Origin: a virus
Length of the DNA: 40,843 nucleotides
IMG/VR virus record: IMGVR_UViG_3300006844_000025
Coordinates: 1-40,843 of that record
Reading direction: 5' to 3' (one strand)
The notes beneath the pieces were generated by a model. That model was not told the origin of the DNA. It worked only from the letters and a program-made list of their open reading frames with translations, and made no database searches. The translations under genes were made by a program, and so were the position numbers. Of the stretch, positions 1 through 40,843 are shown piece by piece (positions within the stretch are counted from its first letter, which is position 1; the number at the start of each line of letters is the position of its first letter).

Positions 1-1293
1 CGGGGTGATGTTGACCGTACCCTAGCTCTGTATGAATTCCTAAAGGACAAGGTGAATGCTGGTCCTTATAACAGAGAGAAATTACTTCGCCCTATTCTGG
101 TTGAAGCCGAACGGAAGGGTGTACGGGTTAATGTTGAGGCTCTGGCCGCCGACCTACGAGTTTACGAAGCGGCGCTCTTACGCTGCGAAGATGATGTTAA
201 GAGGCAGTTGGGTGCCCCGGATTGTAATCTTGAGAGCAAAGAGGAATTGGCCGATGCCTTAGAGAAGGCTCAAGCAGTGACTGAGTGGCGGCTGACGCCT
301 ACGGGCCGACGCAGCACTACGCGCGATAATATCTTAGCAGTAGTCCGAGACCCCTTGCTCGGAAACTTGTTGGCTTATCGTAGCGCACTCAGTCACTGCT
401 TGAGCAGTTTCTTTAGGCCGTGGTTCGCACTCAGTGCAAGCACGGGGCGGATGCACCCTGAATGGCATAGCGTGAGGCAAGCGCGCGATGACAAGAACAC
501 TCAAGGAACTAGAACTGGGAGGCTGTCTTGTAGTCGGCCTAACTTTCAAAATCCTCCGAATGAATATGATGTTGTCCCACCTACCGGACTGCCTGCGCTG
601 CCCATCATGCGCAAATACATTCTGCCTGAAGAAGGTGGCAGATGGTATAAACGTGACTATAGCCAACAGGAGTTGCGGATCCTTGCCCATTACGCGGAAG
701 GCAGGCTTTACGGTGAGTACCAGAAGAACCCCAAAATCGACGCCCATGAAACCTGCCAGAAGCTTATACTTGATATCAGCGGACGTGACGTACCCCGCAA
801 GCACGTCAAGATTACCGGATTCAGCATCATCTACGGCGCAGGTGTTTCAGGTCTCGCCACGCAACTCAAAGTGAGCAGCGCCGAGGCCGCGTCCATCCGG
901 CACGCCTACTTCCAGGCACTTCCGGACGTGGGTAAGCTGATGGCGATGGTGCTAGAGCGGGGGCGAAAGGGCGAAAAGATTAGAACATGGGGCGGACGGG
1001 AGTACGGAAGCGAGCGTACCAAGGACGGACGGCAGTTTGATTACAAGCTGCTCAATTACCTTATCCAAGGCAGCGCAGCAGACTGCACCAAGGAAGCCAT
1101 CATCCGCTGGCACGCCAACCGAGGAAGCGGGGTGTTCCACGCCACGGTACACGATGAGGTCAATATCACGGGCCATGACCCCAAGGACATGGACTTGCTG
1201 CGACAAGCAATGGAAAGCATAGAGTTCGATGTACGGATGTTAACCGATGGCTACATGGGGGATTCATGGCAAAATCTTTTGAAACATACGTAG
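1..1293 (+). CDS. polA: DNA polymerase family A, polymerase domain (3' part of split gene)
   Basis: This is the C-terminal, roughly 430-residue part of a family A replicative DNA polymerase. The frame is open from base 1, so the gene enters from outside; its 5' part is at 40366-40843. Motifs seen are TGRLSCSRPNFQNPP, motif A DYSQQELR (bases 655-678, metal-binding Asp), motif B with K...F..IYG around 806-837, and motif C HDE (1150-1158, second catalytic Asp). The first codons read RGDVDRT, the end of the exonuclease III motif (Y-x3-D) whose Tyr lies at the other contig end. The joined protein would be about 590 residues, short but usual for phage Pol A. It overlaps the next gene by 28 nt. Known for the family: processive template-directed synthesis during phage replication. 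Confidence 0.95.
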   Translation, partial: RGDVDRTLALYEFLKDKVNAGPYNREKLLRPILVEAERKGVRVNVEALAADLRVYEAALLRCEDDVKRQLGAPDCNLESKEELADALEKAQAVTEWRLTPTGRRSTTRDNILAVVRDPLLGNLLAYRSALSHCLSSFFRPWFALSASTGRMHPEWHSVRQARDDKNTQGTRTGRLSCSRPNFQNPPNEYDVVPPTGLPALPIMRKYILPEEGGRWYKRDYSQQELRILAHYAEGRLYGEYQKNPKIDAHETCQKLILDISGRDVPRKHVKITGFSIIYGAGVSGLATQLKVSSAEAASIRHAYFQALPDVGKLMAMVLERGRKGEKIRTWGGREYGSERTKDGRQFDYKLLNYLIQGSAADCTKEAIIRWHANRGSGVFHATVHDEVNITGHDPKDMDLLRQAMESIEFDVRMLTDGYMGDSWQNLLKHT

Positions 1294-1478
1294 ACAAGTT
1301 GACCGAAGCGGACGCCAAGATATTGCTGGAACTGTTGGTCAACACAATGGATAAGCAGGATGTGGTGGAAGTGCTGCAGGAAACCCTGCTCAGCGATAAC
1401 ATAGTGGAATTGGCGGACACTATGTTATCGGAAGATCTAAAGCAAGAGCTTGCTCATTCATGGATTGAAGTAGAATAG
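1266..1478 (+). CDS. small acidic protein of unknown function
   Basis: A 70-residue acidic protein, predicted mostly helical, rich in Glu, Asp and Leu. It has no cysteines and no membrane segment, and I recognise no family. The ATG overlaps the last 28 nt of the polymerase gene and is preceded by a GGGGG purine run, so it is probably translationally coupled. The position directly behind the polymerase suggests a replication accessory, but nothing in the sequence proves it. Confidence 0.7.
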   Translation: MAKSFETYVDKLTEADAKILLELLVNTMDKQDVVEVLQETLLSDNIVELADTMLSEDLKQELAHSWIEVE

Positions 1479-1488
1479 GGAGGGGACC

Positions 1489-1632
1489 ATGTTATCACTG
1501 ATCTGCTTGATTGTTGCGCTTGTGCTGTTCGCCATTGCTGCGTTCAACATAGCGGTGCCAAAGATCAACCTTATAGCGGGGGGTCTGTTCTTCATGGTCC
1601 TTGCTCAACTGGTGGTGCACATCGTAAAATAG
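1489..1632 (+). CDS. 47-residue membrane protein
   Basis: A short gene with a strong ribosome binding site (AGGGAGGGG, 5 to 6 nt before the ATG). The product starts MLSLICLIVALVLFAIAAF, a hydrophobic segment, then has a short polar turn (NIAVPKIN) and a second hydrophobic segment to VVHIVK. This gives two transmembrane helices and no soluble domain. It follows the preceding gene by 10 nt. A small two-helix protein could be a holin or an inner-membrane host-interference factor. No family is recognised and no endolysin gene lies next to it. Confidence 0.75.
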   Translation: MLSLICLIVALVLFAIAAFNIAVPKINLIAGGLFFMVLAQLVVHIVK

Positions 1633-1635
1633 AAG

Positions 1636-1664
1636 TTGCTAATCGTCTAATAGTATGGTATCAT
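1636..1664 (+). promoter_or_regulatory. sigma70-type promoter with extended -10
   Basis: TTGCTA, 17-nt spacer, then TATCAT preceded by TGG (extended -10). It sits right after the stop of the 47-residue membrane gene. It resembles the elements at 37450 (same -35) and 4046, whose -10 is TACAAT in the same TGG context. Transcription would start near 1671 and run into the hairpin at 1769-1790 and the nuclease gene at 1813. Confidence 0.6.
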
Positions 1665-1768
1665 GGTTAAAAACACAATGGTACTCTACCTAATGCCGTT
1701 TGGCCCACCTCCTAGCGCGCTGGTCATGGCGCGTCAAGTGTGGGTCTGGTGTTAAAATCAAGTACTCT

Positions 1769-1797
1769 ATAGGCCGCGCAAGCGGCCTATTGCTTTA
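1769..1797 (+). terminator. strong hairpin, possible attenuator or weak terminator
   Basis: A perfect 9-bp stem (ATAGGCCGC / GCGGCCTAT) closes a GCAA tetraloop. It is followed by TGCTTTAG, a poor U tract. It lies about 100 nt downstream of the promoter at 1636 and just before the ribosome binding site AAGGAAGG of the next gene. It could be a leaky terminator ending a roughly 120-nt leader RNA, or a structure shielding the downstream message. The rest of 1665-1768 holds no gene that I can support. Confidence 0.5.
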
Positions 1798-1812
1798 GCA
1801 AGGAAGGATCAT

Positions 1813-2451
1813 ATGAGTTGGAGTTATACGATGCTCGGCACATGGGAGAAGTGTGCTGCGCGTTACAAGTACAGATACATAGAAGGACTGGCTGACAAAA
1901 GCACGCCGTTCGCCAATAAGGGCACGAACGCCCACAACGTGATCGAGAAGTACATTAAAGGGGAAACCATCCCCCTGGAGCCGCGGATGCAGCCGATGTT
2001 TGGTTTGCTAGAGCGATTGAAGGAAGTGGGCCAGCCGGAGGCATGGTGCGGCGTGAGTAAGGAGTGGGAAAAGACGCCCTACCGCGAGGGCTGGCTCAAG
2101 GCGAAGCTAGATTGCGTGGAAAAGCCGGACAATGATGAAATCGTAGTGTGGGAGTGGAAGACAGGCCAGATCTACGACAACCACGATGAACAACGTGAGC
2201 TGTACGGGCTGGTCGCACTGGCGCAGCATCCGAAGGTTGATACGGCTATAGTCAACGGATACTACATCGACCAGAAGCATATCAGCAACGCCACTGTTGT
2301 TCGTCGTGATAAGGCTGAACCACTGCGCAAAGAGTGGGAAACACGGGTCGGGTTTTTAGAAAGCGACAAGATATTCGCGCCACGTCCGGGCTGGTACTGC
2401 CGGAATTGTCCATATTCACGCGATGCGGGGGGACCATGCAAAGTCGGCTAG
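1813..2451 (+). CDS. PD-(D/E)XK nuclease, Cas4/RecB type with Fe-S cysteines
   Basis: A 212-residue nuclease of the PD-(D/E)XK superfamily (PDDEXK_1, Cas4/AddB-like). Visible motifs are an N-terminal SYTMLGTWEKC, a His in the NKGTNAHNVIEKY helix (His41), Asp100 (AKLD), Glu114-x-Lys116 (WEWKTG) and the following QREL helix (Gln127). Cys14 with Cys196, Cys199 and Cys209 (C-x2-C-x9-C) matches the four-cysteine 4Fe-4S arrangement of Cas4 and AddB nucleases. Family role: metal-dependent exonuclease or end processing. The ribosome binding site is AAGGAAGG with ATG at 1813. It overlaps the VRR-NUC gene by 16 nt and lies in a run nuclease, nuclease, helicase, which suggests recombination or DNA-end processing in replication. 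Confidence 0.85.
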   Translation: MSWSYTMLGTWEKCAARYKYRYIEGLADKSTPFANKGTNAHNVIEKYIKGETIPLEPRMQPMFGLLERLKEVGQPEAWCGVSKEWEKTPYREGWLKAKLDCVEKPDNDEIVVWEWKTGQIYDNHDEQRELYGLVALAQHPKVDTAIVNGYYIDQKHISNATVVRRDKAEPLRKEWETRVGFLESDKIFAPRPGWYCRNCPYSRDAGGPCKVG

Positions 2452-2930
2452 AAAATAGCATAGAGCAGCGGGTCATTGAGTGGGCCAGGGACAACGATGT
2501 GTTGCACCTGAAGCTGAACACTCTTGGACGAACAGGGTGGCCGGACCGCTTGTTTATCACCCCAGATGGTGGTATAATATGGGTAGAGTTTAAGCGTCCG
2601 GGGGAGGAGCCCCGGGGACTACAGGATTATGTTCATAGACAGCTTCTTAAACACAAGCAGATTGTATATGTTGGAACAGACAGCTCAGTTACCATTAACT
2701 TTCTCCAAGCCTGCATGGACGCCGCACGACTATCAGAAACGGGCGGTCGCGATGATGCTCAGCCAAGCCTGTGTGGGACTGTTCCTGGATCCAGGTTTGG
2801 GGAAGACTGCAATCGCCTTGTCAGCATTCAAGCTGTTGAAGCAGCAAGGGTATTGCAAGCGAATGCTGGTCATAGCCCCGCTCAGGCCGACCTTTTCGGT
2901 GTGGCCGGCGGAGATAAAGAAGTGGAGTAA
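2436..2930 (+). CDS. VRR-NUC domain nuclease with overprinted C-terminal tail
   Basis: A 164-residue protein. Residues 1-95 are a VRR-NUC domain (PD-(D/E)XK fold): Glu10, GWPDRLF with Asp37, WVEFKRPG with Glu51 and Lys53, and Gln63. Family members are Holliday-junction or flap-type nucleases common in phages. The domain ends near residue 95, but the frame stays open for about 70 more residues, overlapping the helicase gene in another frame. The tail ends with QADLF (bases 2883-2897), which matches the bacterial sliding-clamp-binding pentapeptide, though the helicase frame is itself constrained there. The start overlaps the preceding nuclease gene. ATG 2436 was chosen because the domain begins immediately after it; a GGGGGG run precedes it. 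Confidence 0.85.
   Translation: MQSRLENSIEQRVIEWARDNDVLHLKLNTLGRTGWPDRLFITPDGGIIWVEFKRPGEEPRGLQDYVHRQLLKHKQIVYVGTDSSVTINFLQACMDAARLSETGGRDDAQPSLCGTVPGSRFGEDCNRLVSIQAVEAARVLQANAGHSPAQADLFGVAGGDKEVE
2550..2578 (+). promoter_or_regulatory. internal sigma70-type promoter
   Basis: TTGTTT, 17-nt spacer, perfect TATAAT preceded by TGG, inside the VRR-NUC gene. It would serve the SNF2 helicase, whose start lies 50 to 90 nt downstream. Part of the motif coincides with codons, so selection for promoter function is not proven. Confidence 0.45.
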
Positions 2931-4062
2931 CTTCAGCGACCTCAAGTATGTCATACTCCACGGGAAAGATAAACAGGATTTACTGGATGTTGATGCTGAT
3001 GTCTTCATCACTAACGTTGATACTGTTGGTTGGTTGTTTGCTAATGACCGATATCGACAAATATCTGCTGACATATTGTGTGTTGACGAATCTAGTAAAT
3101 TTCGTCACGTTGACACAGCTCGCTTCAAGGCTATAAAGAAGTACGTTGGTAGGTTCAAGCGGCGGTGGATCCTTACGGGCACACCCGCACCGAACGGCCT
3201 AATAGACCTCTTCGGGCAAATCTACCTGTTGGATGAGGGCGCGGCGCTCACGCCGTACATCACACGGTTCCGCATCAAATACTTCTACCAAGGTGGATTC
3301 GGCGGTTACACTTGGGTTCCGCAACCGTGGGCGATGGACGCCATTACGGAGCGCATCGGGCCAATGATCTTACGCATGAAGGCCGAAGACTACCTGACCA
3401 TGCCGGACTTGCAACACATCAACATCAAGGTGGACCTGCCACCAGAAGCCGCCAAGACCTACCGCAGAATGGAAAACGAATTCTACCTGCAACTGGAGGC
3501 GGGGGAAGTAGTCGCGGTGAACGCGGCAGTGGCGGGCGGGAAGTGTCGGCAAATCGCAAACGGCTGCGTGTACGGCGAGGAGGATGTAGTCCACACGGTC
3601 CACACCGCCAAGCTGGAGGCGTTCGTGGACCTTATAGAAGAGCTAGCGGGCCAGCCGACACTCGTCGTGTATGAATTCAAGCACGACCTCGCGGCCATGC
3701 TCAAGAAGGTGCCGGGACCCTACCTCGGCGGGGGCGTGTCGCCCCGGCAGGCAGACAAGATTATTAGCGACTTCAACGCGGGCAAGACATCTGTGCTCTA
3801 CGGCCATCCGGCATCCATGGGGCACGGCTTGAACCTGCAGGAAGCTGCGCATCACGTTATCTTCTATGGTATCACTTGGGACTTGGAATTGTATGACCAG
3901 ACCATTCGGCGGGTGTATCGGCAAGGGCAGACTCACAAGGTCTTGGTGTACCATCTTGTTGCTGCCAAAACATTGGATGAGGTCGTACTGGAAACGCTCA
4001 AGGACAAAGATCATACGCAAGCTACCCTTTTTCGGGCGCTTTCCCTTTACAACAGAGACTGA
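2668..4062 (+). CDS. SNF2-family (superfamily 2) DNA helicase/ATPase
   Basis: A 464-residue superfamily 2 ATPase of SNF2 type. Residue order: YQKRAV (Q motif, 22-27), Walker A DPGLGKT (41-47), motif Ia VIAPL (68-72), Walker B variant VDES (139-142), motif III LTGTPAPNG, and C-terminal motifs V and VI MGHGLNLQEA and QTIRRVYRQGQ with the arginine finger region. Phage SNF2 proteins remodel or unwind DNA in replication and recombination. The start is uncertain: an ATG at 2629 adds 13 residues and lies closer to a GGGGAGGAG run. ATG 2668 was chosen because the conserved region follows closely. It overlaps the VRR-NUC gene by 263 nt in a different frame. Confidence 0.92.
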   Translation: MLEQTAQLPLTFSKPAWTPHDYQKRAVAMMLSQACVGLFLDPGLGKTAIALSAFKLLKQQGYCKRMLVIAPLRPTFSVWPAEIKKWSNFSDLKYVILHGKDKQDLLDVDADVFITNVDTVGWLFANDRYRQISADILCVDESSKFRHVDTARFKAIKKYVGRFKRRWILTGTPAPNGLIDLFGQIYLLDEGAALTPYITRFRIKYFYQGGFGGYTWVPQPWAMDAITERIGPMILRMKAEDYLTMPDLQHINIKVDLPPEAAKTYRRMENEFYLQLEAGEVVAVNAAVAGGKCRQIANGCVYGEEDVVHTVHTAKLEAFVDLIEELAGQPTLVVYEFKHDLAAMLKKVPGPYLGGGVSPRQADKIISDFNAGKTSVLYGHPASMGHGLNLQEAAHHVIFYGITWDLELYDQTIRRVYRQGQTHKVLVYHLVAAKTLDEVVLETLKDKDHTQATLFRALSLYNRD

Positions 4063-4074
4063 TTATGGTACAAT
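4046..4074 (+). promoter_or_regulatory. sigma70-type promoter with extended -10
   Basis: TTTACA, 17-nt spacer, TACAAT preceded by TGG, overlapping the stop of the helicase gene. The expected leader contains a short stem GTCTG/CAGAC (4082-4099) before the ribosome binding site AAGGAG of the gene at 4118. The element resembles those at 37450 and 1636. Confidence 0.6.
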
Positions 4075-4117
4075 GAAGTCTGTCTGTAATAATGCAGACG
4101 ACCATAAGGAGAAACCT

Positions 4118-4561
4118 ATGAATGACCAGACACAACAAGAAGCCCCTCCGTTCGAACCAGACGTACAGCAGGAAGGCCAGGAAGTAACCCCTCCGGCGAA
4201 GCCCAAGCGCGTCCGTAAGCCAAAGCCTGAAGGTGCATGGACGCCCGCCCGAGTGTGGTCGCCCTTGCGTGGTCCACTGGCGGGCGCGAAGTTGATGCGG
4301 GTTCCGGGCGCAACGCACAATCGCAAAGGGAAGGTCGGGCAGTTTATGGATATTATCGCTTCGTCCGGCACAGTAGAGGAAGCCCTCTGCAAAGCAGCGA
4401 CGGTCCGCAAGGGTAACGAAGATGTCCAGGAGTTTATGGATCCTGGGTATGTCCGTGTCGCCGAAAAGCTGGGACTCGTGATCGTACAACGGGCGGCGCC
4501 GCAAGCTCCGCAGGAGAAGCCACAAGCACCACAAGAGCAGGAAATGCCGAAGACCGTCTAG
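4118..4561 (+). CDS. basic proline-rich protein of unknown function
   Basis: A 147-residue protein. The N-terminal 30 residues are acidic and Gln/Pro-rich, followed by a Lys/Arg/Pro stretch (KPKRVRKPKPE). A folded middle part (about 45-125) contains GKVGQFMDIIASSGTVEEALCKAA and a final helix-strand with GLVIVQ. A Gln/Pro tail with two APQE(K/Q)PQAPQE-like copies ends it. It looks like a small DNA- or protein-binding domain on flexible tails, but no family is recognised. The ribosome binding site AAGGAG with 6-nt spacing fixes the ATG at 4118. It has its own promoter (4046) and leads the base-modification cassette, so a role with that cassette is possible. Confidence 0.8.
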   Translation: MNDQTQQEAPPFEPDVQQEGQEVTPPAKPKRVRKPKPEGAWTPARVWSPLRGPLAGAKLMRVPGATHNRKGKVGQFMDIIASSGTVEEALCKAATVRKGNEDVQEFMDPGYVRVAEKLGLVIVQRAAPQAPQEKPQAPQEQEMPKTV

Positions 4562-4564
4562 TCC

Positions 4565-5368
4565 ATGCGGATTTTCATACCATCCCGTGGTCGGGGACCG
4601 CACAGACAACTGACGTATGAAGTCCTGCGTCATACAGGGTTCCCGATCACCACGGTATGCCACTCCGAAGATAAGATACTATGGCCTGAATGGGAAGCTG
4701 AACCATTCCCACACGATCACTACTCGCAAGTCCGGCAGCATTGCATTGACCTAAGCGTCACACCTATATTTATCGTAGATGACGACTTTAAGAGTTGGTC
4801 GTGGTATCGCGGAGGAAGCCTGTGGACTAAGGCAACTACGGATGAGATTGTCCAAGGGTTTGACGAGGTCTATGGGCTGCTCCAAACACACGCGATGGTG
4901 GGGATAGGGCAGCGGTTCATGGTAAACCAGCGACCGCTGCTCCACGAATGCACCAGAGTGAATGGCTGCATCGGCATAAATCCAACGCTGCTGCGCCGTG
5001 CGGGTGCGACGTTCCGCCTGCCGGTGATGGGTGACTTTGACCTAAATCTGCAACTGTTGACGAAGGGCTACAAGACCCTGACCTACAATAAGCTCGTGTT
5101 TGAACAAGCGGGCAGCAACACGGAGGGAGGGTGCAGTATCTACCGCACTAATGAAGTACAGTCACGCGGAGCGGAGGCACTCGCCGCACTGTGGCCGGAG
5201 TTTGTCAGCATACGCAAGAAGGAAACCAAACACTCATGGGGAGGCCAGCCTCGGCTGGACGTGTCATGTCGATGGAAGGCGGCATTTCTGAGCTCTGCTA
5301 CTGGATCAAAGAACGGGAATCCATTAGAAGACGAAAAGAAGATGGACACGCCAAACCCTGGACCATAG
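4565..5368 (+). CDS. TET-associated-type glycosyltransferase (DNA base glycosylation)
   Basis: A 267-residue GT-A-like glycosyltransferase. It opens with MRIFIPSRGR, a typical start of the phage TET-associated glycosyltransferase (TAGT) group. It carries a DxD-type metal/sugar-nucleotide motif FIVDDD (residues 72-77) and a later GDFDLNLQLL segment. Family knowledge (Iyer and co-workers' computational work on base-modification systems): TAGT enzymes are predicted to add sugars to oxidised or hydroxymethylated pyrimidines in phage DNA. Here the neighbours are an HMUDK-helical-like protein and a dUMP hydroxymethylase-like enzyme, so 5-hydroxymethyluracil or a derivative is the inferred acceptor. 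The start follows the previous stop by 3 nt. The C-terminal 35 residues overlap the next gene. An ordinary sugar transferase is possible but less likely in this context. Confidence 0.72.
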   Translation: MRIFIPSRGRGPHRQLTYEVLRHTGFPITTVCHSEDKILWPEWEAEPFPHDHYSQVRQHCIDLSVTPIFIVDDDFKSWSWYRGGSLWTKATTDEIVQGFDEVYGLLQTHAMVGIGQRFMVNQRPLLHECTRVNGCIGINPTLLRRAGATFRLPVMGDFDLNLQLLTKGYKTLTYNKLVFEQAGSNTEGGCSIYRTNEVQSRGAEALAALWPEFVSIRKKETKHSWGGQPRLDVSCRWKAAFLSSATGSKNGNPLEDEKKMDTPNPGP

Positions 5369-6099
5369 ATCCAGTCCTGCAACGCTTCCGCTTCTGCAAC
5401 GTGCGGCGGGAAGATGATACGGTAACGAAATGGATCAGGAATCATTGGGGTGAGTTCGTAGCTCACCCCAATTACGTTTTGGCGATGGCGCTCGCTCGGT
5501 ATATCAATTGGCCGGACACGCTAGCATTCATAGGCTTCCCCGACCAGTGGGACCCCGACGAGATATTGAAGCGGCTCCATCACTTACAGCAAATGAAGCG
5601 CAAGATCTGGACCAGCGCCTACATCGTAAGTACGAACGGGAACCCTGTGCGCAAGACGGAGTACGTAGTCTGCCATGTGCTAGACAACATCGCGAACGCC
5701 CGCCTAGAATTCAACAAGGGTGATACGCTCGTAGCAACCAGCGACCGTCTGCTGTCGTTTGACGGTGTCGGTACGTTCATGGCGGGGCAGATCATAGCAG
5801 ACCTCAAGAACACGCCGCGCCATCCCTTGGAGAATGCAGAGGACTGGTGGAGCTGGTGCGCCAAAGGACCGGGGAGCATGCGCGGGTTGAACCGCATTTG
5901 CGAACTATCCCTACATAGTAACTGGAATGACGGCTATTTCCAAGCCGAGGTGAACCGGATCCGCAAGGCTGTGGAGGAGCGGACCGGGATGTTGCTGTGC
6001 GCGCAAGACATACAGAACTGCCTCTGTGAATTCGACAAGTGGAAAAGGGTGATGGCTGGACAAGGTAGACCAAGACAAACATATCCGGGAGTCGTATGA
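5266..6099 (+). CDS. HMUDK-helical / aGPT-PPlase-like thymine-hypermodification protein
   Basis: A protein of about 277 residues. It shows the ERESIRRRKEDG...KPWTIDPVLQRFRFCNVRREDD pattern near the N terminus, which I recognise as the helical domain found in 5-hydroxymethyl-dU DNA kinases and in the alpha-glutamyl/putrescinyl thymine pyrophosphorylase (aGPT-PPlase) group. That group has a DNA-glycosylase-like helical fold. A LLSFDGVGTFMAGQIIADL segment matches a helix-hairpin-helix. No P-loop is present, so it is not itself the kinase. Inferred role: acting on hydroxymethylated or activated thymine in DNA. The start is uncertain: 5266 and 5272 are the closest ATGs, and earlier in-frame starts at 5191 and 5236 extend into the glycosyltransferase gene. 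It overlaps the next gene by ATGA. Confidence 0.72.
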   Translation: MSMEGGISELCYWIKERESIRRRKEDGHAKPWTIDPVLQRFRFCNVRREDDTVTKWIRNHWGEFVAHPNYVLAMALARYINWPDTLAFIGFPDQWDPDEILKRLHHLQQMKRKIWTSAYIVSTNGNPVRKTEYVVCHVLDNIANARLEFNKGDTLVATSDRLLSFDGVGTFMAGQIIADLKNTPRHPLENAEDWWSWCAKGPGSMRGLNRICELSLHSNWNDGYFQAEVNRIRKAVEERTGMLLCAQDIQNCLCEFDKWKRVMAGQGRPRQTYPGVV

Positions 6100-7055
6100 A
6101 TACACACATAATCGTAGGTAGGAACGTCCATCATGTATTACAGGATGCTTGTTGGGCCGTGGAGGTCAGCGGCATCCGCGAACAGACACGCAACGGAATG
6201 GTACAGTCGCTACCGGGACCCGTGATGGTGGAGTACAAGCAGCCCAACGAGCGGGTGCTCATCTGGCCGGAGCGCAAGGCTAATCCCTACTTCCACCTCT
6301 TTGAAGCACTGTGGATGCTGGCGGGCAGGCAGGATGTGAAATGGGTAGGTGATTTCAATCCGCGCATGGCGGAGTTCAGCGACGACGGTCATACCCTCGG
6401 CGGCGCATACGGCCATCGCTGGCGGCATCACTTTGGCTTGGATCAAATCAAGCTGGTAATCAACACTTTGCGGGAGGCCACCTCCCGGCGCGCGGTGATT
6501 GCCATGTGGGATCCCATGGAAGACCTATGGTATGAGGAAAAGAAAGACATCCCTTGCAACACGCACATCTATTTCCGTATTATCAATGGACGGTTGGACA
6601 TGACGGTATGTAACCGAAGCAATGACCTTATCTGGGGTATGTGCGGCTCCAATGTGGTCCACTTCAGCATGCTACACGAGCTGCTCGCCAATGCAACGGG
6701 GACGGCGCTGGGGCGATATTTCCACCTATCTAACAACCTCCACATCTACGATGCCGTACCGAAGCGGGAACTGTACCGGAAGCCGATTATAGAAGATCCA
6801 TACACCAGTAGAAACGGCGTGGTGGCGTCACCGTTAATCACGTCTGGCTGGCGGGACTGGCTGAATGACTGCGAGCGGTTCGTGGAAGACCCAATGGCCG
6901 ACTGCCAAGACCCTTTCTTCAAGGGCGTGGCGAAGCCGATGTACGATGCTTGGGTAGCTCACGGGGATGAGCCACTGGCGCAATGTCGCGCGGAGGACTG
7001 GAAGAGGGCTGGATCACAATATTTTGCTGGCACTTCGGGCACAGAAATGTTATAA
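6096..7055 (+). CDS. thymidylate synthase-fold enzyme, probable dUMP hydroxymethylase
   Basis: A 319-residue thymidylate synthase superfamily enzyme. Visible features are the phosphate-binding SRRAV (130-134), the catalytic Cys154 in DIPCNTH, and CNRSNDLIWG (172-181) followed by Asn186 in CGSNVVHFS. The last Asn is the uracil-discriminating position; dCMP enzymes carry Asp there. Family knowledge: phage members with the IPCNT and NRSND signatures are annotated either as thymidylate synthase or as dUMP hydroxymethyltransferase, which makes 5-hydroxymethyl-dUMP for modified DNA. Lying behind two DNA-hypermodification genes favours hydroxymethylation, but the sequence alone does not separate the two reactions. 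The ATG overlaps the previous stop (ATGA). The TAA stop is embedded in the promoter at 7051-7056. Confidence 0.85.
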   Translation: MNTHIIVGRNVHHVLQDACWAVEVSGIREQTRNGMVQSLPGPVMVEYKQPNERVLIWPERKANPYFHLFEALWMLAGRQDVKWVGDFNPRMAEFSDDGHTLGGAYGHRWRHHFGLDQIKLVINTLREATSRRAVIAMWDPMEDLWYEEKKDIPCNTHIYFRIINGRLDMTVCNRSNDLIWGMCGSNVVHFSMLHELLANATGTALGRYFHLSNNLHIYDAVPKRELYRKPIIEDPYTSRNGVVASPLITSGWRDWLNDCERFVEDPMADCQDPFFKGVAKPMYDAWVAHGDEPLAQCRAEDWKRAGSQYFAGTSGTEML

Positions 7056-7056
7056 T
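7024..7056 (+). promoter_or_regulatory. promoter overlapping the stop codon of the preceding gene
   Basis: A perfect TATAAT (7051-7056) preceded by TGT (extended -10) includes the TAA stop of the thymidylate-synthase-like gene. A TTGCTG lies 21 nt upstream. The segment TTCGGgCACAGAAATGyTATAATGG closely matches the promoter at 33809, which has 17-nt spacing; the present copy carries 4 extra bases. The expected RNA begins with a stem-loop, GTTGCT-GTAA-AGCAAC (7061-7076), that could stabilise its 5' end. Confidence 0.6.
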
Positions 7057-7105
7057 GGGTGTTGCTGTAAAGCAACAACCGATTAACTCTAGTAAGGATA
7101 GCCAA

Positions 7106-7309
7106 ATGAAAGAGAAAGAGTTTATGAAAATTGTCGGGCCGTGGGCCGACCAGATGCCGAAGGGGCTCGTGTTTATCCTGATCGCCAAGGACAACGCCAC
7201 CGACATGATGGGGGTGCTCACCAACACCTACGGGCCGGATGTCGCCCGGGACATGCTACTCAGTGCTCTGGAGAAAATCGATGGGTCGGCGAACCCCACG
7301 GAACACTAG
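7106..7309 (+). CDS. small protein of unknown function
   Basis: A 67-residue protein starting MKEKEFMKIVGPWADQMPKG, mixed alpha/beta in appearance, with no cysteines and no membrane segment. The ribosome binding site TAAGGATA (7 to 8 nt before ATG 7106) is the form used repeatedly in this genome. It is the first gene behind the promoter at 7051. Its stop overlaps the GTG start of the next gene by one base. No family is recognised. Confidence 0.75.
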   Translation: MKEKEFMKIVGPWADQMPKGLVFILIAKDNATDMMGVLTNTYGPDVARDMLLSALEKIDGSANPTEH

Positions 7310-7473
7310 TGGATAAAAAATTACTGGAATTGCTCGCCCTGCTGCAAGCGAAGATAGACGATGTCTCCTTTCGTATCAAGCAAGGGGAGTCCGAAAAGAT
7401 TGTGTGGGAGCTACACCAGCCTATGCTGGAGCTCCAAAGACATGTGACGGAGAAGGGTAGATGGAAAATCTAG
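7309..7473 (+). CDS. small helical protein, GTG start
   Basis: A 54-residue protein with a Leu/Lys/Glu-rich amphipathic helical pattern (KKLLELLALLQAKIDD, then MLELQRHV), probably a short coiled coil. The GTG start overlaps the preceding stop (TAGTG) and implies coupled translation; there is no strong ribosome binding site. Function is unknown. Confidence 0.55.
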   Translation: MDKKLLELLALLQAKIDDVSFRIKQGESEKIVWELHQPMLELQRHVTEKGRWKI

Positions 7474-7634
7474 ACATTAGAGTTGAGTGGGACCCGATTA
7501 TCGGTAAGTTTTACGCTATTGACCGGGAAAGCTACGATGGAGCACCGGACAGCGAAACGCGCAATCAAGTGGGGTATGGTACGTCGCGCGAAGAAGCAGT
7601 GCGTAAGCTGGAAGCGATAATCCATGGTAGCTAA
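7461..7634 (+). CDS. small HicB-like-fold protein
   Basis: A 57-residue protein. The pattern IRVEWDP..GKFYAID, a variable loop, then GYGTSREEAVRKLEAII resembles the strand-strand-helix fold of HicB-like antitoxins and related small domains (GxT.eEAl..l..). No HicA partner is adjacent, so a toxin-antitoxin role is not supported. ATG 7461 lies 3 nt after AAGGG. It overlaps both neighbours by 11 to 13 nt. Confidence 0.6.
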   Translation: MENLDIRVEWDPIIGKFYAIDRESYDGAPDSETRNQVGYGTSREEAVRKLEAIIHGS

Positions 7635-7845
7635 CGAGGAGCAAGTAGGTGGGGAGCATTACAAAGGGAAGCCCGTGGAGCACTGGGACTTCGTCCTAAT
7701 GCACAAGATGCCCTACATGGAAGCACAAATATTCAAGTATGTCCTGCGATGGCGGGACAAGGGCGGGATAGCCGACCTGCACAAGGCACGGCACTTCTTG
7801 GCTAAATTGATTGAGTGGGAAGAGAACAGCGTAGACGCTAAATGA
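7624..7845 (+). CDS. DUF3310 family protein
   Basis: A 73-residue protein matching DUF3310, a small domain widespread in phages: GGEHYKGKPVEHWDF, then IFKYVLRWRDKGGIADLHKARHFLAKLI. The conserved KY..RWR.K.G..DL.KA core is intact. Its function is unknown; it is often encoded near nucleotide metabolism genes, as here. The start overlaps the previous gene by 11 nt and the stop overlaps a following ATG (ATGA). Confidence 0.85.
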   Translation: MVANEEQVGGEHYKGKPVEHWDFVLMHKMPYMEAQIFKYVLRWRDKGGIADLHKARHFLAKLIEWEENSVDAK

Positions 7846-7925
7846 AAACTGACACAGTACGACAAAGATGGTGTACGGCAGTAGAGGTCCGATCTACGTC
7901 GGGCGGTATCATTGATTCCCCGTGA
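7842..7925 (+). CDS. possible 27-residue coupled peptide
   Basis: A tiny frame with ATG 7842 overlapping the DUF3310 stop (ATGA) and its own stop overlapping another ATG (TGATG, 7923-7927) in the frame of the following gene. The peptide begins MKTDTVRQRWC and has no recognisable feature. The double overlap suggests a translation relay from DUF3310 to the next gene. It may be a leader rather than a functional peptide. Confidence 0.35.
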   Translation: MKTDTVRQRWCTAVEVRSTSGGIIDSP

Positions 7926-7999
7926 TGTCGCCATATCCTTATCAGTGCCGCCGGTCCTGGCAACCTCTACACCGGCACCCTCACCACATGGGAGCGACT

Positions 8000-8203
8000 A
8001 TGGCTACGGAAGCTCAAAAACAGCGTCTCTTTTACGAATTGGAACAAGCAGCACAAGCGATGTCGGATGGTTTTCAGTTTATTGTCAGCGCGGTAGATGA
8101 GCAAGGTACGTTTGGATATGTCAGCAATATGGAAAGTGAAGAAGAGGTCCTGGACCTGCTAGAAGCAGTGTCGGGGCAAGTCAAATACGAAATCACACAT
8201 TAA
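8000..8203 (+). CDS. small soluble protein of unknown function
   Basis: A 67-residue acidic protein, helix first (ATEAQKQRLFYELEQAAQAM), then FQFIVSAVDEQGTFGYVSNM, and a last helix EEEVLDLLEAV. No family is recognised. ATG 8000 was chosen because GGAG lies 6 nt upstream. An in-frame ATG at 7925, coupled to the small frame before it, would add a Cys/His-rich 25-residue extension. Confidence 0.65.
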   Translation: MATEAQKQRLFYELEQAAQAMSDGFQFIVSAVDEQGTFGYVSNMESEEEVLDLLEAVSGQVKYEITH

Positions 8204-8212
8204 GGAATCAAA

Positions 8213-8380
8213 GTGAAAATCGGTAAAGCAGTATGGACGTTGGTCGGTGTAACCGGCGTGTTGCTCGGGTTCGTGGGGGGCATGATGACCCGTGACGTGC
8301 TGGCAGTTTCCCAGCTTGAAATAGCGATGCATCAAAACGCGCAAGCTTATGTACGTCATTGCATCAGGTTCATGCACTGA
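8213..8380 (+). CDS. 55-residue single-span membrane protein
   Basis: GTG start after AAGGAATC. The residues after KIGKA form one hydrophobic segment (VWTLVGVTGVLLGFVGGMM), followed by a short polar tail of about 30 residues with MHQNAQAYVRHCIRFMH. The topology would be N-in with a small periplasmic tail. It could be part of a lysis cassette or a membrane anchor, but no partner gene is seen. The stop overlaps the next ATG (TGATG). Confidence 0.65.
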   Translation: MKIGKAVWTLVGVTGVLLGFVGGMMTRDVLAVSQLEIAMHQNAQAYVRHCIRFMH

Positions 8381-9213
8381 TGGATAAGCTACCGATTGCA
8401 ACAGGGGATGCCGTCCAGCGGCTCACCCGTGATCTTGCCAAAGCCGCCGCCACCTTGACCACTGATGAAGCACGGTTCTTGGTGGACTATTACTACATCA
8501 CCCAGGAGGACCGCAAGCGCGCGGGCAACCAGGAGCGAGCGCTAGACGAAGACCGGGAGCCGCACGGCGTCTTAAGCTGGCTGTTTGACCAGAGTGCCAC
8601 CATTGAAAATCAAATCAAGCGGGCGCTAGATGCCTACACGAACGCCAGTCCGCTTGGACAATGGGCGCGGGACCACTACGGGATTGGGCCGGTGATTGCA
8701 GCAGGGCTGCTCGCCCACATTGACCTGGAGCGTGCGCCCACGGCGGGCCATATCTGGCGGTACGCCGGACTGGACCCCACGGTGAAGTGGGAAAAGGGGC
8801 AGAAGCGGCCCTGGAACAGCAGCCTCAAAACCCTGTGCTGGAAGATAGGGCAAAGCTTTATGAAGTTCCACGGGCAAGAGGAGTGCTTCTACGGGCACAT
8901 CTACCTAGCGCGGAAGCAGTATGAAGTGGAGCGCAATGACAAGGGCGTGAACGCGGAGCTGTGCAAGACCATCCTAGCCGGTAAGAACTTTAGCAAAACC
9001 ACGGATGCGTTCAAGCACTACACGAGTGGGAAATTGCCCCCGGCACAGATAGATGCGCGTGCGCGCCGGTATGCGGTGAAGATATTCCTAAGCCACTACC
9101 ACGCGGCGGGCTATCGGTTAATCCTGGGCAAGGAACCGCCGGTGCCGTTCCCCATTGCGCACATGGGTCACACGCATATGATTGAAGCACCAGTGAAGAG
9201 CCACCTGAAGTGA
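8380..9213 (+). CDS. IS110-like helix-hairpin-helix protein (domesticated transposase domain)
   Basis: A 277-residue phage protein whose middle part (about 95-160) contains RDHYGIGPVIAAGLLAHIDL and WRYAGLDP. This is the helix-hairpin-helix pattern of the C-terminal Transposase_20 domain of IS110/IS116/IS902 transposases. The N-terminal DEDD catalytic domain of IS110 is missing and no transposon ends are visible, so it is a stand-alone DNA-binding domain and not an insertion sequence. The N-terminal 90 residues are helical; the C terminus is basic. It is the last gene of the rightward unit. Its final codons already show the phase of the repeat array that begins on its stop codon. Confidence 0.7.
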   Translation: MDKLPIATGDAVQRLTRDLAKAAATLTTDEARFLVDYYYITQEDRKRAGNQERALDEDREPHGVLSWLFDQSATIENQIKRALDAYTNASPLGQWARDHYGIGPVIAAGLLAHIDLERAPTAGHIWRYAGLDPTVKWEKGQKRPWNSSLKTLCWKIGQSFMKFHGQEECFYGHIYLARKQYEVERNDKGVNAELCKTILAGKNFSKTTDAFKHYTSGKLPPAQIDARARRYAVKIFLSHYHAAGYRLILGKEPPVPFPIAHMGHTHMIEAPVKSHLK

Positions 9214-9558
9214 GCGTACCACAAGGGGTTAGCGAGCCAAATCTGAAAAGCGTACCACATGTGACAAGCGAGCCAAGATCAAAGAGTGTACCTAGCCTGA
9301 GGAGCGAGCCACGTCCGATGAGTGTTCCAATGGGTAAGAGCGAGCCAGTAAGTGGGAGAGTACCAAGCTTTGTGAGCGAGCCAAAGATATAGAGCGTACC
9401 ATGTTGGACGAGCGAGCCATCATGAGCTAGAGTGCCACTGGTAGGGAGCGAGCCAGGAAATCGGAGTGTACCAAAGTTCGCGAGCGAGCCCGTAGACATG
9501 AGTGTACCAAGGTAGGAGAGCGAGCCATCCAAGCTGAGTGTGCCAGATAACGCGAGCG
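9195..9558. repeat. array of 18-bp units alternating with 36-bp super-period
   Basis: Nineteen uninterrupted 18-bp units start at 9213 and every 18 bp to 9537, plus a truncated unit at 9555 and a degenerate one at 9195 inside the preceding gene. Each unit is a 9-bp core and a 9-bp variable segment. Cores alternate strictly: odd units AGYGTACCA-like (variants AGAGTACCA, AGTGTTCCA, AGAGTGCCA, AGTGTGCCA), even units an almost invariant AGCGAGCCA. The array fills the junction between converging transcription units. Read leftward it is open throughout and encodes hexapeptides GSLxxxGTLxxx. Read rightward (SVPxxxSEPxxx) it has stops at 9390 and 9426. It may be a coding repeat, a DNA-binding array or a transcription-collision zone. 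Spacers of 9 nt and no cas genes rule out CRISPR. Confidence 0.95.
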
Positions 9559-9559
9559 T
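9211..9559 (-). other. open hexapeptide-repeat frame after an in-frame stop
   Basis: On the leftward strand the frame of the gene at 9560-9865 continues directly after its TAA through the entire repeat array. It encodes TLALSGTLSLDGSL and then alternating GSL and GTL tripeptides, each followed by three variable, often hydrophobic residues. No ATG with a ribosome binding site opens it: TTG 9532 and ATG 9499 have none. It could be reached by stop-codon readthrough, be a C-terminal extension detached by a nonsense change, or be unexpressed. A six-residue Leu/Gly period would suit a beta-solenoid. Beyond 9211 the frame runs antisense to the IS110-like gene down to 9011, with no repeat structure. 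Confidence 0.4.
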
Positions 9560-9865
9560 TTATCGCCGCTGGTAGTCCGGCCCATACTTCTGCACCATTT
9601 GTTCGTGGGTCAGGTTGGCGAGGTCCATGTAGAAAGCACGATCATTCACGTGCTTAGGGATGTTCTCCAGCGGGCTCGGTGCTTGCGCCGGATCCGCTGG
9701 GGTGATCCCATGTTTCTTTAAGATCTCCGGCGGTACGTTCCCCTTGTACTCCCGCAGTGCCCGTGACAAAGGATACACATTGCCGAGGTTCCAGTCAGGA
9801 TTATTAGGATCAAAGCTCTTCCACTCCCGCGGACCCAAGAAATCTGTAAGCATCGGTTTAGCCAT
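9560..9865 (-). CDS. hypothetical protein at the end of the late unit
   Basis: A 101-residue soluble protein, MAKPMLTDFLGPREW at the start, Pro/Asn-rich in the middle, ending HEQMVQKYGPDYQRR. There is no membrane segment and no known domain. The ribosome binding site AAGGAGAAGGAT precedes ATG 9865. It overlaps the DUF6496 gene by 8 nt. Its TAA is followed in frame by the hexapeptide-repeat array. Confidence 0.75.
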   Translation of the reverse strand: MAKPMLTDFLGPREWKSFDPNNPDWNLGNVYPLSRALREYKGNVPPEILKKHGITPADPAQAPSPLENIPKHVNDRAFYMDLANLTHEQMVQKYGPDYQRR

Positions 9866-10046
9866 TATCCTTCTCCTTACGTTGTTCGCTCAATGCAATG
9901 GCGATAGCCTGCTTCGGATTGGTTACGACTGGACCATCTTTAGATCCAGAATGTAACTTGCCTATCTTGAACTCATGCATCACCTTCGCGACCTTTGGAA
10001 CCCTGAATTCACGCAGAGCCTTAGATAGTTTGTCTGGTCGCATCAT
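9858..10046 (-). CDS. DUF6496-like protein
   Basis: A 62-residue basic protein with VMHEFKIGKLHSGSKDGPVV followed by NPKQAIAIALSEQRK. This is the signature of DUF6496, a small phage and bacterial domain of unknown function. Two adjacent ATGs are possible starts (10046 and 10043); no clear ribosome binding site is visible. It overlaps the next gene by 8 nt. Confidence 0.75.
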   Translation of the reverse strand: MMRPDKLSKALREFRVPKVAKVMHEFKIGKLHSGSKDGPVVTNPKQAIAIALSEQRKEKDNG

Positions 10047-10192
10047 TGTAGCCTATATGGGCGGCGTACCATACCGCGTAGACCGCCGCTAATGGCCCAA
10101 AACGGGCGCGTGGGGCGTTTTGAATAGGCACCCCATACCAAAAGGCGCGGCCCATGTTCAGCCGCCCCTAGGGGCGCTAATAGGGCCATCAC
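10047..10192. other. gene-free spacer with palindromes
   Basis: 146 bp between two leftward genes. It contains GCCCCTAGGGGC, a loopless palindrome, and several GC-rich inverted pairs (for example GGGCC/GGCCC), but no U tract that would make a convincing terminator and no coding frame I can support. Confidence 0.4.
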
Positions 10193-10981
10193 CTAGCCAC
10201 CTCGTAGCGCCTGGAGCAGTTCGTAGGGGATCTGTTGCCCGCCCATCTGGGTCGGGAGTTGTGTCTCATACGGCAAGGTTTGACCACCTTCCCGCAGGCT
10301 CTGTGCCAAAGCCATCGGCGGAGGGGTTGATTGCATCATGGTCCGGGGCGCGACCGGCGGCAAGGTGGGTTCCGCGCTGACCTGCGGCCCGTAGCCCCGA
10401 TTAGAAGTGGGCTCCTGGAGCTGCGCCTGGGCGAAACGCTCGTTGCGCCCGCGCGATTGCTGCATCAACGCCGCCTCAAGTTCGTCGCCCTGAAGACCCT
10501 CGGTAGCGGCGTAGTCACGCATGCGCTGTACAATTTCCGCTCCGGCATCAGCGGAGGACTCTTCCCCTGTATCATCCCCGCCCACCATGATCGGACCCAC
10601 TGTCCCCAAGAAGACCTCCTCCTCTGGTCCAGTTGGACCCTCCAGTGGCGTGCCATTCATCTCCTCCGGATTAAAGGGTTGCGTCTGCGGAGCCATCTGT
10701 GGCGGAGGCGGCTGCATCGGCGACACCGGCGACACAGGAGGTGCCGTCGGCCCTCGCTGCGCCGATGCAGACGCCATCGGTATCGGCGCGGCTGATTGAT
10801 TGACCACGCCTTCAATGGGAGCCGGACCAGCGAGCCCAGCCTGCACGGGCGTGCCCGTGCCTGAGCGCACGGCCCCCGAAAACGCCTGGAGCAGTGCTCT
10901 ACGCAGTGCGGCTGGCGGCGGACCGCCTGCCCGACCAGCCGGGAAGTACTCGTCAGGACCTTTCTTGCGCAATTTCGCCAT
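10193..10981 (-). CDS. low-complexity Pro/Gln/Ala-rich virion-region protein
   Basis: A 262-residue protein with a basic N terminus (MAKLRKKGPDEYFPAGRAGG), a long Pro/Met/Gln-rich disordered middle, an acidic stretch near GGDDTGEESSADAG and a helical segment IVQRMRDYAATEGLQGDELEAALMQQ. No domain is recognised. ATG 10981 was chosen because GGAG lies 8 nt upstream; longer in-frame starts lack one. Its place after the fibre genes suggests a minor virion or assembly protein. Confidence 0.7.
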   Translation of the reverse strand: MAKLRKKGPDEYFPAGRAGGPPPAALRRALLQAFSGAVRSGTGTPVQAGLAGPAPIEGVVNQSAAPIPMASASAQRGPTAPPVSPVSPMQPPPPQMAPQTQPFNPEEMNGTPLEGPTGPEEEVFLGTVGPIMVGGDDTGEESSADAGAEIVQRMRDYAATEGLQGDELEAALMQQSRGRNERFAQAQLQEPTSNRGYGPQVSAEPTLPPVAPRTMMQSTPPPMALAQSLREGGQTLPYETQLPTQMGGQQIPYELLQALRGG

Positions 10982-11123
10982 TAGCTTTCTCCGGCAAGGT
11001 TGGGACCTGCGTCCGTGCCTGCTGACCAATAGAATTCATAAGCTCGGCGACTTCCGCATAGGGCCGCTGCGCGAGCACTTGTACGACATAATCAAACTGC
11101 TGCTGTGTGAGGTTGAGTGTCAT
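10953..11123 (-). CDS. small helical protein of unknown function
   Basis: A 56-residue protein starting MTLNLTQQQFDYVVQVLAQRPYAEVAELMNSIGQQ. Small phage proteins with this QQ...L.QRP..EV..L...I..Q pattern often occur near tail genes, with no known role. The start overlaps the preceding stop (ATGA at 11120-11123), and its 3' end overlaps the next gene by 29 nt. Confidence 0.7.
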   Translation of the reverse strand: MTLNLTQQQFDYVVQVLAQRPYAEVAELMNSIGQQARTQVPTLPEKANGEIAQERS

Positions 11124-11671
11124 GGCGGAAAGGACCACATGACTTGGCACTGCATCCCGCCCACGCCTCCGGGGGAGCTGCCGACATTGACTAAGATGGC
11201 ATTCGGGTAACTGCCGTGGCGGAAGAAACTAGCGCCACCGAACCCCGTGAGTCGGCCGGGGGATGACCCATTGATGTCTTTCATATTGAACCGTTTAGGA
11301 TATGCGGCGGAAGCATTGGCGATGCCTTCAATGGTGTTACCATCCGCTGGACTATAGCGCCACCAAATCTTACTGGATGCGGTCGTTCCATAGAGGTCAT
11401 AGTTCGCGTAACCGCCGAAGCCCTGGGAGAATTGACCGCCGTTCCCCTGCCATGCCGTGTACGATCCCCCAGCATCCGTCGCATTGCCTGCGCCGGAGGC
11501 CAGATAGCGAATGGCGTTGCGATTATAGTACTCGGACATAGCAGAAGTCGTGGCGCCGGTGCGATGAAGTACCGTAATCCCCAACATATTCATATCACTA
11601 TAATGCGCGCCCGCCCAGAACTCCTGACGTATATCGGAAATGCTAATCGTACCGCTTGCGGGCATCGTCAT
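11120..11671 (-). CDS. putative tail tip or fibre-associated protein
   Basis: A 183-residue Gly/Ser/Asn/aromatic-rich protein. The N terminus MTMPASGTISISDIRQEF resembles the conserved start of many phage distal-tail or fibre-associated proteins. The remainder (GFGGYANYDLYGTT, NGSSPGRLTGFGGASFF) has the beta-rich composition of receptor-binding proteins. It follows the S74 tail fibre gene and a small protein, so a host-contact role is inferred. Start ATG 11671 overlaps the upstream stop. Confidence 0.65.
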   Translation of the reverse strand: MTMPASGTISISDIRQEFWAGAHYSDMNMLGITVLHRTGATTSAMSEYYNRNAIRYLASGAGNATDAGGSYTAWQGNGGQFSQGFGGYANYDLYGTTASSKIWWRYSPADGNTIEGIANASAAYPKRFNMKDINGSSPGRLTGFGGASFFRHGSYPNAILVNVGSSPGGVGGMQCQVMWSFPP

Positions 11672-12003
11672 TGCTGCGGCTCCAGCGGTTGCGGCGGAAT
11701 AAACACGTTCCTGTCAAGGAAGTCCCATACCGCATCTATGCCCACCTTCAGGTCTTCGTCGGACAGTACACTAGATATCGTCATGGCGTCAAAGGGTTTC
11801 ATGGCCGCAATCTTTGCCTTTACGCCTTCGTGTAAGGACACCATCGTGTAAACTGACACAGGCGCGATGGCATTGCCGAACACGGAAGCCACCATGTTAC
11901 GATTGGAATTCGGCACCATGGAGCGTTCAACGAGCAGGCCATAGACCCGACGTTGAAACAGAACATCGTAAGCTAGAAAGGCGAGCTTTTCGCTAATTTC
12001 CAT
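11668..12003 (-). CDS. hypothetical protein between tail fibre and tip gene
   Basis: A 111-residue, mostly helical protein (MEISEKLAFLAYDVLFQRRVYGLLVERS) with a Pro/Gln tail. No domain or export signal is recognised. It overlaps the tail fibre gene by 11 nt and the next gene by 4 nt. Position suggests a fibre-related accessory or chaperone. Confidence 0.7.
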   Translation of the reverse strand: MEISEKLAFLAYDVLFQRRVYGLLVERSMVPNSNRNMVASVFGNAIAPVSVYTMVSLHEGVKAKIAAMKPFDAMTISSVLSDEDLKVGIDAVWDFLDRNVFIPPQPLEPQQ

Positions 12004-13849
12004 AGACTAAGTCCCCGTCAAGATACTTCAAAAGTAGGACCAGAGCGGCGCGCCCGTAGTCAACTGCTAATTCGCCACTGATTGATGTGACGCATTCCGG
12101 CAGAACCTTCTGCAGCGCCTGGGCGGATACCCCGATCTGACTGCCAACCCCCTTCTCCTTTCGCAAGTAGCGCAGCGCCTTCAGCCCGCGCAGGTCAACC
12201 TTGCGCACCCGCCGCATGTTCTTCTTGAGGCGCTCGTCCGAGAAGGCCGACACGTTGCCGATAGCGCTGAAGTTGCCGCTCGTATCGACTGTTATGTAGT
12301 TGCCCGTCGGTGTCTCGCCGTTGCTGGTGCTCTGCCAGTACCAATTCCCGTTAGCGGAGGCTACATAGCAGACCCAAGAGGAAATGCCCGGTAGACTCAT
12401 CGAGAACCGAGCCCCGTTGGTTTGCCCGCTGACGCCCGTGATGCGCAGTTGCGCAAGTGTGCTGGCGAGTGCTGTTGGATTGATGTGGATACGTGATGCT
12501 GCGGTGATCTCGGGATAGTCGACTGTCAGTCGCGTGGCGAAGCTCCCGGTCTTCACCGTGCCGATGGCAGCCATACCTGATTCCGTCCCCGGCGTGCCGT
12601 CTAGCAGTTGAAAATCAATCCCGCCAGCTTGCACCGCGTTGTACATCCCCGCGAGCGACGCACCACCCGATGCCCCACCGTAACCGCCGTTGCGGATCTT
12701 CAATCCGGATTGCGGTTGCCCCGAGAAGTTCAAGTCGAGCCAGGTTGTTGATGTAGCCGCCGCACCAACCGAGCCAGTGAGTGAATTGAATACCAAACCA
12801 CCCGCTGGACTCATCCCGACAAGGCCACCGGGGGATGTCTCAACTATCCAACCATTGCCAGCGGCATTCAGCCGAGAACCCTGAACAAGGAAAACACCGC
12901 CTGACAGATTTACCACTAAGCGCCCGATAGTGCCCGCACCCGCGCGCTGCACACTGATCGGCGAGCCTTCGCCGCCGTACTCAAAGCGCATACCGTCGCT
13001 CGGATTCCCGCGCATCAAGACTTGATTGAACGATACCGCGCCGCCGACAGTCGCCCCGCTGAAAGCTTGATAGACCAGTTGTACGGGACTTTGCTGTATC
13101 TGCAAACTAGAACCGGACGTTGCTTCAGCGATGTTGCCGCCAGGTCCACTCTTCCAACCGTTTGCCAGCCACACCCCACCCGCAGCAGTCGTGAAGAAAC
13201 GCGACGGAGGAGAAGTCCCGTTCTGCAAACTGATATTCGACCCATTGCCGCTGTAGAGGAAGCGCGTGCCATCGGTGTTGTCCGCTACTACCATGTCGGT
13301 GCCCAAGACACCGACGTGCATCTTGCCCGCTGACTCAAGGAATAAGCCTGTCGCTTCCGAATTGAATCGCGCGCCGGGGTCCGCTAAGGTGCCATTCGCC
13401 CAACGAGTCAGGGACGTGCCGCCGATGCCGGTCACCGCACCCGTAGCGGCTTCGATGTTGAACAACACCGTGCCGTCGGACTTACGATATGTGAGGTTGG
13501 AAGTGTCGGCGCTGAAGTAGCTTACTCCCGCGGACATGCCAGCGAAGCTGTTGGGGCCGACACTGAAGGTCTGCAGACCTCCGCTGGAAAAGCCGAGGGT
13601 CGTGCCATTGCGGAACATGCCAGTATTCGCCGCGCCGGTGAAGGCGACACCTGGAGCGGGCGCCGTGCCATCTGCGAACTTCGCAGCGGCGGTCATCCCT
13701 GCACTGCCATTGCGCGGGAAGGACTGCGTGAGTTCGTTACCAATGTCCTCCAGGGTAGGATTCGCCCAGGAAGCCTGTATGATCGTAGCAGGTACAACCG
13801 GATTAATGACATCCGGAAGGGTATAAACGCCGAAGCTATTGCGGGGCAT
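11993..13849 (-). CDS. tail fibre with C-terminal S74 intramolecular chaperone
   Basis: A 618-residue fibre protein. The N terminus (MPRNSFGVYTLPDVINPVVPATIIQASWAN) is the virion-attachment type seen in many podovirus fibres. The middle is a long Gly/Ser/Thr/Asn-rich beta region. The last 83 residues form a Peptidase_S74 domain beginning FSDERLKKN, with the Ser537/Lys541-542 dyad that cleaves the chaperone off after trimerisation, then GVSAQALQKVLPE and ELAVDYGRAALVLLL. ATG 13849 was chosen over a longer in-frame start because GGAG precedes it. Role: receptor binding at the tail. Confidence 0.9.
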   Translation of the reverse strand: MPRNSFGVYTLPDVINPVVPATIIQASWANPTLEDIGNELTQSFPRNGSAGMTAAAKFADGTAPAPGVAFTGAANTGMFRNGTTLGFSSGGLQTFSVGPNSFAGMSAGVSYFSADTSNLTYRKSDGTVLFNIEAATGAVTGIGGTSLTRWANGTLADPGARFNSEATGLFLESAGKMHVGVLGTDMVVADNTDGTRFLYSGNGSNISLQNGTSPPSRFFTTAAGGVWLANGWKSGPGGNIAEATSGSSLQIQQSPVQLVYQAFSGATVGGAVSFNQVLMRGNPSDGMRFEYGGEGSPISVQRAGAGTIGRLVVNLSGGVFLVQGSRLNAAGNGWIVETSPGGLVGMSPAGGLVFNSLTGSVGAAATSTTWLDLNFSGQPQSGLKIRNGGYGGASGGASLAGMYNAVQAGGIDFQLLDGTPGTESGMAAIGTVKTGSFATRLTVDYPEITAASRIHINPTALASTLAQLRITGVSGQTNGARFSMSLPGISSWVCYVASANGNWYWQSTSNGETPTGNYITVDTSGNFSAIGNVSAFSDERLKKNMRRVRKVDLRGLKALRYLRKEKGVGSQIGVSAQALQKVLPECVTSISGELAVDYGRAALVLLLKYLDGDLVYGN

Positions 13850-14660
13850 CTGGGTCTCCAATACGTTGGCTGAGGCTGGTCCCAACGGAACCTGCGAGGC
13901 CGGGATACCGCGCAGCGAGGGCCGCAGCGCCGAATGGAACGAGGTACGGGAACGCCTTTTGAGCGTAGCCGCCCATACGTTCAGGGTCTATCGCCGTAGC
14001 GACGGCAGTACCAGTCGCGCCTGCACTGCCACCGAGTCTGGCGATACTCCGCAGCCACGGATAGCGTTCCACCAGTTCCGCGACTCGCGGGAGTGCGTTC
14101 TTGCCTGCCTGGGATATGCCGGGGAAGGCTCCAGCAGCGGCTCCGGCTGCGGCCGACTTACCGCGCGTCGCGGCATCCCCTGGAGTGGTCGCACCACCAT
14201 AGGCCGCGCCGAACGTGCCACCCGAGACTATGCGCTGGAGGGGCTGCGTAATCATTTGCGAACCACGAGCGAGCGGGAAGTAGGTAGCCGCGACATCTGC
14301 ACCGACACGGCCTACCTTCGCGGCAGGGCCGATGCCTTGCTCCATGATGGCTTCGTTTTGCCGTTGTTCCTTGTCGCCTAGCAGTAGACCACCAGAAACG
14401 CCACGGACCATATCCTTAGCGCGATTAGCAAATCCGACGGCTGCGCCGGATATGGCATTCGTGTTCTCCTCAGCCTCTTTGCGTAGCGACTCTGCGAATG
14501 TTTCAGGCTGTTTAGAAGCGAACGCCTCACGGGTCTTTTCCGCCAGTGCAGTTTGATCTAGCCGCTTGATACGCCGGAGGAAGACCTTCGCTGCTTCGGC
14601 GTCGCCGGCCTGATCCGCCCGCCTGAGCATTTCCATCAGTTGGGTGCGATCAGCCGCCAT
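13836..14660 (-). CDS. putative internal virion (ejection) protein, Ala/Gly-rich
   Basis: A 274-residue protein. Helical charged N terminus (MAADRTQLMEMLRRADQAGDAEAAKVFLRRIKRL), then Ala/Gly-rich segments (AAAGAAAGAFPGISQAGKNALP, GGSAGATGTAVATA, FGAAALAARY) that look membrane-seeking. It lies directly after two larger candidate ejection proteins and before the fibre gene, the usual place of podovirus internal proteins that enter the host envelope with the DNA. No enzymatic domain is seen. Confidence 0.6.
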   Translation of the reverse strand: MAADRTQLMEMLRRADQAGDAEAAKVFLRRIKRLDQTALAEKTREAFASKQPETFAESLRKEAEENTNAISGAAVGFANRAKDMVRGVSGGLLLGDKEQRQNEAIMEQGIGPAAKVGRVGADVAATYFPLARGSQMITQPLQRIVSGGTFGAAYGGATTPGDAATRGKSAAAGAAAGAFPGISQAGKNALPRVAELVERYPWLRSIARLGGSAGATGTAVATAIDPERMGGYAQKAFPYLVPFGAAALAARYPGLAGSVGTSLSQRIGDPDAPQ

Positions 14661-16314
14661 ATTTTTCCTCGTAAGACTTTAGTTCGGGGTCATCTGGCGC
14701 AGCTTCGTCTTCAAACTGACTATAGGGTGGTTCGGCGCCACCGGCACGGATTTCCTTACGGTGCCGCTCAATGACTTTCCTGTATCCCGTCTTGAACTTC
14801 TGCAGCTTATCCATCGCAGCCGCATAGGTATCCGTGTCCACCGGGATAAATGAAGTCAGGTACTTGAATTCCGCCTGCGTAATCGCGGCACCGGATAAGT
14901 CATGGCGGACCTTGGTGGTGAGCGCCGCCATGTCTGCTCTTGGGCCGACACCCTTCGGGTCAATACGGACCAGGGTCCAACCGGGGAGGAAGCCCTTCAA
15001 GCCAACCGCATCCGGGTAACTCTTCAGCCCGTCTATGGCATCCGTGGCGCGGGAATAACCTTCGTTGGACTCGTCCCACTTCTTACGGACGTCGGCTGGC
15101 ACCTTGAACCAACCGACCTTCTGCATTCCTTTCGCTGTATCGCCTGCCGCTTTGACCTTCGCACTGGCATGAATCTTAGCCATTTGCAGCTTGATTTGGT
15201 CGCTTTTCGCACGCGCTTCGTTGGCGATTTCCAGCAATCGTTGCCTTGATTCGCGGGTGTTCGCACGGCCAGCTTCCCGCATTGCTTCCAGCTCCATTTG
15301 ATTCGAAGCCTTGAGTTCTTGCTCGAGCTGCTTCCTTTGTGAGGCTTTGTCCAGCGACGCTTCATACTCCGAGGCGTGCCGCACCGTTCCATCCGGCTCC
15401 AAGATTAACCCACGCCCGATGTGCTGCCGCTTCTGCGGGATGAGCGCCTTCTGCCGCTGTGTGGATTCCGAGACAAACGCATGGTTGAGGGCGTTCCGGG
15501 TCGCGGGCAGGTAGGAAATCATGCGTAGCATGTTCTTTTCCCGCTCGCTGAACCCCACATCCGGCTGTTGCTGAAGGGAGGTCGCGGTTGTTTTCAGCTC
15601 GTCGGCTGGCGCGGCTCCGGCTGTGTCTGTCTCTGCTTCCGGGTCCGCCTTTTCCTCCGCCACAGCTTCCAACTCATCCTCCAGCATGCCCTCTTCGGCA
15701 TCCGCTGCAACCGCATCCTGGGTTTCGTCACTATCAACATCAACGTCCAGGGTGTTTTTGTAGATCTCTTCTATTTCGTCAGGGGGCGAATCAACCTCCG
15801 AAGAAGTTATATCCGCCCCCTCTGGTTTTGGGTCCGGTGCGATCTCCGGGCTAAGGGTTCCCATTGTGAGGGGCAGTGCGTTTTCCGGCGCGCGGAGGCC
15901 TGTTCCACGCTGCGGAGGAACCAGTGAGTTGAGCGGTCCCTGTGCCTCCGCTGGACTGGTGTAGCGCTCCAGGTCGCGGTCGTAAGCACGACGTGCCAGC
16001 CGAGCTTCGCTGGCTTGGTCCGACGTGGCGCGGTTGATATCGCGCTGCGCGCCCATATTCGCCGCCAGACCCTGCAGAGGGGCGCCGTAGTTCGGGACGT
16101 AGTGCTGATACCGACCTGCGCCGACCATCTCCCCGCCGACACCGCCATATATCTGTTGCTTGCTCCTTGCATCAGCGGCTTGCGAGAAGCGTAGTGCGTC
16201 CGCCAGCTTCTTTTGGCGGAATAAATCAATCATTTCATTGTATCCGCCGCCCGTGGAGGCGTCCCCCGCATAGGGGTCCAGCCCGCCATAGACATTGGGA
16301 TCTGCGAGTGGCAT
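14650..16314 (-). CDS. putative internal virion protein, coiled coil
   Basis: A 554-residue protein: Gly/Tyr-rich N terminus, an acidic Glu/Asp-rich region (about 165-245, EEGMLEDELEAVAEEKADPEAETD), a long charged coiled coil (about 330-400, KASQRKQLEQELKASNQMELEAMREA) and a helical C terminus. No lysozyme or transglycosylase motif is visible. Position among the ejection genes, and overlap with the neighbour on each side, suggest an internal core or DNA-ejection protein. Confidence 0.6.
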   Translation of the reverse strand: MPLADPNVYGGLDPYAGDASTGGGYNEMIDLFRQKKLADALRFSQAADARSKQQIYGGVGGEMVGAGRYQHYVPNYGAPLQGLAANMGAQRDINRATSDQASEARLARRAYDRDLERYTSPAEAQGPLNSLVPPQRGTGLRAPENALPLTMGTLSPEIAPDPKPEGADITSSEVDSPPDEIEEIYKNTLDVDVDSDETQDAVAADAEEGMLEDELEAVAEEKADPEAETDTAGAAPADELKTTATSLQQQPDVGFSEREKNMLRMISYLPATRNALNHAFVSESTQRQKALIPQKRQHIGRGLILEPDGTVRHASEYEASLDKASQRKQLEQELKASNQMELEAMREAGRANTRESRQRLLEIANEARAKSDQIKLQMAKIHASAKVKAAGDTAKGMQKVGWFKVPADVRKKWDESNEGYSRATDAIDGLKSYPDAVGLKGFLPGWTLVRIDPKGVGPRADMAALTTKVRHDLSGAAITQAEFKYLTSFIPVDTDTYAAAMDKLQKFKTGYRKVIERHRKEIRAGGAEPPYSQFEDEAAPDDPELKSYEEKYGG

Positions 16315-17366
16315 TAGAATTGCCCTCCTACATAACCGCCAAGACCACTACCGAGCGCCGCGCCCGCCGCTGTACCGACCACTGGCACTACGGAACCTAG
16401 GACGCCGCCTGCGATAGCACCGATACCACTGCCGAGTGCCGAGCCGCCAGCCCGCGAAGCATTGGCTTGCCCGAGCGCCGCTTGATATTGCTGATCCGCC
16501 GCACCCAAGAGGTTCGGACCGCCCGTCTGGCCCTGCTGCGCGAAGCTGCTGAACTGCGGCATGTTGACGTTCTGCCCACGCAGGATGGCGTTGAGTTCAT
16601 TGAGCGGGATGCTGCGGAGGTACGCTTGCTCCTGGATTTGCTGCTGACGTCCCTGCTGTCGCATCGCGTAGTCCGCCGCGCCCTGCTGCCGTCCCTGCAT
16701 CTGCTTGGTCCACTGATCGCTAAGTTCGCCGTAGCGTTGTCCGCGGCCCTGGAGTTGTCGGCCAGTAATCGTGTCGTACGCACCCATCGCACCGAGGAGC
16801 GCCTGTTGACTAGCGTCATTTTCCGTGCGACCGAGCACCTTCTGGGTATCGCCCCACGCATCACTGCCGCGCGTAATCCCCATTGCTGCGTTCTTTTGCT
16901 CTTCTAACGCACGCCGTTGCTGAAGGTCCGGGGTAAGCCGGGACATCATGGCGTCTTGGATACCCTGCACCGCGCCGAACCCTAGCTCTGGCATGGCACC
17001 GAGCTCGCTGGGGTCAAACTCCGGCATGTCCCCCGGCTGATACTCTTCCATTTCGGAGGGCAGCTTGAAGGGATCTTCGTAGGCTTGGTCTACCCGCCCC
17101 ATGTATTTCGTGCCCAGGTCGGACATATACTTCTGCACGTCCAACTGAGAACGCAGACTACCTTCCAGGGTGGGGTCGAGCTGTACGTCCTGCACCCACT
17201 GGTCGGTTCCAGGTTCGTTGTACCAGGACACCGAACCAAGCGGTGAAATCTGTGTGGGGCGATTGGCCTCGGTCGCCGACCGCGCCATCTCCAGATTGCC
17301 CTCCGCAGTAGCCTTCGCTGCGCCTGTGTAATCCGGAGGTGGAGGTGCTTTGCTTCCGCCGCCCAT
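16314..17366 (-). CDS. putative internal virion protein with C-terminal glycine zipper
   Basis: A 350-residue protein. The N-terminal GGGSKAPPPPDYTGAAKATAEGNLEMA is a common start of podovirus virion proteins encoded after the tail nozzle. The middle is Gln/Arg-rich and helical (QRRALEEQKNAAMG, YAMRQQGRQQQIQEQ). The last 50 residues are a Gly/Ala zipper (GSGIGAIAGGVLGSVVPVVG) able to insert in a membrane. Inferred role: DNA ejection or trans-envelope channel. Confidence 0.65.
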   Translation of the reverse strand: MGGGSKAPPPPDYTGAAKATAEGNLEMARSATEANRPTQISPLGSVSWYNEPGTDQWVQDVQLDPTLEGSLRSQLDVQKYMSDLGTKYMGRVDQAYEDPFKLPSEMEEYQPGDMPEFDPSELGAMPELGFGAVQGIQDAMMSRLTPDLQQRRALEEQKNAAMGITRGSDAWGDTQKVLGRTENDASQQALLGAMGAYDTITGRQLQGRGQRYGELSDQWTKQMQGRQQGAADYAMRQQGRQQQIQEQAYLRSIPLNELNAILRGQNVNMPQFSSFAQQGQTGGPNLLGAADQQYQAALGQANASRAGGSALGSGIGAIAGGVLGSVVPVVGTAAGAALGSGLGGYVGGQF

Positions 17367-17370
17367 ATAA

Positions 17371-17730
17371 TCACCTGTGCATTTGTTGTTGAGGTCGTCC
17401 CTGCTGCGACTTTTGCCACGCCGCTTGTTGAGCTGCCATCTGCGCCTGCTTCTGTGCCGCGAGCGCCTGTTGCTGCTGGAGCTGAGCCGCTCTAGCCGCA
17501 GCGTTCGCTTGTTGCTGAGCCGCCGCGCGCTGCTTCATCGCTTGTATCGCGAGCTGTGCACGCTGCGATGGTTGTCCCACACCTCCGCCGCCCGTCGGTG
17601 CAGAAGCCTTCCCACCGCGTGCGGTCGCCGCCGCTTGCGCATACGCCGTAGGGTCAATCTGCCCTCTTGCTACGGGCATTGACGTGTAGCTAGGAGGAGC
17701 TGATGAGCTCCCGCCGCCTCCCATCCCCAT
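17371..17730 (-). CDS. Gln/Ala-rich coiled-coil virion-region protein
   Basis: A 119-residue low-complexity protein: Gly/Ser-rich start (MGMGGGGSSSAPPSYTS), then a Gln/Ala helical tract (RAQLAIQAMKQRAAAQQQANAAARAAQ). The start, Gly-rich then PP-Y-T, echoes that of the next gene (MGGGSKAPPPPDYTG), hinting at a shared docking peptide. Its 5' end overlaps the GNAT gene by 41 nt. Confidence 0.65.
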   Translation of the reverse strand: MGMGGGGSSSAPPSYTSMPVARGQIDPTAYAQAAATARGGKASAPTGGGGVGQPSQRAQLAIQAMKQRAAAQQQANAAARAAQLQQQQALAAQKQAQMAAQQAAWQKSQQGRPQQQMHR

Positions 17731-18151
17731 TTTCCGCTCCTTTAATCCAGGGACACTCTTCCTTGTACATGACCATGACCATCAGCTCGCCATCGGGGTG
17801 CGCGCGTGGGATGTTGAATAACGGCTTAAAACCGATATGGAAGCTGAAATTGATGCCATCCTCCCGACTGCTTGGCAGTGTGCCGAGCACACACTCTAGG
17901 TTGCATTCATTGAATGGATAGTCGAATGCAGCGAATAGGAAATCACGGGTCACCCAATTCCCAACACCAGCGACGTGCATCTGGCATGACGCCCCGTTGA
18001 AATTATCGTAGCCAACGACACCGAGCACCTGATTCGCGCTATTGACTCTCGCTATACAGCGGAAGTGGTCGGTTGGACGATATAGTATTCGCGCACACAG
18101 CCAAGTTGCCAGAAACCCCCCGGGATCCGAATCAAAGACCAGGTCCGACAT
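17690..18151 (-). CDS. GNAT-like acetyltransferase encoded among tail genes
   Basis: A 153-residue protein with a GNAT-like layout: RCIARVNSANQVLGVVGYDNFNGASCQMHVAG, then WVTRDFLFAAFDYPFNECNLECVLGTLPSSREDGINFSFHIGFKP (conserved strand and the final G-F/K region). Such acetyltransferase-like genes are frequent next to the tail nozzle in podoviruses; their target is unknown. ATG 18151 was preferred over longer starts inside the nozzle gene because the domain begins there. It overlaps the nozzle gene by 20 nt. Confidence 0.75.
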   Translation of the reverse strand: MSDLVFDSDPGGFLATWLCARILYRPTDHFRCIARVNSANQVLGVVGYDNFNGASCQMHVAGVGNWVTRDFLFAAFDYPFNECNLECVLGTLPSSREDGINFSFHIGFKPLFNIPRAHPDGELMVMVMYKEECPWIKGAENGDGRRRELISSS

Positions 18152-19721
18152 TGTAAATCCAATCGGTGGCAATCCAATATGTTTCCGCCGTAGCAATCCC
18201 CTTGAGACGTATCGTGACCGCATAGCCAATCCCACCGACGGTTGTCCATTCTTGACTGACTAACAGCCCGGAACCCCATGTGCCCACGTCCCACACATCC
18301 TCATCCCAGAAAGCTGATTCAATGTCTTCCGTAGTAAGCGCCCCGAACACTGTAGAGATGTTATAATCAAAAAGCACCCCCACGAGGGTCTGTGGCGCTT
18401 CCTCCGAAAGCAGGGAAGGCCGAACCATAGAAACGTACTTGTTGAGACCGGGAGCATCCATTAAAGTGAACGCCTGCTGCGCCTCATATGGAATGGGATC
18501 ACCGCCCGTACCATCCAGTTCAATCTTGTCTTTATAGGCCCAGAAGCCTTGATACACTTCGCCAGTCGCCGTGCCAAAGAAGGCATCCTGGCGGAACAGT
18601 TGCCAGCAGAGCGCTGAAAAACCATAGCACTCGCTCCATGCGCGCGTGACTTTATTGGCAACGAGTTGATGCGTTGGTGTGTTGACAATCAACAGATTAT
18701 ACGCTGGATAGTCAAAGATCTGCCAGCCGTACTCGTCCTTGTTTTCCGTTATTTCCTTGTCGAATACTTTATGGATCTTAGCCGCGACCTGTTGGCTTGA
18801 ATTGATACCTGCCGTGTCACTGGCACTGGCGAGGTTCATACTTATGAGCTTTTGCTCAGTAAGTAGAAATAAGTCGCCAGAAATATTCCCACCAAAATTA
18901 GTCCCAACGGGGGAACCGATAGTCTGTATCCCCACCAGTGCCCATGATGATGCACTAGCAGGATCGGTTCCTTCGTAAACCGCAGCTTCACCTTCACTGG
19001 TCACCACCACAAGTTGGTCCTGCGGTCCCTTGTAGGTATTCTTAGACCATGTGAAGAGGCCGACCAAGCGTCCACCAAGCTTGAAGAGCGGGCCGAAGTC
19101 AAACTTAGAAGCAATGCCGTAAATTTGGTCCGTAGGCAGATACCACGCGACCATTGTATCTTTCTGCGCGAACCACAGACGGCGTTGATGCGTGACAACC
19201 GCCACAATGACCTTCGGGTCTATATTTTTAATAGTACCAGAAACAATACCGTCACCAAGAAGAAGACGAGTAAGGCCACCACTAGAGCTATACCAAATTC
19301 CGTCGTCAGCCCCGTTAAACGCGACCAGATGCTGGCCACCCGAGTTCGCAAAGTTCGTTTGCTGCCACTGAGCGTGGGAGAGTCCCGTGATGGCTTTTGC
19401 GACACCAGTGTAATCCCCCGAAGTAGTAACCTCCGTCATCCAAGCTGTGACGTTGTCAGTGACCATTGCCCACATCTTACTGCTCGTGCCGCCCATCCAT
19501 ACAAGGAGCGTTTGTACTTCCCCGCCGAGATTAATGGCGTGCTTCTGGCTCCCACGCCGAACACCTGTCCCATAGGCGTCCACGATCATATTGCGCAGCA
19601 GGGAAGCGTCTTCCTGCGGCATGGTGATTAAAGTGTCACGCGCATTGAGCCCGCCCACCGGCGACGGTGTCGTCGTGGTGAAATTTACCTTTTGAACGGG
19701 CCTATGAAGGGATACAGGCAT
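18132..19721 (-). CDS. tail nozzle (tail tubular protein B-like)
   Basis: A 529-residue protein with an N-terminal PSPVGGLNARDTLITMPQEDASLLRNMIVDAYGTGVRRG, the standard opening of podovirus tail nozzle proteins (T7 gp12-like), followed by beta-propeller-like repeats. It follows the adaptor gene. Role: distal part of the short tail tube. ATG 19721 overlaps the adaptor stop; a TTG at 19733 is an alternative. Confidence 0.85.
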   Translation of the reverse strand: MPVSLHRPVQKVNFTTTTPSPVGGLNARDTLITMPQEDASLLRNMIVDAYGTGVRRGSQKHAINLGGEVQTLLVWMGGTSSKMWAMVTDNVTAWMTEVTTSGDYTGVAKAITGLSHAQWQQTNFANSGGQHLVAFNGADDGIWYSSSGGLTRLLLGDGIVSGTIKNIDPKVIVAVVTHQRRLWFAQKDTMVAWYLPTDQIYGIASKFDFGPLFKLGGRLVGLFTWSKNTYKGPQDQLVVVTSEGEAAVYEGTDPASASSWALVGIQTIGSPVGTNFGGNISGDLFLLTEQKLISMNLASASDTAGINSSQQVAAKIHKVFDKEITENKDEYGWQIFDYPAYNLLIVNTPTHQLVANKVTRAWSECYGFSALCWQLFRQDAFFGTATGEVYQGFWAYKDKIELDGTGGDPIPYEAQQAFTLMDAPGLNKYVSMVRPSLLSEEAPQTLVGVLFDYNISTVFGALTTEDIESAFWDEDVWDVGTWGSGLLVSQEWTTVGGIGYAVTIRLKGIATAETYWIATDWIYNVGPGL

Positions 19722-20422
19722 TAGACGCCCCAACTCCCATCTGGCACATTATTGACCGTGATGTACGGGAACCGATTACTACGCGCGAGCGATAGCACGG
19801 GGGCGCCTTTATCTTTGCCCACGAGGGCATAGAATGCGCGCAGGAAGTCATCGCGGAATGCGGTAGTGTCAAAGCCTTTGATTTCCCAAAACTTCAACTT
19901 GCCAAACTTCTGCAAGAGAAATGGGTCCAAACGGACGACGTTGTCTGTGTTCTGGATGTCACGGTAAGATTCAGTCCCCCCGGTGTTTTCAACCCATTCG
20001 CCAGAGATGTATTCCATGACAATGGACGCAGACGTAGTCGTAGGGAGTACTTGGAACTTATTGTTGCGGACCCGATAGCGCAACCTTCCGCTCAACACAC
20101 TCGAACTTTGAACCCATTTCCATTGCTGAGGGCTAGTCGGCCCCATCAACGGCCATCCGTTGGTTTGATCCCACTGGGTCTGGTCTACAAAGTAAGCCCA
20201 GTCCGTAGGCAAGACGTACTCCGAGGAAACACCATCTGTGGTCACAGTGTAGTCGCGGCTGAGTTGCTGCCACGGATACGTGAGCACAAGCTCCTTGCCA
20301 GCGGAGTTGACTAGCGACATCAGTTGCGCCGCTGTAGCGTCATTCGCCGATTGCTGCAAGGCGAACTCCGCCTGAATGGCGTTTACGATGCCGGCGACAG
20401 TGTCCCTCGGAGGATAAGCCAT
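19721..20422 (-). CDS. tail tube adaptor (tail tubular protein A-like)
   Basis: A 233-residue protein: helical N terminus (VAGIVNAIQAEFALQQ), AGKELVLTYPWQQLSRDYTVTTD, EYVLPTDWAYFVDQTQWD, PQQWKWVQSS. This is the pattern of podovirus head-tail adaptors (T7 gp11-like) that link the portal to the nozzle. Position immediately before the nozzle gene supports it. Confidence 0.85.
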   Translation of the reverse strand: MAYPPRDTVAGIVNAIQAEFALQQSANDATAAQLMSLVNSAGKELVLTYPWQQLSRDYTVTTDGVSSEYVLPTDWAYFVDQTQWDQTNGWPLMGPTSPQQWKWVQSSSVLSGRLRYRVRNNKFQVLPTTTSASIVMEYISGEWVENTGGTESYRDIQNTDNVVRLDPFLLQKFGKLKFWEIKGFDTTAFRDDFLRAFYALVGKDKGAPVLSLARSNRFPYITVNNVPDGSWGV

Positions 20423-20423
20423 C

Positions 20424-20759
20424 TTATGGAGTCACAGGTGGTGGTCCGGGCGGCGCGGGCGGCTGATCCCCCGGCTTACTCTGCGGCGCATCGCTTTGGT
20501 CGGTTTCCTCTTCTACGTCGACCACTTCGAGCTTGTCAATAACCAGAAGCAAGAGTTCTGGTGATGCAACACCGAAGTTTTCCCGGAGATAACGTGCCTT
20601 GGCCCCGAAATCCTCATCTTCACCTTTCTCCGCGATTGCCTGGTCCAGGTCATATGGAGATGGAGAACCGTCGTAGTATGAAGTGTTGACATTTGGGATG
20701 TTTTCTGGCTTTTCGGCTTCAGGCACCGCGCCAGAGGAGATTCTAGCTACTCTTGCCAT
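20424..20759 (-). CDS. acidic virion-region protein of unknown function
   Basis: A 111-residue acidic protein with a Pro-rich C terminus (QPPAPPGPPPVTP). The middle FGAKARYLRENFGVASPELLLLVIDKLEVVDV is helical. No domain is recognised. The start overlaps the preceding stop (TAATG). It sits between the adaptor and a conserved structural-region gene. Confidence 0.7.
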   Translation of the reverse strand: MARVARISSGAVPEAEKPENIPNVNTSYYDGSPSPYDLDQAIAEKGEDEDFGAKARYLRENFGVASPELLLLVIDKLEVVDVEEETDQSDAPQSKPGDQPPAPPGPPPVTP

Positions 20760-21343
20760 TACTTCTTCTCCTTTGCCAGAAGTTGATCTAACTTGGCGGA
20801 CAGGCTGGCAACACTCTCCGACAAAGTTTTAATCTGCGAATCCCGCTCAGCCAACATGGAATTGAGCTTGGTCTTTTCCGCTTCGTTTGCTGCCGCATCC
20901 ATAAAGGTCTTGGCGCGCGCACGCAACATATGGAAGCCCTGGAACTTTTGCGCGACGGTATCTGATGCGCCCAGGATTTGTTCCACGGTCAAGATGTTGA
21001 AGTATTTCAACTCTTGCACTTGCGAAACGGTCAACCACGGCACGGTATCAATCGGCGTGCCGCTGATGGACTGCTTTTCCTGCGCCTTGTACTTCGCCCA
21101 TTGATCGGGGAAGCGTTGCTGATACGAAGGCGTCACTTCGGTGGCAAACACATCGCGGCTTCCCGGCGTGATAATCTTGATGTAATCAATTTCATCATAA
21201 ATATGCCGTCCCGCTTCGTTGCTCTTCATTTCGTTGAAAATGGCGTTCTTATAAAACGTCACCCACAGCTTGTTGTCCTGCGCGTACTTCCGCTGCTCTG
21301 CTTCGTGCAGCGTAATGTCCGGCATTGGACTTAGTTCAGCCAT
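20759..21343 (-). CDS. conserved phage structural-region protein
   Basis: A 194-residue protein. The pattern FNEMKSNEAGRHIYDEIDYIKIITPGSRDVFAT, then RFPDQWAKY, GTPIDTVPWLTVSQVQELKYFNILTVEQIL recurs in many phages between capsid and tail genes, without an assigned function. The C terminus is a coiled coil (MLAERDSQIKTLSESVASLSAKLDQLL). GGAGG 4 nt upstream fixes ATG 21343. Confidence 0.75.
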   Translation of the reverse strand: MAELSPMPDITLHEAEQRKYAQDNKLWVTFYKNAIFNEMKSNEAGRHIYDEIDYIKIITPGSRDVFATEVTPSYQQRFPDQWAKYKAQEKQSISGTPIDTVPWLTVSQVQELKYFNILTVEQILGASDTVAQKFQGFHMLRARAKTFMDAAANEAEKTKLNSMLAERDSQIKTLSESVASLSAKLDQLLAKEKK

Positions 21344-21356
21344 AATACCTCCATTG

Positions 21357-21938
21357 TCATGCCATTTGGTCCGCTGCGGGAATGTCCCGCACCGGCACAT
21401 TTTCACCCAGGAACTGAACGTCCTTTAGGGTCATGCTCGCCGTGCCGCTTGGCGTGCTGATCATGAGGCGATAAGTCGCATCAACCGAACCGTAATCAAT
21501 GAGGTTCAATGCAAAACCCACGCTCTTGGTCGGGCCTTCGGCAGTTTCCTCTGTTTTGCGGTTGAGGACAATACCGTTCTTTTCTAGCTGGACCGTCAGC
21601 TCGCTACCTTGTGGCCCTTCAAAGACACCCGTGACCCATATTTTGGAAGTCATGGAAGGGACGGCATTCAACTTACGCGAAATCGTGCCTGCCGCCGCGT
21701 TGACTTCCCACTCGGGCGGAAAAGAACTTAGAATACTGTCAAAGATCATCGGCTGTGGCGTCGTGGTCAGGTTGAACACGCGCGTCCCCACCGACAGTCC
21801 GCCGTACATGGGCGTGAATGTGTCGAGGAAGTCCACAATCATGTTGCGCACGTCCGCGGGCTCAATGGACTCCGTGGTGTTGTCCGGCAGAGTTTGATTC
21901 GCCTGCGTCACCAGTTGCTGAATGGTACGGCGCGTCAT
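21357..21938 (-). CDS. putative structural protein
   Basis: A 193-residue protein with a helical N terminus (MTRRTIQQLVTQANQTLPDN), then DVRNMIVDFLDTFTPMYGGLS and a beta-sandwich-like C-terminal half (SELTVQLEKNGIVLNRKTEET). Many phage fibre- or decoration-like proteins have this helix-then-sandwich layout. It overlaps the DUF4082 gene (ATGA). Virion location is inferred from position only. Confidence 0.65.
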   Translation of the reverse strand: MTRRTIQQLVTQANQTLPDNTTESIEPADVRNMIVDFLDTFTPMYGGLSVGTRVFNLTTTPQPMIFDSILSSFPPEWEVNAAAGTISRKLNAVPSMTSKIWVTGVFEGPQGSELTVQLEKNGIVLNRKTEETAEGPTKSVGFALNLIDYGSVDATYRLMISTPSGTASMTLKDVQFLGENVPVRDIPAADQMA

Positions 21939-22744
21939 ACGTCGAATCCTTCATTAAACCCTGCACTGAATGCTCCAAGCTCCAGAAGTTCGGAGTCTGG
22001 CACAAATACGATGTCACGGAAGTAGTTGCCTTCGTTGAATGAGCCAGTGGGGAATGTCCCTGGCGTACCGAACACGCCATTCTGCCCATCGTCCACCGAA
22101 CGAATATTGCCGTTGACAATGGCGGTCGCTAATCCTGAATTGGTCACGGCGTAACTGGTGCCGATGTTGACCGAGACCACGTAGGTCGTATCTGCGTCGA
22201 TAGCAAGCGGAGACGCTAAGTCTTGTTCTTGCCAGCCAGAAGCTGTTTCGCTCGCAAAAACAACGGACGCGAGTTGCGTGCCCGCCGCCGACCATATTCT
22301 TCCCGTGTGCGTTGTCGCACCCTCGCTTGGCGCGCGATAGTAGCGTATCGCAGTGATTTCCCCCGCCACATCTACCTGGAACTTCATACCCATTTCGTAC
22401 GGACTACCATCGGTCGCGTCTGGTGTACCCGGCACCTGCGAGGTAAACAGTGACTGTGGTTCCCCTGGCTCACCAGCCTCGCTTAAGGTCCAACTACCGC
22501 CGTCGCTGGTTGCTTCACCATAGAGGTCAGTTTGCGGCGTGATTGTTACATCAACTAGGTCGGTGGGCAGTGTGTCCGTGCCGGTCAACGGCAAAGTCGC
22601 ACCCGCCGCGAGGCCAAACCCAATGAACGATCCCAGATTGCCGCGGACTTCTCTAATACTCGGCAGTTGCGCTCCCGACGCGTAACCGATTGCGGTTGGC
22701 GCGGGAACGTTACTGCCGATAGCCGGAGCAGCCGGTCCGCTCAT
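21935..22744 (-). CDS. DUF4082-domain structural or decoration protein
   Basis: A 269-residue protein. The N-terminal 45 residues (GPAAPAIGSNVPAPTAIGYASGAQ...GSFIGFG) are related to those of the next upstream gene. Residues about 110-260 form a DUF4082 domain (YEMGMKFQVDVAGEITAIRYYR, GRIWSAAGTQLASVVF, AIDADTTYVVSVNIG, FRDIVFVP), a beta-sandwich linked to carbohydrate-binding or surface proteins. Close to the capsid gene, it may be a head decoration or fibre. Confidence 0.75.
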   Translation of the reverse strand: MSGPAAPAIGSNVPAPTAIGYASGAQLPSIREVRGNLGSFIGFGLAAGATLPLTGTDTLPTDLVDVTITPQTDLYGEATSDGGSWTLSEAGEPGEPQSLFTSQVPGTPDATDGSPYEMGMKFQVDVAGEITAIRYYRAPSEGATTHTGRIWSAAGTQLASVVFASETASGWQEQDLASPLAIDADTTYVVSVNIGTSYAVTNSGLATAIVNGNIRSVDDGQNGVFGTPGTFPTGSFNEGNYFRDIVFVPDSELLELGAFSAGFNEGFDV

Positions 22745-23022
22745 GCCAGCGTCCAGGACAGTACGCCGCTGGACTCTACGGGCGTCGCTGTGACGAAGCC
22801 AGTGCCACCCTTCGCCGGAACAATGACGGGGAGGCTGTTTGGAAATGAATTAGCGGGGTCACTTGCTACGAGCGCCGCCAGTCCACCGATACCGATACCG
22901 AAGCCGATGAAACCTAATACCTTCGGGCCGCGCGTACCTGTTTGTGCAGCGGTCCCCGTGCCGATGAGTGTGTTCTGTTGGACGTTGCCGCCAATGGTTG
23001 GAGCTGCTGGACCTGTTGCCAT
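22741..23022 (-). CDS. small structural protein, paralogous to the DUF4082 protein's N terminus
   Basis: A 93-residue protein beginning MATGPAAPTIGGNVQQNTLIGTGTAAQ and continuing GPKVLGFIGFGIGIGG. The same pattern, GPAAPxIGxNV...TxIG...AQ...GFIGFG-like, opens the neighbouring DUF4082 protein. GGAG precedes ATG 23022. It is the first gene after the capsid terminator and overlaps the next gene by ATGA. A capsid-docking peptide is a plausible shared role. Confidence 0.7.
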   Translation of the reverse strand: MATGPAAPTIGGNVQQNTLIGTGTAAQTGTRGPKVLGFIGFGIGIGGLAALVASDPANSFPNSLPVIVPAKGGTGFVTATPVESSGVLSWTLA

Positions 23023-23032
23023 GAGGCTCTCC

Positions 23033-23067
23033 AAAAAGGGGGATGCCTGTTAGGGGCAGACATCCCC
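23033..23067 (-). terminator. terminator downstream of the major capsid gene
   Basis: On the leftward strand: 11-bp stem GGGGATGTCTG / CAGGCATCCCC (one G-U pair), 7-nt loop, then CTTTTT. It lies 14 nt after the capsid stop and before the next gene of the same unit, so it is probably partial and lowers expression of downstream genes relative to capsid. Confidence 0.8.
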
Positions 23068-23080
23068 AAGGGAGGTATAC

Positions 23081-24058
23081 TTACTCGAACATCTTGCCTT
23101 GAAACTGCAAACCAGATGCAGTCAAGTTTCCAGCGAACGCCAAGATGGTGACATGCGCATCTTGGTTGACGCTGTAGCGATCTCCAGGCTTCAGCGGCAC
23201 GAAGTTCCGCGCGCTGTGGGGACGCCAGAAGAGATACTTGGTGTTCAAGAAGTACGCCGTGGATGCTGGCATGAAGCCACCGATGCCGCCGTCAAGCACA
23301 ACATCGCAGTCCATGTACTTGATGGAAACGAAACCGCGATTAGCGGTGCCGCTGTCCGTGAACCGTTGCTGCGCCTGAACACTTGCCATGAAGAAGCCCC
23401 AATAGACATTGTCTACGACAATGAGGTTGGGGCGGTCACTGCCACGCACGAGGCTGGCCCACATCCGGTTAAAATAGTCCTGGATGTTATCCTTAGTCGT
23501 TGCGCCGCCAGAAGTGGTGGCTTTCAGGATCTTGCTGCGCCAGAAAGTCCAGGTGCCCCGGTCAATGCCACCATCGCTGCCGGTGGTCGGGTCGGTTGGA
23601 ACTTTCTTGAGCAGCCCGTCAATTTCCTTGCCGCCGGAACCCGTACCATCGCTGTAGATACTGGCGGCAACGAGGTTCGCCATTGTGGACTCGGCAACGG
23701 AAATGCGGGCTTCCATGAGGTCAATCATTTGCTCAGAACCCGCGTTTTGGAGTTCTTCCAAGCCACTGATTGTCACGGGACAAGCCGCTTGTTTGATTTG
23801 ATACTCCGCTGCGCTGATAACATCCTGCAGCGCAACAGGCAACGTTTCGTAACCAGAGTACCATCCGGCATTGCCGTTCTCAGCAAACGACAGTTCCTGC
23901 ATAATGCTGGAGCCGCCGGAGAAGGTCTTTTGATTGCCACCTTTCTTCAGGTAGGCCAAAAGCGCGTTGTTCTTGGTTACATTGTCTGCGATTTCTTTGC
24001 TACGATTTTGAATCGTCGTAGCGATAATGTCGGTGATTGCTGCATTGGCGAATGCCAT
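23081..24058 (-). CDS. major capsid protein
   Basis: A 325-residue HK97-fold-type major capsid protein of the podovirus gp7-like group: ITDIIATTIQNRSKEIADNVTKNNALLAYLKKGG at the N terminus (N-arm), MQELSFAENGNAGWYSGYE, LPVALQDVISAAEYQIKQAACPVTISGLEEL, GTWTFWRSKI, RPNLIVVDNVYWGFF, and PASTAYFLNTKYLFWRPH near the C terminus. It follows the scaffold gene and is trailed by a terminator, typical for the most abundant virion protein. Confidence 0.92.
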   Translation of the reverse strand: MAFANAAITDIIATTIQNRSKEIADNVTKNNALLAYLKKGGNQKTFSGGSSIMQELSFAENGNAGWYSGYETLPVALQDVISAAEYQIKQAACPVTISGLEELQNAGSEQMIDLMEARISVAESTMANLVAASIYSDGTGSGGKEIDGLLKKVPTDPTTGSDGGIDRGTWTFWRSKILKATTSGGATTKDNIQDYFNRMWASLVRGSDRPNLIVVDNVYWGFFMASVQAQQRFTDSGTANRGFVSIKYMDCDVVLDGGIGGFMPASTAYFLNTKYLFWRPHSARNFVPLKPGDRYSVNQDAHVTILAFAGNLTASGLQFQGKMFE

Positions 24059-24083
24059 AGTAGACCCCTGTCAAGGTTAGTTG

Positions 24084-24278
24084 TCATGTGCTACCCTCGA
24101 CGATGGGTGTATCGGCTTCTACCGGCACTTCGTCAAAATCTGTTAGGCGGTGTAGCGGAGTGACCGCCCATCTCCTGAGCCTCTTCTGTTTTGGCCGAAG
24201 TGGGGCTCTGTATTTATGCTGTCGCACTTCCTGCGGATGCTTAGTCCGTACGAGGAAGAACTGTTCAACTATACTCAT
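24084..24278 (-). CDS. small basic protein between scaffold and capsid
   Basis: A 64-residue basic protein (MSIVEQFFLVRTKHPQEVRQHKYRAP), its last 20 residues acidic (DFDEVPVEADTPIVEGST). The ATG overlaps the scaffold stop (ATGA), supporting coupled translation. No family is recognised. The opposite strand is also open here but without a ribosome binding site or context. Confidence 0.6.
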   Translation of the reverse strand: MSIVEQFFLVRTKHPQEVRQHKYRAPLRPKQKRLRRWAVTPLHRLTDFDEVPVEADTPIVEGST

Positions 24279-25393
24279 CTTCTGGCGTGCATAGCGATGG
24301 CATGTTCTAACGTCGCACGAAGATCACTTGTATCTACGCCTTGTGGCGGAGCCATTCTGGGTGCGCCACCCACCGATACGGAAGCCGCCTTCGCTTTCGC
24401 GGTTTGGTCCTGAACATGGGTCCGTTGGGCTTGCCCGATTACCAGTGGCCCGATTTCAGGGTGTCCAGCCGCAGCTTTAGTGTACGCTTCCTGTAGACCA
24501 ATAGCAAGCCCCCGCTTGGCATATAGATCAATTAAATCGGCCATATCGTGCCGCAGCTCTTCAAAGTACGGATACTTTGGATCGTCAGCCATGTTGACGA
24601 CCATTTCGTTGGCTTGCGTCTGCTGCGCGGTTTCCGCCTGCTGCCGTCCCTGCTGCATCTGCCCCATGAACTGATAGACCGGACCCAACGCCTGTTGGAT
24701 CTCACGACGCATCACACTGGCAGGTTCCGTATCTGCAGTGATTCTTCCAGACAGCACTTCATCCAAAGTAGGCAGATCAATATCATAATCACGAATGATA
24801 TTAGCAAGAAGCTGAGCCCGCTCTGACTTTGTACCAGACGCCAGACCACTTTCAATTTCAAACAGCCGTTTCGTATGTAGGATCGGGTTCGACTGAAGCG
24901 ACTGTATGCGCGGGAGGAAAGGCTGGACCACATTCGCGAACTCGTTCGTAAAGCTACGAAGGCCAGCGTACTGCTTGAGCTGATTGTCTATGTCCCTTTC
25001 GCGCTTGAGGACCTCCTGCCGTACAGGAAGGGGAAGCGTCCCCCAAGCTGTTCTAGCCTCGCCCTTCCAGGATTGGGGTGGTCGGTCAACTCGGGCTCTG
25101 GCTTGCTCTTGCGGTGTGGCGTCCGGCTTCGGCGCTTCAGCGGCTTTTGGGGCTTCGGGCGGCTTGTCTGCATCTTTATCTTTAAGATAAGACTCGGTGG
25201 ATGGTGTTGGGGAGGAAGCCCCTTCCGCGCGTGGAGTCGCGGTCGGGGACTCGGTGGGAGCCGGTGTCTTTGCCCCCGATGGGGCTTCCGTTACGGGTGC
25301 GGGCGCAGCCGCCTCTGTGGAAGCGACCGCGGCGCTGATAGTGTCCCTAAGACTCGGGGAACTTGAACTTGGGGAGCTTGTTTCTTCTGGCAT
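24275..25393 (-). CDS. capsid scaffolding protein
   Basis: A 372-residue protein: long disordered Ser/Pro/Ala/Glu N terminus (1-100), RVDRPPQSWKGEARTAWGTLPLPVRQEVLKRERD (a pattern typical of phage scaffolds upstream of gp7-like capsids), a helical middle ending in a Gln-rich coiled coil (GQMQQGRQQAETAQQTQ), and helical C terminus. It lies between portal and capsid genes. Role: guides procapsid assembly, not kept in the virion. Confidence 0.85.
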   Translation of the reverse strand: MPEETSSPSSSSPSLRDTISAAVASTEAAAPAPVTEAPSGAKTPAPTESPTATPRAEGASSPTPSTESYLKDKDADKPPEAPKAAEAPKPDATPQEQARARVDRPPQSWKGEARTAWGTLPLPVRQEVLKRERDIDNQLKQYAGLRSFTNEFANVVQPFLPRIQSLQSNPILHTKRLFEIESGLASGTKSERAQLLANIIRDYDIDLPTLDEVLSGRITADTEPASVMRREIQQALGPVYQFMGQMQQGRQQAETAQQTQANEMVVNMADDPKYPYFEELRHDMADLIDLYAKRGLAIGLQEAYTKAAAGHPEIGPLVIGQAQRTHVQDQTAKAKAASVSVGGAPRMAPPQGVDTSDLRATLEHAIAMHARR

Positions 25394-25691
25394 GGTCTAT
25401 ATTCCTGGCAAGTTCTCGCTTAATGGCTTCGCGTTCTTCGGAGGAGTGGTTCCAGGGTTGATTTGCAAGCAAGGGTGGTAGACCCTGAAGCTCCTGTGTT
25501 GGAACAACATCGTGTCGTAAGCAATGTTCCCGCATCCCGCGACGCCCACGGACAATAGTGCCATCAATAGACGACACAAAGTCCTGAATGTCTGGTACAA
25601 TCGTCGGCCCTACGGAGGGGGCAGAAGGTGATACATACTCATTGGCCGGGATTAGATTGCCCGTTCGGTCCTGAACCCATTTCTTTCGCAT
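25347..25691 (-). CDS. conserved small phage protein between portal and scaffold
   Basis: A 114-residue protein opening MRKKWVQDRTGNLIPANEYV and containing IQDFVSSIDGTIVRGRRGMREHCLRHDVVP. Proteins of this form are regularly encoded directly after phage portal genes; their function is unknown. It overlaps the portal gene by 53 nt and the scaffold gene by 47 nt. Confidence 0.8.
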   Translation of the reverse strand: MRKKWVQDRTGNLIPANEYVSPSAPSVGPTIVPDIQDFVSSIDGTIVRGRRGMREHCLRHDVVPTQELQGLPPLLANQPWNHSSEEREAIKRELARNIDHARRNKLPKFKFPES

Positions 25692-27690
25692 TCTGTTGTG
25701 CCTGTTGGAACATTGCTTTCGCCACGCCGAGGCGCAGGTCGGACTGCGTCTTCGCTTGCTTCGCTTGAATGTCAGCCTTGGTGGTCATTACCTTCGCTTG
25801 CACGTCCGCCTGCGCCTTCATTTGTACAGCTTTCGCTTCAGTCTGTGCCTTGATTTGCGATGCTTTGATGTCCGCCTCAGCCTTAAGCTGAGCCGGATCA
25901 GGCTTGGGCGGTTGCTGCGCTTGCTGCTGAACCATTTGTTCAATCTGCTGCAATGCCCGATCCACAGCCCCCTCCACGTCCTTACCTACCTTGAATCCGG
26001 CAATGCCGAACTTAAGTAGGGATATTGTCAGTGGAAGGAGCTGAGGCATCTGTTGCACTGCGACCACCGCTTTCTCCATGTAAGTGGACACTGCGCCAAG
26101 GAATTCTATGCGTTCCTGTTTCTCCTTGGTGTAGTCCGTTTGCGCCAGGGAGTCCGGCTGAATGGTGATCCGCCACTGGAAGGTCCCTGGGTTCTTAAGC
26201 AACTTGAGAGCCTCCGGAACATACGGGAGGTCTGCTGGTTCCATCTGTTCGCAGTTCGCCTTGCGCTCTAGAATTTCCGGCGTATAGTGCCTTGCTGCGA
26301 TTTCCCCCTTAATACGAAGGATTTGCGTGCCAAAGTCCAAAATGCACTTCTGCAGCGATTGGATGCGCACACTGGCGAACTGCGCCTTCAACTCTTGCGC
26401 ACCCAAGGTTTCTGATGCCTTGGTCGCCCCGCGCACGATGTCCGCGATACCAGTGAGTTCGTAGATTTGCTGCTTGAGGTCTTCCCGTGCCTGCCGAAGC
26501 CGCTCCAGGCACAGCGCAATCATGTCCAACGGGAGCCAGTCTACTTGCCCCTTGATGCCGCCCTTCTCCGCGAACATCGCCCAATTATCCACCGGGACCA
26601 GGGTGTTTTCGTTGCCTTGCAACAGCCGCTGGACCCCTTCGCTGGAGCGGTCGTAGACGCCCGCCACCTTGCAAGCCGAAACGAGGAGGTCAATGCGCGT
26701 GTTGACGAGGTCCAGGGAATTGTACTGGTCTTGCCACAAGGTAAAGTCCGGAACCGGGACCAGCCTGGACGTGGTAGTCGTAGCGAAGAGCGGACGGGGA
26801 AAGGTATCAAAGTCGCTGAGCGCCAAAGGATCTTCTTTGGTGTCGAGAAGGTAGTCACAGTCGAGACAAACCCAGAGGACTTCCCTACGCTCGCGGTCCC
26901 AGATCTCGTACACTTCCGCCTGCTTGAAAATGAGCTCTTCTGGCTTGATGGCGTTGGTGTCATCGGTGCTCTTGACCCCCTTTTTGAGCGGAACCGCCCT
27001 GCCTATTTCTTCCCCGAAACGCTCCACCAACTTGTCGCGTGTCATCATAACCCGCCGACCGCCCCACCTGCGCTCTTCCCATGTGCGACACGGCGACCAG
27101 ATAAAATCCTTGAAGTGGACCCACTCGGTGCGCACCTGCTGATCCACCACTTGCTCAACGGCGGTGGAAGCGTCTTGGAGCGGCTGCTGCTGATCCATCT
27201 GCACCATTTGCGTCGTGGTTTCCAGCCGGAGCCACGCCTGCCCCATCCCCGGGACGAGCCTATTTTGGATGGCTTGCAGCATCGCCGGGGAAAAGTCCTC
27301 GTGAGAAGCATCTAAGTCCTGCTGAAGCGCCCGTTGCAGGATCGACGCGGCTACGCGCGCCACATCATCATTTGAGTCTTTGAAGGTACGGCTGACTTCC
27401 ACCTTCGGGACGGCGTTGTACAGCGCGCTTTGCATGATCTGCACGTTGGAAGTGTAAATGTTGAACCGCCGCTCCTCGGAGTGCTCCGTGCCCCGCTCGT
27501 CAAGGAACCGATTTTCGCATTCGTCACCTTGCTCCCACCAATCTTCCAGTTCCTTTTGTGCCATGCGGATTTCGGCCTTCCACCGCTTGCATTTCCCGTC
27601 CTTTTCCTCTGCTTCGTACGCCAGAAGAGAGTCAATAACTCCGGCGGACGACCCAGCGGAGGCGGTAGCAGCGACGTCATATTGGCTCAT
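25639..27690 (-). CDS. portal protein
   Basis: A 683-residue podovirus portal. The N-terminal helices (CKRWKAEIRMAQKELEDWWEQGDECENRF), NIYTSNVQIMQSALYNAVPKVEVSRTF and the DDVARVAASILQRALQQDL stretch match head-to-tail connector proteins. The stem/crown region includes LTGIADIVRGATKASETLGAQELKAQ. The C terminus is a long Lys/Ala/Gln coiled coil (LKAEADIKASQIKAQTEAKA), as in other portals with extended barrels. It directly follows the terminase gene. Confidence 0.92.
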   Translation of the reverse strand: MSQYDVAATASAGSSAGVIDSLLAYEAEEKDGKCKRWKAEIRMAQKELEDWWEQGDECENRFLDERGTEHSEERRFNIYTSNVQIMQSALYNAVPKVEVSRTFKDSNDDVARVAASILQRALQQDLDASHEDFSPAMLQAIQNRLVPGMGQAWLRLETTTQMVQMDQQQPLQDASTAVEQVVDQQVRTEWVHFKDFIWSPCRTWEERRWGGRRVMMTRDKLVERFGEEIGRAVPLKKGVKSTDDTNAIKPEELIFKQAEVYEIWDRERREVLWVCLDCDYLLDTKEDPLALSDFDTFPRPLFATTTTSRLVPVPDFTLWQDQYNSLDLVNTRIDLLVSACKVAGVYDRSSEGVQRLLQGNENTLVPVDNWAMFAEKGGIKGQVDWLPLDMIALCLERLRQAREDLKQQIYELTGIADIVRGATKASETLGAQELKAQFASVRIQSLQKCILDFGTQILRIKGEIAARHYTPEILERKANCEQMEPADLPYVPEALKLLKNPGTFQWRITIQPDSLAQTDYTKEKQERIEFLGAVSTYMEKAVVAVQQMPQLLPLTISLLKFGIAGFKVGKDVEGAVDRALQQIEQMVQQQAQQPPKPDPAQLKAEADIKASQIKAQTEAKAVQMKAQADVQAKVMTTKADIQAKQAKTQSDLRLGVAKAMFQQAQQNAKEMGSGPNGQSNPGQ

Positions 27691-27693
27691 GGC

Positions 27694-29016
27694 TTATACT
27701 CTTGAATAGAGGCGTCCGCGACGCTTCTCGGAGTCGCCGAATAGCGTGTGCAGATTGTACCCTTCTTCCTGCACCTCTTTGAGACGCGGGGCAACTGGCT
27801 GATACGGCTTGACAATCAAGGCGAAGTATCTAAACGCATCCGCATAGTGAGAGGTCCAGTCGTGTTGCGGCCTGTCCCGGAAGGCTTTGAGGTCTTCGTC
27901 ATACTCGCGCTGATATTGCTTTAGCGCCTCCACGCCGTCCATACACCCTGGAAGCGCGAAGTAACAGTGCGGCAAGATGAGACGAGCCGCGGATATGCCA
28001 TCGTGGACCTTCATGTTAGGGACGATGTGTGGCCGAATGCCCGCGGAGAGGAACTGTTCCACTATAGATCTGCCGGTTTGAAGTGAGTGCGCCTTGGCAT
28101 CGTGCGGCAACCAGACCTCGCCTAGATTCGGCAGTTGGAGGAGGCGTTGGATATAGTAGTCCGTTGCCTGGAAGTTTTCGGCGAAGCTGTAAGTCAGCAG
28201 ATACCCGTCGGGCTTCGGCTGCCAGAACCAAAACGCCGTGTCGTCCGTATACCCTAGATCGCATACCGCATTCACTGGATGCGCTGGATCGTAGGTGTGC
28301 GCAGCGGAGATGCGCCCCTCTTCTTCCGCCATGCGGAGTTCTTTGCCGTATATGGACCCGCGGATGGCCGCATCGAAGGAACACTCATATTCTTGGGCGT
28401 ACTCGTCTTCATCCATGAGCCGCCGCTGCTCCCCTAATTCGTAGTCGCTGAGAAGACCCGTCTCGGAGGCTTTGAGAGCCAGCGAGAGCCACTCGTGCGG
28501 GTTCTGCTGCGCGTGGCGGACGACATCGTAGAAGTGATTCTTACCGTTGGGCGTACCGATGAAGGTCGCCCACCCCTTGCGATCCGCCAAGGTGGGGAGG
28601 ATAACCTGCGGCCACACGGAGGGCCTCATTAGACCAAACTCATCCATGACCACTCCGTCGTTGTACACGCCCCGCATAGCGTCGGCATTGTCCGCCCCAA
28701 AGAGGCGAATGGTGGAGCGGTTATGCGGGAAGCGCACGGACAATTCCGACTCGCTGACTTTCGGACTCGCTGGAGACGCGTAATACTTTAGATAATCCCA
28801 TGCGATGGCCTTCACTTGACTGTAGTAGGGCGCGATATAGCTGAAGCGCGCGGCGTTACGACGTGTCGTGACCGCCGAACTAATGAGGTCGTTGACACAA
28901 GCGACGGTCTTACCCGCACGCCGATGTGCAACCAGCGCCGCCCACCTTTGGGATCGCTGATGATACGGCGCGAACTGTGGACGGGGTTCGTATGGAAATA
29001 CAACTTCCCTAGCCAT
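27694..29016 (-). CDS. terL: terminase large subunit
   Basis: A 440-residue DNA-packaging motor. ATPase: Walker A HRRAGKT (31-37), Walker B VVMDEF, coupling motif FIGTPNGKNHFYD. Nuclease: VCDLGYTDDTAFWFW (first metal Asp), and HYADAFRYFAL near the C terminus (last Asp). ATG 29016 was chosen because GAGGAG lies 5 nt upstream; a longer in-frame start at 29043 lacks a site. It overlaps the small-subunit gene by 8 nt. Role: ATP-driven translocation and cutting of concatemeric DNA at the portal. Confidence 0.93.
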   Translation of the reverse strand: MAREVVFPYEPRPQFAPYHQRSQRWAALVAHRRAGKTVACVNDLISSAVTTRRNAARFSYIAPYYSQVKAIAWDYLKYYASPASPKVSESELSVRFPHNRSTIRLFGADNADAMRGVYNDGVVMDEFGLMRPSVWPQVILPTLADRKGWATFIGTPNGKNHFYDVVRHAQQNPHEWLSLALKASETGLLSDYELGEQRRLMDEDEYAQEYECSFDAAIRGSIYGKELRMAEEEGRISAAHTYDPAHPVNAVCDLGYTDDTAFWFWQPKPDGYLLTYSFAENFQATDYYIQRLLQLPNLGEVWLPHDAKAHSLQTGRSIVEQFLSAGIRPHIVPNMKVHDGISAARLILPHCYFALPGCMDGVEALKQYQREYDEDLKAFRDRPQHDWTSHYADAFRYFALIVKPYQPVAPRLKEVQEEGYNLHTLFGDSEKRRGRLYSRV

Positions 29017-29392
29017 CGCCGCTCCTCTGGACGTTGTCTTCAACAGGGTCCAGATCTATTGTCTTGACTGGAGTCGCTAGACGGAAGACAATTTCGCTAT
29101 TGTCCCCCATGACTTCATTACTCGCGAGGGGCAGAGTGCGCGCCCAGACGCTCGTATAGAACTTCGTTGGATTGCGATTGCCCCACTCCGCCAACCGACT
29201 GACGCCGCCCATGAGTTCGAACGCCAGATGAACGATTTCCTTATTGCGCTTATTGGTGACATCTTTAGGCCGCGTGATGGAGGGTGGATGATAGGATACG
29301 CCCTCAAGGAGAGGAACCTGTAGGAGGTCTTCGGCCGTCTCGGGCTCGGTGGAGGAGTGAGGAGGAGGTGTATCTACGACTGGGAAGTGCAT
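29009..29392 (-). CDS. terS: putative terminase small subunit
   Basis: A 127-residue protein, first gene of the late unit and immediately upstream of terL. A helical core RPKDVTNKRNKEIVHLAFELMGGVSRLAEWGNRNPTKFYTSVWARTLP resembles the helix-turn-helix plus oligomerisation layout of small terminases. The ATG at 29392 has no ribosome binding site and lies 6 nt after the -10 of a promoter, so it may be translated from a leaderless RNA. Role: packaging-site recognition. Assigned mainly by position. Confidence 0.65.
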   Translation of the reverse strand: MHFPVVDTPPPHSSTEPETAEDLLQVPLLEGVSYHPPSITRPKDVTNKRNKEIVHLAFELMGGVSRLAEWGNRNPTKFYTSVWARTLPLASNEVMGDNSEIVFRLATPVKTIDLDPVEDNVQRSGDG

Positions 29393-29398
29393 GCGAAT

Positions 29399-29427
29399 AT
29401 TGTACGGGTGCGGGCGTGAGAATGCAA
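29399..29427 (-). promoter_or_regulatory. probable late promoter
   Basis: On the leftward strand: TTGCAT (29427-29422), 17-nt spacer, TACAAT (29404-29399). The expected start point coincides with the ATG of the small terminase gene. It would drive the whole 20-kb virion unit. Weak -35 bases and lack of an extended -10 suggest that an activator or supercoiling may matter. Confidence 0.55.
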
Positions 29428-29711
29428 GCGATTATGGTCGTTGGATACCCATGTTGAGCACACAGATACCCGTACTTATTACATGGGTAATGAGGGCTTG
29501 AAATATACACGAAAACAATGAACGGCGCAATATCCGTGCCAGGTAGCCCTGCTTCGGGACCGGGGGGAGGCAAAATCTGTGCCACTCCCCTCCTGGCACA
29601 GATTTTGCCCACGATCCACAGAGCAAGTTCCATGCCTGGCACAGATCTTGCCCTCCCTCCATGTTAGTGGGCGCTTACTTAAACTATTTTCCGTGCTCCG
29701 GAAAATAGTTG
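29428..29711. promoter_or_regulatory. divergent control region with inverted and repeated sites
   Basis: Gene-free junction of divergent units. It holds a 16-bp perfect inverted repeat, GGCAAAATCTGTGCCA (29569-29584) and TGGCACAGATTTTGCC (29594-29609), 9-nt loop. A third copy with one change, TGGCACAGATCTTGCC, is at 29637-29652, and a partial inverse copy ATCCGTGCCAGG at 29532-29543. A 12-bp perfect inverted repeat AACTATTTTCCG/CGGAAAATAGTT (29682-29693, 29699-29710) ends 1 nt before the -35 at 29712. Two GATACCCRT copies lie near 29455-29493. These look like binding sites for a regulator or a packaging protein. Confidence 0.65.
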
Positions 29712-29739
29712 TTGCTTTCTGCCCCAGAACCTGTATAAT
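29712..29739 (+). promoter_or_regulatory. strong sigma70-type promoter of the two-gene cassette
   Basis: TTGCTT, 16-nt spacer, perfect TATAAT, then GG. A 12-bp inverted repeat abuts the -35. The 150-nt leader that follows (to 29895) contains several CAGCAGG repeats and a pyrimidine-rich end before the ribosome binding site TTAAGGATT. The gene behind it has codon use typical of high expression. Confidence 0.7.
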
Positions 29740-29895
29740 GGTTTCTGTAGTGCAGCAGTTCCAGGGTCAACCGGTAAAGCGGCCCCGACCAGCAGGTGGC
29801 AGGACCACCCGTCAGGCGCAGCAGGTCGTAGCGCCCACGTCAGCAGGCTGTCGGCTCTTTTAAATCTTTCCTAACCTTCTATTAAGGATTGTAAA

Positions 29896-30390
29896 ATGTC
29901 TAAGCAAAATCGTAATTCCCGTCGTTCCGCCACTCCCGCCACTGTCGTTCCGGAGGTAGTCGTTCCGGTAGTCGAGGCGGCTCCGGCGGTCGTCGTTCCG
30001 GAGGTGGTCGCTCCGGCGGCTCCGGTGGTCACCACCATGGATCCGGGTGTTGCCTCTGGCAACGTCCCTCAGGTCCCTCTGGTCCAGCCTAAGCCGCTCT
30101 GGTACGTCGCGGGCAAAGCCTACTCCCCGCGTAACACGGATGGCGCGGCGCATCAGCGTCAGGGCGACGTCAAGATCTTCGCGGGCTTCGTCGCCGCGAT
30201 GGCTGCCGATCCCGAAAAGCGTCTCCTTCCGGAGGCTGCTCTGGCGGCTATCATGGCGGTCAATCCTAAAAACAAGTCGTTCCTGAACTATTGCTGCAAG
30301 AACGGCTGGCTCCGCAAGGTCTACGCGGCTCCGGTCGTCGAAACCGCTCCGGTGGCAGCTCCTTCCGACGAAACTCCGGAAGCTGAGTAA
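29896..30390 (+). CDS. highly biased early-type protein with Val/Pro linker
   Basis: A 164-residue protein: basic start (MSKQNRNSRRSATP), a Val/Pro/Ala linker (VVPEVVVPVVEAAPAVVV), then a compact domain of about 75 residues (PLWYVAGKAYSPRN...FLNYCCKNGWLRKVY) and an acidic tail. No family is recognised; the compact domain could be a small winged helix. Codons end mostly in C, T or G and Arg is largely CGT, unlike other genes here, pointing to strong expression. It has its own promoter at 29712 and terminator at 30401. An abundant host-takeover or DNA-binding protein is a guess. Confidence 0.75.
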   Translation: MSKQNRNSRRSATPATVVPEVVVPVVEAAPAVVVPEVVAPAAPVVTTMDPGVASGNVPQVPLVQPKPLWYVAGKAYSPRNTDGAAHQRQGDVKIFAGFVAAMAADPEKRLLPEAALAAIMAVNPKNKSFLNYCCKNGWLRKVYAAPVVETAPVAAPSDETPEAE

Positions 30391-30400
30391 TTAACAATCG

Positions 30401-30426
30401 GGCGGGGCTTCGGCCCCGTCCTTTTT
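30401..30426 (+). terminator. intrinsic terminator with TTCG tetraloop
   Basis: CGGGGC-TTCG-GCCCCG followed by TCCTTTTT, 11 nt after the stop of the preceding gene. The next gene's ribosome binding site AAGGAG begins directly after it, so some read-through to the second gene is expected. Confidence 0.9.
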
Positions 30427-30439
30427 AAGGAGCTCTACC

Positions 30440-30754
30440 ATGTCGCGCAAGAACACGCCCGGGTTCGAAACGTATCGTCACGATTCGGATCCCGTCGCTG
30501 GTGTCGTCCCCGCCGAGTCCTACTCGTCGGTCCTTATCAACCTGTCGGGCCTCACCTTCCACCTGGATGGGGATGTCCTCATGCTGTCGCTTCCCACCTT
30601 CCCGGTGGAACACTGTCTGTCCGGCGATGTCGAAGACTTCGGCCAGAAGTCTGGCTGGTCCCAGGCGGACTTCCGCCTCTTGGAAGAAAAGGCTCGGGCG
30701 CTCGTCAACACCGAGTCGGTCATGTTCACCCTCCGCGGTCGCATCCGCTCCTAG
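30440..30754 (+). CDS. second gene of the highly biased cassette
   Basis: A 104-residue protein, MSRKNTPGFETYRHDSD at the start, then beta-rich (SYSSVLINLSGLTFHLDGDVLMLSLP) and a helix WSQADFRLLEEKARALV with a last strand SVMFTLRGRIRS. No family is recognised. Almost no codons end in A apart from GAA, a bias shared only with the preceding gene. The ribosome binding site is AAGGAG, 8 nt before the ATG. Confidence 0.75.
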   Translation: MSRKNTPGFETYRHDSDPVAGVVPAESYSSVLINLSGLTFHLDGDVLMLSLPTFPVEHCLSGDVEDFGQKSGWSQADFRLLEEKARALVNTESVMFTLRGRIRS

Positions 30755-30757
30755 TCT

Positions 30758-30786
30758 GGTCGGCCCTTCGGGGCCGATCTTCTTTC
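30758..30786 (+). terminator. intrinsic terminator with TTCG tetraloop
   Basis: 9-bp stem GGTCGGCCC-TTCG-GGGCCGATC, then TTCTTTCT, 3 nt after the stop of the second cassette gene. Its design mirrors the terminator at 30401. It closes the cassette before the gene-free region. Confidence 0.85.
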
Positions 30787-31375
30787 TCCCCTTCCCCGAT
30801 CTGTTGAACTCTCTGTCTGATCCCCGATCTTTTGATTTCTTATCTGCTGATCTAGAGAATGTTCTTTCCCGACGAGTCCACCGAGGGGGAAAAATTTTCT
30901 GCCTCGGTTTAGGACTCCCCATTTCAACCGATCCCGGATCAGTTATTCCCGATCTATGGAGCCCACGGAGGGTGCCTCTGCGGATGCGTCTAATGATCTG
31001 GGATCAACTTATCCCAGATCTAGCGACCCACGGAGGGCCCATTTCTATAAGTCCCAAATTCCACAGATCTACGGACGGTCTATTCAGTAGATAATCGTAA
31101 AGAGCCAAAAATTTGCCCCTCGGAGGTGCCTCCCCCAGGGTCTAATGACGCGCTGCACCAACCCATTTTTCGACTACTGACCGATCGCGGGGGTGTTGCA
31201 GTATAGCAGGGTGCAACGCTACCCAAAGCCCCAAATGGAATTGTTGACCCCTCGCATAAAAGGTAACACCTAACTACTGCAACTCCTGCAACTCTATAAC
31301 AAACAACAACTTAGAAGCGCTTTTTCTGCAACTCACCTGCAACTCACCTGCAACCTTGTCCAATTGACCGTGCAA
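30776..31375. other. gene-free repeat-rich region, candidate replication origin
   Basis: About 600 bp between converging units without a supportable gene. Twelve GATC sites fall between 30776 and 31069 (at 30776, 30798, 30819, 30826, 30849, 30930, 30937, 30951, 30995, 31002, 31017, 31066) and one at 31183. CCCACGGAGGG occurs at 30962 and 31027 inside a degenerate 65-bp duplication. From 31195 to 31377 there are eight TGCAAC elements, three of them (31327, 31338, 31349) spaced exactly 11 bp. The mix of methylation-type sites, helical-phase iterons and A/T tracts next to the primase-helicase gene suggests an origin; this is inference. Confidence 0.55.
31327..31358. repeat. 11-bp tandem iterons (TGCAACTCACC)
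   Basis: Two perfect copies of TGCAACTCACC and a third partial copy (TGCAACCTTG), spaced one helical turn apart. Further TGCAAC elements lie at 31212, 31278, 31287 and 31371, and an inverted one at 31195. They lie just downstream of the primase-helicase unit. Confidence 0.85.
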
Positions 31376-31720
31376 CTACGTCAACATTTTACTCAGAAAC
31401 TCCACAAAAACGCGCTCTTTCTCTCCTGAAACAGGGTCCTCTCGTTCGGCGCCTTCTTCCAAAGCTCGGCAAATAAGGCTAATAACAGAAGAACTACACA
31501 TGAATTCAATGCCCAAATAGATGTTTGACCGATGCGCAACACGCCCCAGTGCAACTAATCCTTCCCTAAATTGCTCCAAAGAGTCGGCTGTAAAGATCAT
31601 TGAAGGAAACTTCCAATCCGATGTGTGGCAGTACAGCATTAGAACAGGTGTCTCATCTGTCGGGTAATTCACGTTTTCGTAAACAGCTCCAGAGAGATAA
31701 TTTGTTCTAAATTCATTCAT
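31376..31720 (-). CDS. hypothetical protein behind the primase-helicase
   Basis: A 114-residue alpha/beta protein starting MNEFRTNYLSGAVYENVNYP, with VLMLYCHTSDWKFPSMIF and a helix EQFREGLVALGRVAHRS. No family is recognised. GGAGG 7 nt upstream fixes ATG 31720, which overlaps the helicase stop (ATGAATGA). Co-transcription suggests a replication accessory. Confidence 0.75.
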   Translation of the reverse strand: MNEFRTNYLSGAVYENVNYPTDETPVLMLYCHTSDWKFPSMIFTADSLEQFREGLVALGRVAHRSNIYLGIEFMCSSSVISLICRALEEGAEREDPVSGEKERVFVEFLSKMLT

Positions 31721-33680
31721 CACGTACCTCCTTCCACCATAGTTTTCGTTGTGTGTGCTTCTTGCCTTCGGCTCTTCCACACTTCACCCTGTCGCTCGTG
31801 TACCCCATACGATCAAGGATATTAGCTGCTAGTTGAACACTAACATTGCTCACGTGAACCATGAGGTCTTTCAACTCAAATCCCTTCGCAGTGCGGCCAT
31901 ACATTTCATACAGACCGCCCATTTTGGTCAACGTACTGATAGCGAATTCGAACTCGGCCTCTCGTGGGATAGTTTCCACGAACAGGAGCTTCGCGTGTTC
32001 CCATACCGATTCATCATCGCTCCACCAGGTTTCACCCTTCACATACCGATGGTACGCCTCTGCCCATAATTGATCTAGGTTTTGCTTGAACCAGTCAAGG
32101 TCAATGTCGTCAACCCAGATGGGCATAAAACGGCGGTTTTCACGATCACTTAACACTTCCGTAGAGTTGTTATTGCCCACGAACACGAACCGACGCGGCA
32201 TCGTCACGGAACCATCACGGTAGAGTGGACGTATGGTGTCATCTACCTGCGTAACGAACCTTTTCATCGTGGAATGTTCTTGGTGTCTCATCCAATCAAG
32301 TTCTTCCAGTACGATAAACCACTTGGAATGGATAATACCGATAGCATCGCGCTCATTCTTGGTCTTGCCGAGGGCGGCGGAACTTCCATAGCTTATGACT
32401 TCCCAGAACGTGCTCTTGTGTTTCCCTTGTGGACCTATGAAAATAATGATGGTATCTGCTTTACAGCCGGGATTGGTGATGCGTGCGATAGCTTGAAGAA
32501 ATAACCTTCGTAGAGCTTCGGCGCGGTACTCTTCATGTTCGCGCTTAGTGATAATATGCTCTAGGGACTGTTCTATGCGGTTGGTGCCGTCCCACTGTAT
32601 TTCCTTTATGTACTCTAGGCGGGGACTACGCTGGCGTTTGTCGCACACAGAAATATAAGCTCGCTTGACTACTTCAAAGCTTACCTTAGGAATGTGGCAG
32701 AAGCGCTGGAGGTTTACGGTCAAATTGTGTATGATGTTCTTAGTGTCATCCCGGAACACGGGCATGCCGAGGTCCATGTTGAACCACAGAGCCTCGGCGT
32801 TGAATAAAGCATGGGCGTTCAATAGCTTATCCACGTTGCTGCTATTATCGCGGATAGTGCGTCTGTGCTCGCTATTTTCGTTGAACTCCAGCGCATAACG
32901 GTCTATTAACTGTTCTGGCGTTAAGAGCAACTCATTGCCGGGATCAATAAGCGGTACGTCTTCCCACTTCAAATCAGCAACGAGGTAGTCGTCCGCGCCC
33001 ATGCGCTTGTCGTCACGGGTCCTAAAGCCGCTGAGGTCGCGAATCAATATCGGTATGCCGAAGTAATTACGTAGATAATCCACCAATAACGAGTAGGAAC
33101 TAAGGATGTCCTGCCGTCGCCAGTCGCCGTCAGGGATAATGTGGATTGCCTTCGCTTGTTTTCTTTCCGCAATGTCCTCAAGCAACTCCTGATTTCGCCA
33201 CATGTCCTTGCCCGCGATCGCACAGCCATACAATCCACATTCCTTCAATACCTTAGCATACTTCTTTTCGCCTTCCACAATCACATAGACATCTTCCACC
33301 CATGCCTTTTCTATTCTTCCTGGATGAAAGTATGGCAAGGTGCAGAGATCACCTACGTCTTCACGCGAGGGACTTATGTATCTAAGTTCTAGATCGTCCC
33401 GTCGCATGCGGAACATCTTAGCGTGGTTTCCTTTATCAGTGAAGATAAGAAAACCATGTCGGTCGTAGTAAGGAATAACGTAATACGGAACTTGATTAGA
33501 AACTACGCCATGGACGAACTTACTATCAACCACAGGCGCGGCTTCGCAATAGATCGGGATGTCCGCGGGGGTTAAGCCCGAACGGGCTAAGTCCTTGATT
33601 GCAAAGGCTTCGGGAAGTGCGAGGGATGGCTTATTGATTGGTGTAACGGCGATGCGAGGGCTTGGCAACTTGATTGCCAT
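31713..33680 (-). CDS. primase-helicase: TOPRIM-like plus VirE/D5-type ATPase
   Basis: A 655-residue replication protein. Residues 130-235 are a TOPRIM-like (DUF3854-type) domain: VIVEGEK with Glu136, IIPDGD with Asp184 and Asp186, then a GADDYLV segment. Residues 360-580 are a superfamily 3-like VirE ATPase: QWDGTNRIEQSL, Walker A GPQGKHKS (416-423), Walker B WFIVLEELD (454-462), VGNNNS sensor-like motif and the NRRFMPIWV arginine. The C terminus looks like a winged helix. Inferred role: replicative helicase, possibly with primase activity. GGGGAGGAAGG before ATG 33680 fixes the start. Confidence 0.9.
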   Translation of the reverse strand: MAIKLPSPRIAVTPINKPSLALPEAFAIKDLARSGLTPADIPIYCEAAPVVDSKFVHGVVSNQVPYYVIPYYDRHGFLIFTDKGNHAKMFRMRRDDLELRYISPSREDVGDLCTLPYFHPGRIEKAWVEDVYVIVEGEKKYAKVLKECGLYGCAIAGKDMWRNQELLEDIAERKQAKAIHIIPDGDWRRQDILSSYSLLVDYLRNYFGIPILIRDLSGFRTRDDKRMGADDYLVADLKWEDVPLIDPGNELLLTPEQLIDRYALEFNENSEHRRTIRDNSSNVDKLLNAHALFNAEALWFNMDLGMPVFRDDTKNIIHNLTVNLQRFCHIPKVSFEVVKRAYISVCDKRQRSPRLEYIKEIQWDGTNRIEQSLEHIITKREHEEYRAEALRRLFLQAIARITNPGCKADTIIIFIGPQGKHKSTFWEVISYGSSAALGKTKNERDAIGIIHSKWFIVLEELDWMRHQEHSTMKRFVTQVDDTIRPLYRDGSVTMPRRFVFVGNNNSTEVLSDRENRRFMPIWVDDIDLDWFKQNLDQLWAEAYHRYVKGETWWSDDESVWEHAKLLFVETIPREAEFEFAISTLTKMGGLYEMYGRTAKGFELKDLMVHVSNVSVQLAANILDRMGYTSDRVKCGRAEGKKHTQRKLWWKEVRDE

Positions 33681-33723
33681 TAGACCTTCCTCCCCTTGAA
33701 CTTGTTGGTGTGCCGCACCCACC

Positions 33724-33753
33724 AGTTTACGCCAACAAATCTACAGAAAGCAA
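33724..33753 (-). promoter_or_regulatory. promoter of the primase-helicase unit
   Basis: On the leftward strand: TTGCTT (33753-33748), 18-nt spacer, TAAACT (33729-33724), about 45 nt before the ATG. It diverges from the rightward promoter at 33809, forming a compact early control region. Confidence 0.5.
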
Positions 33754-33808
33754 CCGCTAACCCGTTGTTTTGTACGACTGTTTAGACAAGGTGATCTTTC
33801 CAAAGTTG

Positions 33809-33837
33809 TTGCTGTTCGGCAACAGAAATGCTATAAT
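33809..33837 (+). promoter_or_regulatory. promoter at the head of the long rightward unit
   Basis: TTGCTG, 17-nt spacer, perfect TATAAT preceded by TGC (extended -10). The spacer contains TTCGGcAACAGAAATG, nearly the same as at 7031-7049. GTTGC and GCAAC flank the -35 as a short inverted repeat. Probably the main early promoter. Confidence 0.75.
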
Positions 33838-33884
33838 GGCTTCTGTAGTACCTGGGTTGTTCTTTACTTAGTAAGGATAAACAA

Positions 33885-34187
33885 ATGAATAGTTCACGTC
33901 GTCCCATGCTGTACAAGCGCCGAAGGGAGCTGGTCTACAATCAGCTTGGCATCCCCCTCCGTATGGCCCCTGGCTTCACCCGGGACCTGTCCCAACCTGT
34001 GGATGTCGGCATGGTTTACGCCCCGGAGCGCATCACCGTCTACGCGCAGGTGTTCGTCACGGGCGCGCAAAGCGGGCGGAAGCATAGAGTGTTCGCCTTA
34101 TGCCCACTGTGTTCCACCGTGCAACCCCTCAGCCGTATCCATCAACACTACGGAAGTCAACTTTGTAAGGATAAGCAAAATGTCTAG
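33885..34187 (+). CDS. small basic protein with zinc-finger-like C terminus
   Basis: A 100-residue protein: basic start (SSRRPMLYKRRRELVYNQLG), a central beta part (ITVYAQVFVTGAQ), and CPLCSTVQPLSRIHQHYGSQLC, a CxxC followed by two His and a Cys that could bind zinc. First gene behind the main rightward promoter; ribosome binding site TAAGGATAA. Function unknown; DNA or RNA binding is plausible. Confidence 0.75.
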   Translation: MNSSRRPMLYKRRRELVYNQLGIPLRMAPGFTRDLSQPVDVGMVYAPERITVYAQVFVTGAQSGRKHRVFALCPLCSTVQPLSRIHQHYGSQLCKDKQNV

Positions 34188-34461
34188 GCAACTAATCCGC
34201 AAGCAAGGCAGCGAGGGACCCCGCCACGACCCTTACGCCTACGTGGAGCAGACCGTGGTGATTGACGGAATGCGGATTACGCTCCATCTGGGCTTGGGCA
34301 CATGGCTGAAGGTTGACGGGGAGTTCGTTAGCAAAAGTGAGTGGTCCATTAACCACTTTGAAATGATGACCGGGCTGACTCCCGCCATGTTTGAAAAGTA
34401 CTACGACCGACTTAACCCGTACTACGAAGACCCGATGGGTTCCATTGGCAATTACATTTAA
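34180..34461 (+). CDS. small early-region protein of unknown function
   Basis: A 93-residue protein, MSRQLIRKQGSEGPRHDPYAYVEQ, with TVVIDGMRITLHLGLGTWLKVDG as beta strands and SINHFEMMTGLTPAMFEKYYDRL as helices. Ribosome binding site TAAGGATA 7 nt before ATG 34180, overlapping the end of the previous gene. No family is recognised. Confidence 0.75.
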   Translation: MSRQLIRKQGSEGPRHDPYAYVEQTVVIDGMRITLHLGLGTWLKVDGEFVSKSEWSINHFEMMTGLTPAMFEKYYDRLNPYYEDPMGSIGNYI

Positions 34462-34471
34462 GGATAAGGAA

Positions 34472-34723
34472 ATGGATAACGTAGCAATTCAACACCTGCG
34501 GGAAATCCTGCGCGAGTTCGGCTTCAAGATCGTGCTGGAGCAGTTAGAAATCTGCGGGGAAGAAATTATGCTGGAAATGGCTAAGGACGAAGATGCCTTC
34601 GCGAACCGGGAATATCGCAAGCTGGTAGCCCTCCTGGACCTACTCCATAACGTGCAGCAAACTACGCACGTCACGGCGGCGGATTACGTCATCAAGCGGT
34701 GGCGTGAAATGGAGGGGAAATAA
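34472..34723 (+). CDS. small helical protein of unknown function
   Basis: An 83-residue, almost all-helical acidic protein (MDNVAIQHLREILREFGFKIVLEQLEICGEEIMLEMAKDED). TAAGGATAAGG precedes the ATG. Its stop overlaps the next ATG (TAATG). No family is recognised; an oligomeric adaptor is possible. Confidence 0.75.
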   Translation: MDNVAIQHLREILREFGFKIVLEQLEICGEEIMLEMAKDEDAFANREYRKLVALLDLLHNVQQTTHVTAADYVIKRWREMEGK

Positions 34724-34905
34724 TGGCCAAGAAGATTGAAGGGCAGGATATTATACGGGAGGTTATTGCGGCCGACCGTAACGCGGACTACCCGAATTCC
34801 GTACAGCTAACCCTCCGCCTGCAACAAGGCGAAATACGCAAGATCATAGTCAGCAAGCGGAACTTGGCTGTGCTGATTGAAAAGCTAGGAGCATTTGCCG
34901 AATGA
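34723..34905 (+). CDS. small protein of unknown function
   Basis: A 60-residue alpha/beta protein: MAKKIEGQDIIREVIAADRN, SVQLTLRLQQGEIRKIIVSKRNL, AVLIEKLGAFAE. The ATG overlaps the previous stop and the TGA overlaps the next ATG, indicating coupled translation. No family is recognised. Confidence 0.7.
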   Translation: MAKKIEGQDIIREVIAADRNADYPNSVQLTLRLQQGEIRKIIVSKRNLAVLIEKLGAFAE

Positions 34906-35021
34906 ACACCTACGCCATCTACGTTAGACGTGGAAACACGTGGCGGCATGTGGGGGACGTCCATATCCCCCAGCACTGCCGTCCCCACTATGGAATCAAC
35001 GTAAGGATATTGCCAAAATGA
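34902..35021 (+). CDS. 39-residue protein
   Basis: A short frame with ATG 34902 overlapping the previous stop (ATGA) and its own stop overlapping the following ATG (ATGA at 35018). The product, MNTYAIYVRRGNTWRHVGDV and a His/Pro-rich end, is basic. The regular overlaps support it; function unknown. Confidence 0.5.
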   Translation: MNTYAIYVRRGNTWRHVGDVHIPQHCRPHYGINVRILPK

Positions 35022-35206
35022 AGTACAAATACATCGTTGATAACGGTGCGCTCTACAAGCTGTCAAAACGTGCTTGGGCCTGTTATCTGTACGACAAAGC
35101 TAAGGAACATGATACATTCATTAACGACTACGGTCAATTGGTGGCAGTGCTCACTAACACCACAGATTGGACCTGCGAAGATGCTAAACGGGAGCTGGAA
35201 AAATGA
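35018..35206 (+). CDS. small protein of unknown function
   Basis: A 62-residue protein, MKYKYIVDNGALYKLSKRAWACYLYDKAKEH, with a Cys in each half. TAAGGATA precedes the ATG by 8 nt. It overlaps both neighbours by 4 nt. No family is recognised. Confidence 0.7.
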   Translation: MKYKYIVDNGALYKLSKRAWACYLYDKAKEHDTFINDYGQLVAVLTNTTDWTCEDAKRELEK

Positions 35207-35460
35207 TGAAAGGTGAATTGAAAGTCGTAAGCTGGAGTGACCATAGCGTGGTGATAAGGTCGGTGTCCACATTCACGGGTAAGACCCACGAAATAACCCT
35301 CCCACTGGGTATAGAAGCATTCAGCGAGTGCATGACGCGATGGCAGGAGGGGGAGCGCATCCAGCATGCCTTCCCCACGCTATCCGCGGACCAACGGGAG
35401 TTCCTCATGACAGGCAGTACACCGGAAGAATGGGATGCCATATTTAAGGACGGCGAATGA
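35203..35460 (+). CDS. conserved small phage protein
   Basis: An 85-residue protein: N-terminal beta strands (LKVVSWSDHSVVIRSVSTFTG), then WQEGERIQHAFPTLSADQREFLMTGSTPEEWDAIF. The latter pattern is widespread in small phage proteins of unknown role. It overlaps the gene on each side by 4 nt. Confidence 0.75.
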   Translation: MMKGELKVVSWSDHSVVIRSVSTFTGKTHEITLPLGIEAFSECMTRWQEGERIQHAFPTLSADQREFLMTGSTPEEWDAIFKDGE

Positions 35461-35756
35461 ACAATCCAACTACCATCACGCACATCCTGCGGGCGCTATC
35501 CATCGCAAGTCCGGTCTGTGCCTATCCAACGCCACACATCACTACGGACTTGGATACGGGCCGAATCATTATTACATGGGCTCTGGGCGGCATTACGTGC
35601 GAGGATGATGTCTATACCGCGTGGAGTGTTGACCAAGAAGAAATAGACCTCTACGTTGGTGAGGCTGCCATTGCGGTAGAAGCATTGATCCATTTCACAA
35701 TGGAACGGCGGTTGCGGACTTTCTTGGTGTCCATCTTTGGAGGTGGCAATGGTTAA
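35457..35756 (+). CDS. hypothetical protein
   Basis: A 99-residue protein starting MNNPTTITHILRALSIASPV, with RIIITWALGGITCEDDVYTAW and a helical C terminus that is moderately hydrophobic (RTFLVSIFGGG). Start overlaps the previous stop (ATGA). No family is recognised. Confidence 0.7.
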   Translation: MNNPTTITHILRALSIASPVCAYPTPHITTDLDTGRIIITWALGGITCEDDVYTAWSVDQEEIDLYVGEAAIAVEALIHFTMERRLRTFLVSIFGGGNG

Positions 35757-35916
35757 ACTCTGTTCCATATGCGGCAAAGAGTACAAGAACCTCGGCAACG
35801 ACGCGGCGCCGGTTAGTCCGGGACGATGCTGTGACGAGTGCAACGCGAAGGTGGTAATCCCTGAACGTGTCAAACAATTCAACGAGCAAAGGAATAAGGA
35901 TGACAAAGGAGAATGA
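35749..35916 (+). CDS. zinc-ribbon-like small protein
   Basis: A 55-residue protein with KLCSICGKEYK at the start and CCDECNAKVV at the centre: two CxxC knuckles about 20 residues apart, a zinc-ribbon arrangement, and a charged helical tail (PERVKQFNEQRNKDD). GGAGG precedes the ATG. It could bind nucleic acid or a host protein. Confidence 0.75.
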   Translation: MVKLCSICGKEYKNLGNDAAPVSPGRCCDECNAKVVIPERVKQFNEQRNKDDKGE

Positions 35917-36064
35917 AACGTTGGTCTGTATTGCGGCGGCGGCATTAGCCGCCGCGGGAGTGCCCGTCGGGTTCTTTGTTGGGCTGATGGTCTTCAGTTG
36001 GATAATCTATTTCTTCGGAGGCAAACGTGGCAACGAGGCAGCGCAAGGCGGAACAGAAGAGTAA
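35900..36064 (+). CDS. 54-residue membrane protein
   Basis: A short acidic start (MTKENE), then a hydrophobic stretch of about 35 residues (LVCIAAAALAAAGVPVGFFVGLMVFSWIIYFFGG) that could form two tightly packed helices, and a polar acidic tail. Holin-like in size and layout, but in the early-type region and without a lysis partner. AAAGGAA lies 6 nt before the ATG. Confidence 0.65.
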   Translation: MTKENETLVCIAAAALAAAGVPVGFFVGLMVFSWIIYFFGGKRGNEAAQGGTEE

Positions 36065-36488
36065 GGTGCTCATGCTGTTGGAAGCAGCAGGGAGTCAGGG
36101 AGTCAAGGCGAATGACGTCGCCGAAGCCGCTAGGATCCCCAAGGGCACAGCGTCCAGTTGGATCCACAAGCTGTATTCCGTTAAGGCAATCAACCGGCTG
36201 CCCGACGCGCGCTATTGCCTGCCGAAGTTTGGCGGGGAAGCCTATGAGCCCCTCCGTAGGGGGAGCGGGCACAAGCCCAACGGGACTACTCCTCCGCCGA
36301 AGCCACACGTAGAAATAGCCAAGCCGGAGGACGTTCACAAACTAAAGACGGTGGATCACACGCCGCGTCTGGTGGTTACAGTCGGTGGGGATCGTAAGTC
36401 CATGACCATATACGAAGCGAAGTTGCTGCACAAAGCCCTGAGCGAGTTGTTTGGGGAAGTTAAAACACGGATGAGAAGGAGAAAGTAA
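36027..36488 (+). CDS. winged-helix DNA-binding protein
   Basis: A 153-residue basic protein. Residues 5-60 (QKSKVLMLLEAAGSQGVKANDVAEAARIPKGTASSWIHKLYSVKAINRLPDARYCL) form a winged helix-turn-helix with a recognisable recognition helix and wing. A Pro-rich linker follows, then a second small domain ending in KTRMRRRK. GTG start with GGAGG 5 to 6 nt upstream. The only evident transcription-factor-like gene of the window, so a candidate regulator of the divergent control regions. Confidence 0.75.
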   Translation: MATRQRKAEQKSKVLMLLEAAGSQGVKANDVAEAARIPKGTASSWIHKLYSVKAINRLPDARYCLPKFGGEAYEPLRRGSGHKPNGTTPPPKPHVEIAKPEDVHKLKTVDHTPRLVVTVGGDRKSMTIYEAKLLHKALSELFGEVKTRMRRRK

Positions 36489-36686
36489 GTGAAAGTGAAA
36501 CAGAAGCCGCGCACGGTGAGTTTTGCGGGAATCAGCGATATGCTGTTTGTCTTTGGTGGCGACGGGGAATTGGTGGTAAATCGATGTCGTTTCTCTTTAG
36601 GAAGCGGGGTAGACCGCCTATTTAAACTCACCAAAGAACAGACGCTGCAACTGAAGGAATTTATGATCCAAACAGACACGGAGTAG
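36489..36686 (+). CDS. small protein of unknown function, GTG start
   Basis: A 65-residue, mainly beta protein (KPRTVSFAGISDMLFVFGGDGELVVNRCRFSLG) with a C-terminal helix (KEQTLQLKEFMI). GTG directly follows the previous stop, with GAAGGAGAAAG upstream. No family is recognised. Confidence 0.65.
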   Translation: MKVKQKPRTVSFAGISDMLFVFGGDGELVVNRCRFSLGSGVDRLFKLTKEQTLQLKEFMIQTDTE

Positions 36687-36689
36687 ACC

Positions 36690-37466
36690 ATGTACGACAA
36701 ACTACCTGCGGTAATGACTGACGCGCCCTCGCCGGCGGTCAGCAATCAATATGTCTTCCTTGACACAAAGGAAATTATCAACACCCTAAAGGAGCAAGCC
36801 TGGAACGTGGTGGACGCAAGGCAGGTCAAGCCGAAGCGTAGGGACCAGAACTTCGTCAAGCACATGCTACGCTTCCGGCAGGAGCGCCCCGTGGAACTCC
36901 ACGGTACGGTGCCGGAAATCGTAGTGACGAACTCGCATGATACCTATGCGGGCTTCCGTATGTTCGCGGGACTGTACCGCTTCGTGTGTCTAAACGGAAT
37001 GGTGATTGGGCAAGATGTGTTTGAAATGAAGGCTAAGCACATTGGCGGCGTGAAGGAGCTCATCTCCACCAGCCTGGCCCACCTCACTAAGGAAGTATTC
37101 CCCACGTTGGAAGACAGGATCAAGGCGTGGCTGGCAATCCAGCTCAATGAAGCACAGCGCATCCAGTATGCCGTCCGTGCGCTGGAGCTCAAGGCCAGCG
37201 GAAGTACCAGCGTACCCGCCCATCTGTTGGGGATCCGGCGGTTCGAAGACAAGGCCATGGACCTCTGGACTACCTACAACGTCGTCCAGGAGAACATCAT
37301 GAAAGGTGGAATACAGAGCTACAGTATCCTCAGCGGCAATACGGTGACTTCGCGGCCTATCAAGGCAATCGATTCTACCGTGCGGCTCAACCGTGCGCTG
37401 TGGGAGCTCACCGAGCGCACGGCGAAGGAAATAGTAAGCGCACCCCAACTTGCTAAGATGTCTTGA
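36690..37466 (+). CDS. DUF932 family protein
   Basis: A 258-residue protein of the DUF932 family common in phages and plasmids: QVKPKRRDQNFVKHMLRFRQER, EIVVTNSHDTYAGFRMFAGLYRFVCLNGMVIG, EFKAKHIGG-like MKAKHIGGV, and a helical C terminus. Biochemical role is unknown; members are often found with anti-restriction or replication genes. Starts 4 nt after the previous stop. Confidence 0.85.
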   Translation: MYDKLPAVMTDAPSPAVSNQYVFLDTKEIINTLKEQAWNVVDARQVKPKRRDQNFVKHMLRFRQERPVELHGTVPEIVVTNSHDTYAGFRMFAGLYRFVCLNGMVIGQDVFEMKAKHIGGVKELISTSLAHLTKEVFPTLEDRIKAWLAIQLNEAQRIQYAVRALELKASGSTSVPAHLLGIRRFEDKAMDLWTTYNVVQENIMKGGIQSYSILSGNTVTSRPIKAIDSTVRLNRALWELTERTAKEIVSAPQLAKMS

Positions 37467-37478
37467 ACATGGTACAAT
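37450..37478 (+). promoter_or_regulatory. sigma70-type promoter with extended -10
   Basis: TTGCTA, 17-nt spacer, TACAAT preceded by TGG, spanning the end of the DUF932 gene. The -35 is identical to that at 1636. It would drive the beta-helix gene, 30 nt downstream. Confidence 0.65.
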
Positions 37479-37510
37479 GACGGTTCCTACCACTGCAAGG
37501 GGTCAATCAC

Positions 37511-38707
37511 ATGGATGCTAAGCTGACTGATAGTGCAGGGACCGTCACCAACCACGAAAACATCACGGAGGTAGTGACAAAAGAAACACCACCTCCGCCG
37601 CCTCCAGGCCCCATCAAGCTTCTAAAGATCACGGATGAACCCTACAATGCGGGGGAAGACAGGACACCAGCGGAGAATTTCAACGCCATTAAGAAGTGTT
37701 ACGCCGACGCCAAGACGCAACGAGCGCAAGTTGAAATCCCTTCCGGCATGAGCTTTCGCGTGGGTGGGACGCTCACGCATGACAGCATCACCGTGTTCAA
37801 CAACGGCGAGCTGCTGTTCGACAACATGGAGTGTGGCTACTACTTCAAAGGTTCTAACTCCAAACTGATTGGCGGCACCCTGAGCCATGAGGGGTTGACC
37901 ATACGCGGTTCCCAAATGTGGCACCACGGAATAGGGATATTCGACTGCGACGTCTTTGAGATATTGGACGTGCATATCGTTAACCCCTCCGCAGCGGGCA
38001 TCTGCTGCTGGGACGGGCGCAACGGCAAAATCCGCAACGTCACCATTGACAACTGCCTCGCCGACGGCATCCATACTGTGGCCTCCAACGATGGTGCCAG
38101 CGGGAACAACTTCTACAAGGACTGTACTGTGCGTGGCGCGGGCGACGATAGCCTTTCGTTCGTGACTTACGGCGGCTACAGTGATCCAAACTCGGTGGTT
38201 CATAACGTGGAGGTGTGGAACTTTAGAGGTTCCGATAGTATCTGGGGGCGGGGGATAACCTTGCTCGGCTGCACTAATATCGTGGTGAATGGGGCGATTC
38301 TAAGCAACATATTCTGCTTTGGCCTCTACTCTGGTGTCGAATCAGGCTACGGCCAGAGGACAGATGGCATACTCAACGACATTAAGCTGGACATCTGCGG
38401 ACACACGGCCTCCGCCGATAACCCTAACGACGTACCCGACGGCATTCTCATGAACGGCGGCACCATGCAAGTGAATGATAGCCTTATCAGCCGCCCGAAG
38501 CGGTACGGTCTTCAGCGGTATTGGGGCAACGTCATTACGAACAACGTCATCTACAACGAATGTCCGTGGGGGGATACGCACGGGCAGAGTGGAACCTATT
38601 CCTTCCCACGGCGCGGGCGCAAATTCGATCCACCGCCTCGCTTACTGCGGCGCCAGGAAGATAAGAAGGCCGAGGCAGGGGCCGCGGAGGTTGGGGATAA
38701 TAGATAG
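37511..38707 (+). CDS. right-handed parallel beta-helix protein (pectate-lyase-like fold)
   Basis: A 398-residue protein. A flexible Pro-rich N terminus (PPPPPPGPI), a lead-in helix (AENFNAIKKCYADAKTQ) typical of the start of pectate-lyase-like folds, then rungs of parallel beta-helix (GKIRNVTIDNCLADGIHTVASN, NNFYKDCTVRGAGDDSLSF, HNVEVWNFRGSD, NIVVNGAILSNIFCFGLYSG). The last 40 residues are basic and charged. The fold is that of tailspikes, depolymerases and polysaccharide lyases, but the gene is in the early-type unit with its own promoter, far from tail genes. No signal peptide is visible. Whether it is a virion spike, a soluble depolymerase or an intracellular enzyme cannot be told. Confidence 0.8.
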   Translation: MDAKLTDSAGTVTNHENITEVVTKETPPPPPPGPIKLLKITDEPYNAGEDRTPAENFNAIKKCYADAKTQRAQVEIPSGMSFRVGGTLTHDSITVFNNGELLFDNMECGYYFKGSNSKLIGGTLSHEGLTIRGSQMWHHGIGIFDCDVFEILDVHIVNPSAAGICCWDGRNGKIRNVTIDNCLADGIHTVASNDGASGNNFYKDCTVRGAGDDSLSFVTYGGYSDPNSVVHNVEVWNFRGSDSIWGRGITLLGCTNIVVNGAILSNIFCFGLYSGVESGYGQRTDGILNDIKLDICGHTASADNPNDVPDGILMNGGTMQVNDSLISRPKRYGLQRYWGNVITNNVIYNECPWGDTHGQSGTYSFPRRGRKFDPPPRLLRRQEDKKAEAGAAEVGDNR

Positions 38708-38859
38708 AGACTTGGCCGTTGTCTGTAAAACCCCATGGAAAACTCCCTGCGCTCAACTGGGAACGGCCACCTACAGACCTACTCGCATAGGAGGTTCTAC
38801 CACGTACTTGTCTGCATCTACGCAACTATGACGTTAATTCTAATACTCGGAGGGACGCT

Positions 38860-39237
38860 GTGGAAACCGTTGAATTGGTGGCTCTCATCGATGAATACAA
38901 CAAAGTGCGCGAAGCACGGCTGGAAATGGGAAGACAACTCGATAAGCTGGAAAGACAAGAGAATCAAATGGAAGTGCGCATCATCACCGCGATGAAAGAG
39001 CAGCACCTGACCGCCGCCGGAGCCAACACCTGTCTCGTCCGCTTGCACAGCAAGGACGTGCCCCACGTGAAGGACTGGAACCTCTTATATGAACATATTA
39101 AAAGTACCGAATCGTGGGAGCTCTTGCAGCGCAGAGTAACACCCACGGCCATCGCCGACCGCTGGAACATGGATGTGGAGATCCCTGGTGTGGAGCGCTT
39201 CCCGATTGAAAGCTTGAGTATATCGCAAACGAAATAA
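38860..39237 (+). CDS. coiled-coil phage protein of unknown function
   Basis: A 125-residue protein. Residues 5-50 are a charged coiled coil (ALIDEYNKVREARLEMGRQLDKLERQENQM), followed by TCLVRLHSKDVPHVKDWNLLYEHIKSTESWELLQRRVTP and a final strand. Phage proteins of this shape are common in replication modules, function unassigned. GTG start with GGAGGG 5 to 6 nt upstream. The 152 bp before it (38708-38859) hold no gene or convincing promoter. Confidence 0.75.
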   Translation: METVELVALIDEYNKVREARLEMGRQLDKLERQENQMEVRIITAMKEQHLTAAGANTCLVRLHSKDVPHVKDWNLLYEHIKSTESWELLQRRVTPTAIADRWNMDVEIPGVERFPIESLSISQTK

Positions 39238-39258
39238 CTGTTCATGCCTGGGGCGTGG

Positions 39259-39264
39259 TACAAT
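39259..39264 (+). promoter_or_regulatory. possible extended -10 promoter
   Basis: TACAAT preceded by TGG, the same extended -10 as at 4069 and 37473, but without a good -35. The start point would fall almost on the ATG at 39273, whose region lacks a ribosome binding site, so a leaderless message is possible. Confidence 0.4.
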
Positions 39265-39272
39265 GGGCGTCT

Positions 39273-39485
39273 ATGGCACAGTACGTGAAGTTCACTCGTA
39301 AGTACCTATCCGGTCCTAGTGTAGGCGAAGAGGAAACGGTCTACACTTGGGTCGGTCCCGCAGCATCAATCGTAATAGAAGCGCAAGAGCGCAGAGGAGG
39401 TGCCCCACTCATAAGGAAAACAGTGGATGGTGATATCGTACACGAATTCGGATTCCAAATTGCGAATGATGAGGAACTAGAATGA
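39273..39485 (+). CDS. small beta-rich protein of unknown function
   Basis: A 70-residue protein starting MAQYVKFTRKYLSGPSVGEEE and continuing TVYTWVGPAASIVIEAQERR, mainly beta. No ribosome binding site is seen before ATG 39273; a GTG at 39255 is an alternative. The stop overlaps the next ATG (ATGA). No family is recognised. Confidence 0.65.
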   Translation: MAQYVKFTRKYLSGPSVGEEETVYTWVGPAASIVIEAQERRGGAPLIRKTVDGDIVHEFGFQIANDEELE

Positions 39486-40207
39486 ATGACGAAAACAGGC
39501 AGATGCCGGTAAGTTGGGAAGATGAGTTGGCGAAGCAAGCGCAGGAAGTGTCGGCGCTGGAGCGGCCACAGGTCGCGCAGATAACGCTGCGGGCGGGGAT
39601 CATGGCCTACGCGGGCACGCCCATCCCCAACAACGCGCTCAACTGTGTCATTGTAGCAGCGACCTTTGAACGGGCTGTGTATCCTAAGTTCGACCCTACG
39701 GTGATTGCGCCGCCGCTCTGCTTTGCGCAAAGCTTGGACGGGCAGAACATGCGGCCCAGCGAAGTCGTATCTAAACCGTTCAACGATATCTGCGAAACGT
39801 GCGAAAACAATCAGTGGGTTGCCGAAGAAGGGCGGCGTCGTAAACGCTGTAAGGAAGTCCGTAAGCTGGCGCTGCTCAGCTACATGGCTGATGGCAACTA
39901 CGAAGAGGCGGACCTTGCCGTCATACGCATCCCCACCATGTCCGTGATAGCGCCGAAGACTGGATGGTCCAGCTATATCAACCAAGTGGCAGCGACAGTC
40001 AAACGTCCATACTACGCCGTGCTGACGGAAATCAAAGTGGCACCGGATATGAAAACACAATTCAAAGTGCATTTTAGTTTCCTTGGCAAGCTGGAGCAGG
40101 ATGCCGTGATAGCCATCCAAGCCCGCCGCGAGTTCGCAGAGCGGATACTGATGACGCCCTATGACTTAACCCAACCGGAGCCGGTCAAAGGAAATGTTAA
40201 ATTCTGA
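39482..40207 (+). CDS. conserved phage replication-region protein with zinc knuckle
   Basis: A 241-residue protein. AGIMAYAGTPIPNNALNCVIVAATFERAVYPKFDP and PPLCFAQSLDG, then CETCENNQW...RKRCKEVRKLALLS: a C-x2-C with a later Cys. Similar proteins with C..C..N...G...K.CK..R.LAL occur upstream of polymerase genes in many phages. A single-strand DNA-binding role is plausible from gene order but not shown by motif. GAGGAA precedes ATG 39482. Confidence 0.75.
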   Translation: MNDENRQMPVSWEDELAKQAQEVSALERPQVAQITLRAGIMAYAGTPIPNNALNCVIVAATFERAVYPKFDPTVIAPPLCFAQSLDGQNMRPSEVVSKPFNDICETCENNQWVAEEGRRRKRCKEVRKLALLSYMADGNYEEADLAVIRIPTMSVIAPKTGWSSYINQVAATVKRPYYAVLTEIKVAPDMKTQFKVHFSFLGKLEQDAVIAIQARREFAERILMTPYDLTQPEPVKGNVKF

Positions 40208-40379
40208 CAAGCTGGAAGATGAAATGCGGGAAATCGCTATGCGACACGCCACTACGGACATGAACGGCAATCCTATATGGACTTTGGAACGGGTCTTGAT
40301 TGCGATGTTTGAAGCACGGATCCATGCGTTCACGGAATTGTCCGAAAGCACGAAGGCGCATATCCGTGTTAGTGCTTGA
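40194..40379 (+). CDS. small protein upstream of DNA polymerase
   Basis: A 61-residue, mostly helical protein (MLNSDKLEDEMREIAMRHATTDMNG, then TLERVLIAMFEARIHAFTELSES). AAAGGAA precedes the ATG, which overlaps the previous gene by 14 nt; its stop overlaps the polymerase start region by 14 nt. No family is recognised. Confidence 0.7.
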   Translation: MLNSDKLEDEMREIAMRHATTDMNGNPIWTLERVLIAMFEARIHAFTELSESTKAHIRVSA

Positions 40380-40843
40380 CTTCGAAACGCAGGCTATCAT
40401 AGGGAACCCGAGCGTTGCCCCACCTCGGCCGGTGGGGCTGGCCATGAAACGTCCCGGGTTCCCTTCTTTCTATCTTGATTGGGGCCATCCGGACAGCAAG
40501 GATCCAGCTAGGGAAACGATTGCGCGGGCGACGGTAGCCGAGGCCATCCGCAACAAGGAGCCACTGCTGTTCCAAAACGGTAAGTTTGATATTGCGGTGA
40601 TGGAACGATGGTGGGGCTTGTCACCGGATCCCCTTTTGTGCGAAGATACCTTGTACCAAATCTTCCTCTATGACCCTTATGCGGACAGCTTTTCCCTTAA
40701 ATCCTCAGCAGAGCGTATTTTGGGCATCAAGCCCGAAGAACAAAACACGCTGCATTCCTGGATTGTTGCGAACTTCCGCGTCAAGGAAAAGGAAGCAGGT
40801 GCTTATATCGCGCAAGCTCCGGTTGAACTTGTTTCTCCGTACG
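40366..40843 (+). CDS. polA: DNA polymerase family A, 3'-5' exonuclease part (5' part of split gene)
   Basis: First 159 residues of the polymerase, cut by the contig end. Exonuclease motif I LDFETQ (Asp5, Glu7) and motif II FQNGKFDIAVM are intact; motif III (Y-x3-D) starts with the Tyr in the last codons VSPY and is completed at base 1 (RGDVDRT). The GTG at 40366 is preceded by GAAGG; no ATG is available before the DFET motif. Joining base 40843 to base 1 shifts the frame: two bases are missing for an intact reading (Y-A-R-G-D). Confidence 0.92.
   Translation, partial: MLVLDFETQAIIGNPSVAPPRPVGLAMKRPGFPSFYLDWGHPDSKDPARETIARATVAEAIRNKEPLLFQNGKFDIAVMERWWGLSPDPLLCEDTLYQIFLYDPYADSFSLKSSAERILGIKPEEQNTLHSWIVANFRVKEKEAGAYIAQAPVELVSPY

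Follow-up and report, generated by a model that had tools for sequence, protein, structure and literature searches.

In a virus contig of 40,843 bases from IMG/VR, without terminal repeats and analysed over its whole length (the window), three adjacent genes probably decorate the thymines of the phage DNA with a sugar. The middle gene encodes an HMUDK_hel protein (hel), and comparison of about a hundred related gene clusters revealed repeated exchange of its partner: a P-loop 5-hmdU DNA kinase and a TAGT-family glycosyltransferase usually occupy one slot, directly upstream of hel. The comparison suggests that hel is a shared DNA-handling module, combined by phages with different decorating enzymes.

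The three genes of the cassette lie head to tail at 4565-7055, where a preliminary description of the window had put them, and all three ORFs were verified at these positions. They are given here with the two polymerase fragments at the contig ends.

1..1293, + strand, DNA polymerase I, C-terminal half (PF00476, 8.9e-50)
4565..5368, + strand, TAGT-family GT-A glycosyltransferase, 267 aa (PF20691, phrog_842, AF2 model)
5236..6099, start uncertain, + strand, HMUDK_hel (aGPT-PPlase1) protein (PF18723, phrog_2396, AF2 model)
6096..7055, + strand, TS-fold enzyme, 319 aa, predicted dUMP hydroxymethylase (phrog_5131, PF00303, C154/N186)
40300..40843, + strand, DNA polymerase I, N-terminal half (phrog_17)

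The hel ORF is maximal from GTG 5191, conservation begins downstream of this codon, and ATG 5236, 5266 or 5272 appears the likelier start. Depending on the ATG chosen, hel overlaps the TAGT gene by about 97-133 nt; the overlap of hel with the TS gene is 4 nt (ATGA). The overlapping arrangement described earlier was retained and the start of hel was corrected to one of these ATG codons. Profile searches (Pfam and PHROGs) returned the three families that had been proposed, TAGT, HMUDK_hel and Thymidylat_synt; NCBIfam had no model for hel or the TAGT transferase. The glycosyltransferase matched PF20691 (E=9.6e-8, 32.6 bits with a cut-off of 27.5, profile positions 1-203 of 205) and phrog_842 (9e-26), and D72-D73-D74, D157, G188-G189, W225 and W237 were invariant in 30 relatives. 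PDB matches of its AF2 model (pLDDT 89.5) were of GT-A type (best glycosyltransferase E=4e-6), and KdsB-type nucleotidyltransferases matched equally well. The protein has the acidic metal-binding motif (DDD, residues 72-74) and, as judged from the model, the GT-A fold of TAGT enzymes. Its predicted acceptor for the sugar is the hydroxymethyl group of 5-hmdU in DNA.

The TS-fold protein matched PF00303 (Thymidylat_synt, E=6.6e-24) and phrog_5131 (7e-97). Its nearest relatives are the enzymes of M6/YuA-type phages (43% identity over 97%), which are known as dUMP hydroxymethylases; in pairwise terms the enzyme shares 44% identity with M6 gp58, against 22% with E. coli ThyA and 17% with T4 gp42. 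Aligning it with E. coli ThyA and M6 gp58 shows that the catalytic Cys154 and Asn186, the two residues pointed out in the preliminary description, are both conserved. At the base-recognition site Asn186 is of uridine type, in contrast to the Asp of the T4 dCMP hydroxymethylase (gp42). From these residues and identities the enzyme is predicted to be a dUMP hydroxymethylase that makes 5-hmdUMP.

The ends of the contig cut DNA polymerase I, and the joined halves are short of about one codon (2 nt). In 30-odd homologues compared, with the single exception of L029, the polymerase halves are separated by exactly one residue. The ends therefore join in polA with a one-residue gap, and the circle of the genome is almost closed. 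The kinase and an amino acid:DNA transferase are thus truly absent from this genome; loss of a kinase at a contig end is ruled out. The kinase had already been reported missing, and a PF18748 search over the whole record accordingly gave 0 candidates, while home-built kinase and ADDT profiles, run on the window with filters off, found nothing better than E=0.24. A single Walker-A pattern match in another ORF (26541-26963, − strand) falls within the region covered by the portal gene (25639-27690) and was dismissed as spurious. A Pfam scan of ten early-region ORFs showed no TET/JBP dioxygenase, the enzyme that would act on thymine in DNA in a base-J-like pathway, and neither alpha-GT nor beta-GT was seen among the ORFs scanned. 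Recognised genes include those for the portal, major head protein, large terminase, amidase and tail fibres; tape measure and sheath genes were not seen among the ORFs scanned, which fits a podovirus without proving it. Known RNA families were absent from the window. At 9213-9554 there is an array of ~19 units with a strict 18-nt period, in which a conserved 9-mer alternates between AGCGTACCA and AGCGAGCCA with variable 9-nt spacers between; it was absent from every other fetched locus. The ORF at 8359-9213 stops exactly at the start of the array and matched phrog_4285 ('transposase') and Pfam Transposase_20, over a short stretch only (residues 107-143).

Relatives of hel were collected by an alignment-based scan of viral contigs, which gave at least 558 confirmed relatives, of which the best 80 were used. 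For TAGT, scanning viral contigs with the single sequence found nothing, its patterns being too specific, and an alignment-based scan with the transferase succeeded. Among 95 hel loci (from the best 80 of the at least 558 relatives, and others), home-built profiles detected TAGT in 42 and the kinase in 28, never the two together, with an amino acid:DNA transferase only alongside the kinase. Several kinase matches in these relatives fall under the Pfam cut-off; by Pfam over 69 whole records, PF18748 and PF20691 never share a record. Removal of near-copies from these 95 left 81 hel loci, with TAGT in 35 (including the divergent TAGT of L084, assigned by phrog_842), kinase in 27 and both in 0, against 11.7 expected (hypergeometric P=1.8e-9, a value that treats the loci as independent, which they are not). 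Of 34 scored TAGT loci, 32 had TAGT upstream of hel, and in 29 the two genes overlapped or lay no more than 50 nt apart; the kinase was upstream in 25 of its 27 loci, at a distance of up to 50 nt in 21. Starting conversely from the transferase, hel was found in 63 of 77 TAGT loci, 61 of these also with TS, and the kinase in none; nine had neither hel nor TS and five more had TS and no recognised hel, some of these being fragments.

That the exclusion reflects one split between clades was rejected by the hel tree and the AU test, a result that does not rest on the hypergeometric P. A carefully built tree of 80 hel proteins calls for 8 switches between TAGT and kinase; for the kinase label, no fewer than 5 changes are required even if only well-supported branches are counted. 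Constraining the kinase class to a single clade lowers the log-likelihood by 173 units and is rejected (p-AU 6e-92); the partner of hel has therefore been exchanged repeatedly. Two pairs of loci show replacement in place. L030 and L032 are collinear (hel 73%, TS 68%, polymerase 68%, helicase 72% identical), with TAGT in L030 and a GT-B-type glycosyltransferase in L032; in L054 and L084 the shared neighbouring genes are about 58-90% identical, and it is again the slot gene that differs. No published description of this exchange was found in the literature covered, which lies outside the primary papers on these families.

Loci with TS nearby and neither TAGT nor kinase mostly carry another gene upstream of hel. 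Among these are GT-B-type glycosyltransferases (L006 and L033 by weak Pfam matches, L032 and L079 as their relatives) and radical SAM enzymes (L038, L043 and also L036); the slot labels of L036, L023, L024, L060 and L054 come from position and a reading of the sequence, without a profile match. A family of 317-382 aa lies upstream of hel at L021:9081-10034, L022:9096-10052, L034:104-1057 and L068:4281-5429; L021 and L068 were scanned and gave no Pfam or PHROG match, and the family possibly consists of GT-B-like glycosyltransferases. At L174:3324-5063 a natural fusion of TAGT and a radical SAM/SPASM domain (579 aa) stands beside hel and TS. One hel clade (L052, L071, L074, L077, L082) occurs in mostly large contigs (up to 463 kb) with TS not nearby, and in L077 a nucleoside-hydrolase-like gene precedes hel.

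Genes for hel were found in cellular genomes too. In 24 bacterial loci a TylF-type O-methyltransferase gene lies upstream of hel, directly so in most, often with genes for a ~530-aa TS-fold protein, Nmad2 and ThsB-like TIR proteins close by. Chromosomal islands with this gene set (L212:1028-7056, L200, L243, L237, L226 and similar ones) look like defence or DNA-modification islands. The haloarchaeal homologues L183, L185, L186 and L187 are near TIR-like genes, and the stretches fetched around them hold no TS, kinase or TAGT.

The best explanation of the cassette, and in our judgement a reasonably probable one, is that 5-hmdUMP is made by the TS-fold enzyme, incorporated and then glycosylated directly, with hel presenting the base; here we infer the chemistry, the sugar and the role of hel. 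By homology, the TS-fold enzyme would convert dUMP to 5-hydroxymethyl-dUMP, which would be raised to the triphosphate and built into DNA by the phage polymerase. TAGT would then glycosylate the 5-CH2OH of 5-hmdU in DNA directly, bypassing any phosphorylated intermediate, while hel, through a DNA-glycosylase-like fold, would bind the DNA and expose the modified base to the transferase. Hel may do the same for the P-loop kinase of M6-type phages and, fused into one chain, for that of SP10. A direct route of this kind had been put forward in the preliminary description and is still the most economical reading; the 'unknown step' left there for the helical protein can be narrowed to that of a shared module with an exchangeable catalytic neighbour. 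A physical partnership of TAGT and hel is suggested by adjacency, and no TAGT-hel or kinase-hel fusion occurred among the loci of the set. Kinases, glycosyltransferases and methyltransferases, as slot enzymes, are all able to act on a hydroxyl; the radical SAM enzymes in the slot of L036, L038 and L043 do not fit simple hydroxyl-directed transfer and count against the explanation, as do the TAGT loci without a recognised hel and the weakness of the likeness between hel and DNA glycosylases.

The hel protein itself matched PF18723 (E=1.5e-34, 120 bits with a cut-off of 25, profile positions 6-276 of 281) and phrog_2396 (1e-45) and is 33% identical to M6 gp55. The partner kinase implied by the name HMUDK_hel was found neither in this record nor in the other loci of the TAGT class. 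Among viral models (BFVD), the AF2 model (pLDDT 96) matched phiRSL1, phiW-14 and the SP10 5-hmdU DNA kinase (637 aa), with weaker matches to amino acid:DNA transferases and an archaeal-virus endonuclease III. HhH DNA glycosylases made up 23 of the 50 PDB structure matches listed, none of them significant, and the likeness is weak (best E about 0.6, TM about 0.25-0.34); a PDB sequence search with hel gave chance matches only. Invariant polar residues are R15, D33, N43, R46, D49, R76 and N79, and D177, D191, Q248, N249, C252, E253 and K256 are also invariant.

These data bear on the best rival explanation, that hel is an enzyme itself, for example one attaching or swapping a second group on either 5-hmdU or the sugar, and is simply co-inherited with whatever transferase a phage has. 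The fold that hel has in common with amino acid:DNA transferases and its many invariant polar residues speak for such an activity, and several unrelated neighbours are what a self-sufficient enzyme would also allow. Against this, the SP10 kinase, the only fused form met, has the hel fold within its single chain, and kinase and TAGT share one slot and are mutually exclusive, which fits a partner or adaptor better; an enzymatic hel is accordingly considered unlikely, though it deserves to be kept in view. A phosphate route, in which a host or unrecognised kinase acts and the glycosyltransferase modifies something else, e.g. a cell-surface polymer or a virion protein, draws on the divergence of the kinase, which in some relatives is too great for Pfam. 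Sensitive profiles nevertheless detected no kinase anywhere in the window, an ADDT to act on the phosphorylated base is lacking too, and the transferase gene overlaps hel and adjoins TS in dozens of unrelated phages; we regard this route as quite improbable. Slightly less probable still is a third rival, in which the TS-fold protein acts as an ordinary thymidylate synthase or as a dCMP hydroxymethylase and cytosine receives the sugar as in T-even phages, where TAGT members act on glucosylated hydroxymethylcytosine (PMC13216743), a reading that would suit the dCMP hydroxymethylase annotated in LuckyBarnes (PMC6588365) and is opposed by Asn186, by the 43-44% identity to the M6 enzyme as against ThyA and T4 gp42, and by the constant linkage to hel, whose family belongs to 5-hmdU systems.

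Carried further, direct glycosylation with presentation by hel leads to a wider and more tentative proposal, whose parts together we would place a little short of an even chance: hel, which has so far been named as a kinase component, would instead be a general reader or presenter of 5-hydroxymethyluracil in DNA with a DNA-glycosylase-like fold, served by exchangeable group-transferases in one slot (phosphate by the P-loop kinase, sugar by GT-A or GT-B enzymes, methyl by the TylF-type O-methyltransferase, and others), and the phage DNA here would carry glycosylated 5-hmdU. If true, many uncultivated phages carry glycosylated thymine by a short route, and glucosylated 5-hmdU was unreported from phages as of 2019 (PMC6449724). 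A substrate would also be found for part of the solitary TAGT genes; many members of this GT-A family are solitary and without assigned function, and solitary genes were counted in 288 of 753 phage genomes (PMC13216743). The slot exchange offers a direct test of the function of the HMUDK_hel domain and predicts that the gene upstream of hel points to new 5-hmdU chemistries.

Among known systems, M6/YuA (Yuavirus) resembles the cassette in having a TS of the dUMP-hydroxymethylase type (43%) and hel (33%) close together near polA. M6 differs in its P-loop 5-hmdU kinase (gp54), ADDT (gp51), PLP-enzyme-like gene and radical-SAM-like gene and has no TAGT; here TAGT stands in place of the kinase, and the 5-hmdU DNA kinase and amino acid:DNA transferase that characterize the M6-type amino-acid pathway are both missing. 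With the T-even TAGT enzymes (T6 gentiobiosyl-hmC transferase family) the glycosyltransferase shares PF20691 and the GT-A fold (PMC13216743); the T-even enzymes work on glucosylated hmC together with alpha-GT, whereas the precursor enzyme here is of dUMP type, and instead of the dCMP-specific hydroxymethylase with Asp at the base site that goes with T-even hmC glucosylation, it carries Asn186. In YerA41, T is proposed to carry an oligosaccharide (PMC9023294). Brevibacterium phage LuckyBarnes (gp38-gp41) has an uninterrupted series of TS-fold, TAGT and hel genes and no kinase, and differs in two TAGT genes, a longer TS (517 aa) and a hel only about 29% identical; its genes were annotated as dCMP hydroxymethylase and glycosyltransferases (PMC6588365). 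According to the passages covered of PMC9599517, which do not discuss kinase absence or partner exchange, HTVC023P-type pelagiphages, uncultivated podoviruses, carry TS, aG/PT-PPlase1 (= HMUDK_hel) and a beta-glucosyl-HMC-alpha-glucosyltransferase near polA, and a 5'-deoxynucleotidase is also reported in their cassette. The preliminary description had called the cassette an unusual minimal combination, which does not hold: the TAGT-hel-TS order occurs in most of the relatives found, and the combination is already known from the isolate LuckyBarnes, from many IMG/VR contigs and, in print, from podoviral pelagiphages.
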